A stretch of 64,000 nt of DNA from Achromobacter deleyi (GTDB lineage Bacteria; Pseudomonadota; Gammaproteobacteria; Burkholderiales; Burkholderiaceae_B), in NCBI RefSeq assembly GCF_016127315.1, contig NZ_CP065997.1, positions 5,456,001-5,520,000 on the forward strand, read 5' to 3'. This document shows, one piece after another, positions 1-64,000 of this stretch. Both the position numbers and the translations under genes were made by a program. Numbering within the stretch: position 1 is the first letter of the stretch; every line of letters starts with the position of its first letter. Under the pieces are notes generated by a model, which was not told the DNA's origin, did not search any database, and saw nothing but the letters and a program-made list of their open reading frames with translations.

Positions 1-810
1 GTGTCGCGTTTCTTCGGATACGCCTCGGACTGCCGGGAACCCGCGGTCAAGAACTGGATGATCTCGCGCTTCGTGCGCAAGTATGGCGTGGACATGCGCG
101 AAGCCGAGCAGGAAGACGCGCTGGCCTACGAGTGCTTCAACGATTTCTTCACCCGCGCCCTCAAGCCGGACGCGCGGCCGCTGGACGAGGAACCGGGCGG
201 CGTGCTGTGCCCGGCGGACGGCGCCATCAGCCAGATGGGCGCCATCGAGCATGGCCGCATCTTCCAGGCCAAGGGCCACAGCTATGGCCTGGCCGACCTG
301 CTGGGCGGCGACGCCGAGCGCGCCGCGCCGTTCCAGGGCGGCGAGTTCGCCACCATCTACCTGTCGCCCAAGGACTACCACCGCGTCCACATGCCGGTGG
401 CCGGCACGCTGCGCGAGATGATCCACGTGCCGGGCCGGCTGTTCTCGGTCAATCCGCTGACCGCGCGCAACGTGCCGCGCCTGTTCGCGCGCAACGAGCG
501 CGTGGTCTGCATCTTCGACACCGAGCACGGCGCCATGGCCGTGGTGCTGGTCGGCGCCATGATCGTGGCCTCGATCGAAACCGTCTGGGCCGGCCTGGTC
601 ACGCCGTACAAGCGCCGCGTCAAGGCCGTGCGCTACGACGACGTGGCGCGCGCGCCGATCCACCTGGCCAGGGGCGCCGAGATGGGCCGCTTCAAGCTGG
701 GTTCGACCGCCATCGTGCTGTTCGGCCCGGGCAAGGTGCGCTGGGCCGACACGCCGTCTGTGCGCGGCCCCGTGCGCATGGGCGAATTGCTGGCGCTGCC
801 GCGGGACTAG
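1..810 (+). CDS. psd: Phosphatidylserine decarboxylase proenzyme, 5' end cut by window edge
   Basis: Decarboxylates phosphatidylserine to phosphatidylethanolamine at the inner membrane, the last step of PE synthesis. The visible 269 residues carry the family blocks: the [10 protein letters not shown] segment near residues 71-80, the [12 protein letters not shown] block at 121-132, the [20 protein letters not shown] block at 147-166, and the LGST motif at 233-236, whose Ser235 is the self-cleavage site that becomes the pyruvoyl group. Bacterial enzymes of this type begin with roughly 20 more residues than are seen here, so the true start probably lies upstream of base 1; the GTG at base 1 is only the first codon in the window. 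The stop codon overlaps the stop of the convergent DUF3304 gene (both lie within 807-810). Confidence 0.95.
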
Positions 811-1373
811 CGCGCCGGCGGCGGATTCTTTTCGACGAAGCGCCGCAGGTCCGCGGCCGTCTCGTTCCCGGGCAGCGGCAATCCCTGCAGGAAGCCCTCG
901 GCGCCCGGGCGCGCCGCGGACGGCTGCAGGTACACTTCGCCGCCGGGCAGGAACACCGCCCAGATGTAGCCGTCGTGGAACGGCTCGAACGGCAGGATCG
1001 GCGCATCGCGGCTCATCATCTGCTTCTCGCCGCGCTTGAACATGGCGTCCGTGCGCCATTCGACCCGCATCGTCATGCCGGGCTTCCATTGCGTCGAGAT
1101 GGAAACGCAGCAGGTACCCGACGTATAGGCGTGCCCCCGAACGCCGGCGGCCCAACCCTGATCGATGTAGACGGGCGCCACGCCTTCATCCAGATAATTG
1201 ATGATGCCAAGCCGCACACCCAGCGTATCGGGAATCGGCTCGCCCTGAGCCCTTGCGGGAGTCATCGCCAGCGCCAGGAGCAGCAGGACAAGCCCTGACA
1301 GCAGGTAGCCGCCTGATCGAAGCCAGGCCGGAAACATCGACCCGCGACGCCAGGGATTGGTTGATGTCAACAT
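807..1373 (-). CDS. DUF3304-family exported protein, candidate Tle1 immunity or accessory protein
   Basis: A 188-residue protein with an N-terminal signal sequence: basic residues, a hydrophobic stretch ([17 protein letters not shown]) and a likely signal peptidase I site after ARA. The mature part, with [12 protein letters not shown] near its start and a paired-cysteine segment (SGTCCVSIS), resembles DUF3304 proteins, which are commonly found beside DUF2235 lipase effectors in Betaproteobacteria. It is the last gene of the vgrG module, 2 bases after the effector gene. A periplasmic partner of an antibacterial phospholipase delivered to the periplasm would fit an immunity role, but that is inference from position and export signal. 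The ATG at 1373 was chosen because it sits directly after the effector stop; a second ATG lies 12 codons further in. The stop overlaps that of psd. Confidence 0.72.
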
Positions 1374-1375
1374 GG

Positions 1376-3535
1376 CTAGAACCTGGGCAAGGCGTTGAAA
1401 TTCATCGGCATGTTCTGCAAGGCGCGTTGCGTGTCCTCTCGCTCCTTCTGCGCTTCCCGCAGTGCCCGCACCTGGGGATTGGTGTAGACCGAACGCCAGC
1501 GCAGGTACCCCCACTGCCAATAGAACTCCCGCCCGCCCGGTTGCAGCGTCAGGTCATTCGAATTGGCGCGGTAGCGCGCCAATTCGGCCTGCTCCGCTTT
1601 GTTGGGCCGCGCGATCAGGGCCAGGTCGGGCCGGCCGATGGCGACGTATTCTTCCGCCTCCTTCTCGCGTTTCTCCAACTGTTTGATACGGTCCTGCTGT
1701 TGCACGATCCAGACGTCGTCGTCCTTGCCCAACGGCTTGAACCAGGCGCGGGAATCATGCACGAAGTTATCCAGCAAATCGATCACCGCGGCGGCGGGCC
1801 TGCCAGGCAGGTTCCAGACCGTGCGAAGCTGATCGAGCCACATTTTTTCCTTGTTGCCCCGCAGCAGCAGCATGACGCTGTCGTAAAGGCGGGCGCCTTC
1901 GCTGCCCGGGCCGGGCATCATCGTCGGCGTCCTGGAGCGCTCCAGGGCGTTGTCCGTGGTCAGCTTGCGCACTTCCAGCAGCAGCTCCTCATTGGCCTGT
2001 ATCAGGTCTTCGTAGTCCTGCGGGTAGTTTGCCCGGGCGCGCACCGCGCTGGGCGTGGCGCCGATCCACTCGGGTCCGCGTTCGGCCCGCAGGCGCCGCC
2101 AGCGCAGGTACTGCACATAGTGGTTGTACAGGATGCGCGTGGACGATGTCTGCTTCTGTGAAATATCGCGGGTGGCCTCCACGTAGGCATTGAATGCCGC
2201 GCGCAGTTCGGCGGACACCTCGAATTGGCTCTGGAATTCGGCGGGGGCAAGGTGCAGCCGCACCGGCACGCCCGCCTGCACCGCCTCTCGGTACATATCG
2301 CACAACGGAATCTGGGACAGCTTGTCGCTGTCCTTGGCGCCGCGCCCCTGTTCGCCCGGCTTGTAGCCACCGCCGACGTCCGAATGCACCCCCGGATAGA
2401 CGATTTCCTCGTAGTTCGGCCCGTCGATCAGATCCAGCGGAAAAGACCCGCGCACCTCGTGCGCGCCGACCATGTGGACGCAGCGCGACACCAGGTTGGG
2501 GATTTCCATGTCCTTCTTGCGCGCCCAGGCGCCGTGCCCGTCCCACACCTGTTCGCTCACGCTCTGGGCGATGCCGGCGGACGCGACCGTGTCGAAAATT
2601 CCCATGAAATCAATATCGACCTTGATGCCCGCCAGGCGCAGCACGCCATCGCCGCGGGGGGAATAGAACGAGATGCCTCCCGGTGGATCGCAGGCATCCT
2701 TGAGCCAGTTGGCGAACACCCGCGCCTCGGCCGCGCCCCGCGAAAAACCGAAGATGGACACACGGATGCGCTCGATCTTCGGATTGGTGTCCAGGTAGCC
2801 GCCCAGCAGCGTGCGCAGATCCCGATTGCGCCTGGACAGCACCGTGTAGCGGGCCATGTCTTTCGGCTCGGTGTTGTTGACCTCGCGCACACGCAAAAGG
2901 GTATCCACGAACCCTTGCGTGCGCCGGGCCAGGACATCGGCCGCATCGCCCGGTTTCATGCCGGTGTACGCGGCCAGCGGGACCTTGGCCGCCTTCGCCA
3001 GGTCTTCGACCTGCAGGCGCGACAAGGCGATATCCGCGCTCATTTCCCGCACCAGCGTCGTCGCGCGCTGGCCCATGGCATCGGTCAAGGTTCTATTGGG
3101 CACGAAATGGCTGTAGAGGTTGTTCTGGAACTCCAGCAAGGCCCAGTTGATGCGGGCCTCCCCTCCCCAGCCGGCGGCGGCGCCGGCCTGCGCGTGAGCG
3201 CCCGTGCCGGGGTCGCCCACCTTCTCGACGCAAGGCGTGCCCACGCCTTCCACATAGGTGCGGAAGCGGTGCTGCCGCGCGCTGTAGCTGGGATCGATCG
3301 TGTCGTCGAACACGGAGTACAGGCGCGCCACATTGGTCTGCGTGTGATTTCCCGCCTTCTCCGACATGTACATGTTGTTGCGCGTGCCATCGAAGAAGAA
3401 GCCGAAGAACAGCTCGATCGCGCAATCCGTGCCGGCCTTTTCGCCCATGCGCTGGCAGGCCTTGCGCTGCTCGCGGAAATCCAGGTCCGAGGGGATCTCG
3501 CGGCAAGGGCCGGCGAAGCGGAATTTGAAAGTCAT
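1376..3535 (-). CDS. Type VI secretion lipase effector, Tle1 family (DUF2235)
   Basis: A 719-residue DUF2235 alpha/beta-hydrolase. Tle1 enzymes are antibacterial phospholipases delivered by the type VI system. Visible landmarks are FFFDGTRNN at 46-54, the nucleophile elbow GFSRG at 263-267 (Ser265), FDTV at 314-317, and HSDVGGGY at 384-391, which carries an acidic residue typical of the Tle1 catalytic centre. The C-terminal 300 residues are rich in charged helices with a coiled-coil-like KQLEKREKEAEEY segment and probably form the membrane-binding or VgrG-docking part. The start at 3535 gives the ATGA overlap with the DUF4123 gene; longer upstream reading in this frame is a shadow of that gene. 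Cargo of the upstream VgrG is inferred from gene order; the enzymatic specificity (PLA1 or PLA2) cannot be read from the sequence. Confidence 0.9.
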   Translation of the reverse strand: MTFKFRFAGPCREIPSDLDFREQRKACQRMGEKAGTDCAIELFFGFFFDGTRNNMYMSEKAGNHTQTNVARLYSVFDDTIDPSYSARQHRFRTYVEGVGTPCVEKVGDPGTGAHAQAGAAAGWGGEARINWALLEFQNNLYSHFVPNRTLTDAMGQRATTLVREMSADIALSRLQVEDLAKAAKVPLAAYTGMKPGDAADVLARRTQGFVDTLLRVREVNNTEPKDMARYTVLSRRNRDLRTLLGGYLDTNPKIERIRVSIFGFSRGAAEARVFANWLKDACDPPGGISFYSPRGDGVLRLAGIKVDIDFMGIFDTVASAGIAQSVSEQVWDGHGAWARKKDMEIPNLVSRCVHMVGAHEVRGSFPLDLIDGPNYEEIVYPGVHSDVGGGYKPGEQGRGAKDSDKLSQIPLCDMYREAVQAGVPVRLHLAPAEFQSQFEVSAELRAAFNAYVEATRDISQKQTSSTRILYNHYVQYLRWRRLRAERGPEWIGATPSAVRARANYPQDYEDLIQANEELLLEVRKLTTDNALERSRTPTMMPGPGSEGARLYDSVMLLLRGNKEKMWLDQLRTVWNLPGRPAAAVIDLLDNFVHDSRAWFKPLGKDDDVWIVQQQDRIKQLEKREKEAEEYVAIGRPDLALIARPNKAEQAELARYRANSNDLTLQPGGREFYWQWGYLRWRSVYTNPQVRALREAQKEREDTQRALQNMPMNFNALPRF

Positions 3536-4398
3536 GAGGACAGTTCCGAACTGGAAACGGCAAGGGACGGCGCGGCGCTGGCGGGCGCCAGCATGCCGTG
3601 GCGGCGCAGCAGCGCCAGACCATGCCGGTACGCCAGCGCTTCGTTGTCCAGGCCTCGGCGCGCCAGTCGTCGCACGCCCTCCAGGATGCATTGGTACGCC
3701 GTCGAGGGCGGGCAGGTCAACGCGCCGAACAACGGCGCGCGCAGTTGCACGAAGCGCAGGATGGCGTCGGGCAGCGCCAGCAGGTGCAGATGGCGCTGCT
3801 GGTCGGCGGCGATCACATAGGGTTCGGCCGGCGCGTCCGGATCGAAGCGCGGATCCCCCTGCGCCACCCGCAGCGCGCCGCGGCGGTCCACGTACGACCA
3901 GCGCGAGATGCCCGCCAGCAGCCGCTGGCGCTGCGCGGGCGCGAACACCTCCAGCAGCGCCGCGAAGGACCGCGTATCGGCCAGGCGCAGCAGGTAGGCC
4001 TTGCCCTCGGTGTTGACCGCCTCGATCTGGCGGCACAGATGATCGGCCAGCTGCTCGAGCGGCGCCGACGTGGTCAGCAGGCTCATCATCGGCTTGCCGC
4101 GCGTGAGCCGCATGAGCTTGTCGCACACGGGCGCGCGCAACGCCGGCACCCACGACAGCCGCAACAGGTACGGCGCCACCTGGTCCAGGCCCTCGCCCTG
4201 GTAGCGGCCGGCGTAAAGCGAGCAGTAGTCCTCGGCGTCCAGCCAGCGCGCCAGCCGCTCGGGCAGGCGCGGCGAGAAAGCGGCGTCGAGCAGCACGTAG
4301 CGCTCCGGCATGTCCGGATGGTTCCAGGCAGGGGCGTGCAAGGCCTGCGCCACGTCCGGCGTGGCCGGATCGATCCAGGTGTCGCGGTCCTCAAGCAT
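3532..4398 (-). CDS. DUF4123 type VI effector adaptor/chaperone (Tap/Tec type)
   Basis: A 288-residue DUF4123 protein. Members bind a cognate effector and load it onto the tip of the matching VgrG without being secreted themselves. The N-terminal half has the family pattern: YVLLDAAFSPRLPERL near 33-49, the acidic DAEDYCSLYAGRY segment, then VAPYLLRL. The gene overlaps the end of vgrG by 8 bases and the start of the lipase gene by 4 bases, so translation of the three is probably coupled and the adaptor most likely pairs this VgrG with the Tle1 effector. No transmembrane or signal segment is seen, consistent with a cytosolic chaperone. Confidence 0.85.
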   Translation of the reverse strand: MLEDRDTWIDPATPDVAQALHAPAWNHPDMPERYVLLDAAFSPRLPERLARWLDAEDYCSLYAGRYQGEGLDQVAPYLLRLSWVPALRAPVCDKLMRLTRGKPMMSLLTTSAPLEQLADHLCRQIEAVNTEGKAYLLRLADTRSFAALLEVFAPAQRQRLLAGISRWSYVDRRGALRVAQGDPRFDPDAPAEPYVIAADQQRHLHLLALPDAILRFVQLRAPLFGALTCPPSTAYQCILEGVRRLARRGLDNEALAYRHGLALLRRHGMLAPASAAPSLAVSSSELSS

Positions 4399-7324
4399 TC
4401 TTCACCGTCATTGCGGAACCGCCCGCGGCCGCTTCCACCGCGCAGCTGACGCACACGCTCTGCGGGAACTGCGGGAACGGATACGGCAATTGGTCCGGCC
4501 CGGCGAACTGCTTGTTGCCGGTCTTGACATCGATGCGCCCCGGCGCGGTCACGGTGATGTTGCCGCCCTCGAGCACGATGCTCGCGCCGGCCGCCGTGGC
4601 GATGCGGATGCGCTTGGGCGCGGCGTATTCCACCGCCGTATTGGCGCTGCCGATCGTGATGTCCTGCTGCGCCTGCACCCGCAGGATGTCGTGCTGCGCC
4701 TGAATGTCGACGTTGCCCTTGGCCGAGATCAGGTCCAGTCCAGACCCCGCCCCGCCCTGCTGCAGCCCCGCCACGATCCCCAGCCCCTGGCCCGTGTGCA
4801 GGCGCAGCGCGCCCATCACCGCCAGGTTCTGGTCCTTGCCCGAGGACCAGTGCACCGCCTCGCCGGCCGTGTACTGCAGGTGCTGGCCGGCGATCTGCGC
4901 CAGGCCCGCGCGCGCCGCCATCAGCACCACCGGATCGGTGGGATGCGCCACCTTGCCTTGCGCCGCATCGGTATGCTTGGCCGAGGCGTCGCCGAGCGCG
5001 CCATCCACGCTCGCGCCCGCCACCGTGCCCGAGACCGCCCGGTGCATCGCCGCCAGCGGCGCCTTGTCGCCATCGAGCGCGCTGGCGCCCGGACCGCGCG
5101 TGCCCTGCACCGTCGCCAGCCGCAGCCCCTGGTGCGCGCCCACCACGCCATCGAGCGAACGCGCCATCTGCTCGGTCTGGCTGGCCAGCGCCTGCACCCC
5201 GGCCGCATCGCCGATGGCGCTGGCATTACCGCTGGTGGCGGTATAGGTGCTCAGCAGCACGCCCGCGCCGCCTCGCACCGCGCCGTAGCCGTCGGTGCGC
5301 AGTTCAGCTCCCAGGCCGCGCAGGCCGCCGCGGTAGTTGCCGGCCTGGTGGATCAGGTGGCCCAGGTTCAGCTCGCTGGCCTGCGCGCTGCTCTTGACCT
5401 GCATGCGCAGTTGGCCGTCGGTGTCGTCGAACACGATCTGGTTGTAGCCCGCGCCGCCGAACTCCTTGCTCTTGAAGCCGCTCAACGCGGCCGCGTTGCG
5501 GTGGTTCTCGTCGCCGCCGGCCGCGCCGTGCCAGGCCGGCGCGTTGCCCGAGGCCAGGTTGGCCTGGGCGCTGGGCGCGTTGTCGCGCGCGGCGGCATAG
5601 ACCTGCGTCTCGGCCTTGCCGCCCTGGCGTCCGCCCGGCGTGGCGGGCGTGCCGCCTTCGCCGCGGCCGTTGTACAGCGCGCCCACCACGATGGGTTGGT
5701 CGATGTCGTCGTCCAGGAAGCGCACCAGCACCTCCTGGCCGATGCGCGGCACGAAGCTGATGCCCATGCCCGCGCCCGACTGGCGCTGCGCCACCCGCAC
5801 CCAGCGGCTGGCGGCCTCGCCCTCGGCGCCGCCGGCCTGCCAGTGGAAGCGGATGCGCACGTCGCCGCGCTTGTTGCGCAGGATCTCGTCATGCTCTTTC
5901 GGTTGCGTGCCGCCCTCGGCGTCGGTGACCACCGCGGTGTGCACGCCGTGCACCGACGGCGCCCCCGTCAGGCGCGCGCCGCGCTGTTGCGGCAACGCGG
6001 GCCGCCAGGGCCGGTCACAGCGCACCGCCTCGAAGCAGTTGGCGTAGCCGACCTCGCGCGCCTTGGCCAGCACGGCCGGATCAGCGGATTGCGACGCCTC
6101 CGCCGGCAATCGGCCAGCCAGCAATCCGTCCGTGACGGCGTCATCCGATGCGGGATCGGCCATGCCGCCGCCAAACCCGGCGTGGTCCACGGCCTCGCCG
6201 TCCAGCGTCAGATACGCATCCAGCCCGCCCAACCGCTGCGCCAGCGAAGCCTGGGTTTCCGGAGGCAAGTTGTTGATGCCTACGTGCTCGATCCAGTCCA
6301 GCGCAAAGACCGGCTCGAAGCCGGACTCGCCCGAGGGGCCCAGCGACGACAGGTCCTGCAGCGTGAAGCGCGTGCCCGAGCGGAACGTGCGCACCACCCC
6401 GCGGCCCGCGAAGGTCTCGGCGCGGGCGCGCACGGCCTCGCGCGCCAGTTCCGCCTGGCGGCGGGCCTGGGCCTCGTCGGCAAAGCCGCCATGGCCGGCA
6501 ATCTCGTACCAGTCCAACCCGGCCGCATCGTCCTGTCCGCTGGCCGCGTTGACCGGCGCCTGCGCGGCCACGGCGCGCTTGCCGCTGTCGTGCCAGCCCA
6601 GCACGGTGATGCTGTCCGGCGTGCGGCGGCGCTGGCGCACCAGCGCCTGCACGGTGTCGCGCGATTCGGTCGCGGCGGCGCGCTGGAAGCGGATGCCGCC
6701 ACCCGCGGACTCGGCGTCCTCGGCCAGGTTGCGGCTGTCGGCGAACAACTGCACCACATGGCGCGCGGGCACGCTTTCGTCTTCCAGCACGGTCCAGCCC
6801 AGGCCGGCCTCGGCCAGCAGGCGCATCAGGAAGTCGTAGTCGGTTTCGCGGTATTGGGTGGTGTAGGGACGCGGCGCCAGGTCGGCCAGCGCGCCTTCGA
6901 CGTCGGCCGCGATGCGGTAGACATAGCCCTCATAGCTATCGAGCACATGGCGCACGATGTCCAGCACGGCCTTGCCCTCGAACACGCGGCTGGCGCGCCG
7001 CTGCGTGGCCAGCCACAGCCACGGCGCCACGGTCAGCCGGTAGCGCGCCAGGCCGGCGTCGCCCGACAGCAGCTCGGCCTCGCGGATCACGCCGCTGCGC
7101 GCGGCCTGGCTGCCGTCGGCGCGCGTGGTCCACAAGGTCACCGGGCGCGAGATCATGTCCTGCAGCGACAGGCCGGCATTGTCCGACAGCGCCACCACGC
7201 GCAACTGGCCCACGCCGGAAAGCGCCTCGCGCGCGATCCAGCCCTCCACCTGCAAGGACGCAAGCGCGCCCTCGCCCTGCAGGCGATAGAGCCGCGAATC
7301 GGAATTGAGCAGGCTGGCGCTCAT
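4391..7324 (-). CDS. vgrG: Type VI secretion spike protein VgrG with C-terminal DUF2345 extension
   Basis: A 977-residue VgrG. Residues about 20-350 form the gp27-like phage hub region with the conserved YRETDYDFLMRLLAEAGL segment at 158-175. Residues 455-555 form the gp5-like OB-fold, with RGDVRIRFHW at 486-495, RIGQEVLVRFLDDDIDQP and VVGALYNG. The C-terminal third has the repeated beta pattern of DUF2345, ending near 950 with ITVTAPGRIDVKTGNKQF. No enzymatic C-terminal domain is evident, so it probably acts as spike and carrier for the separate Tle1 cargo encoded downstream. No other type VI structural genes are in the window, so this is an orphan vgrG-effector island served by a machine encoded elsewhere. 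Confidence 0.95.
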   Translation of the reverse strand: MSASLLNSDSRLYRLQGEGALASLQVEGWIAREALSGVGQLRVVALSDNAGLSLQDMISRPVTLWTTRADGSQAARSGVIREAELLSGDAGLARYRLTVAPWLWLATQRRASRVFEGKAVLDIVRHVLDSYEGYVYRIAADVEGALADLAPRPYTTQYRETDYDFLMRLLAEAGLGWTVLEDESVPARHVVQLFADSRNLAEDAESAGGGIRFQRAAATESRDTVQALVRQRRRTPDSITVLGWHDSGKRAVAAQAPVNAASGQDDAAGLDWYEIAGHGGFADEAQARRQAELAREAVRARAETFAGRGVVRTFRSGTRFTLQDLSSLGPSGESGFEPVFALDWIEHVGINNLPPETQASLAQRLGGLDAYLTLDGEAVDHAGFGGGMADPASDDAVTDGLLAGRLPAEASQSADPAVLAKAREVGYANCFEAVRCDRPWRPALPQQRGARLTGAPSVHGVHTAVVTDAEGGTQPKEHDEILRNKRGDVRIRFHWQAGGAEGEAASRWVRVAQRQSGAGMGISFVPRIGQEVLVRFLDDDIDQPIVVGALYNGRGEGGTPATPGGRQGGKAETQVYAAARDNAPSAQANLASGNAPAWHGAAGGDENHRNAAALSGFKSKEFGGAGYNQIVFDDTDGQLRMQVKSSAQASELNLGHLIHQAGNYRGGLRGLGAELRTDGYGAVRGGAGVLLSTYTATSGNASAIGDAAGVQALASQTEQMARSLDGVVGAHQGLRLATVQGTRGPGASALDGDKAPLAAMHRAVSGTVAGASVDGALGDASAKHTDAAQGKVAHPTDPVVLMAARAGLAQIAGQHLQYTAGEAVHWSSGKDQNLAVMGALRLHTGQGLGIVAGLQQGGAGSGLDLISAKGNVDIQAQHDILRVQAQQDITIGSANTAVEYAAPKRIRIATAAGASIVLEGGNITVTAPGRIDVKTGNKQFAGPDQLPYPFPQFPQSVCVSCAVEAAAGGSAMTVKNA

Positions 7325-7787
7325 GGCCGCCTGGAACGCTGGAACAGGGTTGAAGCCGGCACAGTCAGGGGTCTCCCATGCACAGTCCTACAGCGGGGCC
7401 AAAGAGAAATAACACGCCAGCTTGGCCCGACCGGAAATTCAGCCGTGCGTAATGTGCAACCAAATCTTGGCGCGCGGGGGATGCCGGTTTGCGCCTGGGA
7501 GCGGCGGATCGACGGGAGCCCTGGCGCTGCGGATTGCGCCAAAAGAATGAGGATGTGCGGGGATGATGCGAATTATCACAATTTCTCAGGTTCCGATAAC
7601 GAACCCGCCCCCGGCCACCGCCTGAATCGCGACGGACGCCGCTGGCTCGACGACACGGCGGCGGCAACCCTCGCCGCCTCCCGATCAAGCAGGCTTCTAT
7701 TTTCAATAAAGCGAACAGGAAATTCATGATTTATTCGCTTTATGCGGTCAATCGCCCTAGGTAGATTGGAGCTTTTTCGCGCCCGCC
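7325..7787. other. Gene-free divergent intergenic region
   Basis: 463 bases between the divergent vgrG and the hydroxyacid oxidase gene. It should hold both promoters. Short ORFs on both strands here lack convincing ribosome sites and recognisable products. The only structure I can point to is the dyad at 7706-7743, entered separately; the stretch 7690-7745 is clearly richer in AT than the surrounding genes. Confidence 0.6.
7706..7743. promoter_or_regulatory. Inverted repeat upstream of hydroxyacid oxidase gene, possible operator
   Basis: Perfect 10-base arms ATAAAGCGAA (7706-7715) and TTCGCTTTAT (7734-7743) separated by 18 bases, in an AT-rich patch ending 44 bases before the ATG of the downstream gene. 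The position suits an operator or a promoter-overlapping regulator site. No T-run follows, so it is not a classical terminator. The binding protein is unknown. Confidence 0.4.
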
Positions 7788-8993
7788 ATGACCACGACCG
7801 CCCTGACCGCCGCCGCCAACGCCGCCACCCCGAGCCGCCCGCCCCGCGCCCTGGCGCGCATGCTGTCGCTGGACGACTTCGAGGCCGCCGCGCGCCGGCG
7901 CCTGCCGCGCCCGATCTTCGGCTATGTGGCCGGCGCCGCCGAAGACAACCAATCCCTGCGGGCCAATCGCGAGGCCTTCGGCCGCTATGCCTTCCAGCCG
8001 CGCGTGCTGGTCGACGTCTCGCGCCGCCACCAGCAGGTCGAGCTGTTCGGCCGCCGCTACGAATCGCCGTTCGGCATCGCGCCCATGGGCATCAGCGCGC
8101 TGTCCGCCTATCGCGGCGACATCGTGCTGGCTCGGGCCGCGCGCGAACAGGGCATTCCCGCCATCCTCAGCGGCACGGCGCTGATCGCGCTGGAGGACGT
8201 CATCCAGGCCGCGCCCGGCACCTGGTTCCAGGCCTACCTGCCCGGCGACCCGGCGCGCATCGACGCGCTGGTGGCGCGCGCGGCCCGCGCTGGCTACGAG
8301 ACCCTGGTGCTGACGGTGGACATCCCGGTGTCGGCCAACCGCGAGAACAACGTGCGCACCGGTTTTTCCACGCCGCTCAAGCCGAGCCTGCGGCTGGCCT
8401 GGGACGGCCTGACCCGGCCGCGCTGGCTGGCGGGCACCTTCCTGCGCACGCTGCTGGCCCACGGCATGCCGCACTTCGAGAATTCGTTCGCCACGCGCGG
8501 CGCGCCCATCGTGTCGGGCTCGGTGCTGCGCGATTTCAGCGCGCGCGACCACCTCAATTGGGAACACGTGGCGCGCATCCGCCGGCAATGGCAGGGCACG
8601 CTCATCATCAAGGGCATCCTGCATCCGGCCGACGCGCGTCTGGCGCGCGAGCACGGCGCGGACGGCATCATCGTCTCCAACCACGGCGGCCGCCAGCTCG
8701 ACGGCGCCCTCTCGCCGCTGCGCGCCCTGCCCGGCGTGGTGGCGGCCGCCGGCGCCATGCCGGTGATGATGGACAGCGGCGTGCGCCGCGGCGGCGACGT
8801 CCTCAAGGCGCTGGCGCTGGGCGCGCGTTTCGTGTTCGTCGGGCGTCCCTTCAACTATGCCGCGGCGGTCGGCGGCCAGGCCGGCGTGGCGCACGCCATC
8901 GGCCTGCTGCGCGCCGAGGTCGACCGCAACATGGCCATGCTCGGCATCAACCGCCTGGAGCAGATGGACGCCAGCCTGTTGACGCCTGCCTGA
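7788..8993 (+). CDS. FMN-dependent alpha-hydroxy acid oxidase/dehydrogenase
   Basis: A 401-residue TIM-barrel flavoenzyme of the lactate dehydrogenase/glycolate oxidase family, oxidising an L-2-hydroxy acid to the 2-oxo acid with FMN. The active-site set is present: Tyr46 in FGYVAGAAED, FMN-binding GIAPMGISAL at 96-105, WFQAYLPGD at 146-154, Lys275 in LIIKGI, the SNHGGRQLDG motif at 297-306 with catalytic His299 and substrate Arg302, and the phosphate-binding DSGVRRGGDVLKAL segment from 329. The length matches LldD-type enzymes. The substrate (lactate, mandelate, glycolate or other) cannot be fixed: no lactate permease or lldR is adjacent. The first 20 residues are Ala/Thr-rich and no strong ribosome site precedes the ATG, so the exact start is uncertain. 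Confidence 0.9.
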   Translation: MTTTALTAAANAATPSRPPRALARMLSLDDFEAAARRRLPRPIFGYVAGAAEDNQSLRANREAFGRYAFQPRVLVDVSRRHQQVELFGRRYESPFGIAPMGISALSAYRGDIVLARAAREQGIPAILSGTALIALEDVIQAAPGTWFQAYLPGDPARIDALVARAARAGYETLVLTVDIPVSANRENNVRTGFSTPLKPSLRLAWDGLTRPRWLAGTFLRTLLAHGMPHFENSFATRGAPIVSGSVLRDFSARDHLNWEHVARIRRQWQGTLIIKGILHPADARLAREHGADGIIVSNHGGRQLDGALSPLRALPGVVAAAGAMPVMMDSGVRRGGDVLKALALGARFVFVGRPFNYAAAVGGQAGVAHAIGLLRAEVDRNMAMLGINRLEQMDASLLTPA

Positions 8994-9149
8994 CGCGCCG
9001 CTCGAGGCGGCCGTCACGCCGACGCGGCGGCGTCCGCCAGGCGCCGCGGGTGTCATTTCCATCCGGGACGCCGCGCCCGCTAGGCATAGAATGACGGTTC
9101 CTTCGCTACCGCCGGGCCGGCCTTCGCGCCAGCCTCCGCCCCGCCGCCC

Positions 9150-10313
<1,164 letters not shown>

Positions 10314-10361
10314 GGCCGCCAGGCGCGGCGGGCAATCCGCCGGCGCCGCGCCCCTGGCGTC

Positions 10362-10817
10362 CTAGGCGTCGTCCGGCAGCGGCCCGCGCTCCAGGTAGCT
10401 GGTCAGCGCGATGTCGCTGGTGGTGTTGGTGATGCCCTCGATCTGATGGATGCGCGCCAGCAGCGCCTCCAGCGCCTGGGTGTCGCGCACCCGCACCTTG
10501 AGCAGCATGGCGCTCTTGCCGGTGATGGTGTGGATCTCCTCGACCTCGGTCAATTCGGCCAGGCCCAGCACCTGCTGGGTGATGCTCCAGTTATTGGTGT
10601 CCACGTGCACGAACGCCAGCAGCGGGCGGCCGATGCGGGCGCCGTCCAGCCGCGCGGCGATGCCCTTGATGAGGCCATCGCGCTTGAGGCGCTTGACCCG
10701 CTCGTGCACGGCGGGGGCCGACAGGTTCAGCAATTTGCCCAATTCGGCGTAGCTCGGCGAGGCGTCGTCCGCCAGCAGCGTTAATAGTTTTCGGTCGCGG
10801 TCGTCGAGATCTGGCAT
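10362..10817 (-). CDS. Lrp/AsnC-family transcriptional regulator
   Basis: A 151-residue Lrp-type regulator. The N-terminal winged helix-turn-helix covers about residues 3-60 (LDDRDRKLLTLLADDA, then YAELGKLLNLSAPAVHERVKRL), and the C-terminal RAM/ligand domain covers about 65-145, with VEEIHTITGKSAMLLKVRV. Such proteins sense amino acids or related metabolites. It is divergent from the MFS exporter gene with a 92-base spacer containing an AT-rich dyad, so it most likely controls that exporter and itself. Confidence 0.92.
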   Translation of the reverse strand: MPDLDDRDRKLLTLLADDASPSYAELGKLLNLSAPAVHERVKRLKRDGLIKGIAARLDGARIGRPLLAFVHVDTNNWSITQQVLGLAELTEVEEIHTITGKSAMLLKVRVRDTQALEALLARIHQIEGITNTTSDIALTSYLERGPLPDDA

Positions 10818-10855
10818 TGGAATCTGGTTCTGCCTAATGGCATTCGAACTTTTAC

Positions 10856-10894
10856 GGAATAAAGGGATATCGGTATTAACCCTTATTTTATTCC
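10856..10894. promoter_or_regulatory. AT-rich dyad between lrp-type gene and MFS gene, candidate operator
   Basis: GGAATAAAGGG (10856-10866) faces CCCTTATTTTATTCC (10880-10894), an imperfect inverted repeat sharing GGAATAAA and AGGG with the reverse complement of the other arm. It lies centrally in the 92-base divergent spacer and stands out against the surrounding high GC. Lrp/AsnC proteins typically bind such AT-rich degenerate palindromes. The link to the adjacent regulator is inference. Confidence 0.45.
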
Positions 10895-10909
10895 AATAAA
10901 ATTCCGCGG

Positions 10910-12121
10910 ATGCAGAACCGCAACACCGCTCGCGCGCCGTCGCGCCGCCAGCCGCTTCCCCCCGCCATCCCCGCCTTGATGTTCGCCGTCAGCGTCGTCG
11001 GCTCGAACGGCCTGGCCCTCAGCCCGATCCTGTCGGACGTGGCGCGCTCGTTCGGCAGCACCGCGCTCACCGTCAGCACCGCCATTTCGGCCTACGGCGC
11101 GGCCACCGCGGCCAGCGCCTTCCTGCTGGCGGCCCGCATCGACCGCTGGGGCATCCGCCGCGCCCTGCTCATCGCCATGGCGGTACTGATCGCGGCGCTG
11201 CTGCTGTCGGCCGCCGCGCCGCACTGGATCGTGCTGACCGTGGCCCAGGCCCTGGCCGGCGCCGCCGCCGGCGTGATCCTGCCGGCCGCCTACGGGTCGG
11301 CCTCGCTGGTGGCCGCCCCCGGGCAGGAAACCCGCGCGCTGGGCCGCGTGATTTCGGGCTGGTCGGTCTCGCTGGTGGCTGGCGTGCCGCTGTCGGCGCT
11401 GATCTCCGACGCGGTCGGCTGGCGCGCCACCTACGCCGTGCTGGCGCTGTGCGCCGCGGTCGCGCTGGCGGGGCTGCGCAAGCTGCCGGAACGACGCAGC
11501 GCCCATGCCGCGCCGCCCCGGCTGTCGCGCCTGCTGGCGCCGCTGTCGTACCGCGACGTGCCGGTGCTGCTGCTGGGCTGCCTGGCGTTTTCGTCGGCCT
11601 TCTATGGGGTCTATGCCTTCCTGGCCGACCACGTGCGCACGCTGCTGGGGCTGTCGGCAGGCCAGGTCGGCTTCATCGCCTTTGCCTATGGCGCCGGCTT
11701 CCTCTTGGCCGGACTGGGCGGCGCGCCCCTGATCGAACGCATGGGCCCGCGCCGCGCCCTGCCGCTGGCCCTGGCCGCGATCGCCCTGGTCTACCTGGCG
11801 TTGCTGCCGGCCGCCCACGCGCTGGCCGCCGTGCTGGCGCTGGCCGCGCTGTGGGGCGCGGCCTCGCAACTGAGCCTGAATCTGCTGGTGTTGTTGCTGT
11901 CGCGGGCCCGGCCCGACGAGCGCGGCGCGGTGCTGGGACTGAACACCTGCACCACTTACCTGGGCGCCAGCGTCGGCACCGCCGTGGCCGGCACGCTCTA
12001 TACCCACGCCGGCTTCGAGAGCCTGGGGCTGGCCGCCGCGGCCGCCGTGGCGCTGGCCGCGCTGGCCCTGCACTGGCGCCTGAACGGCCGCCGCGCCGGC
12101 GAGCGCCGCGCCGCCGCCTGA
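10910..12121 (+). CDS. MFS-family efflux transporter
   Basis: A 403-residue major facilitator with about 12 hydrophobic segments and the drug:H+ antiporter-1 (DHA1) look. It has the motif-A-like loop AARIDRWGIRRALLIA between segments 2 and 3, a proline/glycine-rich segment 5 (GWSVSLVAGVPLSALI), and a second loop IERMGPRRALPLALA in the C-terminal half. DHA1 proteins of this type export drugs, amino acids or arabinose-like compounds. Divergent control by the Lrp-type regulator suggests an amino-acid-related or aromatic substrate, but that is inference. The gene ends 7 bases before the convergent diguanylate cyclase gene. Confidence 0.85.
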   Translation: MQNRNTARAPSRRQPLPPAIPALMFAVSVVGSNGLALSPILSDVARSFGSTALTVSTAISAYGAATAASAFLLAARIDRWGIRRALLIAMAVLIAALLLSAAAPHWIVLTVAQALAGAAAGVILPAAYGSASLVAAPGQETRALGRVISGWSVSLVAGVPLSALISDAVGWRATYAVLALCAAVALAGLRKLPERRSAHAAPPRLSRLLAPLSYRDVPVLLLGCLAFSSAFYGVYAFLADHVRTLLGLSAGQVGFIAFAYGAGFLLAGLGGAPLIERMGPRRALPLALAAIALVYLALLPAAHALAAVLALAALWGAASQLSLNLLVLLLSRARPDERGAVLGLNTCTTYLGASVGTAVAGTLYTHAGFESLGLAAAAAVALAALALHWRLNGRRAGERRAAA

Positions 12122-12128
12122 TGCCTCG

Positions 12129-13100
12129 TCAGGACGGCAGCACCACCGCGCAATCGCGCCCCGAGCGCTTGGCCTGGTACAAGGCCTGGTCGGCGCGCCG
12201 CAGCACATCCGACATGCTGGCGTCGGTTTCCAGGAAACCGGTGATGCCGCCGCTGGCCGACAGCACCACCGCGTGGCCATCGATGTTGGCGGGATGCTGG
12301 CGCAGGCTGGCGCGCAGGCGGTCGCACACCGCCAGGGCCACGTCCTTGTCGGCGTCGGCCAGCAGCACCACGAATTCCTCGCCGCCCAGGCGTCCCACCG
12401 AATCGCCCTCGCGCAGACAGGCCCGCAGCTGGTCGCAGAAATGCCGCAAGGCGGCGTCGCCGCCCAGGTGGCCGTAGCGGTCGTTGACCTGCTTGAAATA
12501 GTCCAGGTCCAGCATCAGCGCCGTGTGGCCGGCGCCGCGCCGGGCAGCCTCCAGCAGGGTTTTCATGCGTTGCAGGATCTCGGCGCGGGTCCAGCAGCCA
12601 GTCAGGCCGTCGACCTTGGCCAGCCGCGCCAGCGCGGCCTCGTTGCGGCGGTTCTCGGTGACGTCCATGCCGATGTTGACCACGCTGCCATCGGGCAGGC
12701 GCACGTTGGACCACATGACCGACAGGCGCTCGCCGTCGCGGGCCAGCGGCCGCCATTCGCGAAAGCCGCGATGCGGCGTGGGCCCGACGCTGTCGATGAC
12801 GCGGGCGCGGACCTCGGGATCGGGGTAGAACAGCGCCAGCGGCTCGGGATGCTGGTTGATCTCGTCGCGGCTCCAGCCGAAGCGGCGCTCGCAGGCGTCG
12901 TTCCACAGCAGGCACTGGCCGCGCTCGTCGAAGGCGTTGATCAGCACGGGCGCATTGTGGAACAGGGCCTCGTACTGGGCCACCACCTGGCGCAGACGCG
13001 CCAGCTCCTCATCGCGCGGGTCCGCCGCGCCCACGCGGTCGCCGCCGGCAAACCGCGGCGGCGAGGCTATCAGAAGGTCATTCGGAGGCGCGATTCGCAT
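12129..13100 (-). CDS. PAS-GGDEF diguanylate cyclase
   Basis: A 323-residue cytosolic signalling enzyme with an N-terminal PAS domain (about residues 40-150; NAPVLINAFDERGQCLLWND and the PAS-like ERRFGWSRDEI) and a GGDEF domain (about 160-323). The active-site loop reads GGEEF at 239-243, which is competent for making cyclic di-GMP from GTP. An RxxD inhibitory I-site (REGD at 230-233) lies exactly five residues before it, so product inhibition is expected. The metal/GTP residues in MLDLDYFKQVNDRYGH are present. The ATG at 13100 was taken; an upstream TTG in the same frame would add 19 residues of unlikely sequence. No EAL domain or membrane segment is present. Confidence 0.9.
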   Translation of the reverse strand: MRIAPPNDLLIASPPRFAGGDRVGAADPRDEELARLRQVVAQYEALFHNAPVLINAFDERGQCLLWNDACERRFGWSRDEINQHPEPLALFYPDPEVRARVIDSVGPTPHRGFREWRPLARDGERLSVMWSNVRLPDGSVVNIGMDVTENRRNEAALARLAKVDGLTGCWTRAEILQRMKTLLEAARRGAGHTALMLDLDYFKQVNDRYGHLGGDAALRHFCDQLRACLREGDSVGRLGGEEFVVLLADADKDVALAVCDRLRASLRQHPANIDGHAVVLSASGGITGFLETDASMSDVLRRADQALYQAKRSGRDCAVVLPS

Positions 13101-13246
13101 GGGATGGCGGGCGGGCAAAGGCGTCACGGCCGGGCCGTATCGGCCCGGGGGGTGCAAAGCGCGGCCAGTATACGTTCAAGGCCGCGCGGCAATTGCCAAG
13201 AAACGTCAAGCCGCCCGGGGCCATCTCGCCCCCACGCGGCCCCGCG

Positions 13247-14068
13247 CTACCAGGGGAAGCTGATCAGGTCGCCGTACAGGCTGCGCAGCTTGGCCTTGAC
13301 CTCGGCCGACTGCTGGTAGATGGCGATGAACTTCAGCAGCCGAGGATCCTGCGCGCGGTCGGGCCGCGCGACCCAGCGGATGGCGTAGCGGCGCACGTTG
13401 GCCGGGTCGGTGTTGTCGAACGCCAGGCCGTCCTTTTCATCCAGGCCGGCCTGCTTGGCGAAGGTGGTGTAGGTGACCGACGCCGTCACGTCGTCGAACA
13501 CCCGCGCCGACTGCGAGCCCTCGATCTGCACGAACTTCAGCTTTTTGGGATTGTCGGTCACGTCCTCGATCGTGGCCTGGTGCGCCACGCCGGGCTTGAG
13601 CTTGATCAGGCCGATGGATTCCAGCAGCAGCAAGGCGCGGCCGGTGTTGACCGGATCGTTGGGCACCGCGATGGTGGCGCCGTCCGGCAGCGGCTGGCCC
13701 TTCTTGAGCTTCTTGGAAAACAGGCCGATGGTGGTGGAATAGCCATAGGCGATGGGCGTCAGGCTGGCCCCGCGGCGGGCGTTGAACAGTTGCAGGAACG
13801 GTTCGTGCTGGAAGAAATTGGCGTCGACCGAGCCGTCGGCCACCGCGATGTTCGGCAGCACCCAGTCGTTGAACTCGACCAGTTCGACCTCCAGGCCGGC
13901 CTTGCGGGCCTCGGCCACGGCCAGCTCGGTGGCGGCATTGGCCACGCTCGGGATCAGGCCGATGCGCAGCGGCTTGTCGGCCGCCAGCGCCGGGCTGGCG
14001 CAGGCCAGCCCCACGGCGGCCGCGGCGGCGCCGCGCGCCAGGGTCAGGAACAGGGATTGCAAAGACAT
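13247..14068 (-). CDS. MetQ/NlpA-family substrate-binding protein
   Basis: A 273-residue periplasmic receptor with a signal peptide (AAAAAVGLACASPALA cleaved before ADKP). There is a Cys in the hydrophobic part but no clear lipobox next to the cleavage site. The family blocks are present: DANFFQHEPFLQLFN, YGYSTTIGLFSKKLK, IAVPNDPVNTGRALLLLES and the C-terminal IYQQSAEVKAKLRSLYGD. Family members feed methionine or other small ligands to a MetNI-type ABC importer. No metN or metI gene is next to it, so the receptor is an orphan here and its ligand is open. Confidence 0.88.
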   Translation of the reverse strand: MSLQSLFLTLARGAAAAAVGLACASPALAADKPLRIGLIPSVANAATELAVAEARKAGLEVELVEFNDWVLPNIAVADGSVDANFFQHEPFLQLFNARRGASLTPIAYGYSTTIGLFSKKLKKGQPLPDGATIAVPNDPVNTGRALLLLESIGLIKLKPGVAHQATIEDVTDNPKKLKFVQIEGSQSARVFDDVTASVTYTTFAKQAGLDEKDGLAFDNTDPANVRRYAIRWVARPDRAQDPRLLKFIAIYQQSAEVKAKLRSLYGDLISFPW

Positions 14069-14222
14069 GGAATCATCCGGAAAAGAATTCGATCGGCCCG
14101 GCTATTGTGCCGCAGCGCCGGCCCCGCGCGGCCAAAGGCCTTGCCCGCGCCATGGCGATCGCGTCACGCCACGGCGCTACACTCGACCCCGATACCGAAA
14201 CCCTGCATGACGGAGTCCGACC

Positions 14223-15161
14223 TTGCAAAACACCGCTACCCTGCCCCCGCATGTCACCCTGATCGGCGCGCCCACGGACATCGGCGCGGGCGCGCGCGGC
14301 GCCTCCATGGGCCCCGAGGCCCTGCGCGTGGCCGGCATCGGCCCGGTCATCGAGGCCCAGGGCTTTCAGGTCACCGATCGCGGCAACCTCTACGGCCCGC
14401 CCAACCCCTGGCAGCCGCCCGTGGACGGCTACCGCCACCTGGACGAAGTGGCCGCCTGGAACCAGGCCGTGCACGACGCCATGTACGAGGCCCTGACGCA
14501 GGGGTCGCTGCCGATCCTGCTGGGCGGCGACCACTGCCTGGGCATCGGCTCGATCAGCGCGGTGGCGCGCCATTGCCGCGAGACCGGCAAGAAGCTGCGC
14601 GTGCTGTGGCTGGACGCGCACACCGACTTCAACACCAACACGCTCACGCCGACCGGCAACATCCACGGCATGCCGGTGGCCTGCCTGTGCGGCCATGGCC
14701 CGGCCCAGATCACCGGCATGTCGGGCCAGACGCCCGACATCGACCCGGCCTGGGTGCGCCAGATCGGCATCCGCAGCGTCGACGACGGCGAGAAGCGCCT
14801 GGTGCACCAGGCCGGCCTGGAAGTGTTCGACATGCGCTACCTGGACGAAATGGGCATGCGCGCGACCATGGAAGCGGCGCTGGCCGGGCTGGACGCCGAC
14901 ACCCACCTGCACGTCAGCTTCGACGTCGATTTCCTCGACCCGGAAATCGCGCCCGGGGTCGGCACCACGGTGATGGGCGGCCCGACCTACCGCGAAGCCC
15001 AGCTGTGCATGGAGATGATCGCCGACACCGGCCTGATGCGCTCGCTGGACGTGGTGGAACTGAACCCGGCCTTCGACGTGCGCAACAAGACCGCCGACCT
15101 GGCGGTGGACCTGATCGAGAGCCTGTTCGGCAAATCGACGCTGGTGCGCCGCGGCGCCTGA
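14223..15161 (+). CDS. rocF: Arginase
   Basis: A 312-residue ureohydrolase converting arginine to ornithine and urea. The Mn-binding motifs of the family are all seen: GGDHCLGIG near residues 99-107, WLDAHTDFNT near 128-137, HGMPVACLCG, and SFDVDFLDPEIAPGVG near 237-252. The closing ELNPAFD block is also present. The start codon is TTG at 14223, chosen because a GGAG ribosome site lies at 14212-14215 with 7-base spacing and the product then begins just before the first beta strand (VTLIGAPTDIGAGARGA). It could be agmatinase-like by family, but the GAGARGASMGPEALR segment and overall length favour arginase. Confidence 0.88.
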   Translation: MQNTATLPPHVTLIGAPTDIGAGARGASMGPEALRVAGIGPVIEAQGFQVTDRGNLYGPPNPWQPPVDGYRHLDEVAAWNQAVHDAMYEALTQGSLPILLGGDHCLGIGSISAVARHCRETGKKLRVLWLDAHTDFNTNTLTPTGNIHGMPVACLCGHGPAQITGMSGQTPDIDPAWVRQIGIRSVDDGEKRLVHQAGLEVFDMRYLDEMGMRATMEAALAGLDADTHLHVSFDVDFLDPEIAPGVGTTVMGGPTYREAQLCMEMIADTGLMRSLDVVELNPAFDVRNKTADLAVDLIESLFGKSTLVRRGA

Positions 15162-15311
15162 GCCGCGCGGCTTGGGGCGAGTTGCCCATCCCTCCGAACT
15201 GGTCAAGAATGCACCTATCCGCCCGACCGTGGACGAGCGCCCAGGCGGCTCGCCGGCCGACAGCGAATGCCCTTTGATCAAGAACCACATCTATTCCGGA
15301 GGAGACACCCC

Positions 15312-16373
15312 ATGAAGTGCTATTGCGTCGTCAATTTCCGCGAGCCGCTGCAGGAAATGGATCAGCCCGTTCCCGCGCCGCAGGGATCACAGGTATTGCT
15401 GAAGGTCCGCGCGGCGGGCGTCTGCCACAGCGACATCCACCTGTGGGAAGGCGGCTACGACCTGGGCCAGGGCCGCACCCTGTCGCTCAAGGAACGGGGC
15501 GTGACGCTGCCCCTGACGATGGGCCATGAAACGGTCGGCAGCGTGGTCTCGGCCGGCCCCGACGCAACCGGCATCGAGGCGGGTCGCAACTACCTGGTCT
15601 ATCCGTGGATCGGCTGCGGCGCATGCCCCACCTGCCTGTCCGGACAGGAAAACCACTGCACCGCCCCCGCCTGCCTGGGCATCCATCGGGCCGGCGGCTA
15701 CGCCGAGCACATGCTGGTGCCGCACCCGCGCTACCTGATCGACATCGGCGATCTCGACCCGACCCGCATCGCGCCCTACGCCTGCTCGGGCCTGACCACC
15801 TACTCGGCGCTCAAAAAGATCGGCGAGGCCGTCTACCGCGAGCATCCCGTGGTCATCTTCGGCGCCGGCGGCCTGGGCCTCATGAGCCTGACGCTGATCA
15901 AGGCGCTCGGCGGCAAGGGCGGCATCGTGGTCGACATCGACCCGGCCAAGCGCCAGGCCGCGCTAGAGGCCGGCGCCCTGGCCGCCATCGACGGCGCCGC
16001 GCCCGACGCCGCGCAGCAGATCATCCAGGCCGCCGGCGGCAAGCCGTTGCAGGCCGCCATCGACCTGGTGGGCGCGCCGTCCACCACCGCGCTGGCCTTC
16101 GACTTCCTGACCAAGGGCGGCAAGCTCGTCATCGTCGGGCTGTTCGGCGGCGCCTCGTCGTGGCCGATCGCGCTGATCCCGATGAAGGCCATGTCCATCA
16201 TCGGCAGCTACGTCGGCAACCTGGCCGAACTGCGCGAGCTGATGGAACTGGTGCGCGCCGGCAAGGTGCCGCCGATGCCGGTGCATCGTTACCCGCTGCA
16301 TGAGGCCGACAGCGTGCTGGCATCGCTGCGCGCGGGCAAGGTGCTGGGGCGCGCGGTGCTGACCGTGGCGTGA
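15312..16373 (+). CDS. Zinc-dependent alcohol dehydrogenase family protein
   Basis: A 353-residue medium-chain dehydrogenase. The catalytic zinc ligands sit in GVCHSDIHLWEGG and GHETVG. The structural zinc cysteines are in CGACPTCLSGQENHC. The Rossmann loop is GAGGLGLMSL, followed by VVDID, whose acidic residue favours NAD over NADP. The ATG at 15312 follows a strong GGAGGAG-like ribosome site (15299-15305). Family members oxidise primary, secondary or aromatic alcohols or reduce the aldehydes. It is separated from arginase by 150 bases and no partner enzyme indicates the substrate. Confidence 0.9.
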   Translation: MKCYCVVNFREPLQEMDQPVPAPQGSQVLLKVRAAGVCHSDIHLWEGGYDLGQGRTLSLKERGVTLPLTMGHETVGSVVSAGPDATGIEAGRNYLVYPWIGCGACPTCLSGQENHCTAPACLGIHRAGGYAEHMLVPHPRYLIDIGDLDPTRIAPYACSGLTTYSALKKIGEAVYREHPVVIFGAGGLGLMSLTLIKALGGKGGIVVDIDPAKRQAALEAGALAAIDGAAPDAAQQIIQAAGGKPLQAAIDLVGAPSTTALAFDFLTKGGKLVIVGLFGGASSWPIALIPMKAMSIIGSYVGNLAELRELMELVRAGKVPPMPVHRYPLHEADSVLASLRAGKVLGRAVLTVA

Positions 16374-16560
16374 TCCCCCCCCGGGTCCCGTCCAGGCCTG
16401 GCGCCGACGGGACCCGGAGCATTGCATGCGGCCAGGCATGCCGGCCCGGTCCCCGCGGTCCGACATTGCACCGTCGTCGACGCCTGACGGAACGCGTCGC
16501 CCGATTGGGCCTATCATAGGCGCCTGCCCCCTCTTTCCCGCCCGAACCAAAGGATCCCGC

Positions 16561-16938
16561 ATGACCGACCGCCAGCTCACCATTCTCGCGGCCATCAACC
16601 TGCTGATCGCCGTCGGCGCCGGCGCGTTCGGCGCGCACGGCCTCAAGCGCCTGGTCACGCCCGAGCTGCTGTCGGTCTGGCAGACCGGCGTCCTGTACCA
16701 TCTGATCCACGGCCTGGGCCTGTTCATCATCGCGCTGCTCGGCGCACGCTACGGTTCGCCGCTGCTGTCGGCCGCCGGCCTGGTGATGTTCATCGGCATC
16801 GTGCTGTTTTCAGGTAGCCTGTACGTCCTGCCCCTGACCGGCACCCACTGGCTGGGCGCAATCACGCCCGTCGGTGGCGCGGCCTTCCTGGCCGCCTGGG
16901 CGATGGTGGCGCTGGCCGCCTACCGCGCCCAGGGCTGA
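16561..16938 (+). CDS. DUF423 small membrane protein (YgdD-like)
   Basis: A 125-residue integral membrane protein with four hydrophobic segments. It shows the DUF423 signature: an early GAGAFGAHGLKR loop, WQTGVLYHLIHGLGL, and LFSGSLYVLPLTGTHWLGAITPVGG. The function of the family is unknown. The ATG at 16561 is immediately preceded by an A/G-rich ribosome site (aaaggatcc region) and fits the family length; upstream in-frame sequence is not membrane-like. It stands alone with its own spacer on each side. Confidence 0.88.
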   Translation: MTDRQLTILAAINLLIAVGAGAFGAHGLKRLVTPELLSVWQTGVLYHLIHGLGLFIIALLGARYGSPLLSAAGLVMFIGIVLFSGSLYVLPLTGTHWLGAITPVGGAAFLAAWAMVALAAYRAQG

Positions 16939-17015
16939 GCCCCTCGCCGGGCCACGGCCCGGCGCCCCCCGCATTGCCTCCTGGCGGCCTCGGCCGCCTT
17001 TCCTGCTGAACCCCG

Positions 17016-17924
17016 ATGTCGTCCTCCACCGTTTTTCCCGCCGCGCGTGACCACTCCGTCTTCACGGGCATCGCCTGTGTCGCCGGGGGCATCTTCTTCC
17101 TGACGCTCAGCGACGCCAACGCCAAATGGCTGGGCACCACCTACAACCCGCTGCAGATCCTGTTCCTGCGCGCCTTGATCGCGCTGCCGTTCGTCACCGC
17201 CCTGGCCGTCTGGCTGGGCGGACGCCGCGTGCTGCGCACCGCCCACCCCGGTCTGCACCTGACGCGCGGCGCCATCAACGTGGTCTCGGCCTGTTGTTTC
17301 TACCTGGGGCTGCGCGCGCTGCCGCTGGCCGAGGCCACCGCCATCGCCTTCGCCGCGCCGCTGTTCGTCACGGCGCTGTCGGTGCTGATCCTGAAGGAAC
17401 GCGTCGATGGCCGGCGCTGGCTGGCGGTGCTGGCCGGGTTCGTGGGCGTGCTGATCATCGTACGGCCCGGCACCGACGCCTTCCAGGCCGCCACCCTGCT
17501 GCCGCTGACCACCGCCTTCCTGTATGCCGTCATGATGATCACCGCGCGCGGCATCAGCCGCGGCGAGGGCATGCTGACCACCACCTTCTACATCGTCGCC
17601 GGGCAACTGGTGTGCAGCGCCGTGGCGCTGCCCTGGGTCTGGCACACGCCGGCCATGGCCGACCTGCCCTATTTCGCGGCGGTGGCGCTGTTCAGCACGC
17701 TCGGGCTGGCGCTGATTACGCAGGGCTTTCGCATCGCGCCGGCCTCGGTGGTGGCGCCGTTCGACTACACCGGCCTGATCTGGGCCACGCTGCTGGGCTG
17801 GATCTTCTGGCGCGAGGCGCCCGACGCCTATGCCTACCTGGGCGCGCTGTTCATCGCCGGCAGCGGCGTCTACATCGCGGTGCGCGAGGCGCGCGGCTCG
17901 CACAAGCGGCGGGCCAAGGCCTAG
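17016..17924 (+). CDS. DMT-superfamily (EamA) transporter
   Basis: A 302-residue protein with about ten hydrophobic segments in two EamA repeats. Typical stretches are PLAEATAIAFAAPLFVTALSVLILKERVDGRRW in the first repeat and APASVVAPFDYTGLIWATLLGWIFWRE in the second. Family members export amino acids, nucleobases or drugs, or act as S-adenosylmethionine or riboflavin carriers; the sequence does not decide. The ATG 17016 begins just before the first membrane segment. Confidence 0.88.
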   Translation: MSSSTVFPAARDHSVFTGIACVAGGIFFLTLSDANAKWLGTTYNPLQILFLRALIALPFVTALAVWLGGRRVLRTAHPGLHLTRGAINVVSACCFYLGLRALPLAEATAIAFAAPLFVTALSVLILKERVDGRRWLAVLAGFVGVLIIVRPGTDAFQAATLLPLTTAFLYAVMMITARGISRGEGMLTTTFYIVAGQLVCSAVALPWVWHTPAMADLPYFAAVALFSTLGLALITQGFRIAPASVVAPFDYTGLIWATLLGWIFWREAPDAYAYLGALFIAGSGVYIAVREARGSHKRRAKA

Positions 17925-18013
17925 AGGCCTGGCGCCGATTCACGCGAACCGGCGCTGCGTACAGGCCGGTGAACGGGCGCCAGGCCAGGCCGCGGCGCCC
18001 GCGCCCCTTCCCG

Positions 18014-18652
18014 TCACTCGGTCGGCGGCGGAAAATTACGGCGCAGCACGCCGGCCACGGTCGGCTCCAGCGCCGCCTGGTCGGCGACCGCCGTCAGGGC
18101 CGGACAGTTCGCCTCGAACCAGGCCCGGCCCGGCCGCCAGTGCGTCATCACCGTCACATACAGGTCCAGCGCCGAAAAGCGCCGCCCCAGCATGTGCGGC
18201 GTGCCGGCCTGGCGTTCGAGTTCGAGCCACAGCTCGGCGCGCCGGGTGTGCACGCGCTCGCGCAGCAGGTCGGCCGCCGCGCCCGGCGTGGTCCAGTGGG
18301 GCGGATCGTCGCCATAGGTGAAGGTGGGATAGACCGCCCCCACCAGGCGCACCAGCAGGTTCAGGAAATGTGCCCGCTCCGGCCGCGACGGCTCCGGCGC
18401 CAGGCCCGCCTGCGGCGCGACGTCGTGCAGGTGCAGCACCATCGCCGCGCTCTCGGTCATCACTTCGCCGTCGGGCGTGATCAGCGTGGGCACCTGGCCC
18501 AGCGGATTCAGGTGCAGCAGGCGGTCGCGCGCCGGCCCCGGCTTCAGGTAGGGCACGTCGGTCAGCGTGTGCGGCACATTGGCCAGCGCCAGCGCCATCT
18601 CGACCACGGCCGAACCGCAGCCCAGGGATCCGATCAACTCGTAGGTTTTCAT
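18014..18652 (-). CDS. Glutathione S-transferase family protein
   Basis: A 212-residue GST-fold protein. The N-terminal thioredoxin-like domain (about 1-85) has the cis-Pro turn QVPTLITPDG and the glutathione-binding EW/ES-type TESAAMVLHL block. The C-terminal helical domain has RFSALDLYVTVMTHW near 155-170. The residue at the usual active position is in GSLGCGSA, so a Cys or Ser type enzyme is possible. It begins 4 bases after the stop of the PQQ-type dehydrogenase gene and is probably co-transcribed with it. The substrate is unknown. Confidence 0.85.
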   Translation of the reverse strand: MKTYELIGSLGCGSAVVEMALALANVPHTLTDVPYLKPGPARDRLLHLNPLGQVPTLITPDGEVMTESAAMVLHLHDVAPQAGLAPEPSRPERAHFLNLLVRLVGAVYPTFTYGDDPPHWTTPGAAADLLRERVHTRRAELWLELERQAGTPHMLGRRFSALDLYVTVMTHWRPGRAWFEANCPALTAVADQAALEPTVAGVLRRNFPPPTE

Positions 18653-18656
18653 GGCG

Positions 18657-19829
18657 TCATCCTCCCGATTGCGCCGGCGCCAGCCGCAGCAGCTCGCCCG
18701 GCGAGGCGTCGGTCAACACGTACACGTAGCCGTCCGGCCCCTGCCGCACGTCGCGGATGCGGGCCTTGCGCTCGCCCAGCAGGCGTTCCTCAGCCACCAC
18801 CTTGTCGCCGTCCAGCGTCAGCCGGATCAGGTCCTGGTCGGCCAGCGCGCCGATGAAGAGCGAGTGGCGCCAGGCCGGAAAGCGGTCGGCATCATAGAAC
18901 GCCATGCCGCTGATGGCCGGCGACTTGGCCCACCAGTACAGCGGCGATTCCATGCCCGGCAGCGTTTCGCCCTTGGCCTCGGGAATCGGCTGGCCGGAGT
19001 AATTGATGCCGTAGGTCGCCAGCGGCCAGCCGTAGTTCTTGCCCGGCTGCACCAGGTTGATCTCGTCGCCGCCGCGCGGGCCGTGCTCGTGCTCCCACAG
19101 CGCGCCGCTCCACGGATTGAGCGCCATGCCCTGCGGATTGCGATGTCCGTACGACCAGATTTCCGGCCGCGCGCCAGCCTTGCCGACGAAGGGATTGTCG
19201 GGCGGCACCGCGCCGTCGACGGTCAGGCGCACCACCTTGCCCTGCAGCTTGTCGAGTTCCTGCGCGGTCGGGCGCTGGTTGTTCTCGCCGAGCGAGATGA
19301 ACAGGTGGCCCTTGCCGTCGAACACCAGGCGCGAACCGAAATGCAGACCCTGCGACAGCTTGGGCGCCTGGCGGAACAGCACCCGGAAGTCCTCCAGCGC
19401 GGTGGCGTCGGCCGACAGGCGGCCGCGGCCGACGGCGGTGCCGCTGCGCGAGCCATCCGATTCGGCGTATGACAGATAGACATAGCGGTCCTGCGCGAAA
19501 CCGGGCGACAGGGCCACGTCCAGCAGGCCGCCCTGCCCCTGCGCCGCCACCTTGGGCACGCCGGCCAGCGGCTTGGACAGGCCGCCCGGGATGCGCAGCA
19601 GCCGCAGGCTGCCGGGGCGCTCGGTGATCAGCATGCCGCCCTCGGGCAGGAAGGCCATCGACCAGGGGTGTTCCAGGCCGCCCACCACCACCGTCACCTG
19701 CGCGCGCCCGGCGGGCGGTTTGTCGGGACTTTTCTGCGGGGTGGCCCAGACGCTGGCCGCGCATAGCGCGGCGCCGGCGAAGGCGATCAGGGACGAGGCG
19801 CGACGGATCGCGGACGGGCGTGACGGCAT
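18657..19829 (-). CDS. PQQ-dependent soluble sugar dehydrogenase-like protein
   Basis: A 390-residue periplasmic beta-propeller enzyme of the GDH/YliI group, oxidising aldose sugars with PQQ. Signal peptide: SSLIAFAGAALCAASVWA. Family landmarks in order are LEHPWSMAFLPEGGMLITER, GGLLDVALSPGF, RLVFDGKGHLFISLGENN, YGHRNPQGMALNP, LWEHEHGPRGGDEINLV and NYGWPLATYGINYSG. The inner ATG at 19829 was chosen because a GGAG lies six bases before it; the ATG two codons upstream sits directly on that GGAG. It shares an operon with the downstream GST gene. No PQQ biosynthesis genes are in the window. Confidence 0.9.
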   Translation of the reverse strand: MPSRPSAIRRASSLIAFAGAALCAASVWATPQKSPDKPPAGRAQVTVVVGGLEHPWSMAFLPEGGMLITERPGSLRLLRIPGGLSKPLAGVPKVAAQGQGGLLDVALSPGFAQDRYVYLSYAESDGSRSGTAVGRGRLSADATALEDFRVLFRQAPKLSQGLHFGSRLVFDGKGHLFISLGENNQRPTAQELDKLQGKVVRLTVDGAVPPDNPFVGKAGARPEIWSYGHRNPQGMALNPWSGALWEHEHGPRGGDEINLVQPGKNYGWPLATYGINYSGQPIPEAKGETLPGMESPLYWWAKSPAISGMAFYDADRFPAWRHSLFIGALADQDLIRLTLDGDKVVAEERLLGERKARIRDVRQGPDGYVYVLTDASPGELLRLAPAQSGG

Positions 19830-19947
19830 GGACATCTCCGGCGGCGGGGTGAAGCGCGGCGGCACGGCGCGGCGCCTTGCGGGTGGCGTACCATAGGAGC
19901 CAGCGACGGGTGGCTTCCCGTCCATTTCTCTCAGGAGACTCCCTTAC

Positions 19948-20562
19948 ATGAAACTGTACTACATGCCTGGCGCGTGCTCGCTCGCCTCCCACATCGTGCT
20001 GGAATGGATCGGCAAGCCCTACGAAACGCACAAGCTCAGCCGCGACGAACTCAAGGGCCCCGAGTTCCTGAAGGTCAATCCGCTGGGCGCCGTGCCCGCG
20101 CTGGACGACGACGGTTTCGCGCTGACCCAGAACGTGGCGATTCTTGAATACCTGGCCGAACAGGCGCCGCAGGCCAAGCTGCTGGGCGACGGCTCGGCCC
20201 GCTCGCGCGCCGACGTGCGCCGCTGGCTCGGCTTCATCAACTCGGACATCCACAAGACCTTCTCGATGATCTTCGGCGCCGGCCGCTTCGTGAGCGAAGA
20301 AGGCCCGCAGCAGGAACTGGCCGCCTCGGCGTCCAAGATCCTGACGCGCCTGTTCGCGCTGCTGGACGCCCAGCTCATCAACCAGCCCTACCTGGGCGGC
20401 GAGGCGCCGTCGATCGCCGACGCCTACCTCTACGTGGTGCTGCGCTGGGCCCACGCCAAGCAGGTCGACCTGGCGGGCCAGGACCACCTGGCCGCGTTCT
20501 TCAAGCGCATGGAAGACAACGCCGGCGTCAAGGCCGCGCTCAAGGCCGAAGGCCTGGCATGA
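19948..20562 (+). CDS. Beta-class glutathione S-transferase
   Basis: A 204-residue GST. It has the beta-class N-terminus MKLYYMPGACSLASHI with the characteristic Cys10, NPLGAVPALDDDG with the cis-Pro, and TQNVAILEYLAEQ for glutathione binding. The C-terminal domain carries SIADAYLYVVLRWA, the conserved hydrophobic core helix. Beta GSTs conjugate or store glutathione through the active Cys and detoxify electrophiles. The ATG is preceded by TCAGGAGA at good spacing. A rho-independent terminator follows the gene. It is divergent from the PQQ-type dehydrogenase gene. Confidence 0.92.
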   Translation: MKLYYMPGACSLASHIVLEWIGKPYETHKLSRDELKGPEFLKVNPLGAVPALDDDGFALTQNVAILEYLAEQAPQAKLLGDGSARSRADVRRWLGFINSDIHKTFSMIFGAGRFVSEEGPQQELAASASKILTRLFALLDAQLINQPYLGGEAPSIADAYLYVVLRWAHAKQVDLAGQDHLAAFFKRMEDNAGVKAALKAEGLA

Positions 20563-20593
20563 CGGCATCGGCGCCGGCCTGCCCGCGCGCCAT

Positions 20594-20632
20594 CGCCCCG
20601 GCCGTCCTGGACGCCGGGGCGTTCTTTTTTTT
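20594..20632 (+). terminator. Rho-independent terminator of GST gene
   Basis: Perfect 9-base arms CGCCCCGGC (20594-20602) and GCCGGGGCG (20613-20621), a 10-base loop, then TTCTTTTTTTT (20622-20632) in the direction of the GST gene, 31 bases after its stop. The T-run touches the stop codon of the convergent LysR gene. The opposite strand lacks a T-run, so the terminator appears one-directional. Confidence 0.85.
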
Positions 20633-21585
20633 CAGGCCCCGGACATGGCCGGCGCCGCGGTCTCCAGGATCTTCCTGACCGCCGCCAGGAAGCGCCGCGC
20701 CAGCAGCGGCGGCGCGCTCAGGTTCGAATGCGTGGCCCAGATCTCCACGCTGGCGCCCGGCGCGATCGGCCGCAGCACCATGCTTTCGGTCTGATCCGGC
20801 GACACGCACCAGGCATCCACCAGGGCCGGGCCCAGGCCCTGCTGCACGAACGAACAGGCCGTCACCGGCGAATGCACCTCGACCGCCGCCGCGCACGCCG
20901 GCGCGCCGCCGAAGAACGACTGCAGCGCGCGTCCCAGCGGCGTGTCGTGCGGATAGCCGATCCAGGCCGCCGAGGCGAAATCCTCCGGATGCACCACGTC
21001 GTGCGCGGCCAGCGGATGGCCCTTGGGCACCGCGCAGATCACCGGCACCGTCGCCAGCCGGGTCGAGGCCAGGTTGGGATGATCGGGCGGCCGCATCGAG
21101 ATGCCGATATCGGCCTGCCCCGACAGGAAATACGCCGCCAGCTCATCGAAGGTGACGCTGCGGTAGTCGACCCGCGCATCGGCATTGCGGTCGCGAAAGC
21201 GCCCCAGCGCCATCGGCACCAGCCGCTGGCCATAGCTGGCGCTGGCCACGATCTTGAGCATGCCCGCGCCCGACTGCCCGAGGCTGGCCGCGAGATCGTT
21301 GACGCGCTGGATGCCGCCATAGACCTGCTCGACCTCGGCGTACAGGCGCCGCGCCTCGGCGGTGGGCGAGAGCCGGCTCTTGACCCGCTCGAACAGGCGG
21401 TAACCCAGGCGCGTCTCGGTCAGCGCCAGCACCCGGCTCACCGCCGGTTGCGACACGTGCAGCATGCGCCCCGCGCCGCTGATCGAGCCGGCCATCATGA
21501 TGGCGCGGAACACCTCGATCTGGCGCAGGTTCAGCGGCCGGCCGGCGCTCGGCCCGACCTCGTCGGCATAGGCCTGCTCATCCAT
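20632..21585 (-). CDS. LysR-family transcriptional regulator
   Basis: A 317-residue LysR-type regulator with the helix-turn-helix at about 17-76 (LRQIEVFRAIMMAGSISGAGRMLHVSQPAVSRVL) and an effector-binding domain from about 105 (LKIVASASYGQRLVP). It is divergent from the Bug receptor, D-aminoacylase and racemase genes with a 120-base spacer, so it probably controls that cluster in response to the transported compound. A 16-residue tail precedes the DNA-binding domain. The effector is unknown. Confidence 0.9.
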   Translation of the reverse strand: MDEQAYADEVGPSAGRPLNLRQIEVFRAIMMAGSISGAGRMLHVSQPAVSRVLALTETRLGYRLFERVKSRLSPTAEARRLYAEVEQVYGGIQRVNDLAASLGQSGAGMLKIVASASYGQRLVPMALGRFRDRNADARVDYRSVTFDELAAYFLSGQADIGISMRPPDHPNLASTRLATVPVICAVPKGHPLAAHDVVHPEDFASAAWIGYPHDTPLGRALQSFFGGAPACAAAVEVHSPVTACSFVQQGLGPALVDAWCVSPDQTESMVLRPIAPGASVEIWATHSNLSAPPLLARRFLAAVRKILETAAPAMSGA

Positions 21586-21705
21586 GTTGGTTCCCCTTGA
21601 TCAATAACGGCGGATTATAGGTTTTCGACATTTTTCGATGACGCGGTGCCGCATGCCCGGTGCTAATCTGCCGGCCTCCACACTACAAAACAAGGGGAAT
21701 CCAGC

Positions 21706-22686
21706 ATGCAACGCACTTTCATCCGCAGCCTCGCCGCCCTGGCGCTGGCCGCCACCTTCAGCGCCGGCGCGCAGGCCGCCGGCGCCTATCCCGACAAGCC
21801 GATCACCTTCATCGTGCCCTCGGCCGCCGGCGGTTCGCCCGACGTGCTGTCGCGCCTGATCACCACCCAGATCGCCAAGGACACCGGCGCCACGATGGTG
21901 GTGGAAAACCGTCCGGGCGCCGCCGGCAACATCGGCATCGCGCTGGTCAAGCGCGCCGCCCCCGACGGCTACACCGTGGGCTACGGCAACATCAACACGC
22001 TGGCGGTCAACCGCTCGCTGTTCAAGCGCCTGCCCTACGACGTCGACCAGGACCTGGCGCCCGTGGCCCACATGTTCGACCTGTACAACGCGCTGATCGT
22101 GCCGGCCGACTCGCCCGTCAAGAGCGTGCAGGACCTGATCGACCGCGCCCGCAAGGAACCCGGCCGCCTGTCGTACGGCGCTTCCGGCGTCGGCACCACC
22201 GGCCACATGGGCGGCGAACTGTTCAAGAGCATGGCCAAGGTCGACGTCATGTTCATCCCGTACAACGGCGGCCCCGCGGCCATCCAGGACCTGCTCGGCG
22301 GGCGCCTGGACTACCTGTTCGTCAATACCTCCGAGGCCACCCCGCTGGTCAAGAGCGGCAAGGTGCGCGCCATCGGCGTCAGCAGCCTGAAGCGCCTGGC
22401 GCTGATGCCCGACGTGCCGACGCTGGACGAAGCCGGCCTGAAGGGCTACGAAACCGTGGCCTGGGGCGGCGTGGTCGCGCCCAAGGGCACCCCGCCCGAG
22501 GTCGTCGCCAAGCTCAACGCCGCCGTCCAGAAGGCGCTGCAGGCCCCCGAGGTCCGCACCGGCCTGGAAACGCTGGGCGCGGTGCCCGCCAGCGGCGCCC
22601 CGGATGAATTCAAGCTGCTGATCGACCGCGAAACCGCCAAGTGGAAGCAGATCATCGAAACCGCCGGCATCGAGAAACTGGACTGA
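21706..22686 (+). CDS. Bug-family (tripartite tricarboxylate transporter) solute receptor
   Basis: A 326-residue periplasmic receptor. Signal peptide: SLAALALAATFSAGAQA before AGAYPDK. Family hallmarks: YPDKPITFIVPSAAGGSPDVLSR, the VVENRPGAAGNIG loop that contacts the ligand, DGYTVGYGNINT and SYGASGVGTTGH. The gene carries no companion TctAB membrane genes, as is usual for the very numerous orphan Bug receptors of Bordetella and Achromobacter. It lies 8 bases before a D-aminoacylase gene, so an N-acyl-D-amino acid or related carboxylate is a reasonable ligand guess, but that is inference. Confidence 0.93.
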   Translation: MQRTFIRSLAALALAATFSAGAQAAGAYPDKPITFIVPSAAGGSPDVLSRLITTQIAKDTGATMVVENRPGAAGNIGIALVKRAAPDGYTVGYGNINTLAVNRSLFKRLPYDVDQDLAPVAHMFDLYNALIVPADSPVKSVQDLIDRARKEPGRLSYGASGVGTTGHMGGELFKSMAKVDVMFIPYNGGPAAIQDLLGGRLDYLFVNTSEATPLVKSGKVRAIGVSSLKRLALMPDVPTLDEAGLKGYETVAWGGVVAPKGTPPEVVAKLNAAVQKALQAPEVRTGLETLGAVPASGAPDEFKLLIDRETAKWKQIIETAGIEKLD

Positions 22687-22694
22687 GCCCCGCC

Positions 22695-24191
22695 ATGACG
22701 GACCGCAGCACCCGGATCGACCCCGCCCCGCAGGCCGACTTCATCGTGGCCGGCGCCACGCTCATCGACGGCGGCGGAGGTCCGTCGCGCCAGGGCGATC
22801 TGGCGGTGCGGGACGGGCGCATCGTGGCGCTGGGTGACTTCGCCCATGCGCCCGGCGTGCCGGTGATCGACGCCCGCGGCCTGGCCCTGGCGCCCGGCTT
22901 CATCGACTCGCACACCCACGACGACGGCTACCTGCTGGCGCATCCCGAGATGCTGCCCAAGGTCTCGCAAGGCATCACCACGGTCGTCACCGGCAACTGC
23001 GGCATCAGCCTGGCGCCGCTGTCGCGCCAGGAGATCCCGCAGCCGCTGGACCTGCTGGGCCCGCCCGAGCTGTTCCGCTTCGAGACTTTCCGCGCCTGGC
23101 TGCGGGCCCTGGCCGACAGCCCCGCCGCCGTCAACGTGATCCCGCTGGTCGGCCACACCACGCTGCGCGTGGCGGTCATGGACGATACCGGCCGCGCCGC
23201 CACCGAGGCCGAGCGCCAGGCCATGCGCGCCCTGCTCGACGAGGCGCTGCAAGCCGGCGCCTTCGGCGTCTCCACCGGCACCTTCTATCCGCCCGCCAGC
23301 GCCGCGCCCACCGACGAGATCGTCGACGTCTGCCAACCGCTGCGCGGCCGCGCCGGCGCGATCTACGCCACCCACCTGCGCGACGAGGCCGACCACATCG
23401 TGGCGGCCATGGAAGAAGCGCTGCTGATCGGCCGCGAGCTCGACTGCCGCGTGGTGTTCTCGCACCACAAGCTGGCCGGCGAACGCAACCACGGCCGCAG
23501 CCGCGAAACGCTGGACATGATCAGCCGCGCCGCCGCCACGCAACGCGTCTGCCTCGACTGCCATCCGTATCCCGCCACCTCGACCATGCTGCGGCTGGAC
23601 CGCGCCCGCCTGGCCAGCCGCACCATGATCACCTGGTCCAAGGGCTACCCCGAGGCCACCGGCCGCGACTTCGCCGAGGTCATGGCCGAACTGGGGCTGG
23701 ACGACGAAGCCGCCCTCGCCCGCCTGGCGCCCGCCGGCGCCATCTACTTCCTGATGGACCCGGCCGACGTCAACCGCATCTTCAGCCATCCGCTGACCAT
23801 GGTCGGCTCGGACGGCCTGCCCTTCGACCCGCATCCGCACCCGCGCCAATGGGGCACCTTCACCAACGTGCTGCGCACCATGGTGCGCGAACAGCAGTTG
23901 CTGTCGCTGGAAACCGCCATCCACAAGATGACCGGCCTGGCGGCCGCCCAATACGGCCTGTCCGAGCGTGGCCTGCTGCGGCAGGGGTATCATGCTGACC
24001 TGGTGCTGTTCGATCCTGCCACGGTGACAGATGTGGCCACTTTTTCAGCTCCCATTCAGGTCAGCCAGGGCATCCACGCCGTGTGGGTCAATGGCCGGCA
24101 GGTCTGGGACGGGGAACGAACCGGCGCCGAGCGCCCGGGCCAGGTACTGGCACCCGGTGATGCATTACCTTGGAGTCAACAAAGTGAATAG
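22695..24191 (+). CDS. N-acyl-D-amino-acid deacylase (D-aminoacylase family)
   Basis: A 498-residue amidohydrolase-superfamily enzyme that removes the acyl group from N-acyl-D-amino acids. Metal and catalytic blocks are in order: FIDSHTHDDGYLL, VVTGNCGIS, THLRDEADHIV, CRVVFSHHKLAG, DCHPYPATSTML and VGSDGLPFDPHPHPR. These match D-aminoacylases rather than dihydropyrimidinases. The ATG at 22695 is favoured; longer in-frame sequence overlaps the receptor gene. It overlaps the racemase gene by 8 bases, so deacylation and racemisation of an acidic D-amino acid may be coupled. Confidence 0.9.
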   Translation: MTDRSTRIDPAPQADFIVAGATLIDGGGGPSRQGDLAVRDGRIVALGDFAHAPGVPVIDARGLALAPGFIDSHTHDDGYLLAHPEMLPKVSQGITTVVTGNCGISLAPLSRQEIPQPLDLLGPPELFRFETFRAWLRALADSPAAVNVIPLVGHTTLRVAVMDDTGRAATEAERQAMRALLDEALQAGAFGVSTGTFYPPASAAPTDEIVDVCQPLRGRAGAIYATHLRDEADHIVAAMEEALLIGRELDCRVVFSHHKLAGERNHGRSRETLDMISRAAATQRVCLDCHPYPATSTMLRLDRARLASRTMITWSKGYPEATGRDFAEVMAELGLDDEAALARLAPAGAIYFLMDPADVNRIFSHPLTMVGSDGLPFDPHPHPRQWGTFTNVLRTMVREQQLLSLETAIHKMTGLAAAQYGLSERGLLRQGYHADLVLFDPATVTDVATFSAPIQVSQGIHAVWVNGRQVWDGERTGAERPGQVLAPGDALPWSQQSE

Positions 24192-24927
24192 CTATTCCCA
24201 GGGCTGTTACCTGGGTGTTTTGGGTGGCATGGGCCCCATGGCCGGCGCCGCCTTCGCGCTCCGCCTCGCGGCGCTCACGCCCGCCGACGCGGACCAGCAG
24301 CACATCCCCACCCTGCTTCGCAACGATCCGCGCATCCCCGATCGTTCCAGCGCCTACATGGCCGGCGGCGAGAACCCCCTGCCCTACATGGTCGAAGGCG
24401 TGCGTTTCCTGGAACGCGCCGGCGCCCAGCTCATCGCCATCCCCTGCAACACCGCGCACCTCTGGTACGACGACATCGCCGCCGCCACCGAACGCCCCGT
24501 GCTGCACATCATCCAGGCCGTCATCGACGACCTGCGCCGCCTCGGCCTGCACCAGGGCCGCATCGGCCTGATGGGCACCGCCGCCACGCTCAAGCTCGGC
24601 CTCTACCAGCGCCATCTCGAAGCCCAGGGCTACGAATGCATCGTCCCCGACGACGATGAAGTCGAACGCTACTGCATGGCCTCGATCCGCGCCGTCAAGG
24701 GCAACCAGCTCGAAGCCGCCTTCGCCCCCGCCGCCGAATGCATCGCCCGCCTCAAGGCCCGCGGCGCCGACGCCGTCGTCCTGGGCTGCACCGAGCTCCC
24801 CCTGGCCGTCCCCCACGCCCTGCGCCCCAGCCTGGGCATCACCCTGACCGACTCCATCGACGCCCTGGCCCGCGCCGCCATCGCCCACTACCTGGCTGAC
24901 CAGCCCGAGCAACGCATCGCGGCGTAA
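24184..24927 (+). CDS. Aspartate/glutamate racemase family protein
   Basis: A 247-residue cofactor-independent racemase. The family signs are LGVLGGMGPMAG at the N-terminus, the first catalytic cysteine in IPCNTAHLWYD and the second in VVLGCTELPLA. It probably interconverts D- and L-aspartate or glutamate. I take the GTG at 24184 because a GGAG (24172-24175) precedes it at 8 bases; an ATG at 24160 is possible but lies before that ribosome site. The start overlaps the deacylase stop, indicating coupled translation. Confidence 0.88.
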   Translation: MNSYSQGCYLGVLGGMGPMAGAAFALRLAALTPADADQQHIPTLLRNDPRIPDRSSAYMAGGENPLPYMVEGVRFLERAGAQLIAIPCNTAHLWYDDIAAATERPVLHIIQAVIDDLRRLGLHQGRIGLMGTAATLKLGLYQRHLEAQGYECIVPDDDEVERYCMASIRAVKGNQLEAAFAPAAECIARLKARGADAVVLGCTELPLAVPHALRPSLGITLTDSIDALARAAIAHYLADQPEQRIAA

Positions 24928-24990
24928 AGCCACGATCACCTCCCCCACCCGCGCGCAGCGTCATCCTCCCGACGCAACACCACCGCGTAT

Positions 24991-25024
24991 GCCAGGATCG
25001 GCCGCCCGCGCGGCCGATCCTGGC
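24991..25024. repeat. Strong perfect hairpin in convergent spacer
   Basis: Perfect 15-base arms (24991-25005 and 25010-25024, beginning GCCAGGATCGG) with a 4-base CCGC loop. It lies between the racemase gene and the liv operon, which converge. Neither side has a T-run, so it is not a standard rho-independent terminator, but a stem this stable can block 3' exonucleases or act with Rho. Confidence 0.6.
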
Positions 25025-25124
25025 GGGCCCCGCAAACCTCGCCCTTACCCAATGGTCCAGCAGCGCGACAAGCCTCGGGCGACCTACGAAGCACAACCTC
25101 CTCCACGCCACAAAAGCACAAGAC

Positions 25125-25154
25125 AAAAAAAGGGCGCCCTTCGCAGTAGCGCCC
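25125..25154 (-). terminator. Terminator of the liv operon
   Basis: On the minus strand the arms GGGCGC (25149-25154 read in reverse) and GCGCCC (25132-25137) form a short GC stem with an 11-base loop, followed by a run of seven T (A-run at 25125-25131 on the plus strand). It lies about 40 bases after the livF stop. Confidence 0.7.
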
Positions 25155-25191
25155 AAATTTCCCTTCGCGGGGAATAAAACCTTCAAGCGGA

Positions 25192-28819
<3,628 letters not shown>

Positions 28820-28840
28820 TATTTCTCTTGCTCCAAATAG

Positions 28841-28873
28841 TTCCGGCTCCGGTAGAGAGACCCGGAGCCGGAA
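28841..28873 (-). repeat. Hairpin in livK-livH spacer
   Basis: Perfect 12-base arms (TTCCGGCTCCGG at 28841-28852, complement at 28862-28873) with a 9-base loop, located 22 bases upstream of the livH start. No T-run follows on the coding strand. Stable stems in this place commonly protect the receptor mRNA or reduce read-through so that the receptor is made in excess over the membrane parts; that role is inferred here. Confidence 0.6.
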
Positions 28874-29009
28874 ACCTGGGCGTATTTTAAGGGCCTGTGA
28901 TCATCGCGTGCCGGCCGCACAGCGCTTTTGGCGCATCGCTACGCGGATTACGACACAACGACGACGACAGGCCCTCACGCCGGCACCACGCCGGCGGAAT
29001 CGCGGGAGT

Positions 29010-30125
29010 TTACAGCTGGGTCTTCTTGCCGTTCTTGTCCCATTTGTAAACGGCGAACTCGAAGTTCTTCAGATCGCCCTTGGCGTCGTACTCGACCTTG
29101 CCGATGCCGGTGTTGAACGTAGTCTTGTGCATGTAGTCGGCGACCTTGGCGGGATCCTCGCCCACGGCGGTGATGCTGTCGGCCAGGATCTGCACCGCGG
29201 CGTAGGCCGGCATCTGGAAGGCGCCGTCCGGATCGCGCTTGGCGTCCTTGAAGGCCTTGACGATGCTTTCGTTGCCCGGCAGCTTGGTGAAGTCGGCGGG
29301 CAGCGTGACCAGCAGGCCCTCGATGGCCGGGCCGGCGATCGCCACCAGATCCTGGTTGGCGGTGCCTTCCGGACCCATGAACTGGACCTTCAGGCCCTGT
29401 TCACGCGACTGGCGCAGCAACAGGCCGAGCTCGGGGTGGTAGCCGCCGAAGTAGACCAGGTCGACGCCGGCCGACTTGAGCTTGGTGATGATGGCCGAGT
29501 AGTCGCTGTCGCCGACGTTGATGCCTTCGAACAGCGCCACGTTCACGCCTTCCTTGGTCAGGGTGTCCTTGACCTGGGTGGCCACGCCCGAGCCGTAGGT
29601 CTGCTTGTCGTGCAGCACGGCGACCTTCTTGGGCTTGAGGGTGTTGGCGATGTAGCGGGCGGCGTACGGACCTTGCTGGTCGTCGCGGCCGATGGTGCGG
29701 AAGAAGTAATGCGGCTTGATCGTGTCGGTGACCAGCGGCGACGTCGCGCCCGGGGTGATGCCGACGATGCCTTCCTGTTCGTAGACGTTCACGGCGGCCA
29801 CGGTCACGCCCGAGCACGCATGGGCCACGGCGAACTTGGCGCCGGAGTTGACCACGCGGTTGGCGGCCGGGACGGCCTGCTTCGGTTCGCAACCGTCGTC
29901 GATGAGGATCGGTTCGAGCTTCTTGCCCTTCACGCCGCCCTTGGCGTTGATGGTCTCGATGGCAGTCAGCGCGCCAGCCTGGATCTGGTCGCCGTACTGG
30001 GTGTTGGGGCCCGTCATGGGCTGCGGGATGCCGATCTTGATCGTATCGGCGGCGTGCACGGAACCTGCCAGGGCAAGCGCCCCGAATGCCATAGCTACCG
30101 GGGTAAGGCGATGCAGAAACTTCAT
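29010..30125 (-). CDS. livK: Branched-chain amino acid ABC transporter substrate-binding protein
   Basis: A 371-residue periplasmic receptor. Signal peptide: MKFLHRLTPVAMAFGALALAGSVHA, then ADTIKIG. LivJ/LivK hallmarks are QPMTGPNTQYGDQIQAG, IDDGCEPKQAVPAANRVVN, VAHACSGVTVAA, KKVAVLHDKQTYG and FGGYHPELGLLLRQ. It is the first gene of livKHMGF. The start at 30125 gives the signal peptide directly and has GGAGAA upstream; longer reading is noise. A close paralogue lies at 41057-42184. Confidence 0.95.
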   Translation of the reverse strand: MKFLHRLTPVAMAFGALALAGSVHAADTIKIGIPQPMTGPNTQYGDQIQAGALTAIETINAKGGVKGKKLEPILIDDGCEPKQAVPAANRVVNSGAKFAVAHACSGVTVAAVNVYEQEGIVGITPGATSPLVTDTIKPHYFFRTIGRDDQQGPYAARYIANTLKPKKVAVLHDKQTYGSGVATQVKDTLTKEGVNVALFEGINVGDSDYSAIITKLKSAGVDLVYFGGYHPELGLLLRQSREQGLKVQFMGPEGTANQDLVAIAGPAIEGLLVTLPADFTKLPGNESIVKAFKDAKRDPDGAFQMPAYAAVQILADSITAVGEDPAKVADYMHKTTFNTGIGKVEYDAKGDLKNFEFAVYKWDKNGKKTQL

Positions 30126-30519
30126 GCGGAGTTCTCCAGCGAGGTTTTGAGCGGCTCTGTTCGATCCGGTCTGTCGGGTGGATACCCCGCAACCCGTATC
30201 GCGCGTCGCCGGCTTCTTGGGCAAAAACACGGTGTGGGCGGTATTCTGGAAGCAAGCAGACATACTGTCACTGCGTGTAATCCCCAATATTTCAGGAGAA
30301 ACCTTTAATCGTGACGGATCGGTGCGACAAGTACGTGAAAACGCAGGAAAAATCCGCGCGGCGCCTTGGATTCCCCATGGCGCCGCGATGAATTCGATGG
30401 CAGGTGATTTATATGAATAATCATTAATACATCGTTTGACTTCGCATTTTCATACAGTACTTACGCGAGTCTTACGGATAATGATTATCCCGTTAATAAT
30501 AATCGTCGATTTTCGAAAA
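30126..30519. other. Gene-free region upstream of livK
   Basis: 394 bases between livK and the YhhQ-type gene. It should contain the livK promoter. The far part (30405-30520) is unusually AT-rich and holds three palindromic or near-palindromic elements, the clearest at 30476-30490 and 30508-30521 (GATTTTCGAAAATC, overlapping the stop of the upstream gene). No credible ORF was seen. Confidence 0.6.
30476..30490. promoter_or_regulatory. Fur-box-like palindrome
   Basis: GGATAATGATTATCC is a perfect 7-1-7 palindrome and contains GATAAT-n-ATTATC, the inner core of the Fur consensus. A related imperfect element (ATGAATAATCATTAAT) lies at about 30412-30427. The pair sits some 290-350 bases upstream of livK and just after the YhhQ-type gene. 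The match is by eye; Fur control of a liv operon would be unusual. Confidence 0.4.
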
Positions 30520-31074
30520 TCAGACGCTGGCAGGTTTGGCCAGATTCCACATCAGCGCGCGGAACGGCGCCAGCATGCTGATGTTGACCACCAGCTTGAT
30601 CGCCAGGTCGCCCATCATCCAGGTCACCCAGGGCGTGCCGGTGGCGGCGAAGGCCACGCTGAAAAACACCGCGGTGTCGAGGATCGCGCCCAGCACCCCG
30701 GACACCAGCGGCGCGCGCCACCAGCGCTGGTCCCGCAGGCGGTCGAACACCTGGATGTCGACCAGTTGCGCGCAGATATAGGCCAGGCCCGAGGCCAGCG
30801 CGATGCGCGGCGACGCCACCCACACCGACACCGCCAGCGCGGCGGCGAAACCGAACCACACCACCCGGCGCGCGGCCGCGGGGCCGAAGCGGCGGTTGAG
30901 CACGTCGGTCACCAGGAAAGCCACCGGATACGACAGGCCGCCCCAGGTCAGCCAGTCATTCAGCGGCACCTGCACCAGGATGTTCGAGCCCACAACCACC
31001 AGCAGCATGCACAGCACGGCGATGCCGAACTGCGCCCGGCTCATGGGGGCAAAGCGCGCGGCGGCCTGGCTCAC
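30520..31074 (-). CDS. Queuosine precursor transporter, YhhQ/VUT family
   Basis: A 184-residue inner-membrane protein with about six hydrophobic segments. The VUT signature is clear: LVVVGSNILVQVP, LSYPVAFLVTDVLNRRFG, ASGLAYICAQLVDIQVFDRLR, and VSGVLGAILDTAVFFSVAF. E. coli YhhQ imports the queuine precursors preQ0/preQ1 for tRNA modification. The GTG at 31074 was chosen: it overlaps the proC stop (GTGA) and has GAGGAG eight bases upstream; an ATG ten codons further in (31044) is the alternative. Confidence 0.88.
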   Translation of the reverse strand: MSQAAARFAPMSRAQFGIAVLCMLLVVVGSNILVQVPLNDWLTWGGLSYPVAFLVTDVLNRRFGPAAARRVVWFGFAAALAVSVWVASPRIALASGLAYICAQLVDIQVFDRLRDQRWWRAPLVSGVLGAILDTAVFFSVAFAATGTPWVTWMMGDLAIKLVVNISMLAPFRALMWNLAKPASV

Positions 31075-31904
31075 TTGCCGAACTCCTCGGCCAGCTCGCG
31101 CGAACGCTGCGCGGCCGCGGCCATGGCGTCCTCGACGATGCCGGCAAAGCCGGCGGCATTGAACGCGGCCAACGCCGCGGCGGTGGTGCCGCCCTTGGAG
31201 GTGACGCGCTCGCGCAGCACCGACGGCGGCTCGGACGATTCGGCGGCCAGCTTGGTGGCGCCGGCGAAGGTGCCCAGCGCCAGCTGGCGCGCCTGCTCGG
31301 CCGTCAGGCCGACCTTCTGGCCGCCGGCGATCAGGGCTTCCAGGAACAGGAAGACATACGCCGGGCCGCTGCCCGACAGCGCGGTCACGGCGTCCAGCGC
31401 CGCGTCGTCGGCCACCCAGACCACTTCGCCGACGCTGGCCAGCATGCTGGCGGCCAGGTCGCGGTCGGCCTGCCCCACGCCATCCAGCGCGGCCAGGCCG
31501 GTGATGCCGGCGCCGACCAGCGCCGGGGTATTGGGCATGCAACGCACCAGGCGGCGCCACGGCGCCTCGGGCGTGCCCAGCCAGCCGGCCAGCGTGTCGG
31601 CGCGGATGCCGGCCGCGACGCTTACCACCAAAGTGTCGTCGCGCAACCACTGACGCGTGGAAGCCACAACGTCTTTCATGTTCTGAGGCTTGACTGCGAA
31701 CACCCATACGCGGCACCGCGCCAGGGCCTCGTCCGGGGCGGTCGCGGTGGTCATGCCGCGGGCCTGCCAGGCGGCGTGCGAATCCTGGTTAATGTCAATG
31801 ACATGAATGCTGCCGGCGGGGCATACTTTGCCCGCGAGACCGGAAGCCAGCGCGGCGGCCATATTGCCGCCGCCGATGAACGCAATCGAAAGTTCGTTTT
31901 TCAT
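31071..31904 (-). CDS. proC: Pyrroline-5-carboxylate reductase
   Basis: A 277-residue enzyme catalysing the last step of proline synthesis, reducing P5C with NAD(P)H. The Rossmann start is IAFIGGGNMAAALASGL. VFAVKPQNMKDV, RCMPNTPALVGAGITGL, TALSGSGPAYVFLFLEAL and the C-terminal SKGGTTAAALAAF block are all typical. It is the first gene of a pair with the YhhQ-type transporter and is divergent from ugpB. Confidence 0.95.
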   Translation of the reverse strand: MKNELSIAFIGGGNMAAALASGLAGKVCPAGSIHVIDINQDSHAAWQARGMTTATAPDEALARCRVWVFAVKPQNMKDVVASTRQWLRDDTLVVSVAAGIRADTLAGWLGTPEAPWRRLVRCMPNTPALVGAGITGLAALDGVGQADRDLAASMLASVGEVVWVADDAALDAVTALSGSGPAYVFLFLEALIAGGQKVGLTAEQARQLALGTFAGATKLAAESSEPPSVLRERVTSKGGTTAAALAAFNAAGFAGIVEDAMAAAAQRSRELAEEFGK

Positions 31905-31992
31905 AGGAAGCGATTGTAAACCGGTCGGCTCCAGCGGGAAAAAAAAGAAAATGTTCGTTCGCGCCTGAAACGCGCAATTTGACAGGCGTTTT

Positions 31993-32036
31993 AAGTGATG
32001 TGAAAGTCACGGTTTTGTCACAAACAATTCATAAGG
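31993..32036 (+). promoter_or_regulatory. Candidate PHO box upstream of ugpB
   Basis: Three half-site-like elements repeat at exactly 11-base intervals: GTCAC at 32006, GTCAC at 32017 and TTCAT at 32028, with a weaker GTGAT at 31995. PhoB binds tandem 11-base repeats of the CTGTCATAAAT type, and the ugp operon is a PhoB target in E. coli. The array ends about 65 bases before the ugpB start codon. It was found by eye, not by matrix scoring. Confidence 0.6.
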
Positions 32037-32098
32037 TGACGTGTTTTCCGCGCCCGGACAATCCCGGTCGCGACACGCCCAACTGGAGGAAACCTCTC

Positions 32099-33412
32099 AT
32101 GCGATCCCACCGAATTGCCCTCACCTTTGCCGCCGTCATGGCGGCGTTCGCCGGCGCTTCCGCGCACGCGGCCACCGAAATCACGTTCTGGCACTCGATG
32201 GAAGGCGCGCTGGGCGACCGCGTGAACGGCCTCGTCGACGAGTTCAACAAGAAGAACCCCGACTACCAGGTCAAGGCCGTCTACAAGGGCAATTATGGCG
32301 AATCCATGAACGCCGGCATCGCCGCGTTCCGCGCCGGCAATGCCCCGGACATCCTCCAGGTGTTCGAAGTCGGCACCGCCACCATGATGTACGCCAAGGG
32401 CGCCATCAAGCCGGTGCAGCAGATGTCGGAAGAAGCCGGCAACCCGATCGACCCGAAGGACTTCATCGGCGCCGTGGCCGGCTACTACTCGTCGGCCGAC
32501 GGCAAGCTGGTGTCGATGCCCTTCAACAGCTCGACCGTGGTGTTCTACTACAACAAGGACGCCTTCAAGAAGGCTGGCCTGGACGCCGAAAAGCCGCCCA
32601 AGACCTGGGAAGAACTGGCCGCCGCCGGCCAGAAGCTGAAGGCCGCGGGCCAGGAATGCGGCTACACCACCTCGTGGCCGTCGTGGGTCCAGCTGGAAAC
32701 GTTCTCGGCCTGGCACAACGTGCCGTACGCCACCAAGGACAACGGTTTCGGCGGCCTGGACGCCCGCATCGCGATCAACACCCCGCTGCACGTGCGCCAC
32801 CTGGAAAACCTCGCCAAGCTGGGCAAGGAAGGCATCTTCATGTACGGCGGCCGCGGCGACGAGCCGAACTCGCTGTTCATCAGCGGCAAGTGCGCCATGA
32901 TCACCGGTTCGTCGGGCCTGCGCGCCAACATCGCCAAGAACGCCAAGTTCGAATTCGGCACCTCGACCCTGCCCTACTACGCCGACGTGCAAGGCGCGCC
33001 GCAGAACACCATCATCGGCGGCGCTTCGCTGTGGGTCTTCGCCAACAAGAAGCCGGAAACCTACAAGGGCGTGACCGCGTTCTTCAAGTTCCTGGCCAGC
33101 CCGGAAATCGCCGCCCGCTGGCACCAGCAGACCGGCTACGTGCCGGTCACCAAGGCTGCCTACGAGCTGACCAAGAAAGACGGTTTCTATGACAAGAACC
33201 CGGGCACCGAAGTCGGCGTCAAGCAGCTGAACGTCGAAACCACCGCGCAATCGCGTGGCCTGCGCCTGGGCTTCCTGCCGCAGATCCGTGAAATCGAGGA
33301 CGCTGAGATCGAACGCATCGTTTCGGGCAAGGTCTCGGCCAAGGACGGCGCCGAGAACATCGTCAAGCGCGGCAACGAACTGCTGGAAAAGTTCGAGAAG
33401 AGTGTAAAGTAA
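32099..33412 (+). CDS. ugpB: sn-Glycerol-3-phosphate ABC transporter substrate-binding protein UgpB
   Basis: A 437-residue periplasmic receptor. Signal peptide: MRSHRIALTFAAVMAAFAGASAHA, then ATEITFWHSMEGALGDRV, the UgpB start. DILQVFEVGTATMMYAKGAIKPV, LVSMPFNSSTVVFYYNKDAF, YTTSWPSWVQLETFSAWH and QTGYVPVTKAAYE are also characteristic. It delivers glycerol-3-phosphate or its diesters to UgpAEC. The ATG at 32099 is preceded by GGAGGAA. It is the first gene of ugpBAEC; two hairpins separate it from ugpA, suggesting higher expression of the receptor. Confidence 0.95.
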   Translation: MRSHRIALTFAAVMAAFAGASAHAATEITFWHSMEGALGDRVNGLVDEFNKKNPDYQVKAVYKGNYGESMNAGIAAFRAGNAPDILQVFEVGTATMMYAKGAIKPVQQMSEEAGNPIDPKDFIGAVAGYYSSADGKLVSMPFNSSTVVFYYNKDAFKKAGLDAEKPPKTWEELAAAGQKLKAAGQECGYTTSWPSWVQLETFSAWHNVPYATKDNGFGGLDARIAINTPLHVRHLENLAKLGKEGIFMYGGRGDEPNSLFISGKCAMITGSSGLRANIAKNAKFEFGTSTLPYYADVQGAPQNTIIGGASLWVFANKKPETYKGVTAFFKFLASPEIAARWHQQTGYVPVTKAAYELTKKDGFYDKNPGTEVGVKQLNVETTAQSRGLRLGFLPQIREIEDAEIERIVSGKVSAKDGAENIVKRGNELLEKFEKSVK

Positions 33413-33434
33413 CGCCCGTTCCGAGGCTCGGAAA

Positions 33435-33478
33435 CAAGCCCCTGGCATGCACGATTTCCGTTTCGTGACAGGGGCTTG
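33435..33478 (+). repeat. First hairpin between ugpB and ugpA
   Basis: Arms CAAGCCCCTG (33435-33444) and CAGGGGCTTG (33469-33478) are perfectly complementary, and the interior adds a second stem CACGA/TCGTG, giving a long interrupted stem-loop 23 bases after the ugpB stop. No T-run follows it directly. Confidence 0.65.
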
Positions 33479-33491
33479 CGTAGTTCAAGAG

Positions 33492-33528
33492 AGGCTTAAA
33501 GCCCTGGTTTTTTTAGGGCTTTAAGCCT
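33492..33528 (+). repeat. Second hairpin between ugpB and ugpA
   Basis: Perfect 14-base arms AGGCTTAAAGCCCT (33492-33505) and its complement (33515-33528) close a T-rich 9-base loop (GGTTTTTTT). With the T-run in the loop rather than after the stem it is not a standard terminator for ugpB; an RNA-stabilising or processing element is more likely. Confidence 0.65.
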
Positions 33529-33650
33529 ATCGTGCTTATGCGTGCCGGCGCCTCCGGGCGCCTCGAGCCAGGCCGGTGCATCCTTTCCCGGCCGGCGGTT
33601 TCAAGCGGCGGTTAATCCAACCGCCGTTTTTCGTACCTTGGGTTCCCCCT

Positions 33651-34532
33651 ATGGAAAAACGCGTTGTCTTCGGGCACAAGACCCTGCCCTATCTGCTGCT
33701 CCTGCCGCAGATCATCATTACCGTGGTCTTCTTCTTCCTTCCCGCCGGCCAGGCCATGTGGCAGTCGATGCGGCTGGAAGATGCGTTCGGCCTGTCCTCG
33801 GAGTTCGTCGGTCTCGACAACTTCATGGAACTGTTCTCGCAACAGGCCTATCTCGATTCCTTCCGTGTCACGGCGGTGTTCTCGATCCTGGTCGCCGTGG
33901 TCGGCCTGGGCGTCTCGCTGCTGCTGGCCGTCATGGCCGACCGCGTGATCCGCGGCGCCGGCCTCTACAAGACCCTGCTGATCTGGCCCTACGCCGTCGC
34001 GCCCGCCGTGGTCGGCGTGCTGTGGCTGTTCCTGTTCTCGCCCTCGGTCGGCATCCTGGCGGTGGCCCTGCGCCAGGCCGGCGTCGACTGGAACCCGCGC
34101 CTGGACGGCAGCCAGGCCATGATCCTGGTGCTGATCGCCGCCGTCTGGAAGCAGGTCTCGTACAACTTCCTGTTCTTCCTGGCCGGCCTGCAGTCGATCC
34201 CGCGCTCGCTCATCGAAGCCGCCGCGATCGACGGCGCCAGCCCGTCGCGCCGCTTCTGGAGCATCGTGTTCCCGCTGCTCTCGCCCACCACCTTCTTCCT
34301 GCTGGTGGTCAACATCATCTATGCCTTCTTCGACACCTTCGCGGTGGTGGACACCACCACGCAGGGCGGTCCCGGCACGTCGACATCGATCCTGGTCTAC
34401 AAGGTGTACAGCGACGGCTTCCGCGGCCTGGATCTCGGCTCGTCGGCGGCCCAGTCGGTGGTGCTGATGTTCATTGTGATTGCCTTGACGGTCGTGCAGT
34501 TCCGCTACGTCGACCGCAAAGTGCAGTATTGA
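33651..34532 (+). CDS. ugpA: sn-Glycerol-3-phosphate ABC transporter permease UgpA
   Basis: A 293-residue inner-membrane permease with six hydrophobic segments. The MalF-type coupling motif is [22 protein letters not shown], and the UgpA-typical [21 protein letters not shown] follows. The ATG at 33651 begins with [20 protein letters not shown], matching the family start and length. It pairs with UgpE. Confidence 0.95.
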
Positions 34533-34550
34533 TTTTCGAGGCAGATAACA

Positions 34551-35402
34551 ATGGTTGAACGCCGTCCCTGGCTGGATATTCTGGCCCACGTCATCCTGCT
34601 CTGCGGGGTGGCGATGGTGGCCTTTCCGCTCTACGTCACTTTCGTCGCGTCCACCCAGACCGCGCAGGAAGTGGCCTCCGCGCCGATGTCGCTGATCCCC
34701 GGTCCGCACTTCGTCGACAACTACATGCAGGCGCTGTTTGGCGGCTCTTCCGGCGGCTCGTCCGGCGCGCCGGTCGGCCGCATGATGTACGTCAGCCTGA
34801 TCATGGCGCTGGTGATTTCGATCGGCAAGATCGCGATCTCGCTGCTGTCGGCCTTCGCGGTGGTGTATTTCCGCTTCCCCGGCCGCATGTTCTTTTTCTG
34901 GATGATCTTCGTCACGCTGATGCTGCCGGTCGAAGTGCGTATCGCGCCCACCTACAAGGTGGTGGCCGACCTCGGCCTGCTCAACAGCTACGCCGGCCTG
35001 ACGCTGCCGCTGATCGCCTCGGCCACGGCCACCTTCCTGTTCCGCCAGTTCTTCCTGACGGTGCCGGACGAGCTGATCGAGGCCGCCCGCATCGACGGCG
35101 CCGGTCCGGTGCGCTTCTTCCGCGACGTGCTGCTGCCGCTGTCCAAGACCAGCATCGCCGCGCTGTTCGTGATCCAGTTCATCTACGGCTGGAACCAATA
35201 CCTGTGGCCGCTGCTGGTGACCACGCAGGAAGACATGTACCCCGTCGTCATCGGCATCAAGCGGATGATCAGCGGCGGCGACAGCGTGACCGAATGGAAC
35301 ATCACCATGGCCACCGCCATGCTGGCGATGATCCCGCCGGCGCTGGTCGTCATCCTGATGCAGAAATGGTTCGTCAAGGGCTTGGTCGACACTGAAAAGT
35401 GA
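34551..35402 (+). CDS. ugpE: sn-Glycerol-3-phosphate ABC transporter permease UgpE
   Basis: A 283-residue MalG-type permease. Its coupling motif is [21 protein letters not shown], and the UgpE traits [20 protein letters not shown] and [13 protein letters not shown] are visible. It starts 18 bases after ugpA. A Gly/Ser-rich loop ([11 protein letters not shown], about residues 65-75) lies in the first periplasmic loop, somewhat longer than in E. coli. Confidence 0.95.
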
Positions 35403-35448
35403 CCCTCCCCTATCGCCTACCCGACAACGACTCCGATACGAATAACTC

Positions 35449-36537
<1,089 letters not shown>

Positions 36538-36627
36538 TCCATCGCGGCGGGACCGGCGGCGATTCGCCCGGCCGGCCCGCCCCACCCTTTCCCGTCCGGG
36601 AAAGGGCTCTTCCCGCTCAATACCCGC

Positions 36628-37527
36628 TCAATACGTGTACGTCACCATGGTGCCGACGGAGTACTGGTTGCGCTCCTTCACGATGGGGCTGTCGGCCGCG
36701 TCGCCGTACAGGCGGCGCGCTTCACCCACCACCGACCAGGACCACGACTTGCTCAACGGCAGCGCCCAGGTCGCGCCCAGGCCGATGCTTTCCAGGCCGC
36801 CCTTGGGGTTGTAGCGGCGGTAGCCCGAGTTGGCCGACTGGCGATCGCTGACGCCATACCAGGTGCGCATGTAGTTGCCATCGCCGAAGTTGCCGCTCAG
36901 CGCCAGCGAGATCGAGCCGGCCGAGCCTTCGTACACCGTGGTGCTGGCGCCCAGGTTGAACAGCGTGTAGGCGCTGCCCACGTCCCGGTCGTCGCCCTTC
37001 TTGAACGCGTGCGCCACCGTGGCCGACAGCGTCACCGGGCCAAGCTGCGTCTCGGCGTCCATGCCGATCTGCGCGCGGCTCTTGATGTCGCCCATGCCGC
37101 GCAGCTTGTTCGAGCCCTCGAAGCCCTTCTTGTGGTCCTTGCGCGAGGCGCTGGGCGCCAAGTAGAAGCGGAAGGTGCTGCTGAGCGCCTGCGTTTCCCA
37201 GCCCAGGCCGTGGGCCGTGTCCAGGAAGAAGCCGCCGGGGCTGCGGATGCCCAGGCCGACGATCGGCACGGCCGAGCTTTCGTCGCTGCCGCTGTAGCGC
37301 GGCGCGTAGCCCGCGCCCAGCGTGCCGTAGAACTTCCATTCGTCGGCCGGCTTCTCGGTACCGGTGGCGACCTCGATGCCGCGCGAGCTGGCGCCGCGAG
37401 AACCGTAGACCGAATTGTCGGCGACCTGCTGGCCGCCCGCGGCGAACGACAACACCGGCAGGCTGGCCAGCAAACACGCCGCGCCGGCGCGGCGCTGCAT
37501 CAGGGACATAGAGAGATTTCGCTTCAT
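36628..37527 (-). CDS. MipA/OmpV family outer-membrane protein
   Basis: A 299-residue beta-barrel protein. Signal peptide: RRAGAACLLASLPVLSFA. The mature part shows the MipA/OmpV pattern: FYGTLGAGYAPRYSGSDES, RSPGGFFLDTAHGLGW, and the C-terminal VGTMVTYTY ending in an aromatic residue, as outer-membrane proteins do. Members are scaffolding partners of murein enzymes or envelope-stress outer-membrane proteins. It lies 65 bases after the degenerate serine hydrolase gene and downstream of an RstAB-like pair, a common setting for MipA genes. The ATG 37527 is chosen as it gives a normal signal peptide. Confidence 0.9.
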   Translation of the reverse strand: MKRNLSMSLMQRRAGAACLLASLPVLSFAAGGQQVADNSVYGSRGASSRGIEVATGTEKPADEWKFYGTLGAGYAPRYSGSDESSAVPIVGLGIRSPGGFFLDTAHGLGWETQALSSTFRFYLAPSASRKDHKKGFEGSNKLRGMGDIKSRAQIGMDAETQLGPVTLSATVAHAFKKGDDRDVGSAYTLFNLGASTTVYEGSAGSISLALSGNFGDGNYMRTWYGVSDRQSANSGYRRYNPKGGLESIGLGATWALPLSKSWSWSVVGEARRLYGDAADSPIVKERNQYSVGTMVTYTY

Positions 37528-37592
37528 AAGAACATCCGGGAAACGAGGTTGGGGGGAAAACTCGGCCACGCCGCGGCAGTCGCGGCGCATGC

Positions 37593-38696
37593 CTACTCTG
37601 GGGCCGCGCCCTTGGCCTGGCGCATCAGGTTCATGGCGAGGGTCGAGACCGAGGCCACCAGCGGCTCGGCGCTGTCGGCATTGCTCATCACCAGCACCGC
37701 CAGCTTCTCGCGCGGCGCCAGCAGCCAGCGGGCACGGAAGGCTTCGGTCGCGCCGCTGTGCTCGCGCAACGCGTCGCCGGCGATGTAGTCGGCATCGCAA
37801 GGCGCCGCCAGCCACGACAGCGCCAGGCGGCATTCCAGGTCCATGCCGTTGGCCACCGTCTCCAGGTTCATCAGCGTGAGCGCGGATTCGTCCTTGAGGA
37901 CGCGGCGGCCCTGGTAGGTGCCGCCGCCGAACAGCATGCTGGAGAAGCGCGCCATCTCGGTGGAACTGGCCCACAGGCCTTCGGCGGCCTCGTTCGGCTG
38001 CGACTGTTCAATCCACGGGATGCCGCGGCGGTAGCCGGCCGCGCGCAGTTCGCGCGCGTCGTCGCCGGCGGCCGCGAGCCGGAAGCCGGCGCGCGAGATG
38101 TTCAGCGGCTGCAGCAGCGTGCGGCGCACGTAGGCGTCGAAGGGTTCGTCGGCGGCGTGCGCCACCATGTCGCCGAGCATGGCGTAGCCCATGTCGGCGC
38201 GGGCCCGGCCCATGGTGTCCTCGAGCGTGTCGGGGCGCAGCGCCAGCAGGCGGCGGACGGTGAAGGGATAGGTGCCCATCCAGTGCATGGCCGCGCGGCG
38301 CGGCTCCAGCGCCGATTGCGGCAACGCCTGCGCGGCGGGAATGTCCAGCGACAGGCGGCCGTCGTCGGCGGCGCGCAGCACGCCCGCGGCGGTCACGAGC
38401 TTGGAGATGGCGCCTACGCGGTAGAGGGTGTCGCCGGTGGCGGTGCGATGGCGCGCCGAATCGGCATAGCCGAAGCCGCTGCTCCAGACCGTGCGCTGGT
38501 CATCGACGATGGCGATGGACAGGCCCGGCACCCGCTGCGCGTCCAGGTCATAGGCGATGCGCTGCTTCAGGTACGCCACCACCGCCGGATAGTCGCCCTG
38601 GGCGATCGTCGGCGGCGCGGCCGGCGCCCCGCCCTGACAACCGCCCACGGCGATCAGGAACATGGCAACGGCAGCCAGGCGGGTGAGCGAAAACAT
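37593..38696 (-). CDS. Serine beta-lactamase-like lipoprotein with degenerate active site
   Basis: A 367-residue protein of the class C beta-lactamase/esterase fold. The N-terminus is a lipoprotein signal with VGGC at 17-20, so Cys20 is probably lipidated. The fold landmarks are present (VPGLSIAIVDDQRTVWSSGFGYAD, LYRVGAISKL, HSG at 313-315), but the SxxK nucleophile motif reads AISK at 96-99: the serine is alanine (GCC codon in the DNA). The Tyr-x-Asn block reads RAD at 166-168. Lys99 and the third motif (HSG) remain. It is therefore probably not an ordinary serine hydrolase and may bind peptidoglycan or another ligand without hydrolysis. It precedes the MipA gene on the same strand. Confidence 0.85.
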   Translation of the reverse strand: MFSLTRLAAVAMFLIAVGGCQGGAPAAPPTIAQGDYPAVVAYLKQRIAYDLDAQRVPGLSIAIVDDQRTVWSSGFGYADSARHRTATGDTLYRVGAISKLVTAAGVLRAADDGRLSLDIPAAQALPQSALEPRRAAMHWMGTYPFTVRRLLALRPDTLEDTMGRARADMGYAMLGDMVAHAADEPFDAYVRRTLLQPLNISRAGFRLAAAGDDARELRAAGYRRGIPWIEQSQPNEAAEGLWASSTEMARFSSMLFGGGTYQGRRVLKDESALTLMNLETVANGMDLECRLALSWLAAPCDADYIAGDALREHSGATEAFRARWLLAPREKLAVLVMSNADSAEPLVASVSTLAMNLMRQAKGAAPE

Positions 38697-38800
38697 GACG
38701 AACGGGCAACCCTCTTCTGAGAACTGCCGTCATGCTAGTCAGGGATGCGGCCCCGATCTTTCCCGCTTTGTATGGAGTTTGTGAAGATTGGAAGGACAGA

Positions 38801-38818
38801 TTGTTAAGTTTGTTAAAG
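38801..38818. promoter_or_regulatory. Tandem TTGTTAA repeats, candidate response-regulator site
   Basis: TTGTTAAGT and TTGTTAAAG follow each other with a 9-base period (38801-38818), with a related TTTGTGAAG at 38778-38786. They lie about 105 bases upstream of the lipoprotein start and downstream of the kinase gene. OmpR-family regulators bind such closely spaced direct repeats. The link to the neighbouring regulator is inferred. Confidence 0.35.
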
Positions 38819-38856
38819 GCGTGCCGGATATCCCCGGTCCGCCCCTGTCCCCGGCC

Positions 38857-40149
38857 TCAGGCCGCCTTCCAGCTGACGATGAAACGGGCCCCGCCCAAGG
38901 GGCTGTCGGCGGCCTGCGCGGTGCCGTTGTGCCAGCGCGCCACGCGGCTGACGATGGCCAGGCCCAGCCCGGTGCCGCCGGTGCCGCGGTCGCGGCTCTC
39001 GTCCAGGCGGATGAAGGGTTCGAAAATGCGCTCGCGGTCGGCTTGCGGGATGCCCGGGCCGTCGTCGTCGACCATCAACACGTACTCGCGCGGCGAGGGC
39101 GACACCAGGCTGACCTGGACCCGGCCGCCGGCGTAGCGGATGGCATTCTGCAGCAGGTTCAGCAGCGCCCGCGTCATGTAGCGCTGGTGCAGGTGGACTT
39201 CGCGCACCTGGCACAGCACCACCTCGCAGCGCACGCCCGACTGGTCGGCCTCGAAGCCCGCATGCTGCACCACCGAATCGAGCCAGCTGCGGGCGTCCTG
39301 CGGCTGCAGCGCGACGCCGTCGCCCTTGTGCTCCAGGCGCGCGTACATCAGCAGTTCGGAAGCCATGCTGTCGAGCTCGGCGACGTCGCTCTTCATGTCA
39401 TCGATCAGGCGCTTGCGCTCGGCCGGCTCCTCGGCGCGGCCGATCATGTCGAGCTCGAACGACAGGCGCGCGATCGGCGTGCGCAGCTCGTGCGAAACGG
39501 CGTTGGTCAGCTCGCGCTGGTTGCCGATCAGCGCCCCGATGCGCTCGGACATCAGGTTGAAGGTGTCGCCCAGGTTGCCGATGCTGGAATGCCGCGACAG
39601 CCGCGCGCGGGCCTCCAGGTCGCCCTGCCCCATGCGCAGCGCGGCGGTCTTGAGCGCTTCCAGGTCGCGCCAGATCGGCAGCGCCCACACCAGCATGAAG
39701 GCGCACAGCAGCAGCCCCAGCGCCGAATAGACCGCCGCCACCACCCAAGGGCCGAACGACGGCTCGGGCGGCAGCTTGACCTCGAGCCACTGGTGGCCAG
39801 GGCCGGGAATCGCGGCCACGAAGGTCTGCATCTTGTCGCGGATGAAGAAATCGCCGTGGGCAGCGATGCGCCGTTCCTTGTCGCTGGCGTTGTAGTCGGA
39901 AGCGTTGAAGACCCGCAGGCCCAGGCCGTAGTACGGCAGCAGCTGCTTTTCGATGTAGGCCGTGCGCGCGCCCGGCTCGACCTTCGACAATTCCTGCACC
40001 AGGCTGTGGATCTGCCCGCGCACCGACTCGCGGGTGTAGGCGTCGCTGACCGGCTCGAACAGGTAGTTGGCGGAACGGTCCACGACTTCGTTGGAAATCA
40101 CGAAGCCGACCGCCAGCACCACGAAGAGCCGCAGGACGAATTTAATCAT
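38857..40149 (-). CDS. Sensor histidine kinase, RstB-like
   Basis: A 430-residue membrane kinase. A first membrane segment lies at residues 2-22, a periplasmic sensor domain at about 25-150, and a second membrane segment near WVVAAVYSALGLLLCAFMLVW. Then come HAMP, the H-box NAVSHELRTPIARLSF, N-box LLNLLQNAIRYA, G1 DDGPGIP and G2 GTGLGLAIV. All catalytic elements look intact. The start ATG (40149) overlaps the response-regulator stop by 8 bases. The overall layout and sequence resemble E. coli RstB; the signal is unknown. Confidence 0.9.
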   Translation of the reverse strand: MIKFVLRLFVVLAVGFVISNEVVDRSANYLFEPVSDAYTRESVRGQIHSLVQELSKVEPGARTAYIEKQLLPYYGLGLRVFNASDYNASDKERRIAAHGDFFIRDKMQTFVAAIPGPGHQWLEVKLPPEPSFGPWVVAAVYSALGLLLCAFMLVWALPIWRDLEALKTAALRMGQGDLEARARLSRHSSIGNLGDTFNLMSERIGALIGNQRELTNAVSHELRTPIARLSFELDMIGRAEEPAERKRLIDDMKSDVAELDSMASELLMYARLEHKGDGVALQPQDARSWLDSVVQHAGFEADQSGVRCEVVLCQVREVHLHQRYMTRALLNLLQNAIRYAGGRVQVSLVSPSPREYVLMVDDDGPGIPQADRERIFEPFIRLDESRDRGTGGTGLGLAIVSRVARWHNGTAQAADSPLGGARFIVSWKAA

Positions 40150-40843
40150 CGCTGCCCTCGTGCGCCTTGGGCGAGAACAGATAGCCCTTGCCCCACACGG
40201 TCTTGATGCGCGCCGGATCGCGCGGATCGTCATCGAGCTTGCGGCGCAGCTTGCTGACGCAGACGTCGACGCTGCGGTCGAGCCCGTTGAACTCGATGCC
40301 GCGCACCGCGTTGAGCAGGTCGTCGCGCGTCAGCACCTGGCCGGCCTGGCTGGCCAGCGCCCACAGCATCTCGAATTCCATCGTGGTCAGGTCGACCTCG
40401 ACCCCGCCGTGGACCACCGCCCGGGTGCGCCGGTCGATGACCAGCGGCCCGAACTCCAGGCGCTCCGGCGGTTCCTCGAGCTGGCTGTGACGCCGCAGCA
40501 GCGCGCGGATGCGGGCCAGCAGCACGCGCGGCTCGACCGGCTTGATGACGTAATCGTCGGCGCCCGACTCCAGGCCCAGGATCTGGTCCAGGTCGTCCTC
40601 GCGGGCGGTCAGCATCAGGATCGGCGCCGACGAGAACGCGCGCAGGTCGCGGCAGACCTGCAGGCCGTCGCGCCCGGGCAGCATCAGGTCGAGGATGGTG
40701 ATGGCCGGGTCGTGGCGGCGGAACGCCTCCACCGCATGGTCGCCGCGGTAGGCCTGGGCCACCTGGAACCCGTGTTGCTCCAGGAACTGCGCGATCAGGC
40801 GCGACAGCTTCGGATCGTCTTCGACTAGCAAGGCCTTGGTCAT
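40142..40843 (-). CDS. OmpR-family response regulator, RstA-like
   Basis: A 233-residue regulator: receiver domain (1-120) with acidic pocket ED near the start, the phosphorylated Asp in TILDLMLPGRDGL, and the conserved Lys in DYVIKPVEPRVLLARIRALL. A winged-helix domain follows (about 135-230), with LLWALASQAGQVLTRDDLL and RSVDVCVSKLRRKL. It precedes its partner kinase and is the first gene of the pair. The likely targets include the adjacent lipoprotein and MipA genes, by position only. Confidence 0.92.
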   Translation of the reverse strand: MTKALLVEDDPKLSRLIAQFLEQHGFQVAQAYRGDHAVEAFRRHDPAITILDLMLPGRDGLQVCRDLRAFSSAPILMLTAREDDLDQILGLESGADDYVIKPVEPRVLLARIRALLRRHSQLEEPPERLEFGPLVIDRRTRAVVHGGVEVDLTTMEFEMLWALASQAGQVLTRDDLLNAVRGIEFNGLDRSVDVCVSKLRRKLDDDPRDPARIKTVWGKGYLFSPKAHEGSDD

Positions 40844-40956
40844 GGGGTTTCCGGACAGAAAAAGAGAGAGCGATTTCGCCGCATTCTACGCAAAACCGCG
40901 CGAGCGGCGCTCGACCCCACCGGCGGCGGCCCGGTTCCCGGCGGGCGGCGCCCACG

Positions 40957-40992
40957 AAAAAACCGGGCGGGAAGACATCGCTTCCGGCCCGG
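40957..40992 (-). terminator. Terminator of the orphan LivK-like gene
   Basis: On the minus strand a 12-base stem with one mismatch (arms at 40981-40992 and 40963-40974), loop ACATCG region, is followed by six T (A-run 40957-40962 on the plus strand). It lies about 65 bases after the stop of the receptor gene at 41057. Confidence 0.7.
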
Positions 40993-41056
40993 CCGAGGGG
41001 TCTGGCGGCTGGCGCGCGCCGGTGGCGGAAAAGCCGCCAGAACGCGCGCTAAGTCC

Positions 41057-42184
41057 TTATTTATAAACGGACTTCGAGCCGTCCTTGTGCCACACGAAGA
41101 CGTCGAACTGGAAGTTCGTCAGGTCGCCCTGCTTGTTCCAGGCCACCTTGCCGATGGGGGTATCGAACGAGTTGGCGTGCAGGTACTTGGCAACCTTGGT
41201 CGGGTCTTCGCTGCCGGCGCCCTTGATGCCGTCGGCGATGACCTGGGTGGCGGTGTAGGCCGTCATCTGGAACGCGCCGCTGGCATTGCGCTTCTTGGCG
41301 GCGAAGGCCTTGACGATCTCGGCGTTGGCGGCGTTCTGGGTGAAGTCGGCCGGCAGCGTCAACAGCATGCCTTCGACGGCGTCGCCGGCGATGGCGTTGA
41401 TGTCCGGGTTGCCCGTGCCTTCCGGACCCATCCACTTGGCCTTCACGCCCTGCTCGGCCGCCTGGCGCAGCAGCAGGCCCATTTCCGGGTGGTAGCCGCC
41501 GTAGTAGACGAAGTCTACGCCCTGGCTCTTGAGCTTGGTGATGACGGCCGAGTAGTCGCTGTCGCCGGCGTTGATGCCTTCGAAGATGGCGACGGGCACG
41601 CCGCCCTTTTCGAGGTCGTTCTTGACGGCGGTGGCGATGCCCTGGCCATACGACTGCTTGTCATGCAGCACGGCGGCCTTCTTGGGCTTGAGCTTTTCCA
41701 GGATGAACTTGGCGGCGGCGGGACCCTGCTGGTCGTCGCGGCCGATGGTGCGGAAGATGAAGTCGTAGTTCTTGCCGTCGGTCAGGGCCGGCGACGTGGC
41801 CGAGGGCGTGACCATGACCACGCCTTCGTTGTTGTAGATGTCGGCGGCGGCGATGGTGGCGCCCGAGCACACGTGGCCCACGACGAAGCCGATCTTGCTG
41901 TTGACCACGCGGTTGGCGGCGACCGGACCCTGCTTGGGTTCGCAGCCGTCGTCGATGACCACGGTTTCCAGCTTCTTGCCGTTGATGCCGCCGGCGGCGT
42001 TGATGCGTTCCACCGCGGTGTCGACGCCTTCACGGACCATGTCGCCGTATTGGGTGACCGCGCCGGTGGTGGGGCCCACCACGCCGATCTTGATGGTCTG
42101 CGCCTGCGCGCCGGCGCTGAACGCCAACCCCGCGGCGACGCCCAGGGCCGCAATGACCGGGGTCAGACGAAATGCTTGCTTCAT
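41057..42184 (-). CDS. Orphan branched-chain amino acid-type ABC substrate-binding protein
   Basis: A 375-residue periplasmic receptor with signal peptide (VIAALGVAAGLAFSAGAQA) and the LivK pattern: GPTTGAVTQYGDMVREG, IDDGCEPKQGPVAANRVVN, VGHVCSGATIAA, KAAVLHDKQSYG and YYGGYHPEMGLLLRQ. It is a clear paralogue of the LivK at 29010-30125, with long shared blocks. No membrane or ATPase genes accompany it, so it may share LivHMGF with the other receptor and extend its substrate range. Confidence 0.93.
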   Translation of the reverse strand: MKQAFRLTPVIAALGVAAGLAFSAGAQAQTIKIGVVGPTTGAVTQYGDMVREGVDTAVERINAAGGINGKKLETVVIDDGCEPKQGPVAANRVVNSKIGFVVGHVCSGATIAAADIYNNEGVVMVTPSATSPALTDGKNYDFIFRTIGRDDQQGPAAAKFILEKLKPKKAAVLHDKQSYGQGIATAVKNDLEKGGVPVAIFEGINAGDSDYSAVITKLKSQGVDFVYYGGYHPEMGLLLRQAAEQGVKAKWMGPEGTGNPDINAIAGDAVEGMLLTLPADFTQNAANAEIVKAFAAKKRNASGAFQMTAYTATQVIADGIKGAGSEDPTKVAKYLHANSFDTPIGKVAWNKQGDLTNFQFDVFVWHKDGSKSVYK

Positions 42185-42444
42185 GTGTGGACTCCTTTAA
42201 TGGCTTGTAATCGTTGGTTTTTGAACCGGGCGGACGGCCGGAAACGCATTGGTCACGCCCCGTTACGTTGCATTAGCACGGCAAGCATACACTGAAAAAT
42301 AGCGGCTTTTGCAGGGGTTCCGGCCCGTCTTGGGCGGGGTTTCGATATTGCGGTGCCGCATCCGGGGGGCCGCCGCCCTTATGCCCGCCACCGTATATGC
42401 AAAAGCGGATTTATTCGTTTGCGTTACTAAGGCGGCGCGGCATC

Positions 42445-43059
42445 ATGGCCGCCATGAGACTCCAACCGATCATCGTCCCCGGATGGAAAGACTCCGGACC
42501 CGAACACTGGCAATCGCGCTGGGCCGCCCTGTTGCCGCACGCGGTGCGGGTGCAGCAGCGCGACTGGCAAAACCCGGTCAGCGCGGAATGGATATCGACC
42601 CTGGCGGGCCTGGTCGACCAGGCCCGCAGCCCGGTGCTGCTGATTGCCCACAGCCTGGGCTGCCTGATCAGCGCGGCGCTGCCGGTGCCGCTGCGCGCCA
42701 AGGTCGCCGGCGCACTGCTGGTGGCGCCGGCCGACGTCGAGCGCCCCGACGCGCCGGACTGTCTGCGCGGTTTCGCGCCGATCCCGCGCCAATCGCTGCC
42801 GTTCCAGAGCGTGGTGGTGGCCAGCGACAACGACCCCTACTGTCGGCTGGACCGCGCCCGCGTCTTCGCGGAAAACTGGGGCAGCCGCGTCGTGGTGATT
42901 CCGGGCGCTGGCCACATCAACGCCGACAGCGGCCTGCAAGACTGGCCGCAAGGCCTCAAACTGTTCGGCGCGCTGCGACGGCGCGCCTCATGGCGCGTGT
43001 CGCCACCGCCCGAACGCATCGCGCCGATTCCCGAACGACCGTTGTCGCACCAGGCCTGA
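42445..43059 (+). CDS. RBBP9/YdeN-family alpha/beta hydrolase
   Basis: A 204-residue small serine hydrolase. The start PIIVPGWKDSGPEHWQSRW is the family signature. The nucleophile elbow is AHSLGC with Ser in the centre, the acid is in ASDNDPYC, and the His in GAGHINADSG. The substrate of the family is poorly defined. The ATG at 42445 is the simplest start; ATG 42454 (three codons on) or 42397 are alternatives, as no strong ribosome site decides. The last 35 residues (Pro/Arg-rich) go beyond the domain. Confidence 0.85.
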   Translation: MAAMRLQPIIVPGWKDSGPEHWQSRWAALLPHAVRVQQRDWQNPVSAEWISTLAGLVDQARSPVLLIAHSLGCLISAALPVPLRAKVAGALLVAPADVERPDAPDCLRGFAPIPRQSLPFQSVVVASDNDPYCRLDRARVFAENWGSRVVVIPGAGHINADSGLQDWPQGLKLFGALRRRASWRVSPPPERIAPIPERPLSHQA

Positions 43060-43092
43060 GCGGCCATCCCCTTGCGCGAGCCGGCGCCTCGG

Positions 43093-44379
43093 CTAGCCCG
43101 GGCAGCCCGCGCCCACCCGCGATGCCGGCAGCGGCGTATCGCCGCTGGTGTTGCCCGCATGCTTGCGGATTCGCTCCGCCAGCTCCGCCGATGGCTTCTC
43201 ATACCCATAGCAATACGGCGGCGTCGGCGCGGCCTCGGGGCGATAGTCCTGCAACACGGGCTTCGCGTCCCCCAGATAGAGATTGTCCTTCAGGCGCAGG
43301 AACGCCTTGAAGTCGCGCGTATAGCCGTGCACGGCCTTCAGGTTCTGGTAGGCGCCCTCGTCCGAGGCGCCGTTGTCCAGCGCGCTGCGCTTGGCGGCCG
43401 TGGGGATATAGCGGCAGTAGTTCACCTTCACCCCTTCGACCGTGGGGAAGAACTCCGGCTCCACGCATTGGCGCTTCGCATCGTTGTTGAAGATATTGCC
43501 CTCGACCAGCGCCTTGGCCTCCAGGCTGAAGCTCATGCCGTAGAAATCCCAGTTCTCCAGCAGGTTGTTGAACAGATGGAACGTGCCGAACTGCCCGCGC
43601 GGATTGCGCTGCACGGTGTTGAAGAAGTAGTTGTGATGCAGCGTCACCCGTGCAATCGAATCACGTTCGTAGTTCTCGAACAGGTTCTTCGAGGTGATGT
43701 TGTTGAGCAGCATGACCTTGTTCGAGTTGTGGAACTTGGTCCAGGAGATGGTGACGTCGGTGGAGCCGTTCTTGACGTTGAGCAGCCGGTCGGACATGCG
43801 CGACAGGTCCATGTGGTCGACCCACACGTCGCGGCTGTCGTTGGCGATGTTCACGGCCTGCGTCAGCCGGTTCAGGCGGCCGTCGATGGTCAGGTGCGTG
43901 AGGATGACGTTCTTGCTGCCATACACGCCCAGCCCGTCGTCGATCAGGGCCACATGCTTGCCGCGGCCGTCGATCGTGGTGTTGGACGGCACCCGCAGCT
44001 GCGAGTCCAGCACGATCGTCATGTCCGACGCAAAGCGGATCCAGGTCGGCCCCTTCTTGGCCTGCGCCAGCGCCGCGCGCAACGTGCCCGGCCCGGCGTC
44101 CTGGTCGGAGGTGACCTCGATGAACCTGCCGCCCAGGCCGCCCGTGGCGCGCGCGCCATAGCCCTCGCGCTGCTGCAGCAGCTCGGAGACGAAGGGGCAG
44201 CGCTCGTCCGGACTGGCGCAGGATTCACTGGCGGCGGCCGCGCCGCCGTACAGCAGGCCCAGCGCGGGCAGCCACGCCAGCGCGCGCAGCAGCGCGCGAT
44301 AGGCCGGCCCGGCGCGCTTGCGACGCGGCCCCCTGCCCGCCGCCCCTGCCGTTGAATTCGTTGCTGCTCTCATGGACAT
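43093..44379 (-). CDS. vexL: Periplasmic Vi-polysaccharide lyase, VexL-like (pectate lyase fold)
   Basis: A 428-residue exported parallel-beta-helix lyase. Signal region about 26-50 ends in GGAAAA. The pectate lyase (PL1-like) core shows VWVDHMDLSR at 185-194, a VTLHHNYFFN block at 245-254 and RNPRGQFGTFHLFNN at 258-272, matching the RxPxxR-G-H-x-x-N-N active-site pattern with Arg258 and Arg261. Position after vexE in a Vi operon, together with the published VexL of Achromobacter denitrificans, a periplasmic Vi depolymerase, makes this the likely identity. It probably cleaves retained or mis-exported polymer. It starts 7 bases after vexE. Confidence 0.85.
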   Translation of the reverse strand: MSMRAATNSTAGAAGRGPRRKRAGPAYRALLRALAWLPALGLLYGGAAAASESCASPDERCPFVSELLQQREGYGARATGGLGGRFIEVTSDQDAGPGTLRAALAQAKKGPTWIRFASDMTIVLDSQLRVPSNTTIDGRGKHVALIDDGLGVYGSKNVILTHLTIDGRLNRLTQAVNIANDSRDVWVDHMDLSRMSDRLLNVKNGSTDVTISWTKFHNSNKVMLLNNITSKNLFENYERDSIARVTLHHNYFFNTVQRNPRGQFGTFHLFNNLLENWDFYGMSFSLEAKALVEGNIFNNDAKRQCVEPEFFPTVEGVKVNYCRYIPTAAKRSALDNGASDEGAYQNLKAVHGYTRDFKAFLRLKDNLYLGDAKPVLQDYRPEAAPTPPYCYGYEKPSAELAERIRKHAGNTSGDTPLPASRVGAGCPG

Positions 44380-44386
44380 TCACTCC

Positions 44387-46318
44387 CTAACGCTGCGCGG
44401 ACCGATCCGCGGACTGCACGTGGCGCCAGATGCCGCCACTCAGGCGCAGGTTCTCCGGCGGACCGGCCACGTGCGCCCTCAGATGCTTGAAATACGCCGC
44501 CTGCCAGCGCGCCGCATACGTATCGGCGTCCTCGCCCGGTTCCACGGCGGGCAGCATCTCCAGCGTGTAGGCCACCCGGCCGTTCTCCCAGCGCGGCGTG
44601 TAGAACACCGACGGCACGCCCTGGCGGTGCGCCAGGTGGGCCGCGAAGCTGGAATAGGTCACCGCCTGCCCTTCGAAGACGGTGCGCGGCGCGGCGGGGT
44701 TGGCGGCGCCGTCCACCGCCAGGCACAGCACATTGCCCGAGGCCAGCGCGCGCATGCAGGCCTTGGCGACCTGCGCTTCGGTCTGGTCGGCGGTCGAAAT
44801 CAGGGCGGCGGCATAGCTGCTCTGGGCGATGCTGGGCGCGGTCGCCAGCCAGCGCGAGGGAATGCCCAGCAGTTCCAGCGCCATCAGGCCGGCATACATG
44901 GGCCCCACGTGCGCCGTGGCCACCACCACGCCGCGGCCGGCGGCCAGCAGCGGCGCGAAGAAACGCTCGCCGGTGTCCAGTTCGCCCAGCACCTGCATGG
45001 CTTGCTCGACGCTGTCCTCGCGGCATTCGAGCCAGTCGAACAGCAGATGGTCCACCTGATGGCCCCAGCGCGCGCGCCGTTCCCATTGCGCGCGGTCGGC
45101 CGTGGCGTCGTCTCGCATCGACCAGGCCCAGTCCAGGCGCGCCTGCGGGATCGGGGCGGTGTCCAGTTTGTGTTCCAGCTGGTCCAGGGCCTGCTGGAAG
45201 GTCGCCGGCAGCGCCTGCCCGCGTTGCGCGACGTAGCGCTCGAACAGCGCCTCGGCCTCCTGCTTGCGTCCCGCCTGCGAGAGCGCGCCAATGGCCGCGC
45301 GCTGCCAGAGCCGCTTGTCGGGCGACTTCTCGACCAGCTGCAGCATCTGGTCGGCGGCTGCCTCGTATTGCAGCGTGTAGCGCAGCGCGCGCGCGTACAG
45401 GGCGCGGGTCTGCTCCAGTTCCGGCGCCAGTTCCATGGCCTGGCGCAGCGGCGCCACGGCCTCCTTGTAGCGACCGGCGCGCAGCAAGGTTTCGCCGTAC
45501 AGCGTCAACAGCCGCACGTCGGCCGGCGCCGCGCTCAAGCCCGCCTCGAAATGCGCCGGGGCGTGCAGCTTGCGGTCGTCGTCGGTGGCGCGGCGCAGGT
45601 GCGCCAGCCCCAGCGACGCGCGCAGCGCCGGGGCATCGTGCCCCGCCTCCAGCGCCCCGTTGCCCAGCAGGATCGCCGCCTCGACCCGGTCGTCATCCAG
45701 CAAGGCGCGCACGGCCACCGTCGCCACGCGCGCGTTCGGCAGGTCAGCCGCCTGCAAGGCCATGGCGACGCCGGCCGCCTCCGCCACGTCGCCGTTGCGC
45801 GAATGGGCCAGCATCCACCAATGCGCATCGCCGGGGTTGGCCAGCGCCAGGGCGGCGCTCTGGCGCGCGACGTCGGCGGCCTGCGGGATGCGTCCGGCCT
45901 GCACCCGCAGCTGTATCCGCGCGGCCTGCAATGCCCCGTTGTCGGGCGCGATGGCGGCGGCGACATCGGCCTGGGCGATGGCGCGGTCCCACTGCTCGGT
46001 GCGGCCCAGCAGGCTGGCGAGCAGACGGCGGTCGTCGGTGCGCGCCGGATAGGCGTCGACCAGCCGCTCAAGCGCGGCGATCGCCGGCTCCAGCCGGCCC
46101 ACCTTCACGAATGGCGACACCAGCAGGCGACGCGCGTCGCGCCAGCCCTCCTCCACCCGCGCCAGCGCCGGTCCGAGCCCGGCCATCGCCTGCAGCGGGT
46201 CGTCCGCCTCCAGGATCTGCTTGATGACCGCGCGCAGGTGGCTGACGCCATCGCTCGGCGCGGCTTGGGCGGCGGCCGGCGCGACGGCGCCGGGGCGTTC
46301 TATCGTGGTATCAACCAT
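44387..46318 (-). CDS. vexE: VexE-like TPR/lipid A-type acyltransferase fusion, capsule lipid-anchor enzyme
   Basis: A 643-residue protein. Residues about 60-370 are tetratricopeptide-like helical repeats (for example ADVRLLTLYGETLLRAGRYKEA). The C-terminal part (about 440-620) is a lysophospholipid/LpxL-type acyltransferase domain with GRGVVVATAHVGPMYAGL at 461-478 (His470), LCLAVDGAANP at 531-541 and FEGQAVTYSSFAAHLAHRQGVPSV from 548. In S. Typhi, VexE is linked to the lipid at the reducing end of Vi. No signal or membrane span is seen, so it acts at the cytosolic face. It overlaps vexD by 8 bases. Confidence 0.85.
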   Translation of the reverse strand: MVDTTIERPGAVAPAAAQAAPSDGVSHLRAVIKQILEADDPLQAMAGLGPALARVEEGWRDARRLLVSPFVKVGRLEPAIAALERLVDAYPARTDDRRLLASLLGRTEQWDRAIAQADVAAAIAPDNGALQAARIQLRVQAGRIPQAADVARQSAALALANPGDAHWWMLAHSRNGDVAEAAGVAMALQAADLPNARVATVAVRALLDDDRVEAAILLGNGALEAGHDAPALRASLGLAHLRRATDDDRKLHAPAHFEAGLSAAPADVRLLTLYGETLLRAGRYKEAVAPLRQAMELAPELEQTRALYARALRYTLQYEAAADQMLQLVEKSPDKRLWQRAAIGALSQAGRKQEAEALFERYVAQRGQALPATFQQALDQLEHKLDTAPIPQARLDWAWSMRDDATADRAQWERRARWGHQVDHLLFDWLECREDSVEQAMQVLGELDTGERFFAPLLAAGRGVVVATAHVGPMYAGLMALELLGIPSRWLATAPSIAQSSYAAALISTADQTEAQVAKACMRALASGNVLCLAVDGAANPAAPRTVFEGQAVTYSSFAAHLAHRQGVPSVFYTPRWENGRVAYTLEMLPAVEPGEDADTYAARWQAAYFKHLRAHVAGPPENLRLSGGIWRHVQSADRSAQR

Positions 46319-47600
46319 GGCGCAATCCCCTCAGCAAGGCCATCGCCGCGCGCAGGACGAACATGAGCACGAAGCCCAGCGCCAGCGCCTGCAGCAGCAG
46401 CACCCCCGTGCGCGGGCTGCTGGGCCGGTCGGTGGAGACCGGCTGCGCGATGATGGACAGGTAACGCTGCAGGCGCAGGGCGTCCGTCACGGCCTGCTGG
46501 TAGGACTGCTGCGCCAGCGTCAGGTTCGAATCGGCGAAGGCCTGGGTATTGCGCAGCGCCTCGTACGATTTGAGTTGCTTCGCTTCCGTGTTGCCTTCGC
46601 CGCTCAGGCGCTGGCGCACGGCGGCGAGCCGTTTCTTCAAGGCCACGACCTGCGTTTCGGCCGGCTTGAGCATGAAGTGGTCCTTGTTGTTCAGCGCGCG
46701 GATCTTGTCCAGGTTGATCTGGGCGGTGCTCAGCTCCGCTTCCAGCTGGCTGGACAGGTTCAGCAGCATCGCCACCGTGGCCGTCGGGTCGATATTGCCG
46801 TGCGTGGTGCGCCATGTCGTCAGCGCTTCGCGCGCGCCCAGCGCCTTCTGCTCGGCCTGCTTGACCGACTCCTCGCTGACCCTCAGTTTGTCCGCCACGC
46901 CCTTCTCGTTCATGGAACTGACGAATTCTTCCGCCAGGCCGATCAGGGCCTTGGACAGGGTTTCCGCGTCTTCGGGCGAATAGGCGCGCACGCGCAGCAC
47001 GTCGATCTGCTCCAGCGCATTGAAGGAGACCTGCACCGAGGCCCGGTAGGCGCGATACAGATCGTCCTCGCTCGAGTCCTCCGACAGATGGTTGGCCGGA
47101 TCCAGGCCGGTATTGAGCAGGTAATGGCGCAGGCCGACCTTCTTGTCCAGCTGCCGCATGCTGTCGCGCGACCTGAGGAAGTCGCTGACCGCCCAGCCGT
47201 CGACGAAGCCGCCCAGCATGCCCCCCGAGTTGCCCGTGGTGAGCAGGCTGGCCGCCATGGCGCCGCCGCCCTGCTGGCCGGACCCCGATTGCACGAAGAA
47301 GCGCGATTCGGCTTCATAGCGCGGCGTGGCGATGCAGAGCACGTAGACCAGCGCCAGGGCGACCGGGGCGACGACGATGAAGGCATTGACCCAGCGCCGG
47401 CGGCGACGATCATCCAGCGCCGATTGCCGCTCGCGGCGCCGGCGCTCGATCTCGGAGCCGCTCTCAGAAGCCGAGCTGGCCCTCGTCGAAGCCGCCGAAA
47501 ACGTCGTCGCCTGTTCCGGATTCGCTTCGTGATCGTCGCGGGGGGAACTTGCTGATGCACTGGTCGAGGTCGTCTTCGATGCGGAGTGCGCTTCGTTCAT
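46311..47600 (-). CDS. vexD: VexD/KpsE-like capsule export inner-membrane protein
   Basis: A 429-residue polysaccharide co-polymerase-type (PCP-3) protein spanning the periplasm. The cytosolic N-tail (1-70) is Ser/Arg-rich; a membrane segment (about 72-92, FIVVAPVALALVYVLCI) is followed by the KpsE start PRYEAESRFFVQSG. Long coiled-coil helices lie in the middle (VSEESVKQAEQKALGAREAL, ALKKRLAAVRQRLSG), and a second membrane segment is near the C-terminus. It links the ABC transporter to the VexA channel. ATG 47600 has an AAGGG ribosome site and no later start exists before the membrane segment, so the gene truly overlaps vexC by 137 bases. Confidence 0.88.
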   Translation of the reverse strand: MNEAHSASKTTSTSASASSPRDDHEANPEQATTFSAASTRASSASESGSEIERRRRERQSALDDRRRRRWVNAFIVVAPVALALVYVLCIATPRYEAESRFFVQSGSGQQGGGAMAASLLTTGNSGGMLGGFVDGWAVSDFLRSRDSMRQLDKKVGLRHYLLNTGLDPANHLSEDSSEDDLYRAYRASVQVSFNALEQIDVLRVRAYSPEDAETLSKALIGLAEEFVSSMNEKGVADKLRVSEESVKQAEQKALGAREALTTWRTTHGNIDPTATVAMLLNLSSQLEAELSTAQINLDKIRALNNKDHFMLKPAETQVVALKKRLAAVRQRLSGEGNTEAKQLKSYEALRNTQAFADSNLTLAQQSYQQAVTDALRLQRYLSIIAQPVSTDRPSSPRTGVLLLQALALGFVLMFVLRAAMALLRGLRHG

Positions 47601-48177
47601 AAATCAGGCCCTTCAGGCAATAGTCCGCCAATTGATTCTGGCGGTAACTGGAAAGAATGAGCGTCCTGCCGATCAGCCGTTCTTCGAACAGCGCCAGCCA
47701 GAGACGGGTGAAACGGCAGGGTTCGAAGGGAATGGCCCCTTCGATCACGTAGACGTCGAACGCTGGCGCCAGGGCCAGCGCGAACGAAAACTCCTGCCGG
47801 GCGAACAGCGGCCAATGCTCCATCGGCCGGGGCAGGCTCTTGGGGTCGGTGATCAGGTCGGCCACCAGTTCATAGGTGGCATCGGCGTCCAGCTCGTACA
47901 TCTGGCTCACCAGCTCGATCATGTTCAGGCCGCTGGCCTTGCCGCGGATGAAGCCCTGCCGGCCGATCGCCCAGGACACGTTGCCGTCGTGCTGCACGAA
48001 GCCCTGGCGCGGCGGCCGCAGGCCGCACAGCAGATCGATGATCTGGCGGTGCAGTTCCGGCGCCGGCGACAGCAAGGCATAGCGCCCGACGGGAATGTCC
48101 AGGTGCGCCTGGGCCAGCAGCGCCTGCCGGTTGCCGAAGGCCAGGGGTTCATCCGTCACGCCATTGAGATGAATCAT
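47464..48177 (-). CDS. vexC: VexC/KpsT-like capsule export ATPase homologue lacking ATPase motifs
   Basis: A 237-residue protein aligning by eye with KpsT-type ABC ATPases over its length (IPVGRYALLSP against IPSGKSVAFIG, GNVSWAIGRQGF against KTISWPVGLAGGF, FDVYVIEGA against FDYYIVDEV). The P-loop GRNGAGKST is replaced by SPAPELHRQ (37-45). The signature SSGM-type block reads PLFARQ (123-128), Walker B ends in IEG (145-147) without the Asp-Glu pair, and the switch His is Ser (LSSY, 175-178). The reading frame stays open and the shape is kept, so it is a divergent intact gene rather than a frameshift. It may be structural, non-hydrolysing, or paired with another ATPase. Confidence 0.8.
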   Translation of the reverse strand: MIHLNGVTDEPLAFGNRQALLAQAHLDIPVGRYALLSPAPELHRQIIDLLCGLRPPRQGFVQHDGNVSWAIGRQGFIRGKASGLNMIELVSQMYELDADATYELVADLITDPKSLPRPMEHWPLFARQEFSFALALAPAFDVYVIEGAIPFEPCRFTRLWLALFEERLIGRTLILSSYRQNQLADYCLKGLIYERSALRIEDDLDQCISKFPPRRSRSESGTGDDVFGGFDEGQLGF

Positions 48178-48186
48178 CGTCGTTCC

Positions 48187-49527
48187 TCACATGGGCTGGA
48201 TATTGGGACGGGCCAGCCGCTCGGCCGCCAGCGCGACCACCATCAGGAAAACCAGGCTGGTCAGGAAATACCCCAGGCTCGCGTCCTGCGACGTGTAGGC
48301 GTCGAAGTAGGCCGAGCGCAACAACTGCATGCCATGCGAGAACGGCAGCCACAGCATCCAGGGCCGCAATTGCTCGGGCAGCTGCTCCGAGACGAAGAAG
48401 ACCCCCGAGAAAATCTGCAGGAAGCGCTCGATCACGGGCGCCAGCCGCAGGAAGAAGTGCCAGAAGGTCGCGATCGTGCCGAACAGCAGGCCCATCGCCG
48501 CGGCGCAGCACGCCATCAACACCACGTACAGCATGAAGCCCGGCCAGCTCTTGGGCAGCGTGATGAGATCGAGCGCGTGGCCGGCGGTGATCAGGACCAC
48601 GAACACCACCAGGTACACCGACACGTACAGCAGCGCCTGCACCAGCGCGCACATCAAGGGCGACACGCCCTGAAAATTCAACAGGCCGCGCGCCGATACG
48701 TAAGCCGTGCTGCTGCGGAAGATGATCTGGCGGAACATGATCCAGGTCGTCGCGCCCAACAGCGAGAAGGTCTGCACGTCCATCCCCAGGATGTAGTGCG
48801 TGCCCATCAGGATGTACAGCGACGAAATCAGCGTCAGCAGCACGACCGGGCCCACGAACGCCCACAACAGGGCGATCCGGCTTTCGCCATGCATCACATG
48901 CAGCTGGTAGACGAACAGCGCCAGCAACGTGCGTCCACCCGGCCAGCCGCGGCCGGCGATGTGCGGGCGATGCCCGGCATGCAGCCCGCGCACCCTATCC
49001 CGCAGGATCTCCAGGTCGCCGGCCTCGCCCGCGGGCAGTTCCATCTCCAGCGCGATATCGTGGCGCGAGGCATGGCGACGCGCATCGCGCGCCTCGTCCT
49101 GCCTGCGCCGCTGCTCGCGCCGCTCCTGCGCCTGGGCCAGGCGCTGATCCTCCGCCACCAGCCGGGCGGGCATGTAGCCTGGCGCGAACACCTCGACGCC
49201 AGCGCGGATGTCCTGCTCCAGCAGGCGCACGATGATGCGCAGGCGCCGCCGCGAAAAGTCGGCCAGCGACTCATCGACCTTGGCGCGCGCGATCTCCGCG
49301 TCCAGCTCGGCCTGCACCGCCTCGTAGACCGCCCGTCGGGCGGCCACCGAGTCGTGCGGCTCGCCCTGCAGGCGCGCCAGCAATGGCTTGAGCAGCACCG
49401 CCGGCTCCGCCTTGGCCTCGAACAGCGCGGCCGGGTCCAGGCGCCAGGCGGCGACGCCCGATCCCACCGCGTAGCTGCTGTCCTTTCTCCGCGAACGCCA
49501 ACCCTTGATCCGATCCTCGTTGCTCAT
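48187..49527 (-). CDS. vexB: VexB/KpsM-like capsule ABC permease with long N-terminal extension
   Basis: A 446-residue protein. The last 245 residues are an ABC-2 permease with six hydrophobic segments and the KpsM pattern: ESRIALLWAFVGPVVLLTLIS, TTWIMFRQIIFRSS, RGLLNFQGVSPLMCALVQALLY, and the end SQDASLGYFLTSLVFLMV. Typical KpsM/VexB proteins are about 260 residues; here about 200 extra charged, helical, cytosolic residues precede them (coiled-coil-like AEDQRLAQAQERREQRRRQDEARDARR region near 127-152). The ATG at 49527 was chosen; a GTG at 49533 overlaps the vexA stop and is equally possible. It begins at the vexA end and lies 9 bases before vexC. Confidence 0.88.
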   Translation of the reverse strand: MSNEDRIKGWRSRRKDSSYAVGSGVAAWRLDPAALFEAKAEPAVLLKPLLARLQGEPHDSVAARRAVYEAVQAELDAEIARAKVDESLADFSRRRLRIIVRLLEQDIRAGVEVFAPGYMPARLVAEDQRLAQAQERREQRRRQDEARDARRHASRHDIALEMELPAGEAGDLEILRDRVRGLHAGHRPHIAGRGWPGGRTLLALFVYQLHVMHGESRIALLWAFVGPVVLLTLISSLYILMGTHYILGMDVQTFSLLGATTWIMFRQIIFRSSTAYVSARGLLNFQGVSPLMCALVQALLYVSVYLVVFVVLITAGHALDLITLPKSWPGFMLYVVLMACCAAAMGLLFGTIATFWHFFLRLAPVIERFLQIFSGVFFVSEQLPEQLRPWMLWLPFSHGMQLLRSAYFDAYTSQDASLGYFLTSLVFLMVVALAAERLARPNIQPM

Positions 49528-49532
49528 CGACA

Positions 49533-50693
49533 CTACTGGCTGATGCCGTTGGAGGCGCCGGAGCCGGAGTTGGAGTCGATCGCCCGGGTGGCGCTGAAGC
49601 CGGCGCTCATGGTCACGCGGAACGCGGACAGCACCTTCTGCACCTGGGTGAACGGCGCGTCCGAGATATAGATCGCCTGGCCTTCATGCACGGTGAATTC
49701 GCGGGCCAGCGCCACCTGTTCCGGGCGCGTGAGATCGAACTGGTACACCACCGGCAGCAGGTCGGGCTTGCCCTCCACGCCGGCCTGCGCGGGCGTGAAC
49801 AGGAACACCGAGCGCGGGTCCGCGGTCTGGTCATCCAGGCCCTTGGAGTCGGCCAGCGCGTCCAGCACGCTGTAGTTGCGCTTGCTGATGGCCACGCGGC
49901 CCTGGTTGCCGGCCGCGCCCAGCACCGTCAGGAACTCGCGCGACTCGTACGCGGTGATGACGTCGCCCGAGCGCAGCAGGATGTCGTTGTTCTGGTTGCG
50001 GTAGATGTCCGACAGGCGCACCGAGGCGACCTTGTTGTCGCGCCGCAGGCTGATGACGAGCTGCTCGGGATTGGTCTGCACCGGCGCCGCCTGCGCCAGC
50101 GCGCTGCTCAGCCGCTGGGCGGTCTGCGTGATGGGATACATGCCCGGCTTGGTCAGGTTGCCCTGCACCGTCACCATCTGCCCGCGCGCGTCGGCGGCGC
50201 GCGTCACGCTGACGTCGGCGCCGGCCACCAGCCGGCTCAGGCGCGCCACGATGGCGTCATGCAGCTGCCCCAGCGTCATGCCGCCGGCCTTGAATTTGCC
50301 GAGGATGGGAAAGGACACGTTGCCATTGCGGTCCAGTTCCTGGTTGCCCAGGTCGCTCACGCCGGTCGGGTCCGCCGCGAACACGCCCAGCCCGCCGCGT
50401 TCCCACACTTTCACGTTGATGCCATCGCCCGGCACCAGGCTGTCGAAGCCGGCCTGCGTCAGGTCGCGGTAGCGCACGGGAAAATCGGAGACCTCGGGCA
50501 CCCGGCTCGCGCGCGCGAGTTCGCGCGACGCGGGCATCACGACGACATCCTTGTCGTCGTGGGCGCCTGTCATCTCGCCCAACATGGGGCCGGAGCGCGG
50601 CAGCTGGCAGCCGCTGAGCATGAGTACGGTGATCAGCAGCAGGGCCGGCGCCGCAATGCGACGCGGGCTCGCCGCCGGGACGTTCATTTGCAT
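49533..50693 (-). CDS. vexA: VexA/Wza-like polysaccharide export outer-membrane lipoprotein
   Basis: A 386-residue outer-membrane polysaccharide export (OPX) protein. The lipobox is LSGC with Cys29. The poly-export domain starts DSLVPGDGINVKVWERGGLGVF and continues with LDRNGNVSFPILGKFKAGGMTLGQLHDAI. SLBB-like repeats follow (MVTVQGNLTKPGMYPITQT; FLTVLGAAGNQGRVAISKRN). It forms the outer-membrane channel for the capsule together with VexD. It begins 42 bases after tviE and its stop abuts vexB. Confidence 0.9.
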   Translation of the reverse strand: MQMNVPAASPRRIAAPALLLITVLMLSGCQLPRSGPMLGEMTGAHDDKDVVVMPASRELARASRVPEVSDFPVRYRDLTQAGFDSLVPGDGINVKVWERGGLGVFAADPTGVSDLGNQELDRNGNVSFPILGKFKAGGMTLGQLHDAIVARLSRLVAGADVSVTRAADARGQMVTVQGNLTKPGMYPITQTAQRLSSALAQAAPVQTNPEQLVISLRRDNKVASVRLSDIYRNQNNDILLRSGDVITAYESREFLTVLGAAGNQGRVAISKRNYSVLDALADSKGLDDQTADPRSVFLFTPAQAGVEGKPDLLPVVYQFDLTRPEQVALAREFTVHEGQAIYISDAPFTQVQKVLSAFRVTMSAGFSATRAIDSNSGSGASNGISQ

Positions 50694-50735
50694 AACTTCC
50701 TTTATCTTCAGGACCAGGATGGGACGGGCGGACGC

Positions 50736-52799
50736 TCAGGCCTGCATCAGACGCATGGGGGGTAGCTCCATGCTCGCGTCGTTCTCCGACTCGGGCATGA
50801 GCGGCATGCACAGGCTCAGGAACTTGCCCAGCATCGCCTCCAGCGAAAACAGGGTCTGCGCCCGCTCGCGGCTTTGGGCCTTCAGGCTTTCGTCGGCGCG
50901 CACCCGGTCCACGATCGAGGCGACCTTGTCGCAGGCCTCGTGCAGGTCGGGATGCTCGACGTCGCCCAGCAGGTGCCCCGTCTGGTCTTCCTCGAAGCAC
51001 TCGCCCGCGCCGCCGGCCGGCGTCGAAACGACCGGCACACCCAGCAACTGGGCTTCGATCAGCACGTTGGGCAGGCCTTCGTAGCGCGACAGCAGGACCT
51101 TGGCGTCCATCTGCGAATACCAGTAGCCCACGTGATTCGACAAGCCGACCAGCAGCAGCCGGTCCGTCACGCACAGGTCTTGCGCCAACGCCACGATGTT
51201 GTCGTGCAGCCGGCCGTCGCCGACGATGACGAAGCGCGCCTGCGGACGCTGTTTCAGGTACATCGCCGCGAGCTTGATCCACAGTTGTGGCCGCTTGTCG
51301 GGCTCCAGGCGAAACACGCCGCCGATGGTCTCGGTGGCGTCGGCCGTGCTTTCCTGGAAGGCCAGCCACTTTTCCTTGTCCGCCGCCGCGGCGTCGGTGG
51401 CCAGGTCCGGCACGCCGTTGTAGAGCACGTGGAAGCGCACGATGGGGATGCCGAGCCATTCCGCGTAGGCCTCGGCCGCCTTGCGGCTGTTGCTGACGAA
51501 ATGCACGCCGGGCACCTTGGCCAGGGCCTGGTAGAGCTCGGGATACTCTTCGCGGAAGCGGTCCTTGCGGATGTTCGGCGGCAGGCCGCGGAACACCAGG
51601 TGGATGGTCGGCGCGCCGGCCAGCAGCGCCGCCAGGGCGCCGAACAGGCAGGTGCCGTCCTGCCACAGGCTCACCACGTCGAAGGTGCTGGCGCGCAGGA
51701 CCGGCGCCAGCCGCGTCACGCCATAGTGCACCGGCGGCGGCAGCTGCTCCAGCAGGCGACCCAGGCTGCCATCCGGCACGGATTGATGGGCCACCGAGAT
51801 CGCCGGCAGCTTGTTGATTTCCGTGACCGGAATGCGGGCCTTGACCAGCACCGACAGGAAGAAATCCAGACCCTGCTTCTTGGTGGAGCCGGGCGGCTCG
51901 GTGTGCTGCTTGACCAGCACTTCCACCTTCTCCGGCTTCATCGGCGCATCGGCGGGGCCCGGGCTGGGCGTGTCCGACATGCGAGCCAGTTCCCCGGCCA
52001 GGCGCGTCAGCTGGCGCTCGGCGCCGCCCGGTCCCAGGCTGCCCGTCACCAGCGCGACCGAAACGGGTTTCTCGGGCGCGTACTCCGGGATCTGGCGGTC
52101 GCGGAAATGCAGGATGGCGTGCTTCATCGACACGATCCTGATGTCCTTGCCGGCCAGCGCGGTTTCGGGCTCCAGGCGCTGGTAGAAGGCATAGTCGCTG
52201 GCCAGGCCGTTGGCCAGTTCCGCCGCCTTGCTGCCCGGCGCGAGGTGCTTGGCCACGGGCGCGATGACCTCGAACGCGTCCGCCAGCAGGCCGCGCTTGC
52301 GCAGGCGCTTGGCGAACTCGACGCGGATGTTGCGGTCCGTGTGCTGCAGGATCAGCCGGCGGAACAGCTCGTCCGACTGCTCGTAGGCGCGGATATCGCT
52401 CAGCAGCTTGGCGCGGGCGAACAGCCGGGCGGGGTTATCGGTGGACTCGGGCAGGTGCCGCTCGACCAGGGACAGCGCGTCCTCGAGATGACGCTCCTTG
52501 ACCAGGCGAGTGGCGCGATAGCGCACGATCTCCAGGTCATCGGGGCATTCCCGCAGCAGCTTGGCCCATTGCTCGGACATGCCCTCGTTCAGGCCCGCCG
52601 CCTCTTTCAGCCTGAGCAGCAGGAAGCGGACCTTGGAGTCGGCCATGTGGCCGCGCGCCAGCGTTTGCGCGTCCGCCAGATTGGCCTGCGCGACCTGGAC
52701 CCGCACCGAGGCCGCCACGATTTCCTCCAGCCGGCCCTGGACCGCCTGGAGGTCGGACGACGCGGTGTTCTCGCGCTCGGTGATCAGGGGCGGATTCAT
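50736..52799 (-). CDS. tviE: TviE-like glycosyltransferase (GT4 type) of Vi polymer synthesis
   Basis: A 687-residue cytosolic protein. Residues about 40-210 are helical repeats (TPR/HAT-like). From about 245 there is a GT-B glycosyltransferase with a glycine-rich acceptor loop SLGPGGAERQL (254-264), the donor side with FRLEPDKRPQLWIKLA (496-511) and VIVGDGRLHDNI, and the retaining GT4 motif E-x7-E in YEGLPNVLIEA (Glu574, Glu582). TviE is thought to polymerise the Vi backbone. The start gives a 4-base ATGA overlap with tviD. It is about 100 residues longer than S. Typhi TviE (by recall), from the N-terminal repeats. Confidence 0.83.
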   Translation of the reverse strand: MNPPLITERENTASSDLQAVQGRLEEIVAASVRVQVAQANLADAQTLARGHMADSKVRFLLLRLKEAAGLNEGMSEQWAKLLRECPDDLEIVRYRATRLVKERHLEDALSLVERHLPESTDNPARLFARAKLLSDIRAYEQSDELFRRLILQHTDRNIRVEFAKRLRKRGLLADAFEVIAPVAKHLAPGSKAAELANGLASDYAFYQRLEPETALAGKDIRIVSMKHAILHFRDRQIPEYAPEKPVSVALVTGSLGPGGAERQLTRLAGELARMSDTPSPGPADAPMKPEKVEVLVKQHTEPPGSTKKQGLDFFLSVLVKARIPVTEINKLPAISVAHQSVPDGSLGRLLEQLPPPVHYGVTRLAPVLRASTFDVVSLWQDGTCLFGALAALLAGAPTIHLVFRGLPPNIRKDRFREEYPELYQALAKVPGVHFVSNSRKAAEAYAEWLGIPIVRFHVLYNGVPDLATDAAAADKEKWLAFQESTADATETIGGVFRLEPDKRPQLWIKLAAMYLKQRPQARFVIVGDGRLHDNIVALAQDLCVTDRLLLVGLSNHVGYWYSQMDAKVLLSRYEGLPNVLIEAQLLGVPVVSTPAGGAGECFEEDQTGHLLGDVEHPDLHEACDKVASIVDRVRADESLKAQSRERAQTLFSLEAMLGKFLSLCMPLMPESENDASMELPPMRLMQA

Positions 52800-55276
52800 G
52801 CGGCCTTCCTGCGGTTGGCCTTGTCGATCCACACCAGGCAGCGCTGGATGTAGTGATCGAACTGGGCCGGATTGTCGGAACGTTCCTTGAGCGCGCGCCA
52901 GTAAGGCAAGGCCTGTTCGAAGCGGTGCAGGCGCATGGCGCCGACGGCGGCCAGGCGCAGGCCGATGGGGTCGTCGGAGACCAGTTGCAGGATGCGCTCG
53001 CCCAACGCCAGGCGCTCGGTGGTGCTGGACGATTCCAGCGCGCGCGCCTCGGCGTACAGGACGGCCAGGATGCGCCGCTTCTCGTGATCGACTTCCGTCA
53101 TCCCCGGCCACGATTGCGCGACACGCTCCAGCAGAATCCAGGCCGCCTTGGGATCACCGGCGGACAGGATTTCCCGGGCGCCGCGGATGGCGCGCGGGCC
53201 GAGCCTGCCGAGCTGGCGCTCGGCCTCGTCGCGGGCGCTCTGGTCGGCCGACGCATGCGCCAGGACCATCTTGTAGGCGTCGATCGCCTCGCCGAACCAG
53301 CCGCCGTTGAACGCCACGCGGGCGAAGTGCAGCTGCGTGCTGAACGGCGCCGACTCGTTGGCGGCGGCCTGCTCCAGGTGGCGCATGGCGGTCTGCTTGT
53401 CGCCCAGCGCGTCGGCCGCGCGGCCACGCATGGCGTGCAGTTCGGGGAACTCGACCTGGGTGTCGAGCGCGATGTCGGTCAGGTCGATCACCTCCTTGTG
53501 GTTGCCCGCCACCAGCGCGGCCCGCGCGCCCAGGCGCATGGCGCGTTCGAAGGCGCGCTGCGCGCGCACGCCGGCCAGGGCATCGGGGTTGAGCAGGCGA
53601 TGCGCGCAGATGCGTTCGGCGGCATCGCGCAGGCGGCCTTCCTCCAGCGCCTGGGCGCCCTCCTCGGCCCATGCCGCGGATTGCGTAAGCAGCCAGGCGG
53701 AAATGTCTTCCTGCTCGCTGTCGGCCAACTTGCACGACATGGCCAGCGCCGCCGCGGCCATGATGCAGCCGCGCCACGTGGCTTCCTTGATCAACTCCAG
53801 CGCCTCGACATCCTTGAGCGCGGGCGACTCGGACGCCAGCGCGCGCAGCCCGGCGCGGTCGCCGGCGATCAGGCGGTCGCGCCACAGCATCGCGAAACTG
53901 CGGCCATGCGACGGGATCGCGGCGCGCACTTCATGGACCCAGCGCAGGGCCGCTTCCATGTCGCTGCCGGCCTGCAGCAGCGACAGCACGGTGTCGGCCG
54001 CCTCGGTGGCGGTCGCGTCCTGCGGCGAGGAAATGCGGAACAGCTGCTTCCAGTTGCCCAGCGCCTCGTCCACGAAACCCAGGTGACCGGCGGAGATCGC
54101 GGCGATGCGCACGATTTCCGGGGTCTCGATTTCGTCGCCCAGCAGGCCCGCGGCCAGCGAGTGCGCCACCTCATGGCGGCCCAGCTTGAACTGGTTGCGC
54201 ATCAGGATCTGCTCGGCCTTGCTGCCGGTGGCCAGCGTGCCGTCCGCGCTGCCCAGCAGCGCCAGCGACCCTTCGTAGTCGCCCAGCTCTTCCTGGATCC
54301 GCGCAAACAGCAGCGTGTGGTCGGGCAGGCCCGGATGACGGCGCAGCACGTCGCGCAGGCGGCGCGAGGCTTCGCGCAGGTCGCCCGAATCCCAGATCTT
54401 CTCGATGCGTTCGGCGCTTTCGTCGGCGCTCAGCTTGGGCACCGACGGCTGCGGCGTGGACGCGCTCATGCGCGGACGCACGAAGGTCTTGAACCACTCG
54501 GTGTACAGGCGCTCGGCGAACAGCGGCGTGTAGTGCGTCAGGTCGAGCCCGCCGTCTTCCAGCGCGTCGGCCTGGCCGATCTTGTTCATCAGCGGCGTCG
54601 GGTCATAGCACGGCACGCCGATGCGCTGCGCGCTGGCGGTCACCGCGGCGATCAGCTGGGCGCGCTGTTCGATCGGCACATTGTCGGGCGTCATGGCATT
54701 GACGTGCGTGACGAACACGACCTTGTCCCGCCCCAGCAGGTCGACCAGCTCGTGCATCTGCTGCTCGATTTCCTCATCCGTCTGTTCGCGCTTGACGATG
54801 CGGGCGAGCAGCTCGCGGTTGTCCGCGGACAGGGTCTTGAAGACGGGATCCTGGTCCAGCCACGCGCGCCGCTCGGCGAGCCGTTCGTCGCTGGCCTGAG
54901 ACCAGAACGCGCGGGTCCGGGCGCGGTCGGCGAAGAACTCGCTGAAGAAGCGCACCAGGTAGTTGGACTGGATGGGATGGTTGCCGACGGTCAGCAACTT
55001 GCGCGAGGACAGCTCGACCATGTACAGGTCGGCCGGCTTGTGCGTGCCGCGGCGGGCCTGCTCGCCGTTCGACGGACGGAAGATCACGCGTTGCACGTCG
55101 GTGGGAACCTCGGCCTGGCCGAACATGAAGCGGGCCTGCTGCAGCGCCTCGGCGCTGGTGTGCACGAAACCGTAATTGCGACCGAGCTGCTGCTTGATCG
55201 GGTAGCGTCCCACTGCGTCGCGCAGCGGTGTGTGGATACGGCAGGTGCCAATCGGAGCGATGGTAAAGGCGGTCAT
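52796..55276 (-). CDS. tviD: TviD-like protein: SGNH-type acyl-transfer domain plus TPR repeats
   Basis: An 826-residue protein, close to the roughly 830 residues of S. Typhi TviD, which is needed for O-acetylation of Vi. Residues 1-265 look like a GSCFA/SGNH hydrolase fold: block I IGTCRIHTP (Gly10-Thr11-Cys12), a block III-like VFVTHVN at 187-193, and block V DLTHY (Asp245, His248). Residues about 285-815 are helical repeats. The nucleophile position in block I is a Thr-Cys pair rather than Gly-Asp-Ser, so the catalytic residue is uncertain. It overlaps tviE by 4 bases and lies 43 bases after tviB. No signal peptide: cytosolic. Confidence 0.8.
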   Translation of the reverse strand: MTAFTIAPIGTCRIHTPLRDAVGRYPIKQQLGRNYGFVHTSAEALQQARFMFGQAEVPTDVQRVIFRPSNGEQARRGTHKPADLYMVELSSRKLLTVGNHPIQSNYLVRFFSEFFADRARTRAFWSQASDERLAERRAWLDQDPVFKTLSADNRELLARIVKREQTDEEIEQQMHELVDLLGRDKVVFVTHVNAMTPDNVPIEQRAQLIAAVTASAQRIGVPCYDPTPLMNKIGQADALEDGGLDLTHYTPLFAERLYTEWFKTFVRPRMSASTPQPSVPKLSADESAERIEKIWDSGDLREASRRLRDVLRRHPGLPDHTLLFARIQEELGDYEGSLALLGSADGTLATGSKAEQILMRNQFKLGRHEVAHSLAAGLLGDEIETPEIVRIAAISAGHLGFVDEALGNWKQLFRISSPQDATATEAADTVLSLLQAGSDMEAALRWVHEVRAAIPSHGRSFAMLWRDRLIAGDRAGLRALASESPALKDVEALELIKEATWRGCIMAAAALAMSCKLADSEQEDISAWLLTQSAAWAEEGAQALEEGRLRDAAERICAHRLLNPDALAGVRAQRAFERAMRLGARAALVAGNHKEVIDLTDIALDTQVEFPELHAMRGRAADALGDKQTAMRHLEQAAANESAPFSTQLHFARVAFNGGWFGEAIDAYKMVLAHASADQSARDEAERQLGRLGPRAIRGAREILSAGDPKAAWILLERVAQSWPGMTEVDHEKRRILAVLYAEARALESSSTTERLALGERILQLVSDDPIGLRLAAVGAMRLHRFEQALPYWRALKERSDNPAQFDHYIQRCLVWIDKANRRKAA

Positions 55277-55319
55277 TCCGGGCCTCTCCTGTGTTTGATG
55301 GGTTGCGGCGGGCCTGGAC

Positions 55320-56597
<1,278 letters not shown>

Positions 56598-57436
56598 GGG
56601 GGACCTCACTGTTTTCGTCGTGTCGAAGACACTAGAAACCGACACCCGGGCACGGCGAAAACAATACGGAATCGCATGGTTTTCTTCTGCCCGGGGTGGA
56701 CGCGTTGTTCAAAAATGATTACATCTCGACACCCCGTCATACGAGCGGGTAGCGAGCCAACGAATCGTAGGCCGGGCAGACAGCAAACTTTTTTCTAAAA
56801 GTTTTCGATGCTATGGAAATAAGTCGCCGAGGTCGTAATAAACGTGGGGAAATCCCTGAAATAATCTCTTTTCCCATACAAATGGAAATAAATGAGATCG
56901 TTTGTCTTGTTAGCAAATATGTAAAGTCGTTTTCTTATCTTGGCTTAATAAAACTGCAAGGAATGAGCATTCGTTCACGGGCAACAGTAAGCCCCCTGGG
57001 AAAATGTCCTTATTGCAACTTCAAGTCACGGATCGCGTCAGAATCACCGCGGAATATCGGCCCAGGGGCGAATCGGAAAAGCATTCCGCCAATTGACCTG
57101 GCCGCATGAACATGGCATGCGCGCCCCACGCGTAAATGCCCAAAGCGCGCCGTGCGCCAAGCGGGAAAATCTGTCCTGATATTGAAATGACTTCCACCGA
57201 TGACAGGCCGGTGGATTACACAATTGAACAAGTGCGGCGCATGATGGACGCCCGTCCAAGGCTGAATACGCCCTGCTCCCGGGATAATCGCGCCCTGCCC
57301 GCGGGAAAATCACGCCCCTGCCTGCGGGAAAATCGGATTCAACGGGGAAAAACCGCGAATTCATCCCCTCCCCCGACAACGGCAATATGTCGGCGGGGCT
57401 CCTCGCGCACCGGCCCGCCCCCATGCGGGCCGCATG
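56598..57436. other. Gene-free, AT-richer region upstream of the capsule operon
   Basis: About 840 bases separate tviB from the dps terminator. The part 56770-57000 is strikingly AT-rich for this genome (long A/T runs such as CTTTTTTCTAAAAGTTTTC) and probably includes the capsule promoter and possible binding ground for xenogeneic silencers. A 98-codon ORF (56813-57109, plus) has no ribosome site and no recognisable product. No tviA-like regulator or tviC epimerase is encoded here. From about 57250 the sequence repeats short purine-rich GCGGGAAAAT-like words without a clear function. Confidence 0.6.
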
Positions 57437-57473
57437 AAAAAAGCCCCCGGAACCGCGAAGGTCCCGGGGGCTT
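57437..57473 (-). terminator. Rho-independent terminator of dps
   Basis: Perfect 10-base arms AAGCCCCCGG (57441-57450) and CCGGGGGCTT (57464-57473), 13-base loop, followed on the minus strand by a T-run (A-run from 57437). It lies 40 bases after the dps stop. Confidence 0.85.
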
Positions 57474-57513
57474 GGCTCTTGAACGGCGCCGGCTCGGACG
57501 CCGCCCGTGGCGC

Positions 57514-58014
57514 TTACTGCAGCAGGCTGCGCAGCATCCAGGCGTTCTTTTCGTGCACGTCCAGGCGCTGCGTCAGCAGGTCGGCGGTCGGCTGGTCGTT
57601 GGCGGCGTCGGCCTTCTCGAAGGCGGCGCGGGCGGTCTTGGCGACCGATTCATTGGCATTGACCAGCAGGCGCACCATTTCCAGCGCTTCCGGCACCGAG
57701 TCCGGCTCGGCGATGGACGACAGCTTGCCGTACTCGCGGTACGTGCCCGGCGCGTAGTGGCCCAGGGCGCGGATGCGTTCGGCGATGCTGTCCAGCGCGT
57801 TCCACGACTCGGTGTACTGGGTCATGAACATCAGGTGCAGCGTGTTGAACATGGGCCCCGTGACGTTCCAGTGGAAGTTGTGCGTCATCAGGTACAAGGT
57901 GTACGAATCGGCCAGCAGCTTGGACAGCTCGCCGGCGACGGCGGCGCGGTCCTTGTCCGAAATGCCGATGTTGATGCGCGGAACGCTGGGGGTCTTCTTG
58001 GAGGACTTTGCCAT
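57514..58014 (-). CDS. dps: Dps-family DNA-protecting ferritin
   Basis: A 166-residue Dps protein: a dodecameric mini-ferritin that binds DNA, oxidises Fe2+ with peroxide and shields DNA. The ferroxidase region shows SYTLYLMTHNFHWNVTGPMF (His residues), and WNALDSIAERIRALG with the partner Asp/Glu. A Lys-rich N-tail (MAKSSKKTP) suits DNA binding. The ATG at 58014 follows GGGAGCT at good spacing; an ATG ten codons upstream is less likely. Its position next to oxyR suggests peroxide control. Confidence 0.93.
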   Translation of the reverse strand: MAKSSKKTPSVPRINIGISDKDRAAVAGELSKLLADSYTLYLMTHNFHWNVTGPMFNTLHLMFMTQYTESWNALDSIAERIRALGHYAPGTYREYGKLSSIAEPDSVPEALEMVRLLVNANESVAKTARAAFEKADAANDQPTADLLTQRLDVHEKNAWMLRSLLQ

Positions 58015-58132
58015 TGCTAGCTCCCTGTTGGGGTTGGTAGACAAAACTAGGATAACACCGCGCCTGCGACATTCCGGCGCAAGAACCGGCAGGCGCAGCG
58101 CGGCTTGATCGAGCGCAAATGCGCCCGTATTT

Positions 58133-59083
58133 TCAATCCTGCACGGCCGCGACTTCGTCCGACAGCATCCGCACGCCGGGCAGCTCGCATTCGTACACCG
58201 CCTGGGCCAGCGCCTCGATCGCCGCCAGCCGCGGGAAGCTGCGGCGCCAGGCCAGCACCACGCGGCGCTCGGGCACGTGGCCTTCGAACGGCAGGTAGCG
58301 CAGCAGGCTGTTGGACGGCGGCTGCTCCGGCACCGCCGTCACCGGCAGCACCGTCACGCCGATGCCGGCCGCGACCATGTGGCGAATGGTCTCCAGCGAC
58401 GACCCTTCGAAGGTGCGCTGGATGCCATCGCTGGCGGCCGAGAAGCGCGACAGCTCCGGACACACCTCCAACACCTGGTCGCGGAAACAGTGACCGCTGC
58501 CCAGCAGCAGCATGGTCTGCTGCTTCAGGTCCTGGGCGTCGATCGATACGCGCTGCGCCAGTTCATGGTCCTGCGGCACCGCCACCACGAACGGCTCGTC
58601 GTACAGCGGCTGCATCACCAGCCCCGCTTCCGGCAGCGGCAGCGCCATGATCGCGCAGTCGATCTCGCCCTGGCGCAGCAGCTCCACCAGCCGCACGGTG
58701 AAGTTCTCTTGCAGCAGCAGCGGCATCTGCGGCGTGCGGCCGATCTGCACCGGCACCAGGCGCGGCAGCAGGTACGGACCGATGGTGTGGATCACGCCGA
58801 CCCGCAGCGGGCCGGCCAGCGGGTCATGCCCCTGGCGCGCGATTTCCTTGATGCTGGCGCTTTCCTCCAGCACCTTCTGGGCCTGGGCGACGATGCGCTG
58901 GCCGATGGGCGTCACGCCCACTTCGGCCCCGCCCCGCTCGAACAGCGTCACGCCCAGCTCGTCCTCGAGCTTGCGGATCGCCACCGACAGCGTGGGCTGG
59001 CTGACGAAACAGGCCTCGGCCGCCCGGCCGAAATGGCGCTCGCGCGCCACGGCCACGATGTATTTGAGTTCGGTCAGAGTCAT
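58133..59083 (-). CDS. oxyR: Hydrogen peroxide-sensing LysR-type regulator OxyR
   Basis: A 316-residue LysR protein. The helix-turn-helix is in residues 1-60 (LTELKYIVAVARERHFGRAAEACFVSQPTLSVAI). The peroxide-sensing cysteines are Cys199 and Cys208 in GSGHCFRDQVLEVCPEL, identical in position to E. coli OxyR, and the C-terminal domain matches the family. It activates peroxide defence genes, probably including the downstream dps, whose spacer is 118 bases. It lies 81 bases after recG on the same strand. Confidence 0.95.
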   Translation of the reverse strand: MTLTELKYIVAVARERHFGRAAEACFVSQPTLSVAIRKLEDELGVTLFERGGAEVGVTPIGQRIVAQAQKVLEESASIKEIARQGHDPLAGPLRVGVIHTIGPYLLPRLVPVQIGRTPQMPLLLQENFTVRLVELLRQGEIDCAIMALPLPEAGLVMQPLYDEPFVVAVPQDHELAQRVSIDAQDLKQQTMLLLGSGHCFRDQVLEVCPELSRFSAASDGIQRTFEGSSLETIRHMVAAGIGVTVLPVTAVPEQPPSNSLLRYLPFEGHVPERRVVLAWRRSFPRLAAIEALAQAVYECELPGVRMLSDEVAAVQD

Positions 59084-59164
59084 GGTGGACTAGGCCCCCG
59101 AGGGTTGGGCGCCGGCCCGGCGGGCGGCGCTGGAAGATGAAAAGGTCATTGGAAAACCCATCCG

Positions 59165-61255
59165 CTAGGTGCGCAGGAAGTCTTCCCGGCCCCGCATCCA
59201 GCGGGCCAGGTGCGCCTCGACGGCGACGGGATGTTCGGCGCGCAGCCAGACCGCGGCATCGCGCGCCTGCTCGGCGATCTCGGCGTCGGTCTCGAGATCG
59301 GCGAAACGCAGCAGCGCCATGCCGGACTGGCGCGTGCCCAGGAATTCGCCCGGACCGCGCTGCTCCAGATCGCGGCGCGCGATCTCGAAGCCATCCGAGG
59401 TCTCGAACATGGCGCGCAGGCGCTCGCGCGCCACCTGCGACAGCGGCGTCTGGTAGATCAGGACGCAGACGGACTCGGCGGTGCCACGCCCGACCCGGCC
59501 GCGCAGCTGGTGCAGTTGCGCCAGGCCGAAGCGCTCGGCGTGCTCGATCACCATCATCGAGGCGTTGGGCACGTCCACCCCCACCTCGATCACGGTGGTC
59601 GCCACCAGCAGGTCGATCTCGCCCTCGCGGAAGGCCTGCATCACCGCGGCCTTCTCGGCTTGCGGCAGGCGGCCGTGCACCAGGCCGATGCGCAAGTCCG
59701 GCAGGTCCGCGCGCATGCCCTCGTAGGTGTCGACCGCGGTCTGCAACTCGAGGGCCTCGCTTTCCTCGACCAGCGGACAGACCCAATAGGCCTGCCGGCC
59801 GCCACGCGCGCCGTGTGCGATGTGGGCAATGACCTCTTCGCGGCGCGCGTCCGACACCAGCTTGGTCAGCACCGGCGTGCGGCCCGGCGGCAGTTCGTCG
59901 ATCACCGACACGTCCAGGTCGGCGAAGAAAGTCATGGCCAGCGTGCGCGGGATCGGCGTCGCGCTCATGTTGAGCTGGTGCGGCACGATGCGGCCGCGCA
60001 CCGTCTCGCCCTTGCGCGTCAGCGCCAGGCGCTGGCCGACGCCGAAGCGGTGCTGCTCGTCGACGATCGACAGCCCCAGCCGGTGGAATTCGACGTGGTC
60101 CTGGATCAGGGCCTGGGTGCCCACCACCAGTTGCACGCTGCCGTCGGCCGCGGCCGCCGCCGCCTCGCGGCGCGCCTTGGCCGTCAGGCTGCCGCTGAGC
60201 CAGGCGACGTTCACGCCCAGCGGCTGCAGCCACGACACCAGCTTGCGGAAATGCTGCTCGGCCAGAATTTCGGTGGGCGCCATCAACGCCACCTGCGCGC
60301 CCCCGGCGATGGCCTGGGCCGCGGCGATCGCGGCGACCACCGTCTTGCCGCTGCCGACGTCGCCCTGCAACAGGCGATGCATGGGATACGGCCGCGCCAG
60401 GTCGGCCGAGATCTCGGCCACCACCCGCTGCTGCGCGCCGGTCAGCTTGAACGGCAGCGTCTGGTAGAGCCGGTCCACCAGGCCGCCCGTCTCGTTGCGC
60501 ACCGGCAGCACCTCGGCTTCCTTGACGCGGCGCGCGGCGCGGGCGGCGGCCAGCGACAGCTGCTGGGCCAGCAATTCATCGAACTTGATGCGGCGCCAGG
60601 CCGGATGCACGCGCTCCAGCAGGGCCGCCTCGGATTCGCCCTGGGCCGGCGTGTGCAAGGCGCGGATGGCCGGCTCGAACGGCGACAGGTCGTAGCGCGC
60701 CAGCGCCTGCGGCGGCAGGGTATCGGACAGGTCGGCGCGGTCCAGCGCCTGCGCGATGGCACGCCGCAGCGTCAACTGCGGCAGGCCTTCGGTGGTGGGA
60801 TAGACCGGGGTCAAGGCCGTGGGCAGCGGCGCATCGGCATTGGTCATGCGCGGATGCACCATCTCGCGCCCGAACAGGCCGCCGCGGACCTCGCCGCGGG
60901 CGCGCAGCCGCTTGCCGACGGTGACCTGCTTCTGCTGGCTGGGGTAGAAATTCAGCCAGCGCAATTGCAATTCGCCGCTGTCATCGGCCAGCGTGGCGGT
61001 CAGCTGGCGCCGCGGCCGGTACAGCACTTCGGATTTGGTGATCTCGCCTTCGACCTGGCCGGCAAAGCCGGGCCGCAACTGGCTGATCGGAATGACCCGG
61101 GTTTCGTCCTCGTAGCGCAGCGGCAGGTGCAGCACGAAGTCCTCGGGCAGCACCAAGCCCAGGTTACGCAGCTTGCGCTCCGTATCCGTCATGGCTTTGC
61201 CGGCGCCTTTGGGTTCGGCGCCGGATCGCTTGGTAGCCACGGCCGCGGCCGGCAT
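59165..61255 (-). CDS. recG: ATP-dependent DNA helicase RecG
   Basis: A 696-residue branch-migration helicase that remodels stalled forks and Holliday junctions. The N-terminal wedge/OB domain shows LHLPLRYEDET and GEITKSEVLYRPRRQL. Motif I is LLQGDVGSGKTVVA, motif Ia LMAPTEILAEQH, motif II VDEQHRFG (the RecG DEQH box), motif III MSATPIPRT, and motif VI QLRGRVGRG. The TRG end PGEFLGTRQSG is present. ATG 61255 is used; an inner ATG at 61192 (MTDTERKL) is possible since no strong ribosome site decides. Confidence 0.96.
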   Translation of the reverse strand: MPAAAVATKRSGAEPKGAGKAMTDTERKLRNLGLVLPEDFVLHLPLRYEDETRVIPISQLRPGFAGQVEGEITKSEVLYRPRRQLTATLADDSGELQLRWLNFYPSQQKQVTVGKRLRARGEVRGGLFGREMVHPRMTNADAPLPTALTPVYPTTEGLPQLTLRRAIAQALDRADLSDTLPPQALARYDLSPFEPAIRALHTPAQGESEAALLERVHPAWRRIKFDELLAQQLSLAAARAARRVKEAEVLPVRNETGGLVDRLYQTLPFKLTGAQQRVVAEISADLARPYPMHRLLQGDVGSGKTVVAAIAAAQAIAGGAQVALMAPTEILAEQHFRKLVSWLQPLGVNVAWLSGSLTAKARREAAAAAADGSVQLVVGTQALIQDHVEFHRLGLSIVDEQHRFGVGQRLALTRKGETVRGRIVPHQLNMSATPIPRTLAMTFFADLDVSVIDELPPGRTPVLTKLVSDARREEVIAHIAHGARGGRQAYWVCPLVEESEALELQTAVDTYEGMRADLPDLRIGLVHGRLPQAEKAAVMQAFREGEIDLLVATTVIEVGVDVPNASMMVIEHAERFGLAQLHQLRGRVGRGTAESVCVLIYQTPLSQVARERLRAMFETSDGFEIARRDLEQRGPGEFLGTRQSGMALLRFADLETDAEIAEQARDAAVWLRAEHPVAVEAHLARWMRGREDFLRT

Positions 61256-61294
61256 ATCGGAGGAAACCCCGGGAAAAACGCGCGTGGGCGGACG

Positions 61295-61681
61295 TTACAG
61301 GACCAGGATGGCCTCGACCTCGAACTGCGCGCCCTTCGGCAGGCTGGCCACGCCGACCGTGGAACGGGCCGGGAACGGCTGCGGAATCAGCTCGGCCATG
61401 ATGGCGTTGGCGGCGGTGAACTTGCCCAGGTCGGTCAGGAACAGCGTCAGCTTGACCACCTTGTCCAGCGTGCCGCCGGCAGCTTCGACCACCGCGGTCA
61501 TGTTGGCGAAGGCCTGGCGCACCTGCGCATCGAAATTCTCGGAGACCAGGTCGCCGGTGCCCGGCTCGAGGCCGATCTGGCCCGACAGGTAGACGGTCTT
61601 GGTGCCGCTGACGGCAACCGCTTGCGAGTAAGGGCCAACGGCGGCGGGCGCGGCGTCGGTGTGGATGATTTGCTTGCTCAT
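61295..61681 (-). CDS. RidA-family reactive enamine/imine deaminase
   Basis: A 128-residue RidA (YjgF/YER057c) protein that hydrolyses reactive 2-aminoacrylate-type intermediates to 2-oxo acids. Typical blocks are AAVGPYSQAVAV, YLSGQIGLEPGTGDL, QVRQAFANMTAVVEAAGG and the C-terminal RSTVGVASLPKGAQFEVEAI with the active-site Arg. It precedes recG with a 39-base spacer, a common pairing in this family of bacteria, and is divergent from the chaperone gene. Confidence 0.93.
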   Translation of the reverse strand: MSKQIIHTDAAPAAVGPYSQAVAVSGTKTVYLSGQIGLEPGTGDLVSENFDAQVRQAFANMTAVVEAAGGTLDKVVKLTLFLTDLGKFTAANAIMAELIPQPFPARSTVGVASLPKGAQFEVEAILVL

Positions 61682-61865
61682 GGGCGGAATCCTTCTGGTG
61701 ACGGATAGCTACAACTATCGGATTTTAATCGGCAATAGGGTTTTGCGAAAGGCACGACTGCAAGGAACCCCGGAACCTTCCATGTTACCCACACTTCGGG
61801 ACGGAAAAACGCAATGCGGACCGCCCCGGCATCACCCACCGGCATCCTCACCCAAGGAAAACATC

Positions 61866-62339
61866 ATGGCCCAGGACTATCGCATCACCGTCAAGGATTG
61901 GATTCGCCAGGCAACCGGCGCGCAAGACGCGGACGAATTCGAGCAGACCGGCATCACGGTCTTGAGCATTTCCCCATTCCCCGAAGCGATCATCCTGGCG
62001 CACCCGCCCGAGAACAGCGAGGTCTTCATCCTGGCGATCCAGGTCGACGCCCTGGATGCCGACGTGCACCCGACCTTGCTGAGCAACGTGCTGCAGCTCA
62101 ATTGCGACCCGGATCTGCTGCCAGGCGCCTTCGCGCTGGAGCCGCAGGAGCAGATCGTGCTCTACCGCTGGGTGGTGGACCTGCCCGGCATGGACGACAC
62201 CACCTTCCAGAACGTCCTGGGCAATTTCGCCGTGCTGGCGGGCAAGGCGCTCGACGCCTATCGCGACGCCCTGCCCGTGGCCGCCGCCGCCCCCGGTGCG
62301 GAGGCGTTCGGCCAGGCGCCCGGCATGCTGCGCGCCTGA
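61866..62339 (+). CDS. CesT-family type III secretion chaperone
   Basis: A 157-residue small acidic protein with the CesT/Tir-chaperone pattern: an N-terminal helix (ITVKDWIRQATGAQDADEF), beta strands (ITVLSISPFPEAIILAHPP, VFILAIQVDALD), the helix LLSNVLQLNCDP, then EQIVLYRWVVDLPGMDDTTFQNVLGNFAVLAGKAL. Such chaperones bind the first 100 or so residues of one effector and hold it for the type III apparatus. It lies 16 bases before a candidate effector gene, the classical effector-chaperone arrangement. No type III machine genes are in the window. The ATG at 61866 is preceded by a purine-rich AAGGAAAA site. Confidence 0.82.
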   Translation: MAQDYRITVKDWIRQATGAQDADEFEQTGITVLSISPFPEAIILAHPPENSEVFILAIQVDALDADVHPTLLSNVLQLNCDPDLLPGAFALEPQEQIVLYRWVVDLPGMDDTTFQNVLGNFAVLAGKALDAYRDALPVAAAAPGAEAFGQAPGMLRA

Positions 62340-62355
62340 CCCCGGGAGACTCACC

Positions 62356-63720
62356 ATGCAAAGCATCTCCCGCATCGCGACCACCCAGGCCCCCAAAGTC
62401 GTAGACTCCGCCAGGCGCGTGGTCACCAGCCAAACCCAGAAACGAATCGTGGCGTCGTTCGTGCGGCGCCAGACCTTGAGCACCCGGCAACGGCCAGTGA
62501 ACATCAACTTCCAGGTGCGGCGCTACAGCTCCTGGTCCACCCCTCCAGGCGGCACCGGAGGCACCGGAGGCACCGGACGCACCGGTGGCTCTCGTGGCAC
62601 TCGTGGCTCTGGCGGCACCCGTAACACCGGCACCACCACGGGCGGCATCCAGCGCTCACGCAGCCAATCGACCTCCGGTAGCCAGGCCCCCCGCACGCCG
62701 CCCAGCCCCACCACGCCGTCCTCGCAAGGGCCCGGCCTGCTGCGCATCGCGGTCGACGCCGTCGTCAACGTGGTCTCGGGGCTGTTCTCGGGATTCAACC
62801 AGGCGCAGCCGCCCTTGCCGACCGTCTCCCCCGAGCGCGCCGATGAGGTCTATGCCTATCTGGGCGACCACAGTTTCAAGCCCACCTCGGCGCAACCTTT
62901 TCAGGGCAATGCCCAGGCGGCGTACCGCTCTCACCAGCAAAACGCCAGCCAGACCGCGGCCTCCCTCGGCGTGCCGGCGGCCGTGGCCAAACAGATGCCG
63001 CCGGAAGCGGATCTGGCGATGAATATGTACCAGCAGGCGCCGACCGACGGCGGCAGCGCGGATGACAACCACGTGCCGCCCCCGTTCAGCGGCCGCGATT
63101 TCAACCAGGCCCTGCGTGGCGACGCGCCGCTCAGGCCCGGAGAATCCCGCCCCCCGCGCGATACGCACGATGCCCGCGACACATCCCGCGAAAAACTGAT
63201 CGCCGGGCTGGAACTGCGGGTGCTGACGCCCGCCACGCCCTCGGGCGAGCCCAAGGTGTACGCCCGCACCCTGGCCACCAATGACCACAACACTGAATTG
63301 CTCAGGCGCCTGAACGCGGGCGAAGCAGTCACCGACGCGGGCATCATCTCGGTCACCACCAAGCTCGACGCCGCGTCCCCCGCCATGTACCTGGTCTCGG
63401 TCGACAATGCCTTCGTCGACCCGCATGGCCCGAACGCCAATGACCTGGCGCGCGCGGAAGCCGAGCACATGGCGGTCGGGCAGGTGCTGGTCAAGATCGG
63501 CGAACACAACGGGGTGCCGATCGTGGCGGCCTACGCGGACATGGCGGTCCATGCCAACGCACTGGCCGACATCGCCCGCCACTTCAGCTTCCCGGAGGGC
63601 ACGCTGGAAACCGCCGTCGACACCCCGGCCCGCACCGACAGCGCCAACGCCGCCCGCACACGCATCGCGGAACATCCCGGCGAACTACTGGCGCTGGCCC
63701 GCGCCAAGCTGCCGGCCTAG
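62356..63720 (+). CDS. Candidate type III secreted effector of unknown family
   Basis: A 454-residue protein that I do not recognise. Residues 1-60 are rich in Ser, Thr, Arg and Val with no hydrophobic signal peptide, as in type III secretion signals. Residues 65-98 form a Gly/Thr/Ser/Arg low-complexity linker encoded partly by tandem 9-base repeats. A Pro/Ser-rich section (100-127) follows, then a hydrophobic helix (129-147, LRIAVDAVVNVVSGLFSGF) that could contact membrane. A folded C-terminal domain spans about 280-420 (LELRVLTP, ISVTTKLDAASPAMYLVSVDNAF, VGQVLVKIGEHNGVPIVAAYADMAVHANALADIARHF). I could not assign ADP-ribosyltransferase, protease or phosphatase motifs. Effector status rests on the adjacent chaperone and protein build. 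Confidence 0.62.
   Translation: MQSISRIATTQAPKVVDSARRVVTSQTQKRIVASFVRRQTLSTRQRPVNINFQVRRYSSWSTPPGGTGGTGGTGRTGGSRGTRGSGGTRNTGTTTGGIQRSRSQSTSGSQAPRTPPSPTTPSSQGPGLLRIAVDAVVNVVSGLFSGFNQAQPPLPTVSPERADEVYAYLGDHSFKPTSAQPFQGNAQAAYRSHQQNASQTAASLGVPAAVAKQMPPEADLAMNMYQQAPTDGGSADDNHVPPPFSGRDFNQALRGDAPLRPGESRPPRDTHDARDTSREKLIAGLELRVLTPATPSGEPKVYARTLATNDHNTELLRRLNAGEAVTDAGIISVTTKLDAASPAMYLVSVDNAFVDPHGPNANDLARAEAEHMAVGQVLVKIGEHNGVPIVAAYADMAVHANALADIARHFSFPEGTLETAVDTPARTDSANAARTRIAEHPGELLALARAKLPA
62551..62586 (+). repeat. Tandem 9-base repeat within the candidate effector gene
   Basis: Three perfect tandem copies of GGCACCGGA at 62551-62577 and one variant (CGCACCGGT) at 62578-62586, encoding Gly-Thr-Gly triplets in the linker. 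The unit length keeps the frame whatever the copy number, so slipped-strand changes would alter only linker length. Confidence 0.7.
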
Positions 63721-63758
63721 CGCCGCTTCGCGCCATCGGGCGGCCTGTCAGCCCGGCA

Positions 63759-64000
63759 TCAACGGCGGCCCGTCGGCGGCGGGCCGCCGATCTCCGCCCG
63801 GCTGGCCCACAGCAGGTCATACAGCGCCTGCGCGGCCAGCGGCAGGCTGCGCCCCTGGCGCCACACCAGGTACAGCGGCCGCAGCAGCGCCTTGCCCGCC
63901 AGCGGCACGATGCGCAGGTCCGGGCCGCCGAAATGGAACAGCGTCATCGCCGGCACCACCGCCACGCCCAATCCGGCGCGCACCAGCCCGGTGACGGTGG
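63759..64000 (-). CDS. C-terminal end of a LysR-family regulator, cut by window edge
   Basis: The last 79 codons of a gene continuing beyond base 64000. TVTGLVRAGLGVAVVPAMTLFHFGGPDLRIVPLAGKALLRPLYLVWRQGRSLPLAAQAL is the characteristic closing part of LysR effector-binding domains. The target and effector are unknown. It converges on the candidate effector gene with a 38-base spacer. Confidence 0.75.
   Translation of the reverse strand, partial: TVTGLVRAGLGVAVVPAMTLFHFGGPDLRIVPLAGKALLRPLYLVWRQGRSLPLAAQALYDLLWASRAEIGGPPPTGRR

What the first reader, a model, noticed from the sequence alone, without database searches (positions are those of the whole stretch)
47464..48177. Capsule export ATPase homologue without Walker A, signature, Walker B or switch His
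In an otherwise complete Vi-type export set, the only KpsT/VexC homologue has SPAPELHRQ instead of a P-loop GKS/T, FARQ instead of the signature, VIEG instead of a DE-type Walker B, and Ser in place of the H-loop His. The frame is open and the rest of the fold is recognisable, so it looks like a genuinely non-hydrolysing subunit. Export would need another ATPase, or the subunit could have a scaffolding role.
Basis: partly seen in the sequence, partly recalled or inferred. Interest (0 to 1): 0.85.

Follow-up and report, generated by a model that had tools for sequence, protein, structure and literature searches.

The report
Capsule exporter with an ATPase-dead subunit
In Achromobacter and many related bacteria, the protein that should burn ATP to push a Vi-type sugar capsule out of the cell keeps its shape but has lost the residues needed to use ATP, and it has stayed that way across many species, so the export step is probably powered or gated in some other way.

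The parts
47464..48177 (-). VexC-like pseudo-ATPase (237 aa), the finding
48043..48069 (-). former Walker A, aa 37-45 SPAPELHRQ
   Evidence: alignment with intact KpsTs: no intact motif at this place in 226 family sequences
47941..47961 (-). former Q-loop region, aa 73-79 RQGFIRG; Gln replaced by Arg78
   Evidence: Arg in 223 of 226 family sequences
47791..47814 (-). former ABC signature, aa 122-129 WPLFARQE
47719..47751 (-). former Walker B / catalytic Glu / D-loop, aa 143-153 YVIEGAIPFEP
   Evidence: catalytic Glu in 0 of 226 family sequences
47638..47652 (-). former H-loop, aa 176-180 SSYRQ; His replaced by Tyr178
   Evidence: His in 2 of 226 family sequences
48187..49533 (-). VexB/KpsM-type permease (448 aa)
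   Evidence: PF01061 31.9 bits, over cut-off; KpsM model 66.7 bits; structure model matches KpsM 8tun_C, TM-score 0.87 by target
48949..49533 (-). N-terminal extension of VexB, about aa 1-195, predicted helical
   Evidence: conserved in the 41-member alignment A5; helices in the model; five intact KpsMs of the genus are 261-276 aa
49533..50693 (-). VexA, outer-membrane export protein
   Evidence: NCBIfam VexA 171 bits
46311..47600 (-). VexD, BexC/CtrB/KpsE-type co-polymerase; overlaps VexC by 137 nt
   Evidence: TIGR01010 205.6 bits; overlap
44387..46318 (-). VexE, acyltransferase for the Vi lipid anchor; His470/Asp536 present
   Evidence: NCBIfam VexE 890 bits; His/Asp positions
43093..44379 (-). 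pectate-lyase-like protein, probable VexL (the name VexL for it is my inference)
   Evidence: PF00544 81.8 bits; position in syntenic loci
50736..52937 (-). TviE-like glycosyltransferase (start codon not settled)
   Evidence: NCBIfam TviE 992 bits, over its cut-off
52796..55276 (-). TviD-like protein
   Evidence: NCBIfam TviD 264 bits
55320..56645 (-). TviB-like nucleotide-sugar dehydrogenase
   Evidence: NCBIfam TviB 439 bits

Best explanation
The gene encodes a conserved pseudo-ATPase: an ABC nucleotide-binding-domain fold of the KpsT type that can no longer bind or hydrolyse ATP. It still works as the partner of the permease VexB in a Vi-type capsule exporter. Shown here by computation: intact gene, predicted KpsT fold, loss of the catalytic motifs, a single divergent clade, strong purifying selection, fixed operon position, co-occurrence with VexE, and an enlarged VexB partner. 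Inferred: loss of ATP binding; VexC sitting under VexB as a structural or gating platform, probably as a dimer held by its own conserved residues instead of by ATP, and perhaps as the docking site for TviD/TviE. Inferred and least certain: the chain is driven outward by its own polymerisation by TviE (or by the ion gradient) rather than by an ABC power stroke. My split: pseudo-ATPase kept for a structural or gating role about 0.82; export not driven by any ABC ATPase about 0.4-0.5; polymerisation as the driving force about 0.3. The confidence below is for the pseudo-ATPase with a structural or gating role.
Against: No biochemistry. The positions of the former ATP site are not, as a set, more conserved than the rest of the protein (48 of 211 circular shifts as low), so a repurposed pocket is not shown. 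One family sequence keeps Lys at position 43, three have Ser or Thr at 44, and two keep His at 178. 15 of the 38 genus genomes with the dead copy also have a full KpsT elsewhere that could help in trans. Export by these VexBC proteins has not been shown directly in anything I could read.
Confidence: 0.82

Rival explanations
1. A canonical ABC ATPase encoded elsewhere replaces or pairs with VexC and powers VexB, so the exporter still runs on ATP.
For: 15 of the 38 genus genomes with the dead copy also have a KpsT match of at least 240 bits, and 14 more have a weaker, Wzt-like match (the label Wzt-like is mine, from length and coverage, not tested). Heterodimeric ABC exporters with one degenerate site are known (recalled).
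Against: 9 of the 38, the window's single-contig genome among them (and one, G027, only 78% complete), have no A3 match at E<=1e-25. In the own genome the best is 91.6 bits, against 241-400 for true KpsTs and 134-173 for Wzt-like ones; that best hit was not identified. No Walker A pattern in the nine locus proteins. Only part of the candidates was scored (70 per genome, 150 of 331), so a distant ATPase is not excluded.
Confidence: 0.2
2. VexC still binds or hydrolyses a nucleotide through unusual residues (His43-Arg44, Arg78, Arg179).
For: Conserved basic residues sit where nucleotide motifs were; Walker B Asp is kept as Asp or Glu in 226 of 226.
Against: No P-loop glycines, no catalytic Glu, no signature; Lys in 1 and Ser/Thr in 3 of 226. 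In the S. thermodepolymerans KpsT, changing the catalytic Glu alone abolished secretion (PMC11041684, passages).
Confidence: 0.06
3. VexC has become a sensor or regulator: its altered pocket binds an anionic ligand (polymer end, nucleotide sugar) and couples synthesis to opening of VexB.
For: Arg residues that are near-invariant in the family and absent from the intact KpsTs compared at positions 44, 73, 78, 155 and 179, all in or beside former nucleotide motifs (noticed after the fact). In E. coli carrying the S. Typhi viaB locus, insertions in vexB, vexC or vexD gave less Vi signal, and the authors suggest feedback on synthesis (PMC3448643, passages).
Against: No ligand evidence; the site as a set is not specially conserved.
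Confidence: 0.2
4. The copy is a pseudogene or sequencing artefact and the capsule is not exported here.
For: Loss of the catalytic motifs.
Against: Open frames of 234-245 aa in 56 of 56 named loci, close homologues in 38 of 43 genus genomes, dN/dS 0.109, near-invariant replacement residues.
Confidence: 0.01

Closest known systems
KpsT of S. thermodepolymerans (PDB 8tsh, 8tsi, 8tsl, 8tsw)
   Different: The solved KpsT is an active ATPase; with its catalytic Glu changed (E151Q) secretion was abolished (PMC11041684, passages). VexC here has neither that Glu nor a Walker A
VexB/VexC of the Salmonella Typhi viaB locus
   Same: Same set of Vex and Tvi proteins; TviE and VexE match the viaB models strongly (992 and 890 bits)
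   Different: VexC and VexB match their viaB models only at 12.5 and 10.7 bits; S. Typhi VexC is described as the ATP-binding motor (PMC3448643, passages). I did not see its sequence
Intact KpsT of other Achromobacter capsule loci (L095-L100, L103)
   Same: Same protein family, about 19-23% identity
   Different: Carry GxNGxGKST and a DE pair; five partner KpsM genes measured here are 261-276 aa, without the N-terminal extension
ABC exporters with one degenerate nucleotide site (recalled, no call)
   Same: Contain an ABC domain that does not hydrolyse ATP
   Different: They keep one working site; here the only NBD of the locus is dead, so both sites of a homodimer would be dead

Membership tests
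KpsT/VexC capsule-export ATPase | ABC nucleotide-binding-domain fold of the KpsT/Wzt type | tested here: met
KpsT/VexC capsule-export ATPase | Walker A GxxxxGK[ST] | tested here: not met
   SPAPELHRQ; no intact motif at this place in 226 family sequences
KpsT/VexC capsule-export ATPase | Catalytic Glu after Walker B | tested here: not met
   0 of 226 family sequences
KpsT/VexC capsule-export ATPase | ABC signature and H-loop His | tested here: not met
   WPLFA at the signature; Tyr178 at His, His in 2 of 226. The His is also absent in 6 of 22 otherwise intact KpsTs, so it is the weakest of these criteria
KpsT/VexC capsule-export ATPase | Over the NCBIfam VexC cut-off (313 bits) | tested here: not met
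   12.5 bits; intact KpsTs of the genus also fall short, at 72-98 bits
KpsT/VexC capsule-export ATPase | Encoded next to a KpsM-type permease in a capsule locus | tested here: met
   56 of 56 loci
KpsT/VexC capsule-export ATPase | ATP binding and hydrolysis | not testable with these tools
   needs purified protein
Vi-antigen (viaB-type) locus | TviE model over cut-off | tested here: met
   992 bits, cut-off 733
Vi-antigen (viaB-type) locus | VexE model over cut-off | tested here: not met
   890 bits over nearly the full length, cut-off 1200; catalytic His/Asp present
Vi-antigen (viaB-type) locus | TviC epimerase | tested here: inconclusive
   482.7 bits elsewhere in the genome, cut-off 760
KpsM/VexB permease | ABC-2 membrane domain | tested here: met
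   PF01061 31.9 bits, cut-off 26.9

The most novel reading that the evidence does not exclude
A whole clade of Vi-type capsule exporters has kept the ABC architecture but discarded ATP: a pseudo-NBD dimer locked by its own residues and an enlarged VexB form a passive or gated conduit, and the chain is driven out by its own polymerisation or by the ion gradient. That would be an ABC-derived polysaccharide exporter that is no longer an ABC pump.
Probability: 0.4. Interest if true: 0.9.

Novelty: new variant of a known kind. Interest (0 to 1): 0.77.

Why it matters
Capsule export of this type is treated as powered by ATP hydrolysis in KpsT/VexC. A paper that describes Vi assembly as ABC-transporter dependent also reports the conserved Vi locus in Bordetella and Achromobacter (PMC9597891, passages). 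A natural, widespread version without a recognisable ATPase site is a ready-made experiment on what ATP is for in this machine: pushing the chain, or only loading and gating it. It also gives a case of an ABC domain conserved as a probable non-enzyme together with an expanded permease.

Tried and rejected
Sequencing error, frameshift or recent pseudogene: rejected. A hidden ATPase inside the locus: no Walker A pattern in any of the nine locus proteins. tblastn with 22 intact KpsTs over the 56 named loci and their flanks found the dead VexC itself in 56 of 56 and otherwise only weak hits in L067 (inside a 638-aa ORF) and L072; neither was identified.

Idea that the former ATP site is specially conserved: tested and not supported as a set. 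The clustering of gained Arg residues near the old motifs was seen afterwards and is only a lead. IQ-TREE printed no omega, so Nei-Gojobori counts were used. A known fold for the VexB extension: the 50 PDB matches listed were not checked for that part and the domain was not folded alone, so this is untested, not absent. A retained-motif intermediate between intact and dead families: none among the rows listed (best 120 of each; 156, 213 and 188 matched, so the lower rows were not seen).

Limits of the controls: the intact KpsTs were picked with a Walker A pattern, so their Lys and glycine counts are by construction; the 20 loci L105-L124 each gave such a sequence. Rows for the tree and for alignments A1, A2, A4 and A5 were chosen by me. 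For the L096, L100 and L101 loci the KpsM length was not determined.

Literature: nine searches of an open-licence library; in the listings (12 to 20 shown at most) and in passages of eight papers (PMC9597891, PMC11041684, PMC4264864, PMC3448643, PMC9430717, PMC10353400, PMC12220298; seven of these by search terms, none read whole) I saw no report of this motif loss. That count is seven papers. The Liston 2016 and 2018 PNAS papers on Vi and Achromobacter are not held and were not read, so it may be reported there.

Full report
What is there. The ORF at 47464-48177 (-) encodes 237 aa with an ATG start and no internal stop, 9 nt after the end of VexB, with a GAGGA stretch before the ATG. It lies in a nine-gene minus-strand run: TviB, TviD, TviE, VexA, VexB, VexC, VexD, VexE and a pectate-lyase-like protein, probable VexL. 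NCBIfam scores are strong for TviE (992 bits), VexE (890) and TviB (439), lower for TviD (264), VexA (171) and VexD (89), while the VexB and VexC viaB models score only 10.7 and 12.5 bits. VexB fits the KpsM model better (66.7 bits). The exporter core has therefore diverged far more from viaB than the synthesis genes.

The observation. phmmer against solved structures finds KpsT (8tsi_A) at E 1.9e-12, aligned from residue 46 on, just after the former P-loop. Pfam finds nothing at E<=1. An alignment with intact KpsTs from the same genus has no gap inside the motifs: G-x-N-G-x-G-K-S-T becomes SPAPELHRQ; the Q-loop Gln becomes Arg78; YSSGM becomes WPLFA; DE becomes EG; the D-loop SVGD becomes IPFE; the H-loop His becomes Tyr178.

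It is a family trait. In one search, 38 of 43 genomes of the genus carry a close homologue (84-100% identity), and one genome (G021) has a second copy at 62%. The genome-contig scan gave 56 named loci: Achromobacter, Bordetella, Castellaniella, Parapusillimonas, Paraburkholderia, Caballeronia, Burkholderia, Candidimonas, Novosphingobium, Sphingomonas and others; one search adds an Erwinia. Pooling the window, 56 loci and 188 database proteins (245 rows; 4 fragments and 15 duplicates dropped) leaves 226 distinct sequences: P-loop Lys 1 of 226 (P0167, which has no P-loop glycines), Ser/Thr after it 3 of 226, catalytic Glu 0 of 226, H-loop His 2 of 226, Walker B Asp kept as Asp 95 or as Glu 131. 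Of 22 distinct intact KpsTs, picked by their Walker A, 22 have the catalytic Glu and 16 the His. The one regex match to a Walker A in the dead family (P0170) lies at residue 190, outside the P-loop. PF00005 matches 0 of 73 dead members and 7 of 7 intact ones.

It is under selection and distinct. Median pairwise dN/dS is 0.109 for VexC (first 190 codons) against 0.143 VexB, 0.142 VexD and 0.132 VexA, from 153 pairs of 18 loci, every second of 35 loci of the Achromobacter/Bordetella group and near kin. In a tree of 28 dead, 22 intact KpsT and 10 Wzt-like rows, the dead family is one side of a branch with 100/100 support; that branch is long (2.69 and 1.68 on the two sides of the drawn root), and the tool warns that long branches may join wrongly. 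Within the family, rows from Alcaligenaceae and from sphingomonads fall mostly into groups of their own. Near-invariant residues absent from the intact KpsTs include R44, R54, R73, R78, R155, R179, W122, E129, P40 and P150. As a set, however, the old motif positions are not more conserved than the rest (mean entropy 1.16 against 1.38; 48 of 211 circular shifts as low).

It goes with the Vi system. Of 268 genomes in the family, 61 have the dead VexC and 61 have VexE at E<=1e-40; the handles are the same 61, and G021 has two of each. Gene order TviB-TviD-TviE-VexA-VexB-VexC-VexD-VexE-VexL is kept in most Burkholderiales loci; a few lack or have moved TviB or VexL, some have inserted genes, and some are cut by contig ends. 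The six sphingomonad loci keep VexA-VexB-VexC-VexD in a rearranged cluster. The five genus genomes without the dead copy (G007, G008, G023, G024, G039) each have a KpsT match of at least 331 bits and no VexE match. In the three whose stretch I fetched (G007, G023, G039) that KpsT sits in a different capsule locus.

The permease changed too. VexB reads at least 430 aa in 53 of 56 loci; L045 is cut by its contig end, and L059 and L076 read shorter for reasons not examined. Five intact KpsM genes in the same genus give 261-276 aa (two confirmed as KpsM by model, three by position). The extra ~195 residues have invariant Arg and Glu positions across 41 sequences and are predicted helical (pTM 0.55 for the whole protein). 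The rest of VexB matches solved KpsM.

Is there another motor? A profile of intact KpsTs finds no match at E<=1e-25 in the single-contig genome of the window; the best is 91.6 bits (1.7e-25, not identified), while the dead VexC itself scores 59.6. True KpsTs in the genus score 241-400 and Wzt-like proteins (my label) 134-173. Of 38 genomes with the dead copy, 15 have a KpsT of at least 240 bits, 14 only a Wzt-like match, and 9 none at that threshold, one of the nine being 78% complete. Only 70 candidates per genome were scored and 150 of 331. So a dedicated second KpsT is not a general answer, though a distant ABC ATPase stays possible; the genome has at least 150 ABC ATPase matches (all 150 scored candidates).

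Is the system working? From passages only: PMC9597891 calls Achromobacter denitrificans a Vi producer and uses its VexE and VexL; its VexE residues H466/D532 correspond in spacing to H470/D536 of the window. In PMC10353400 a tviC insertion in A. xylosoxidans reduced lung burden and the mutant was not detected in blood, and PMC9430717 found insertions in a Vi locus. In E. coli carrying the S. Typhi viaB locus a vexC insertion leaves Vi in inclusions inside the cell (PMC3448643), and in E. coli with the S. thermodepolymerans machinery KpsT E151Q abolishes secretion (PMC11041684). I did not see the VexC sequence of A. denitrificans, S. Typhi or those A. xylosoxidans strains; an A. xylosoxidans record (L060) and 38 of 43 genus genomes carry the dead form.

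Verdict. It is a new variant of a known kind: a clade of ABC-type capsule exporters with a pseudo-ATPase.

Noticed in passing
window 47464-47600: VexC and VexD overlap by 137 nt in different frames. VexD has no other start codon until codon 87 (GTG), beyond the start of a hydrophobic stretch seen by eye. With starts chosen by script the overlap is 110-152 nt in 52 of 55 loci and 38-53 nt in three sphingomonad loci.
   Followed up: partly
window 48949-49533: The permease VexB has a conserved ~195-aa helical N-terminal extension, found with the dead VexC and absent from five intact KpsM genes of the genus.
   Followed up: partly
L096 6613-7293 and L100 6068-6748, KpsT genes: The KpsT of another Achromobacter capsule locus has an intact Walker A and DE pair but lacks other motif residues: among 22 intact sequences 6 have Ser at the H-loop His and 7 have Ser or Glu at the Q-loop Gln, a milder motif loss.
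   Followed up: no
own genome C1:2456969-2457973 (L154): A TviC-like epimerase (482.7 bits) lies far from the Vi locus; in two Paraburkholderia loci looked at (L075, L083) an epimerase gene follows VexE inside the cluster.
   Followed up: partly
L102 (G021): One genome carries a second, more distant Vi-type locus with its own dead VexC (62% identity) and VexE (50%, one stop codon inside the match).
   Followed up: no
L087 4829-6052: A sphingomonad cluster with dead VexC has a sulfotransferase-like gene between VexE and VexA (PF13469, 29.9 bits), hinting at a differently modified polymer.
   Followed up: no
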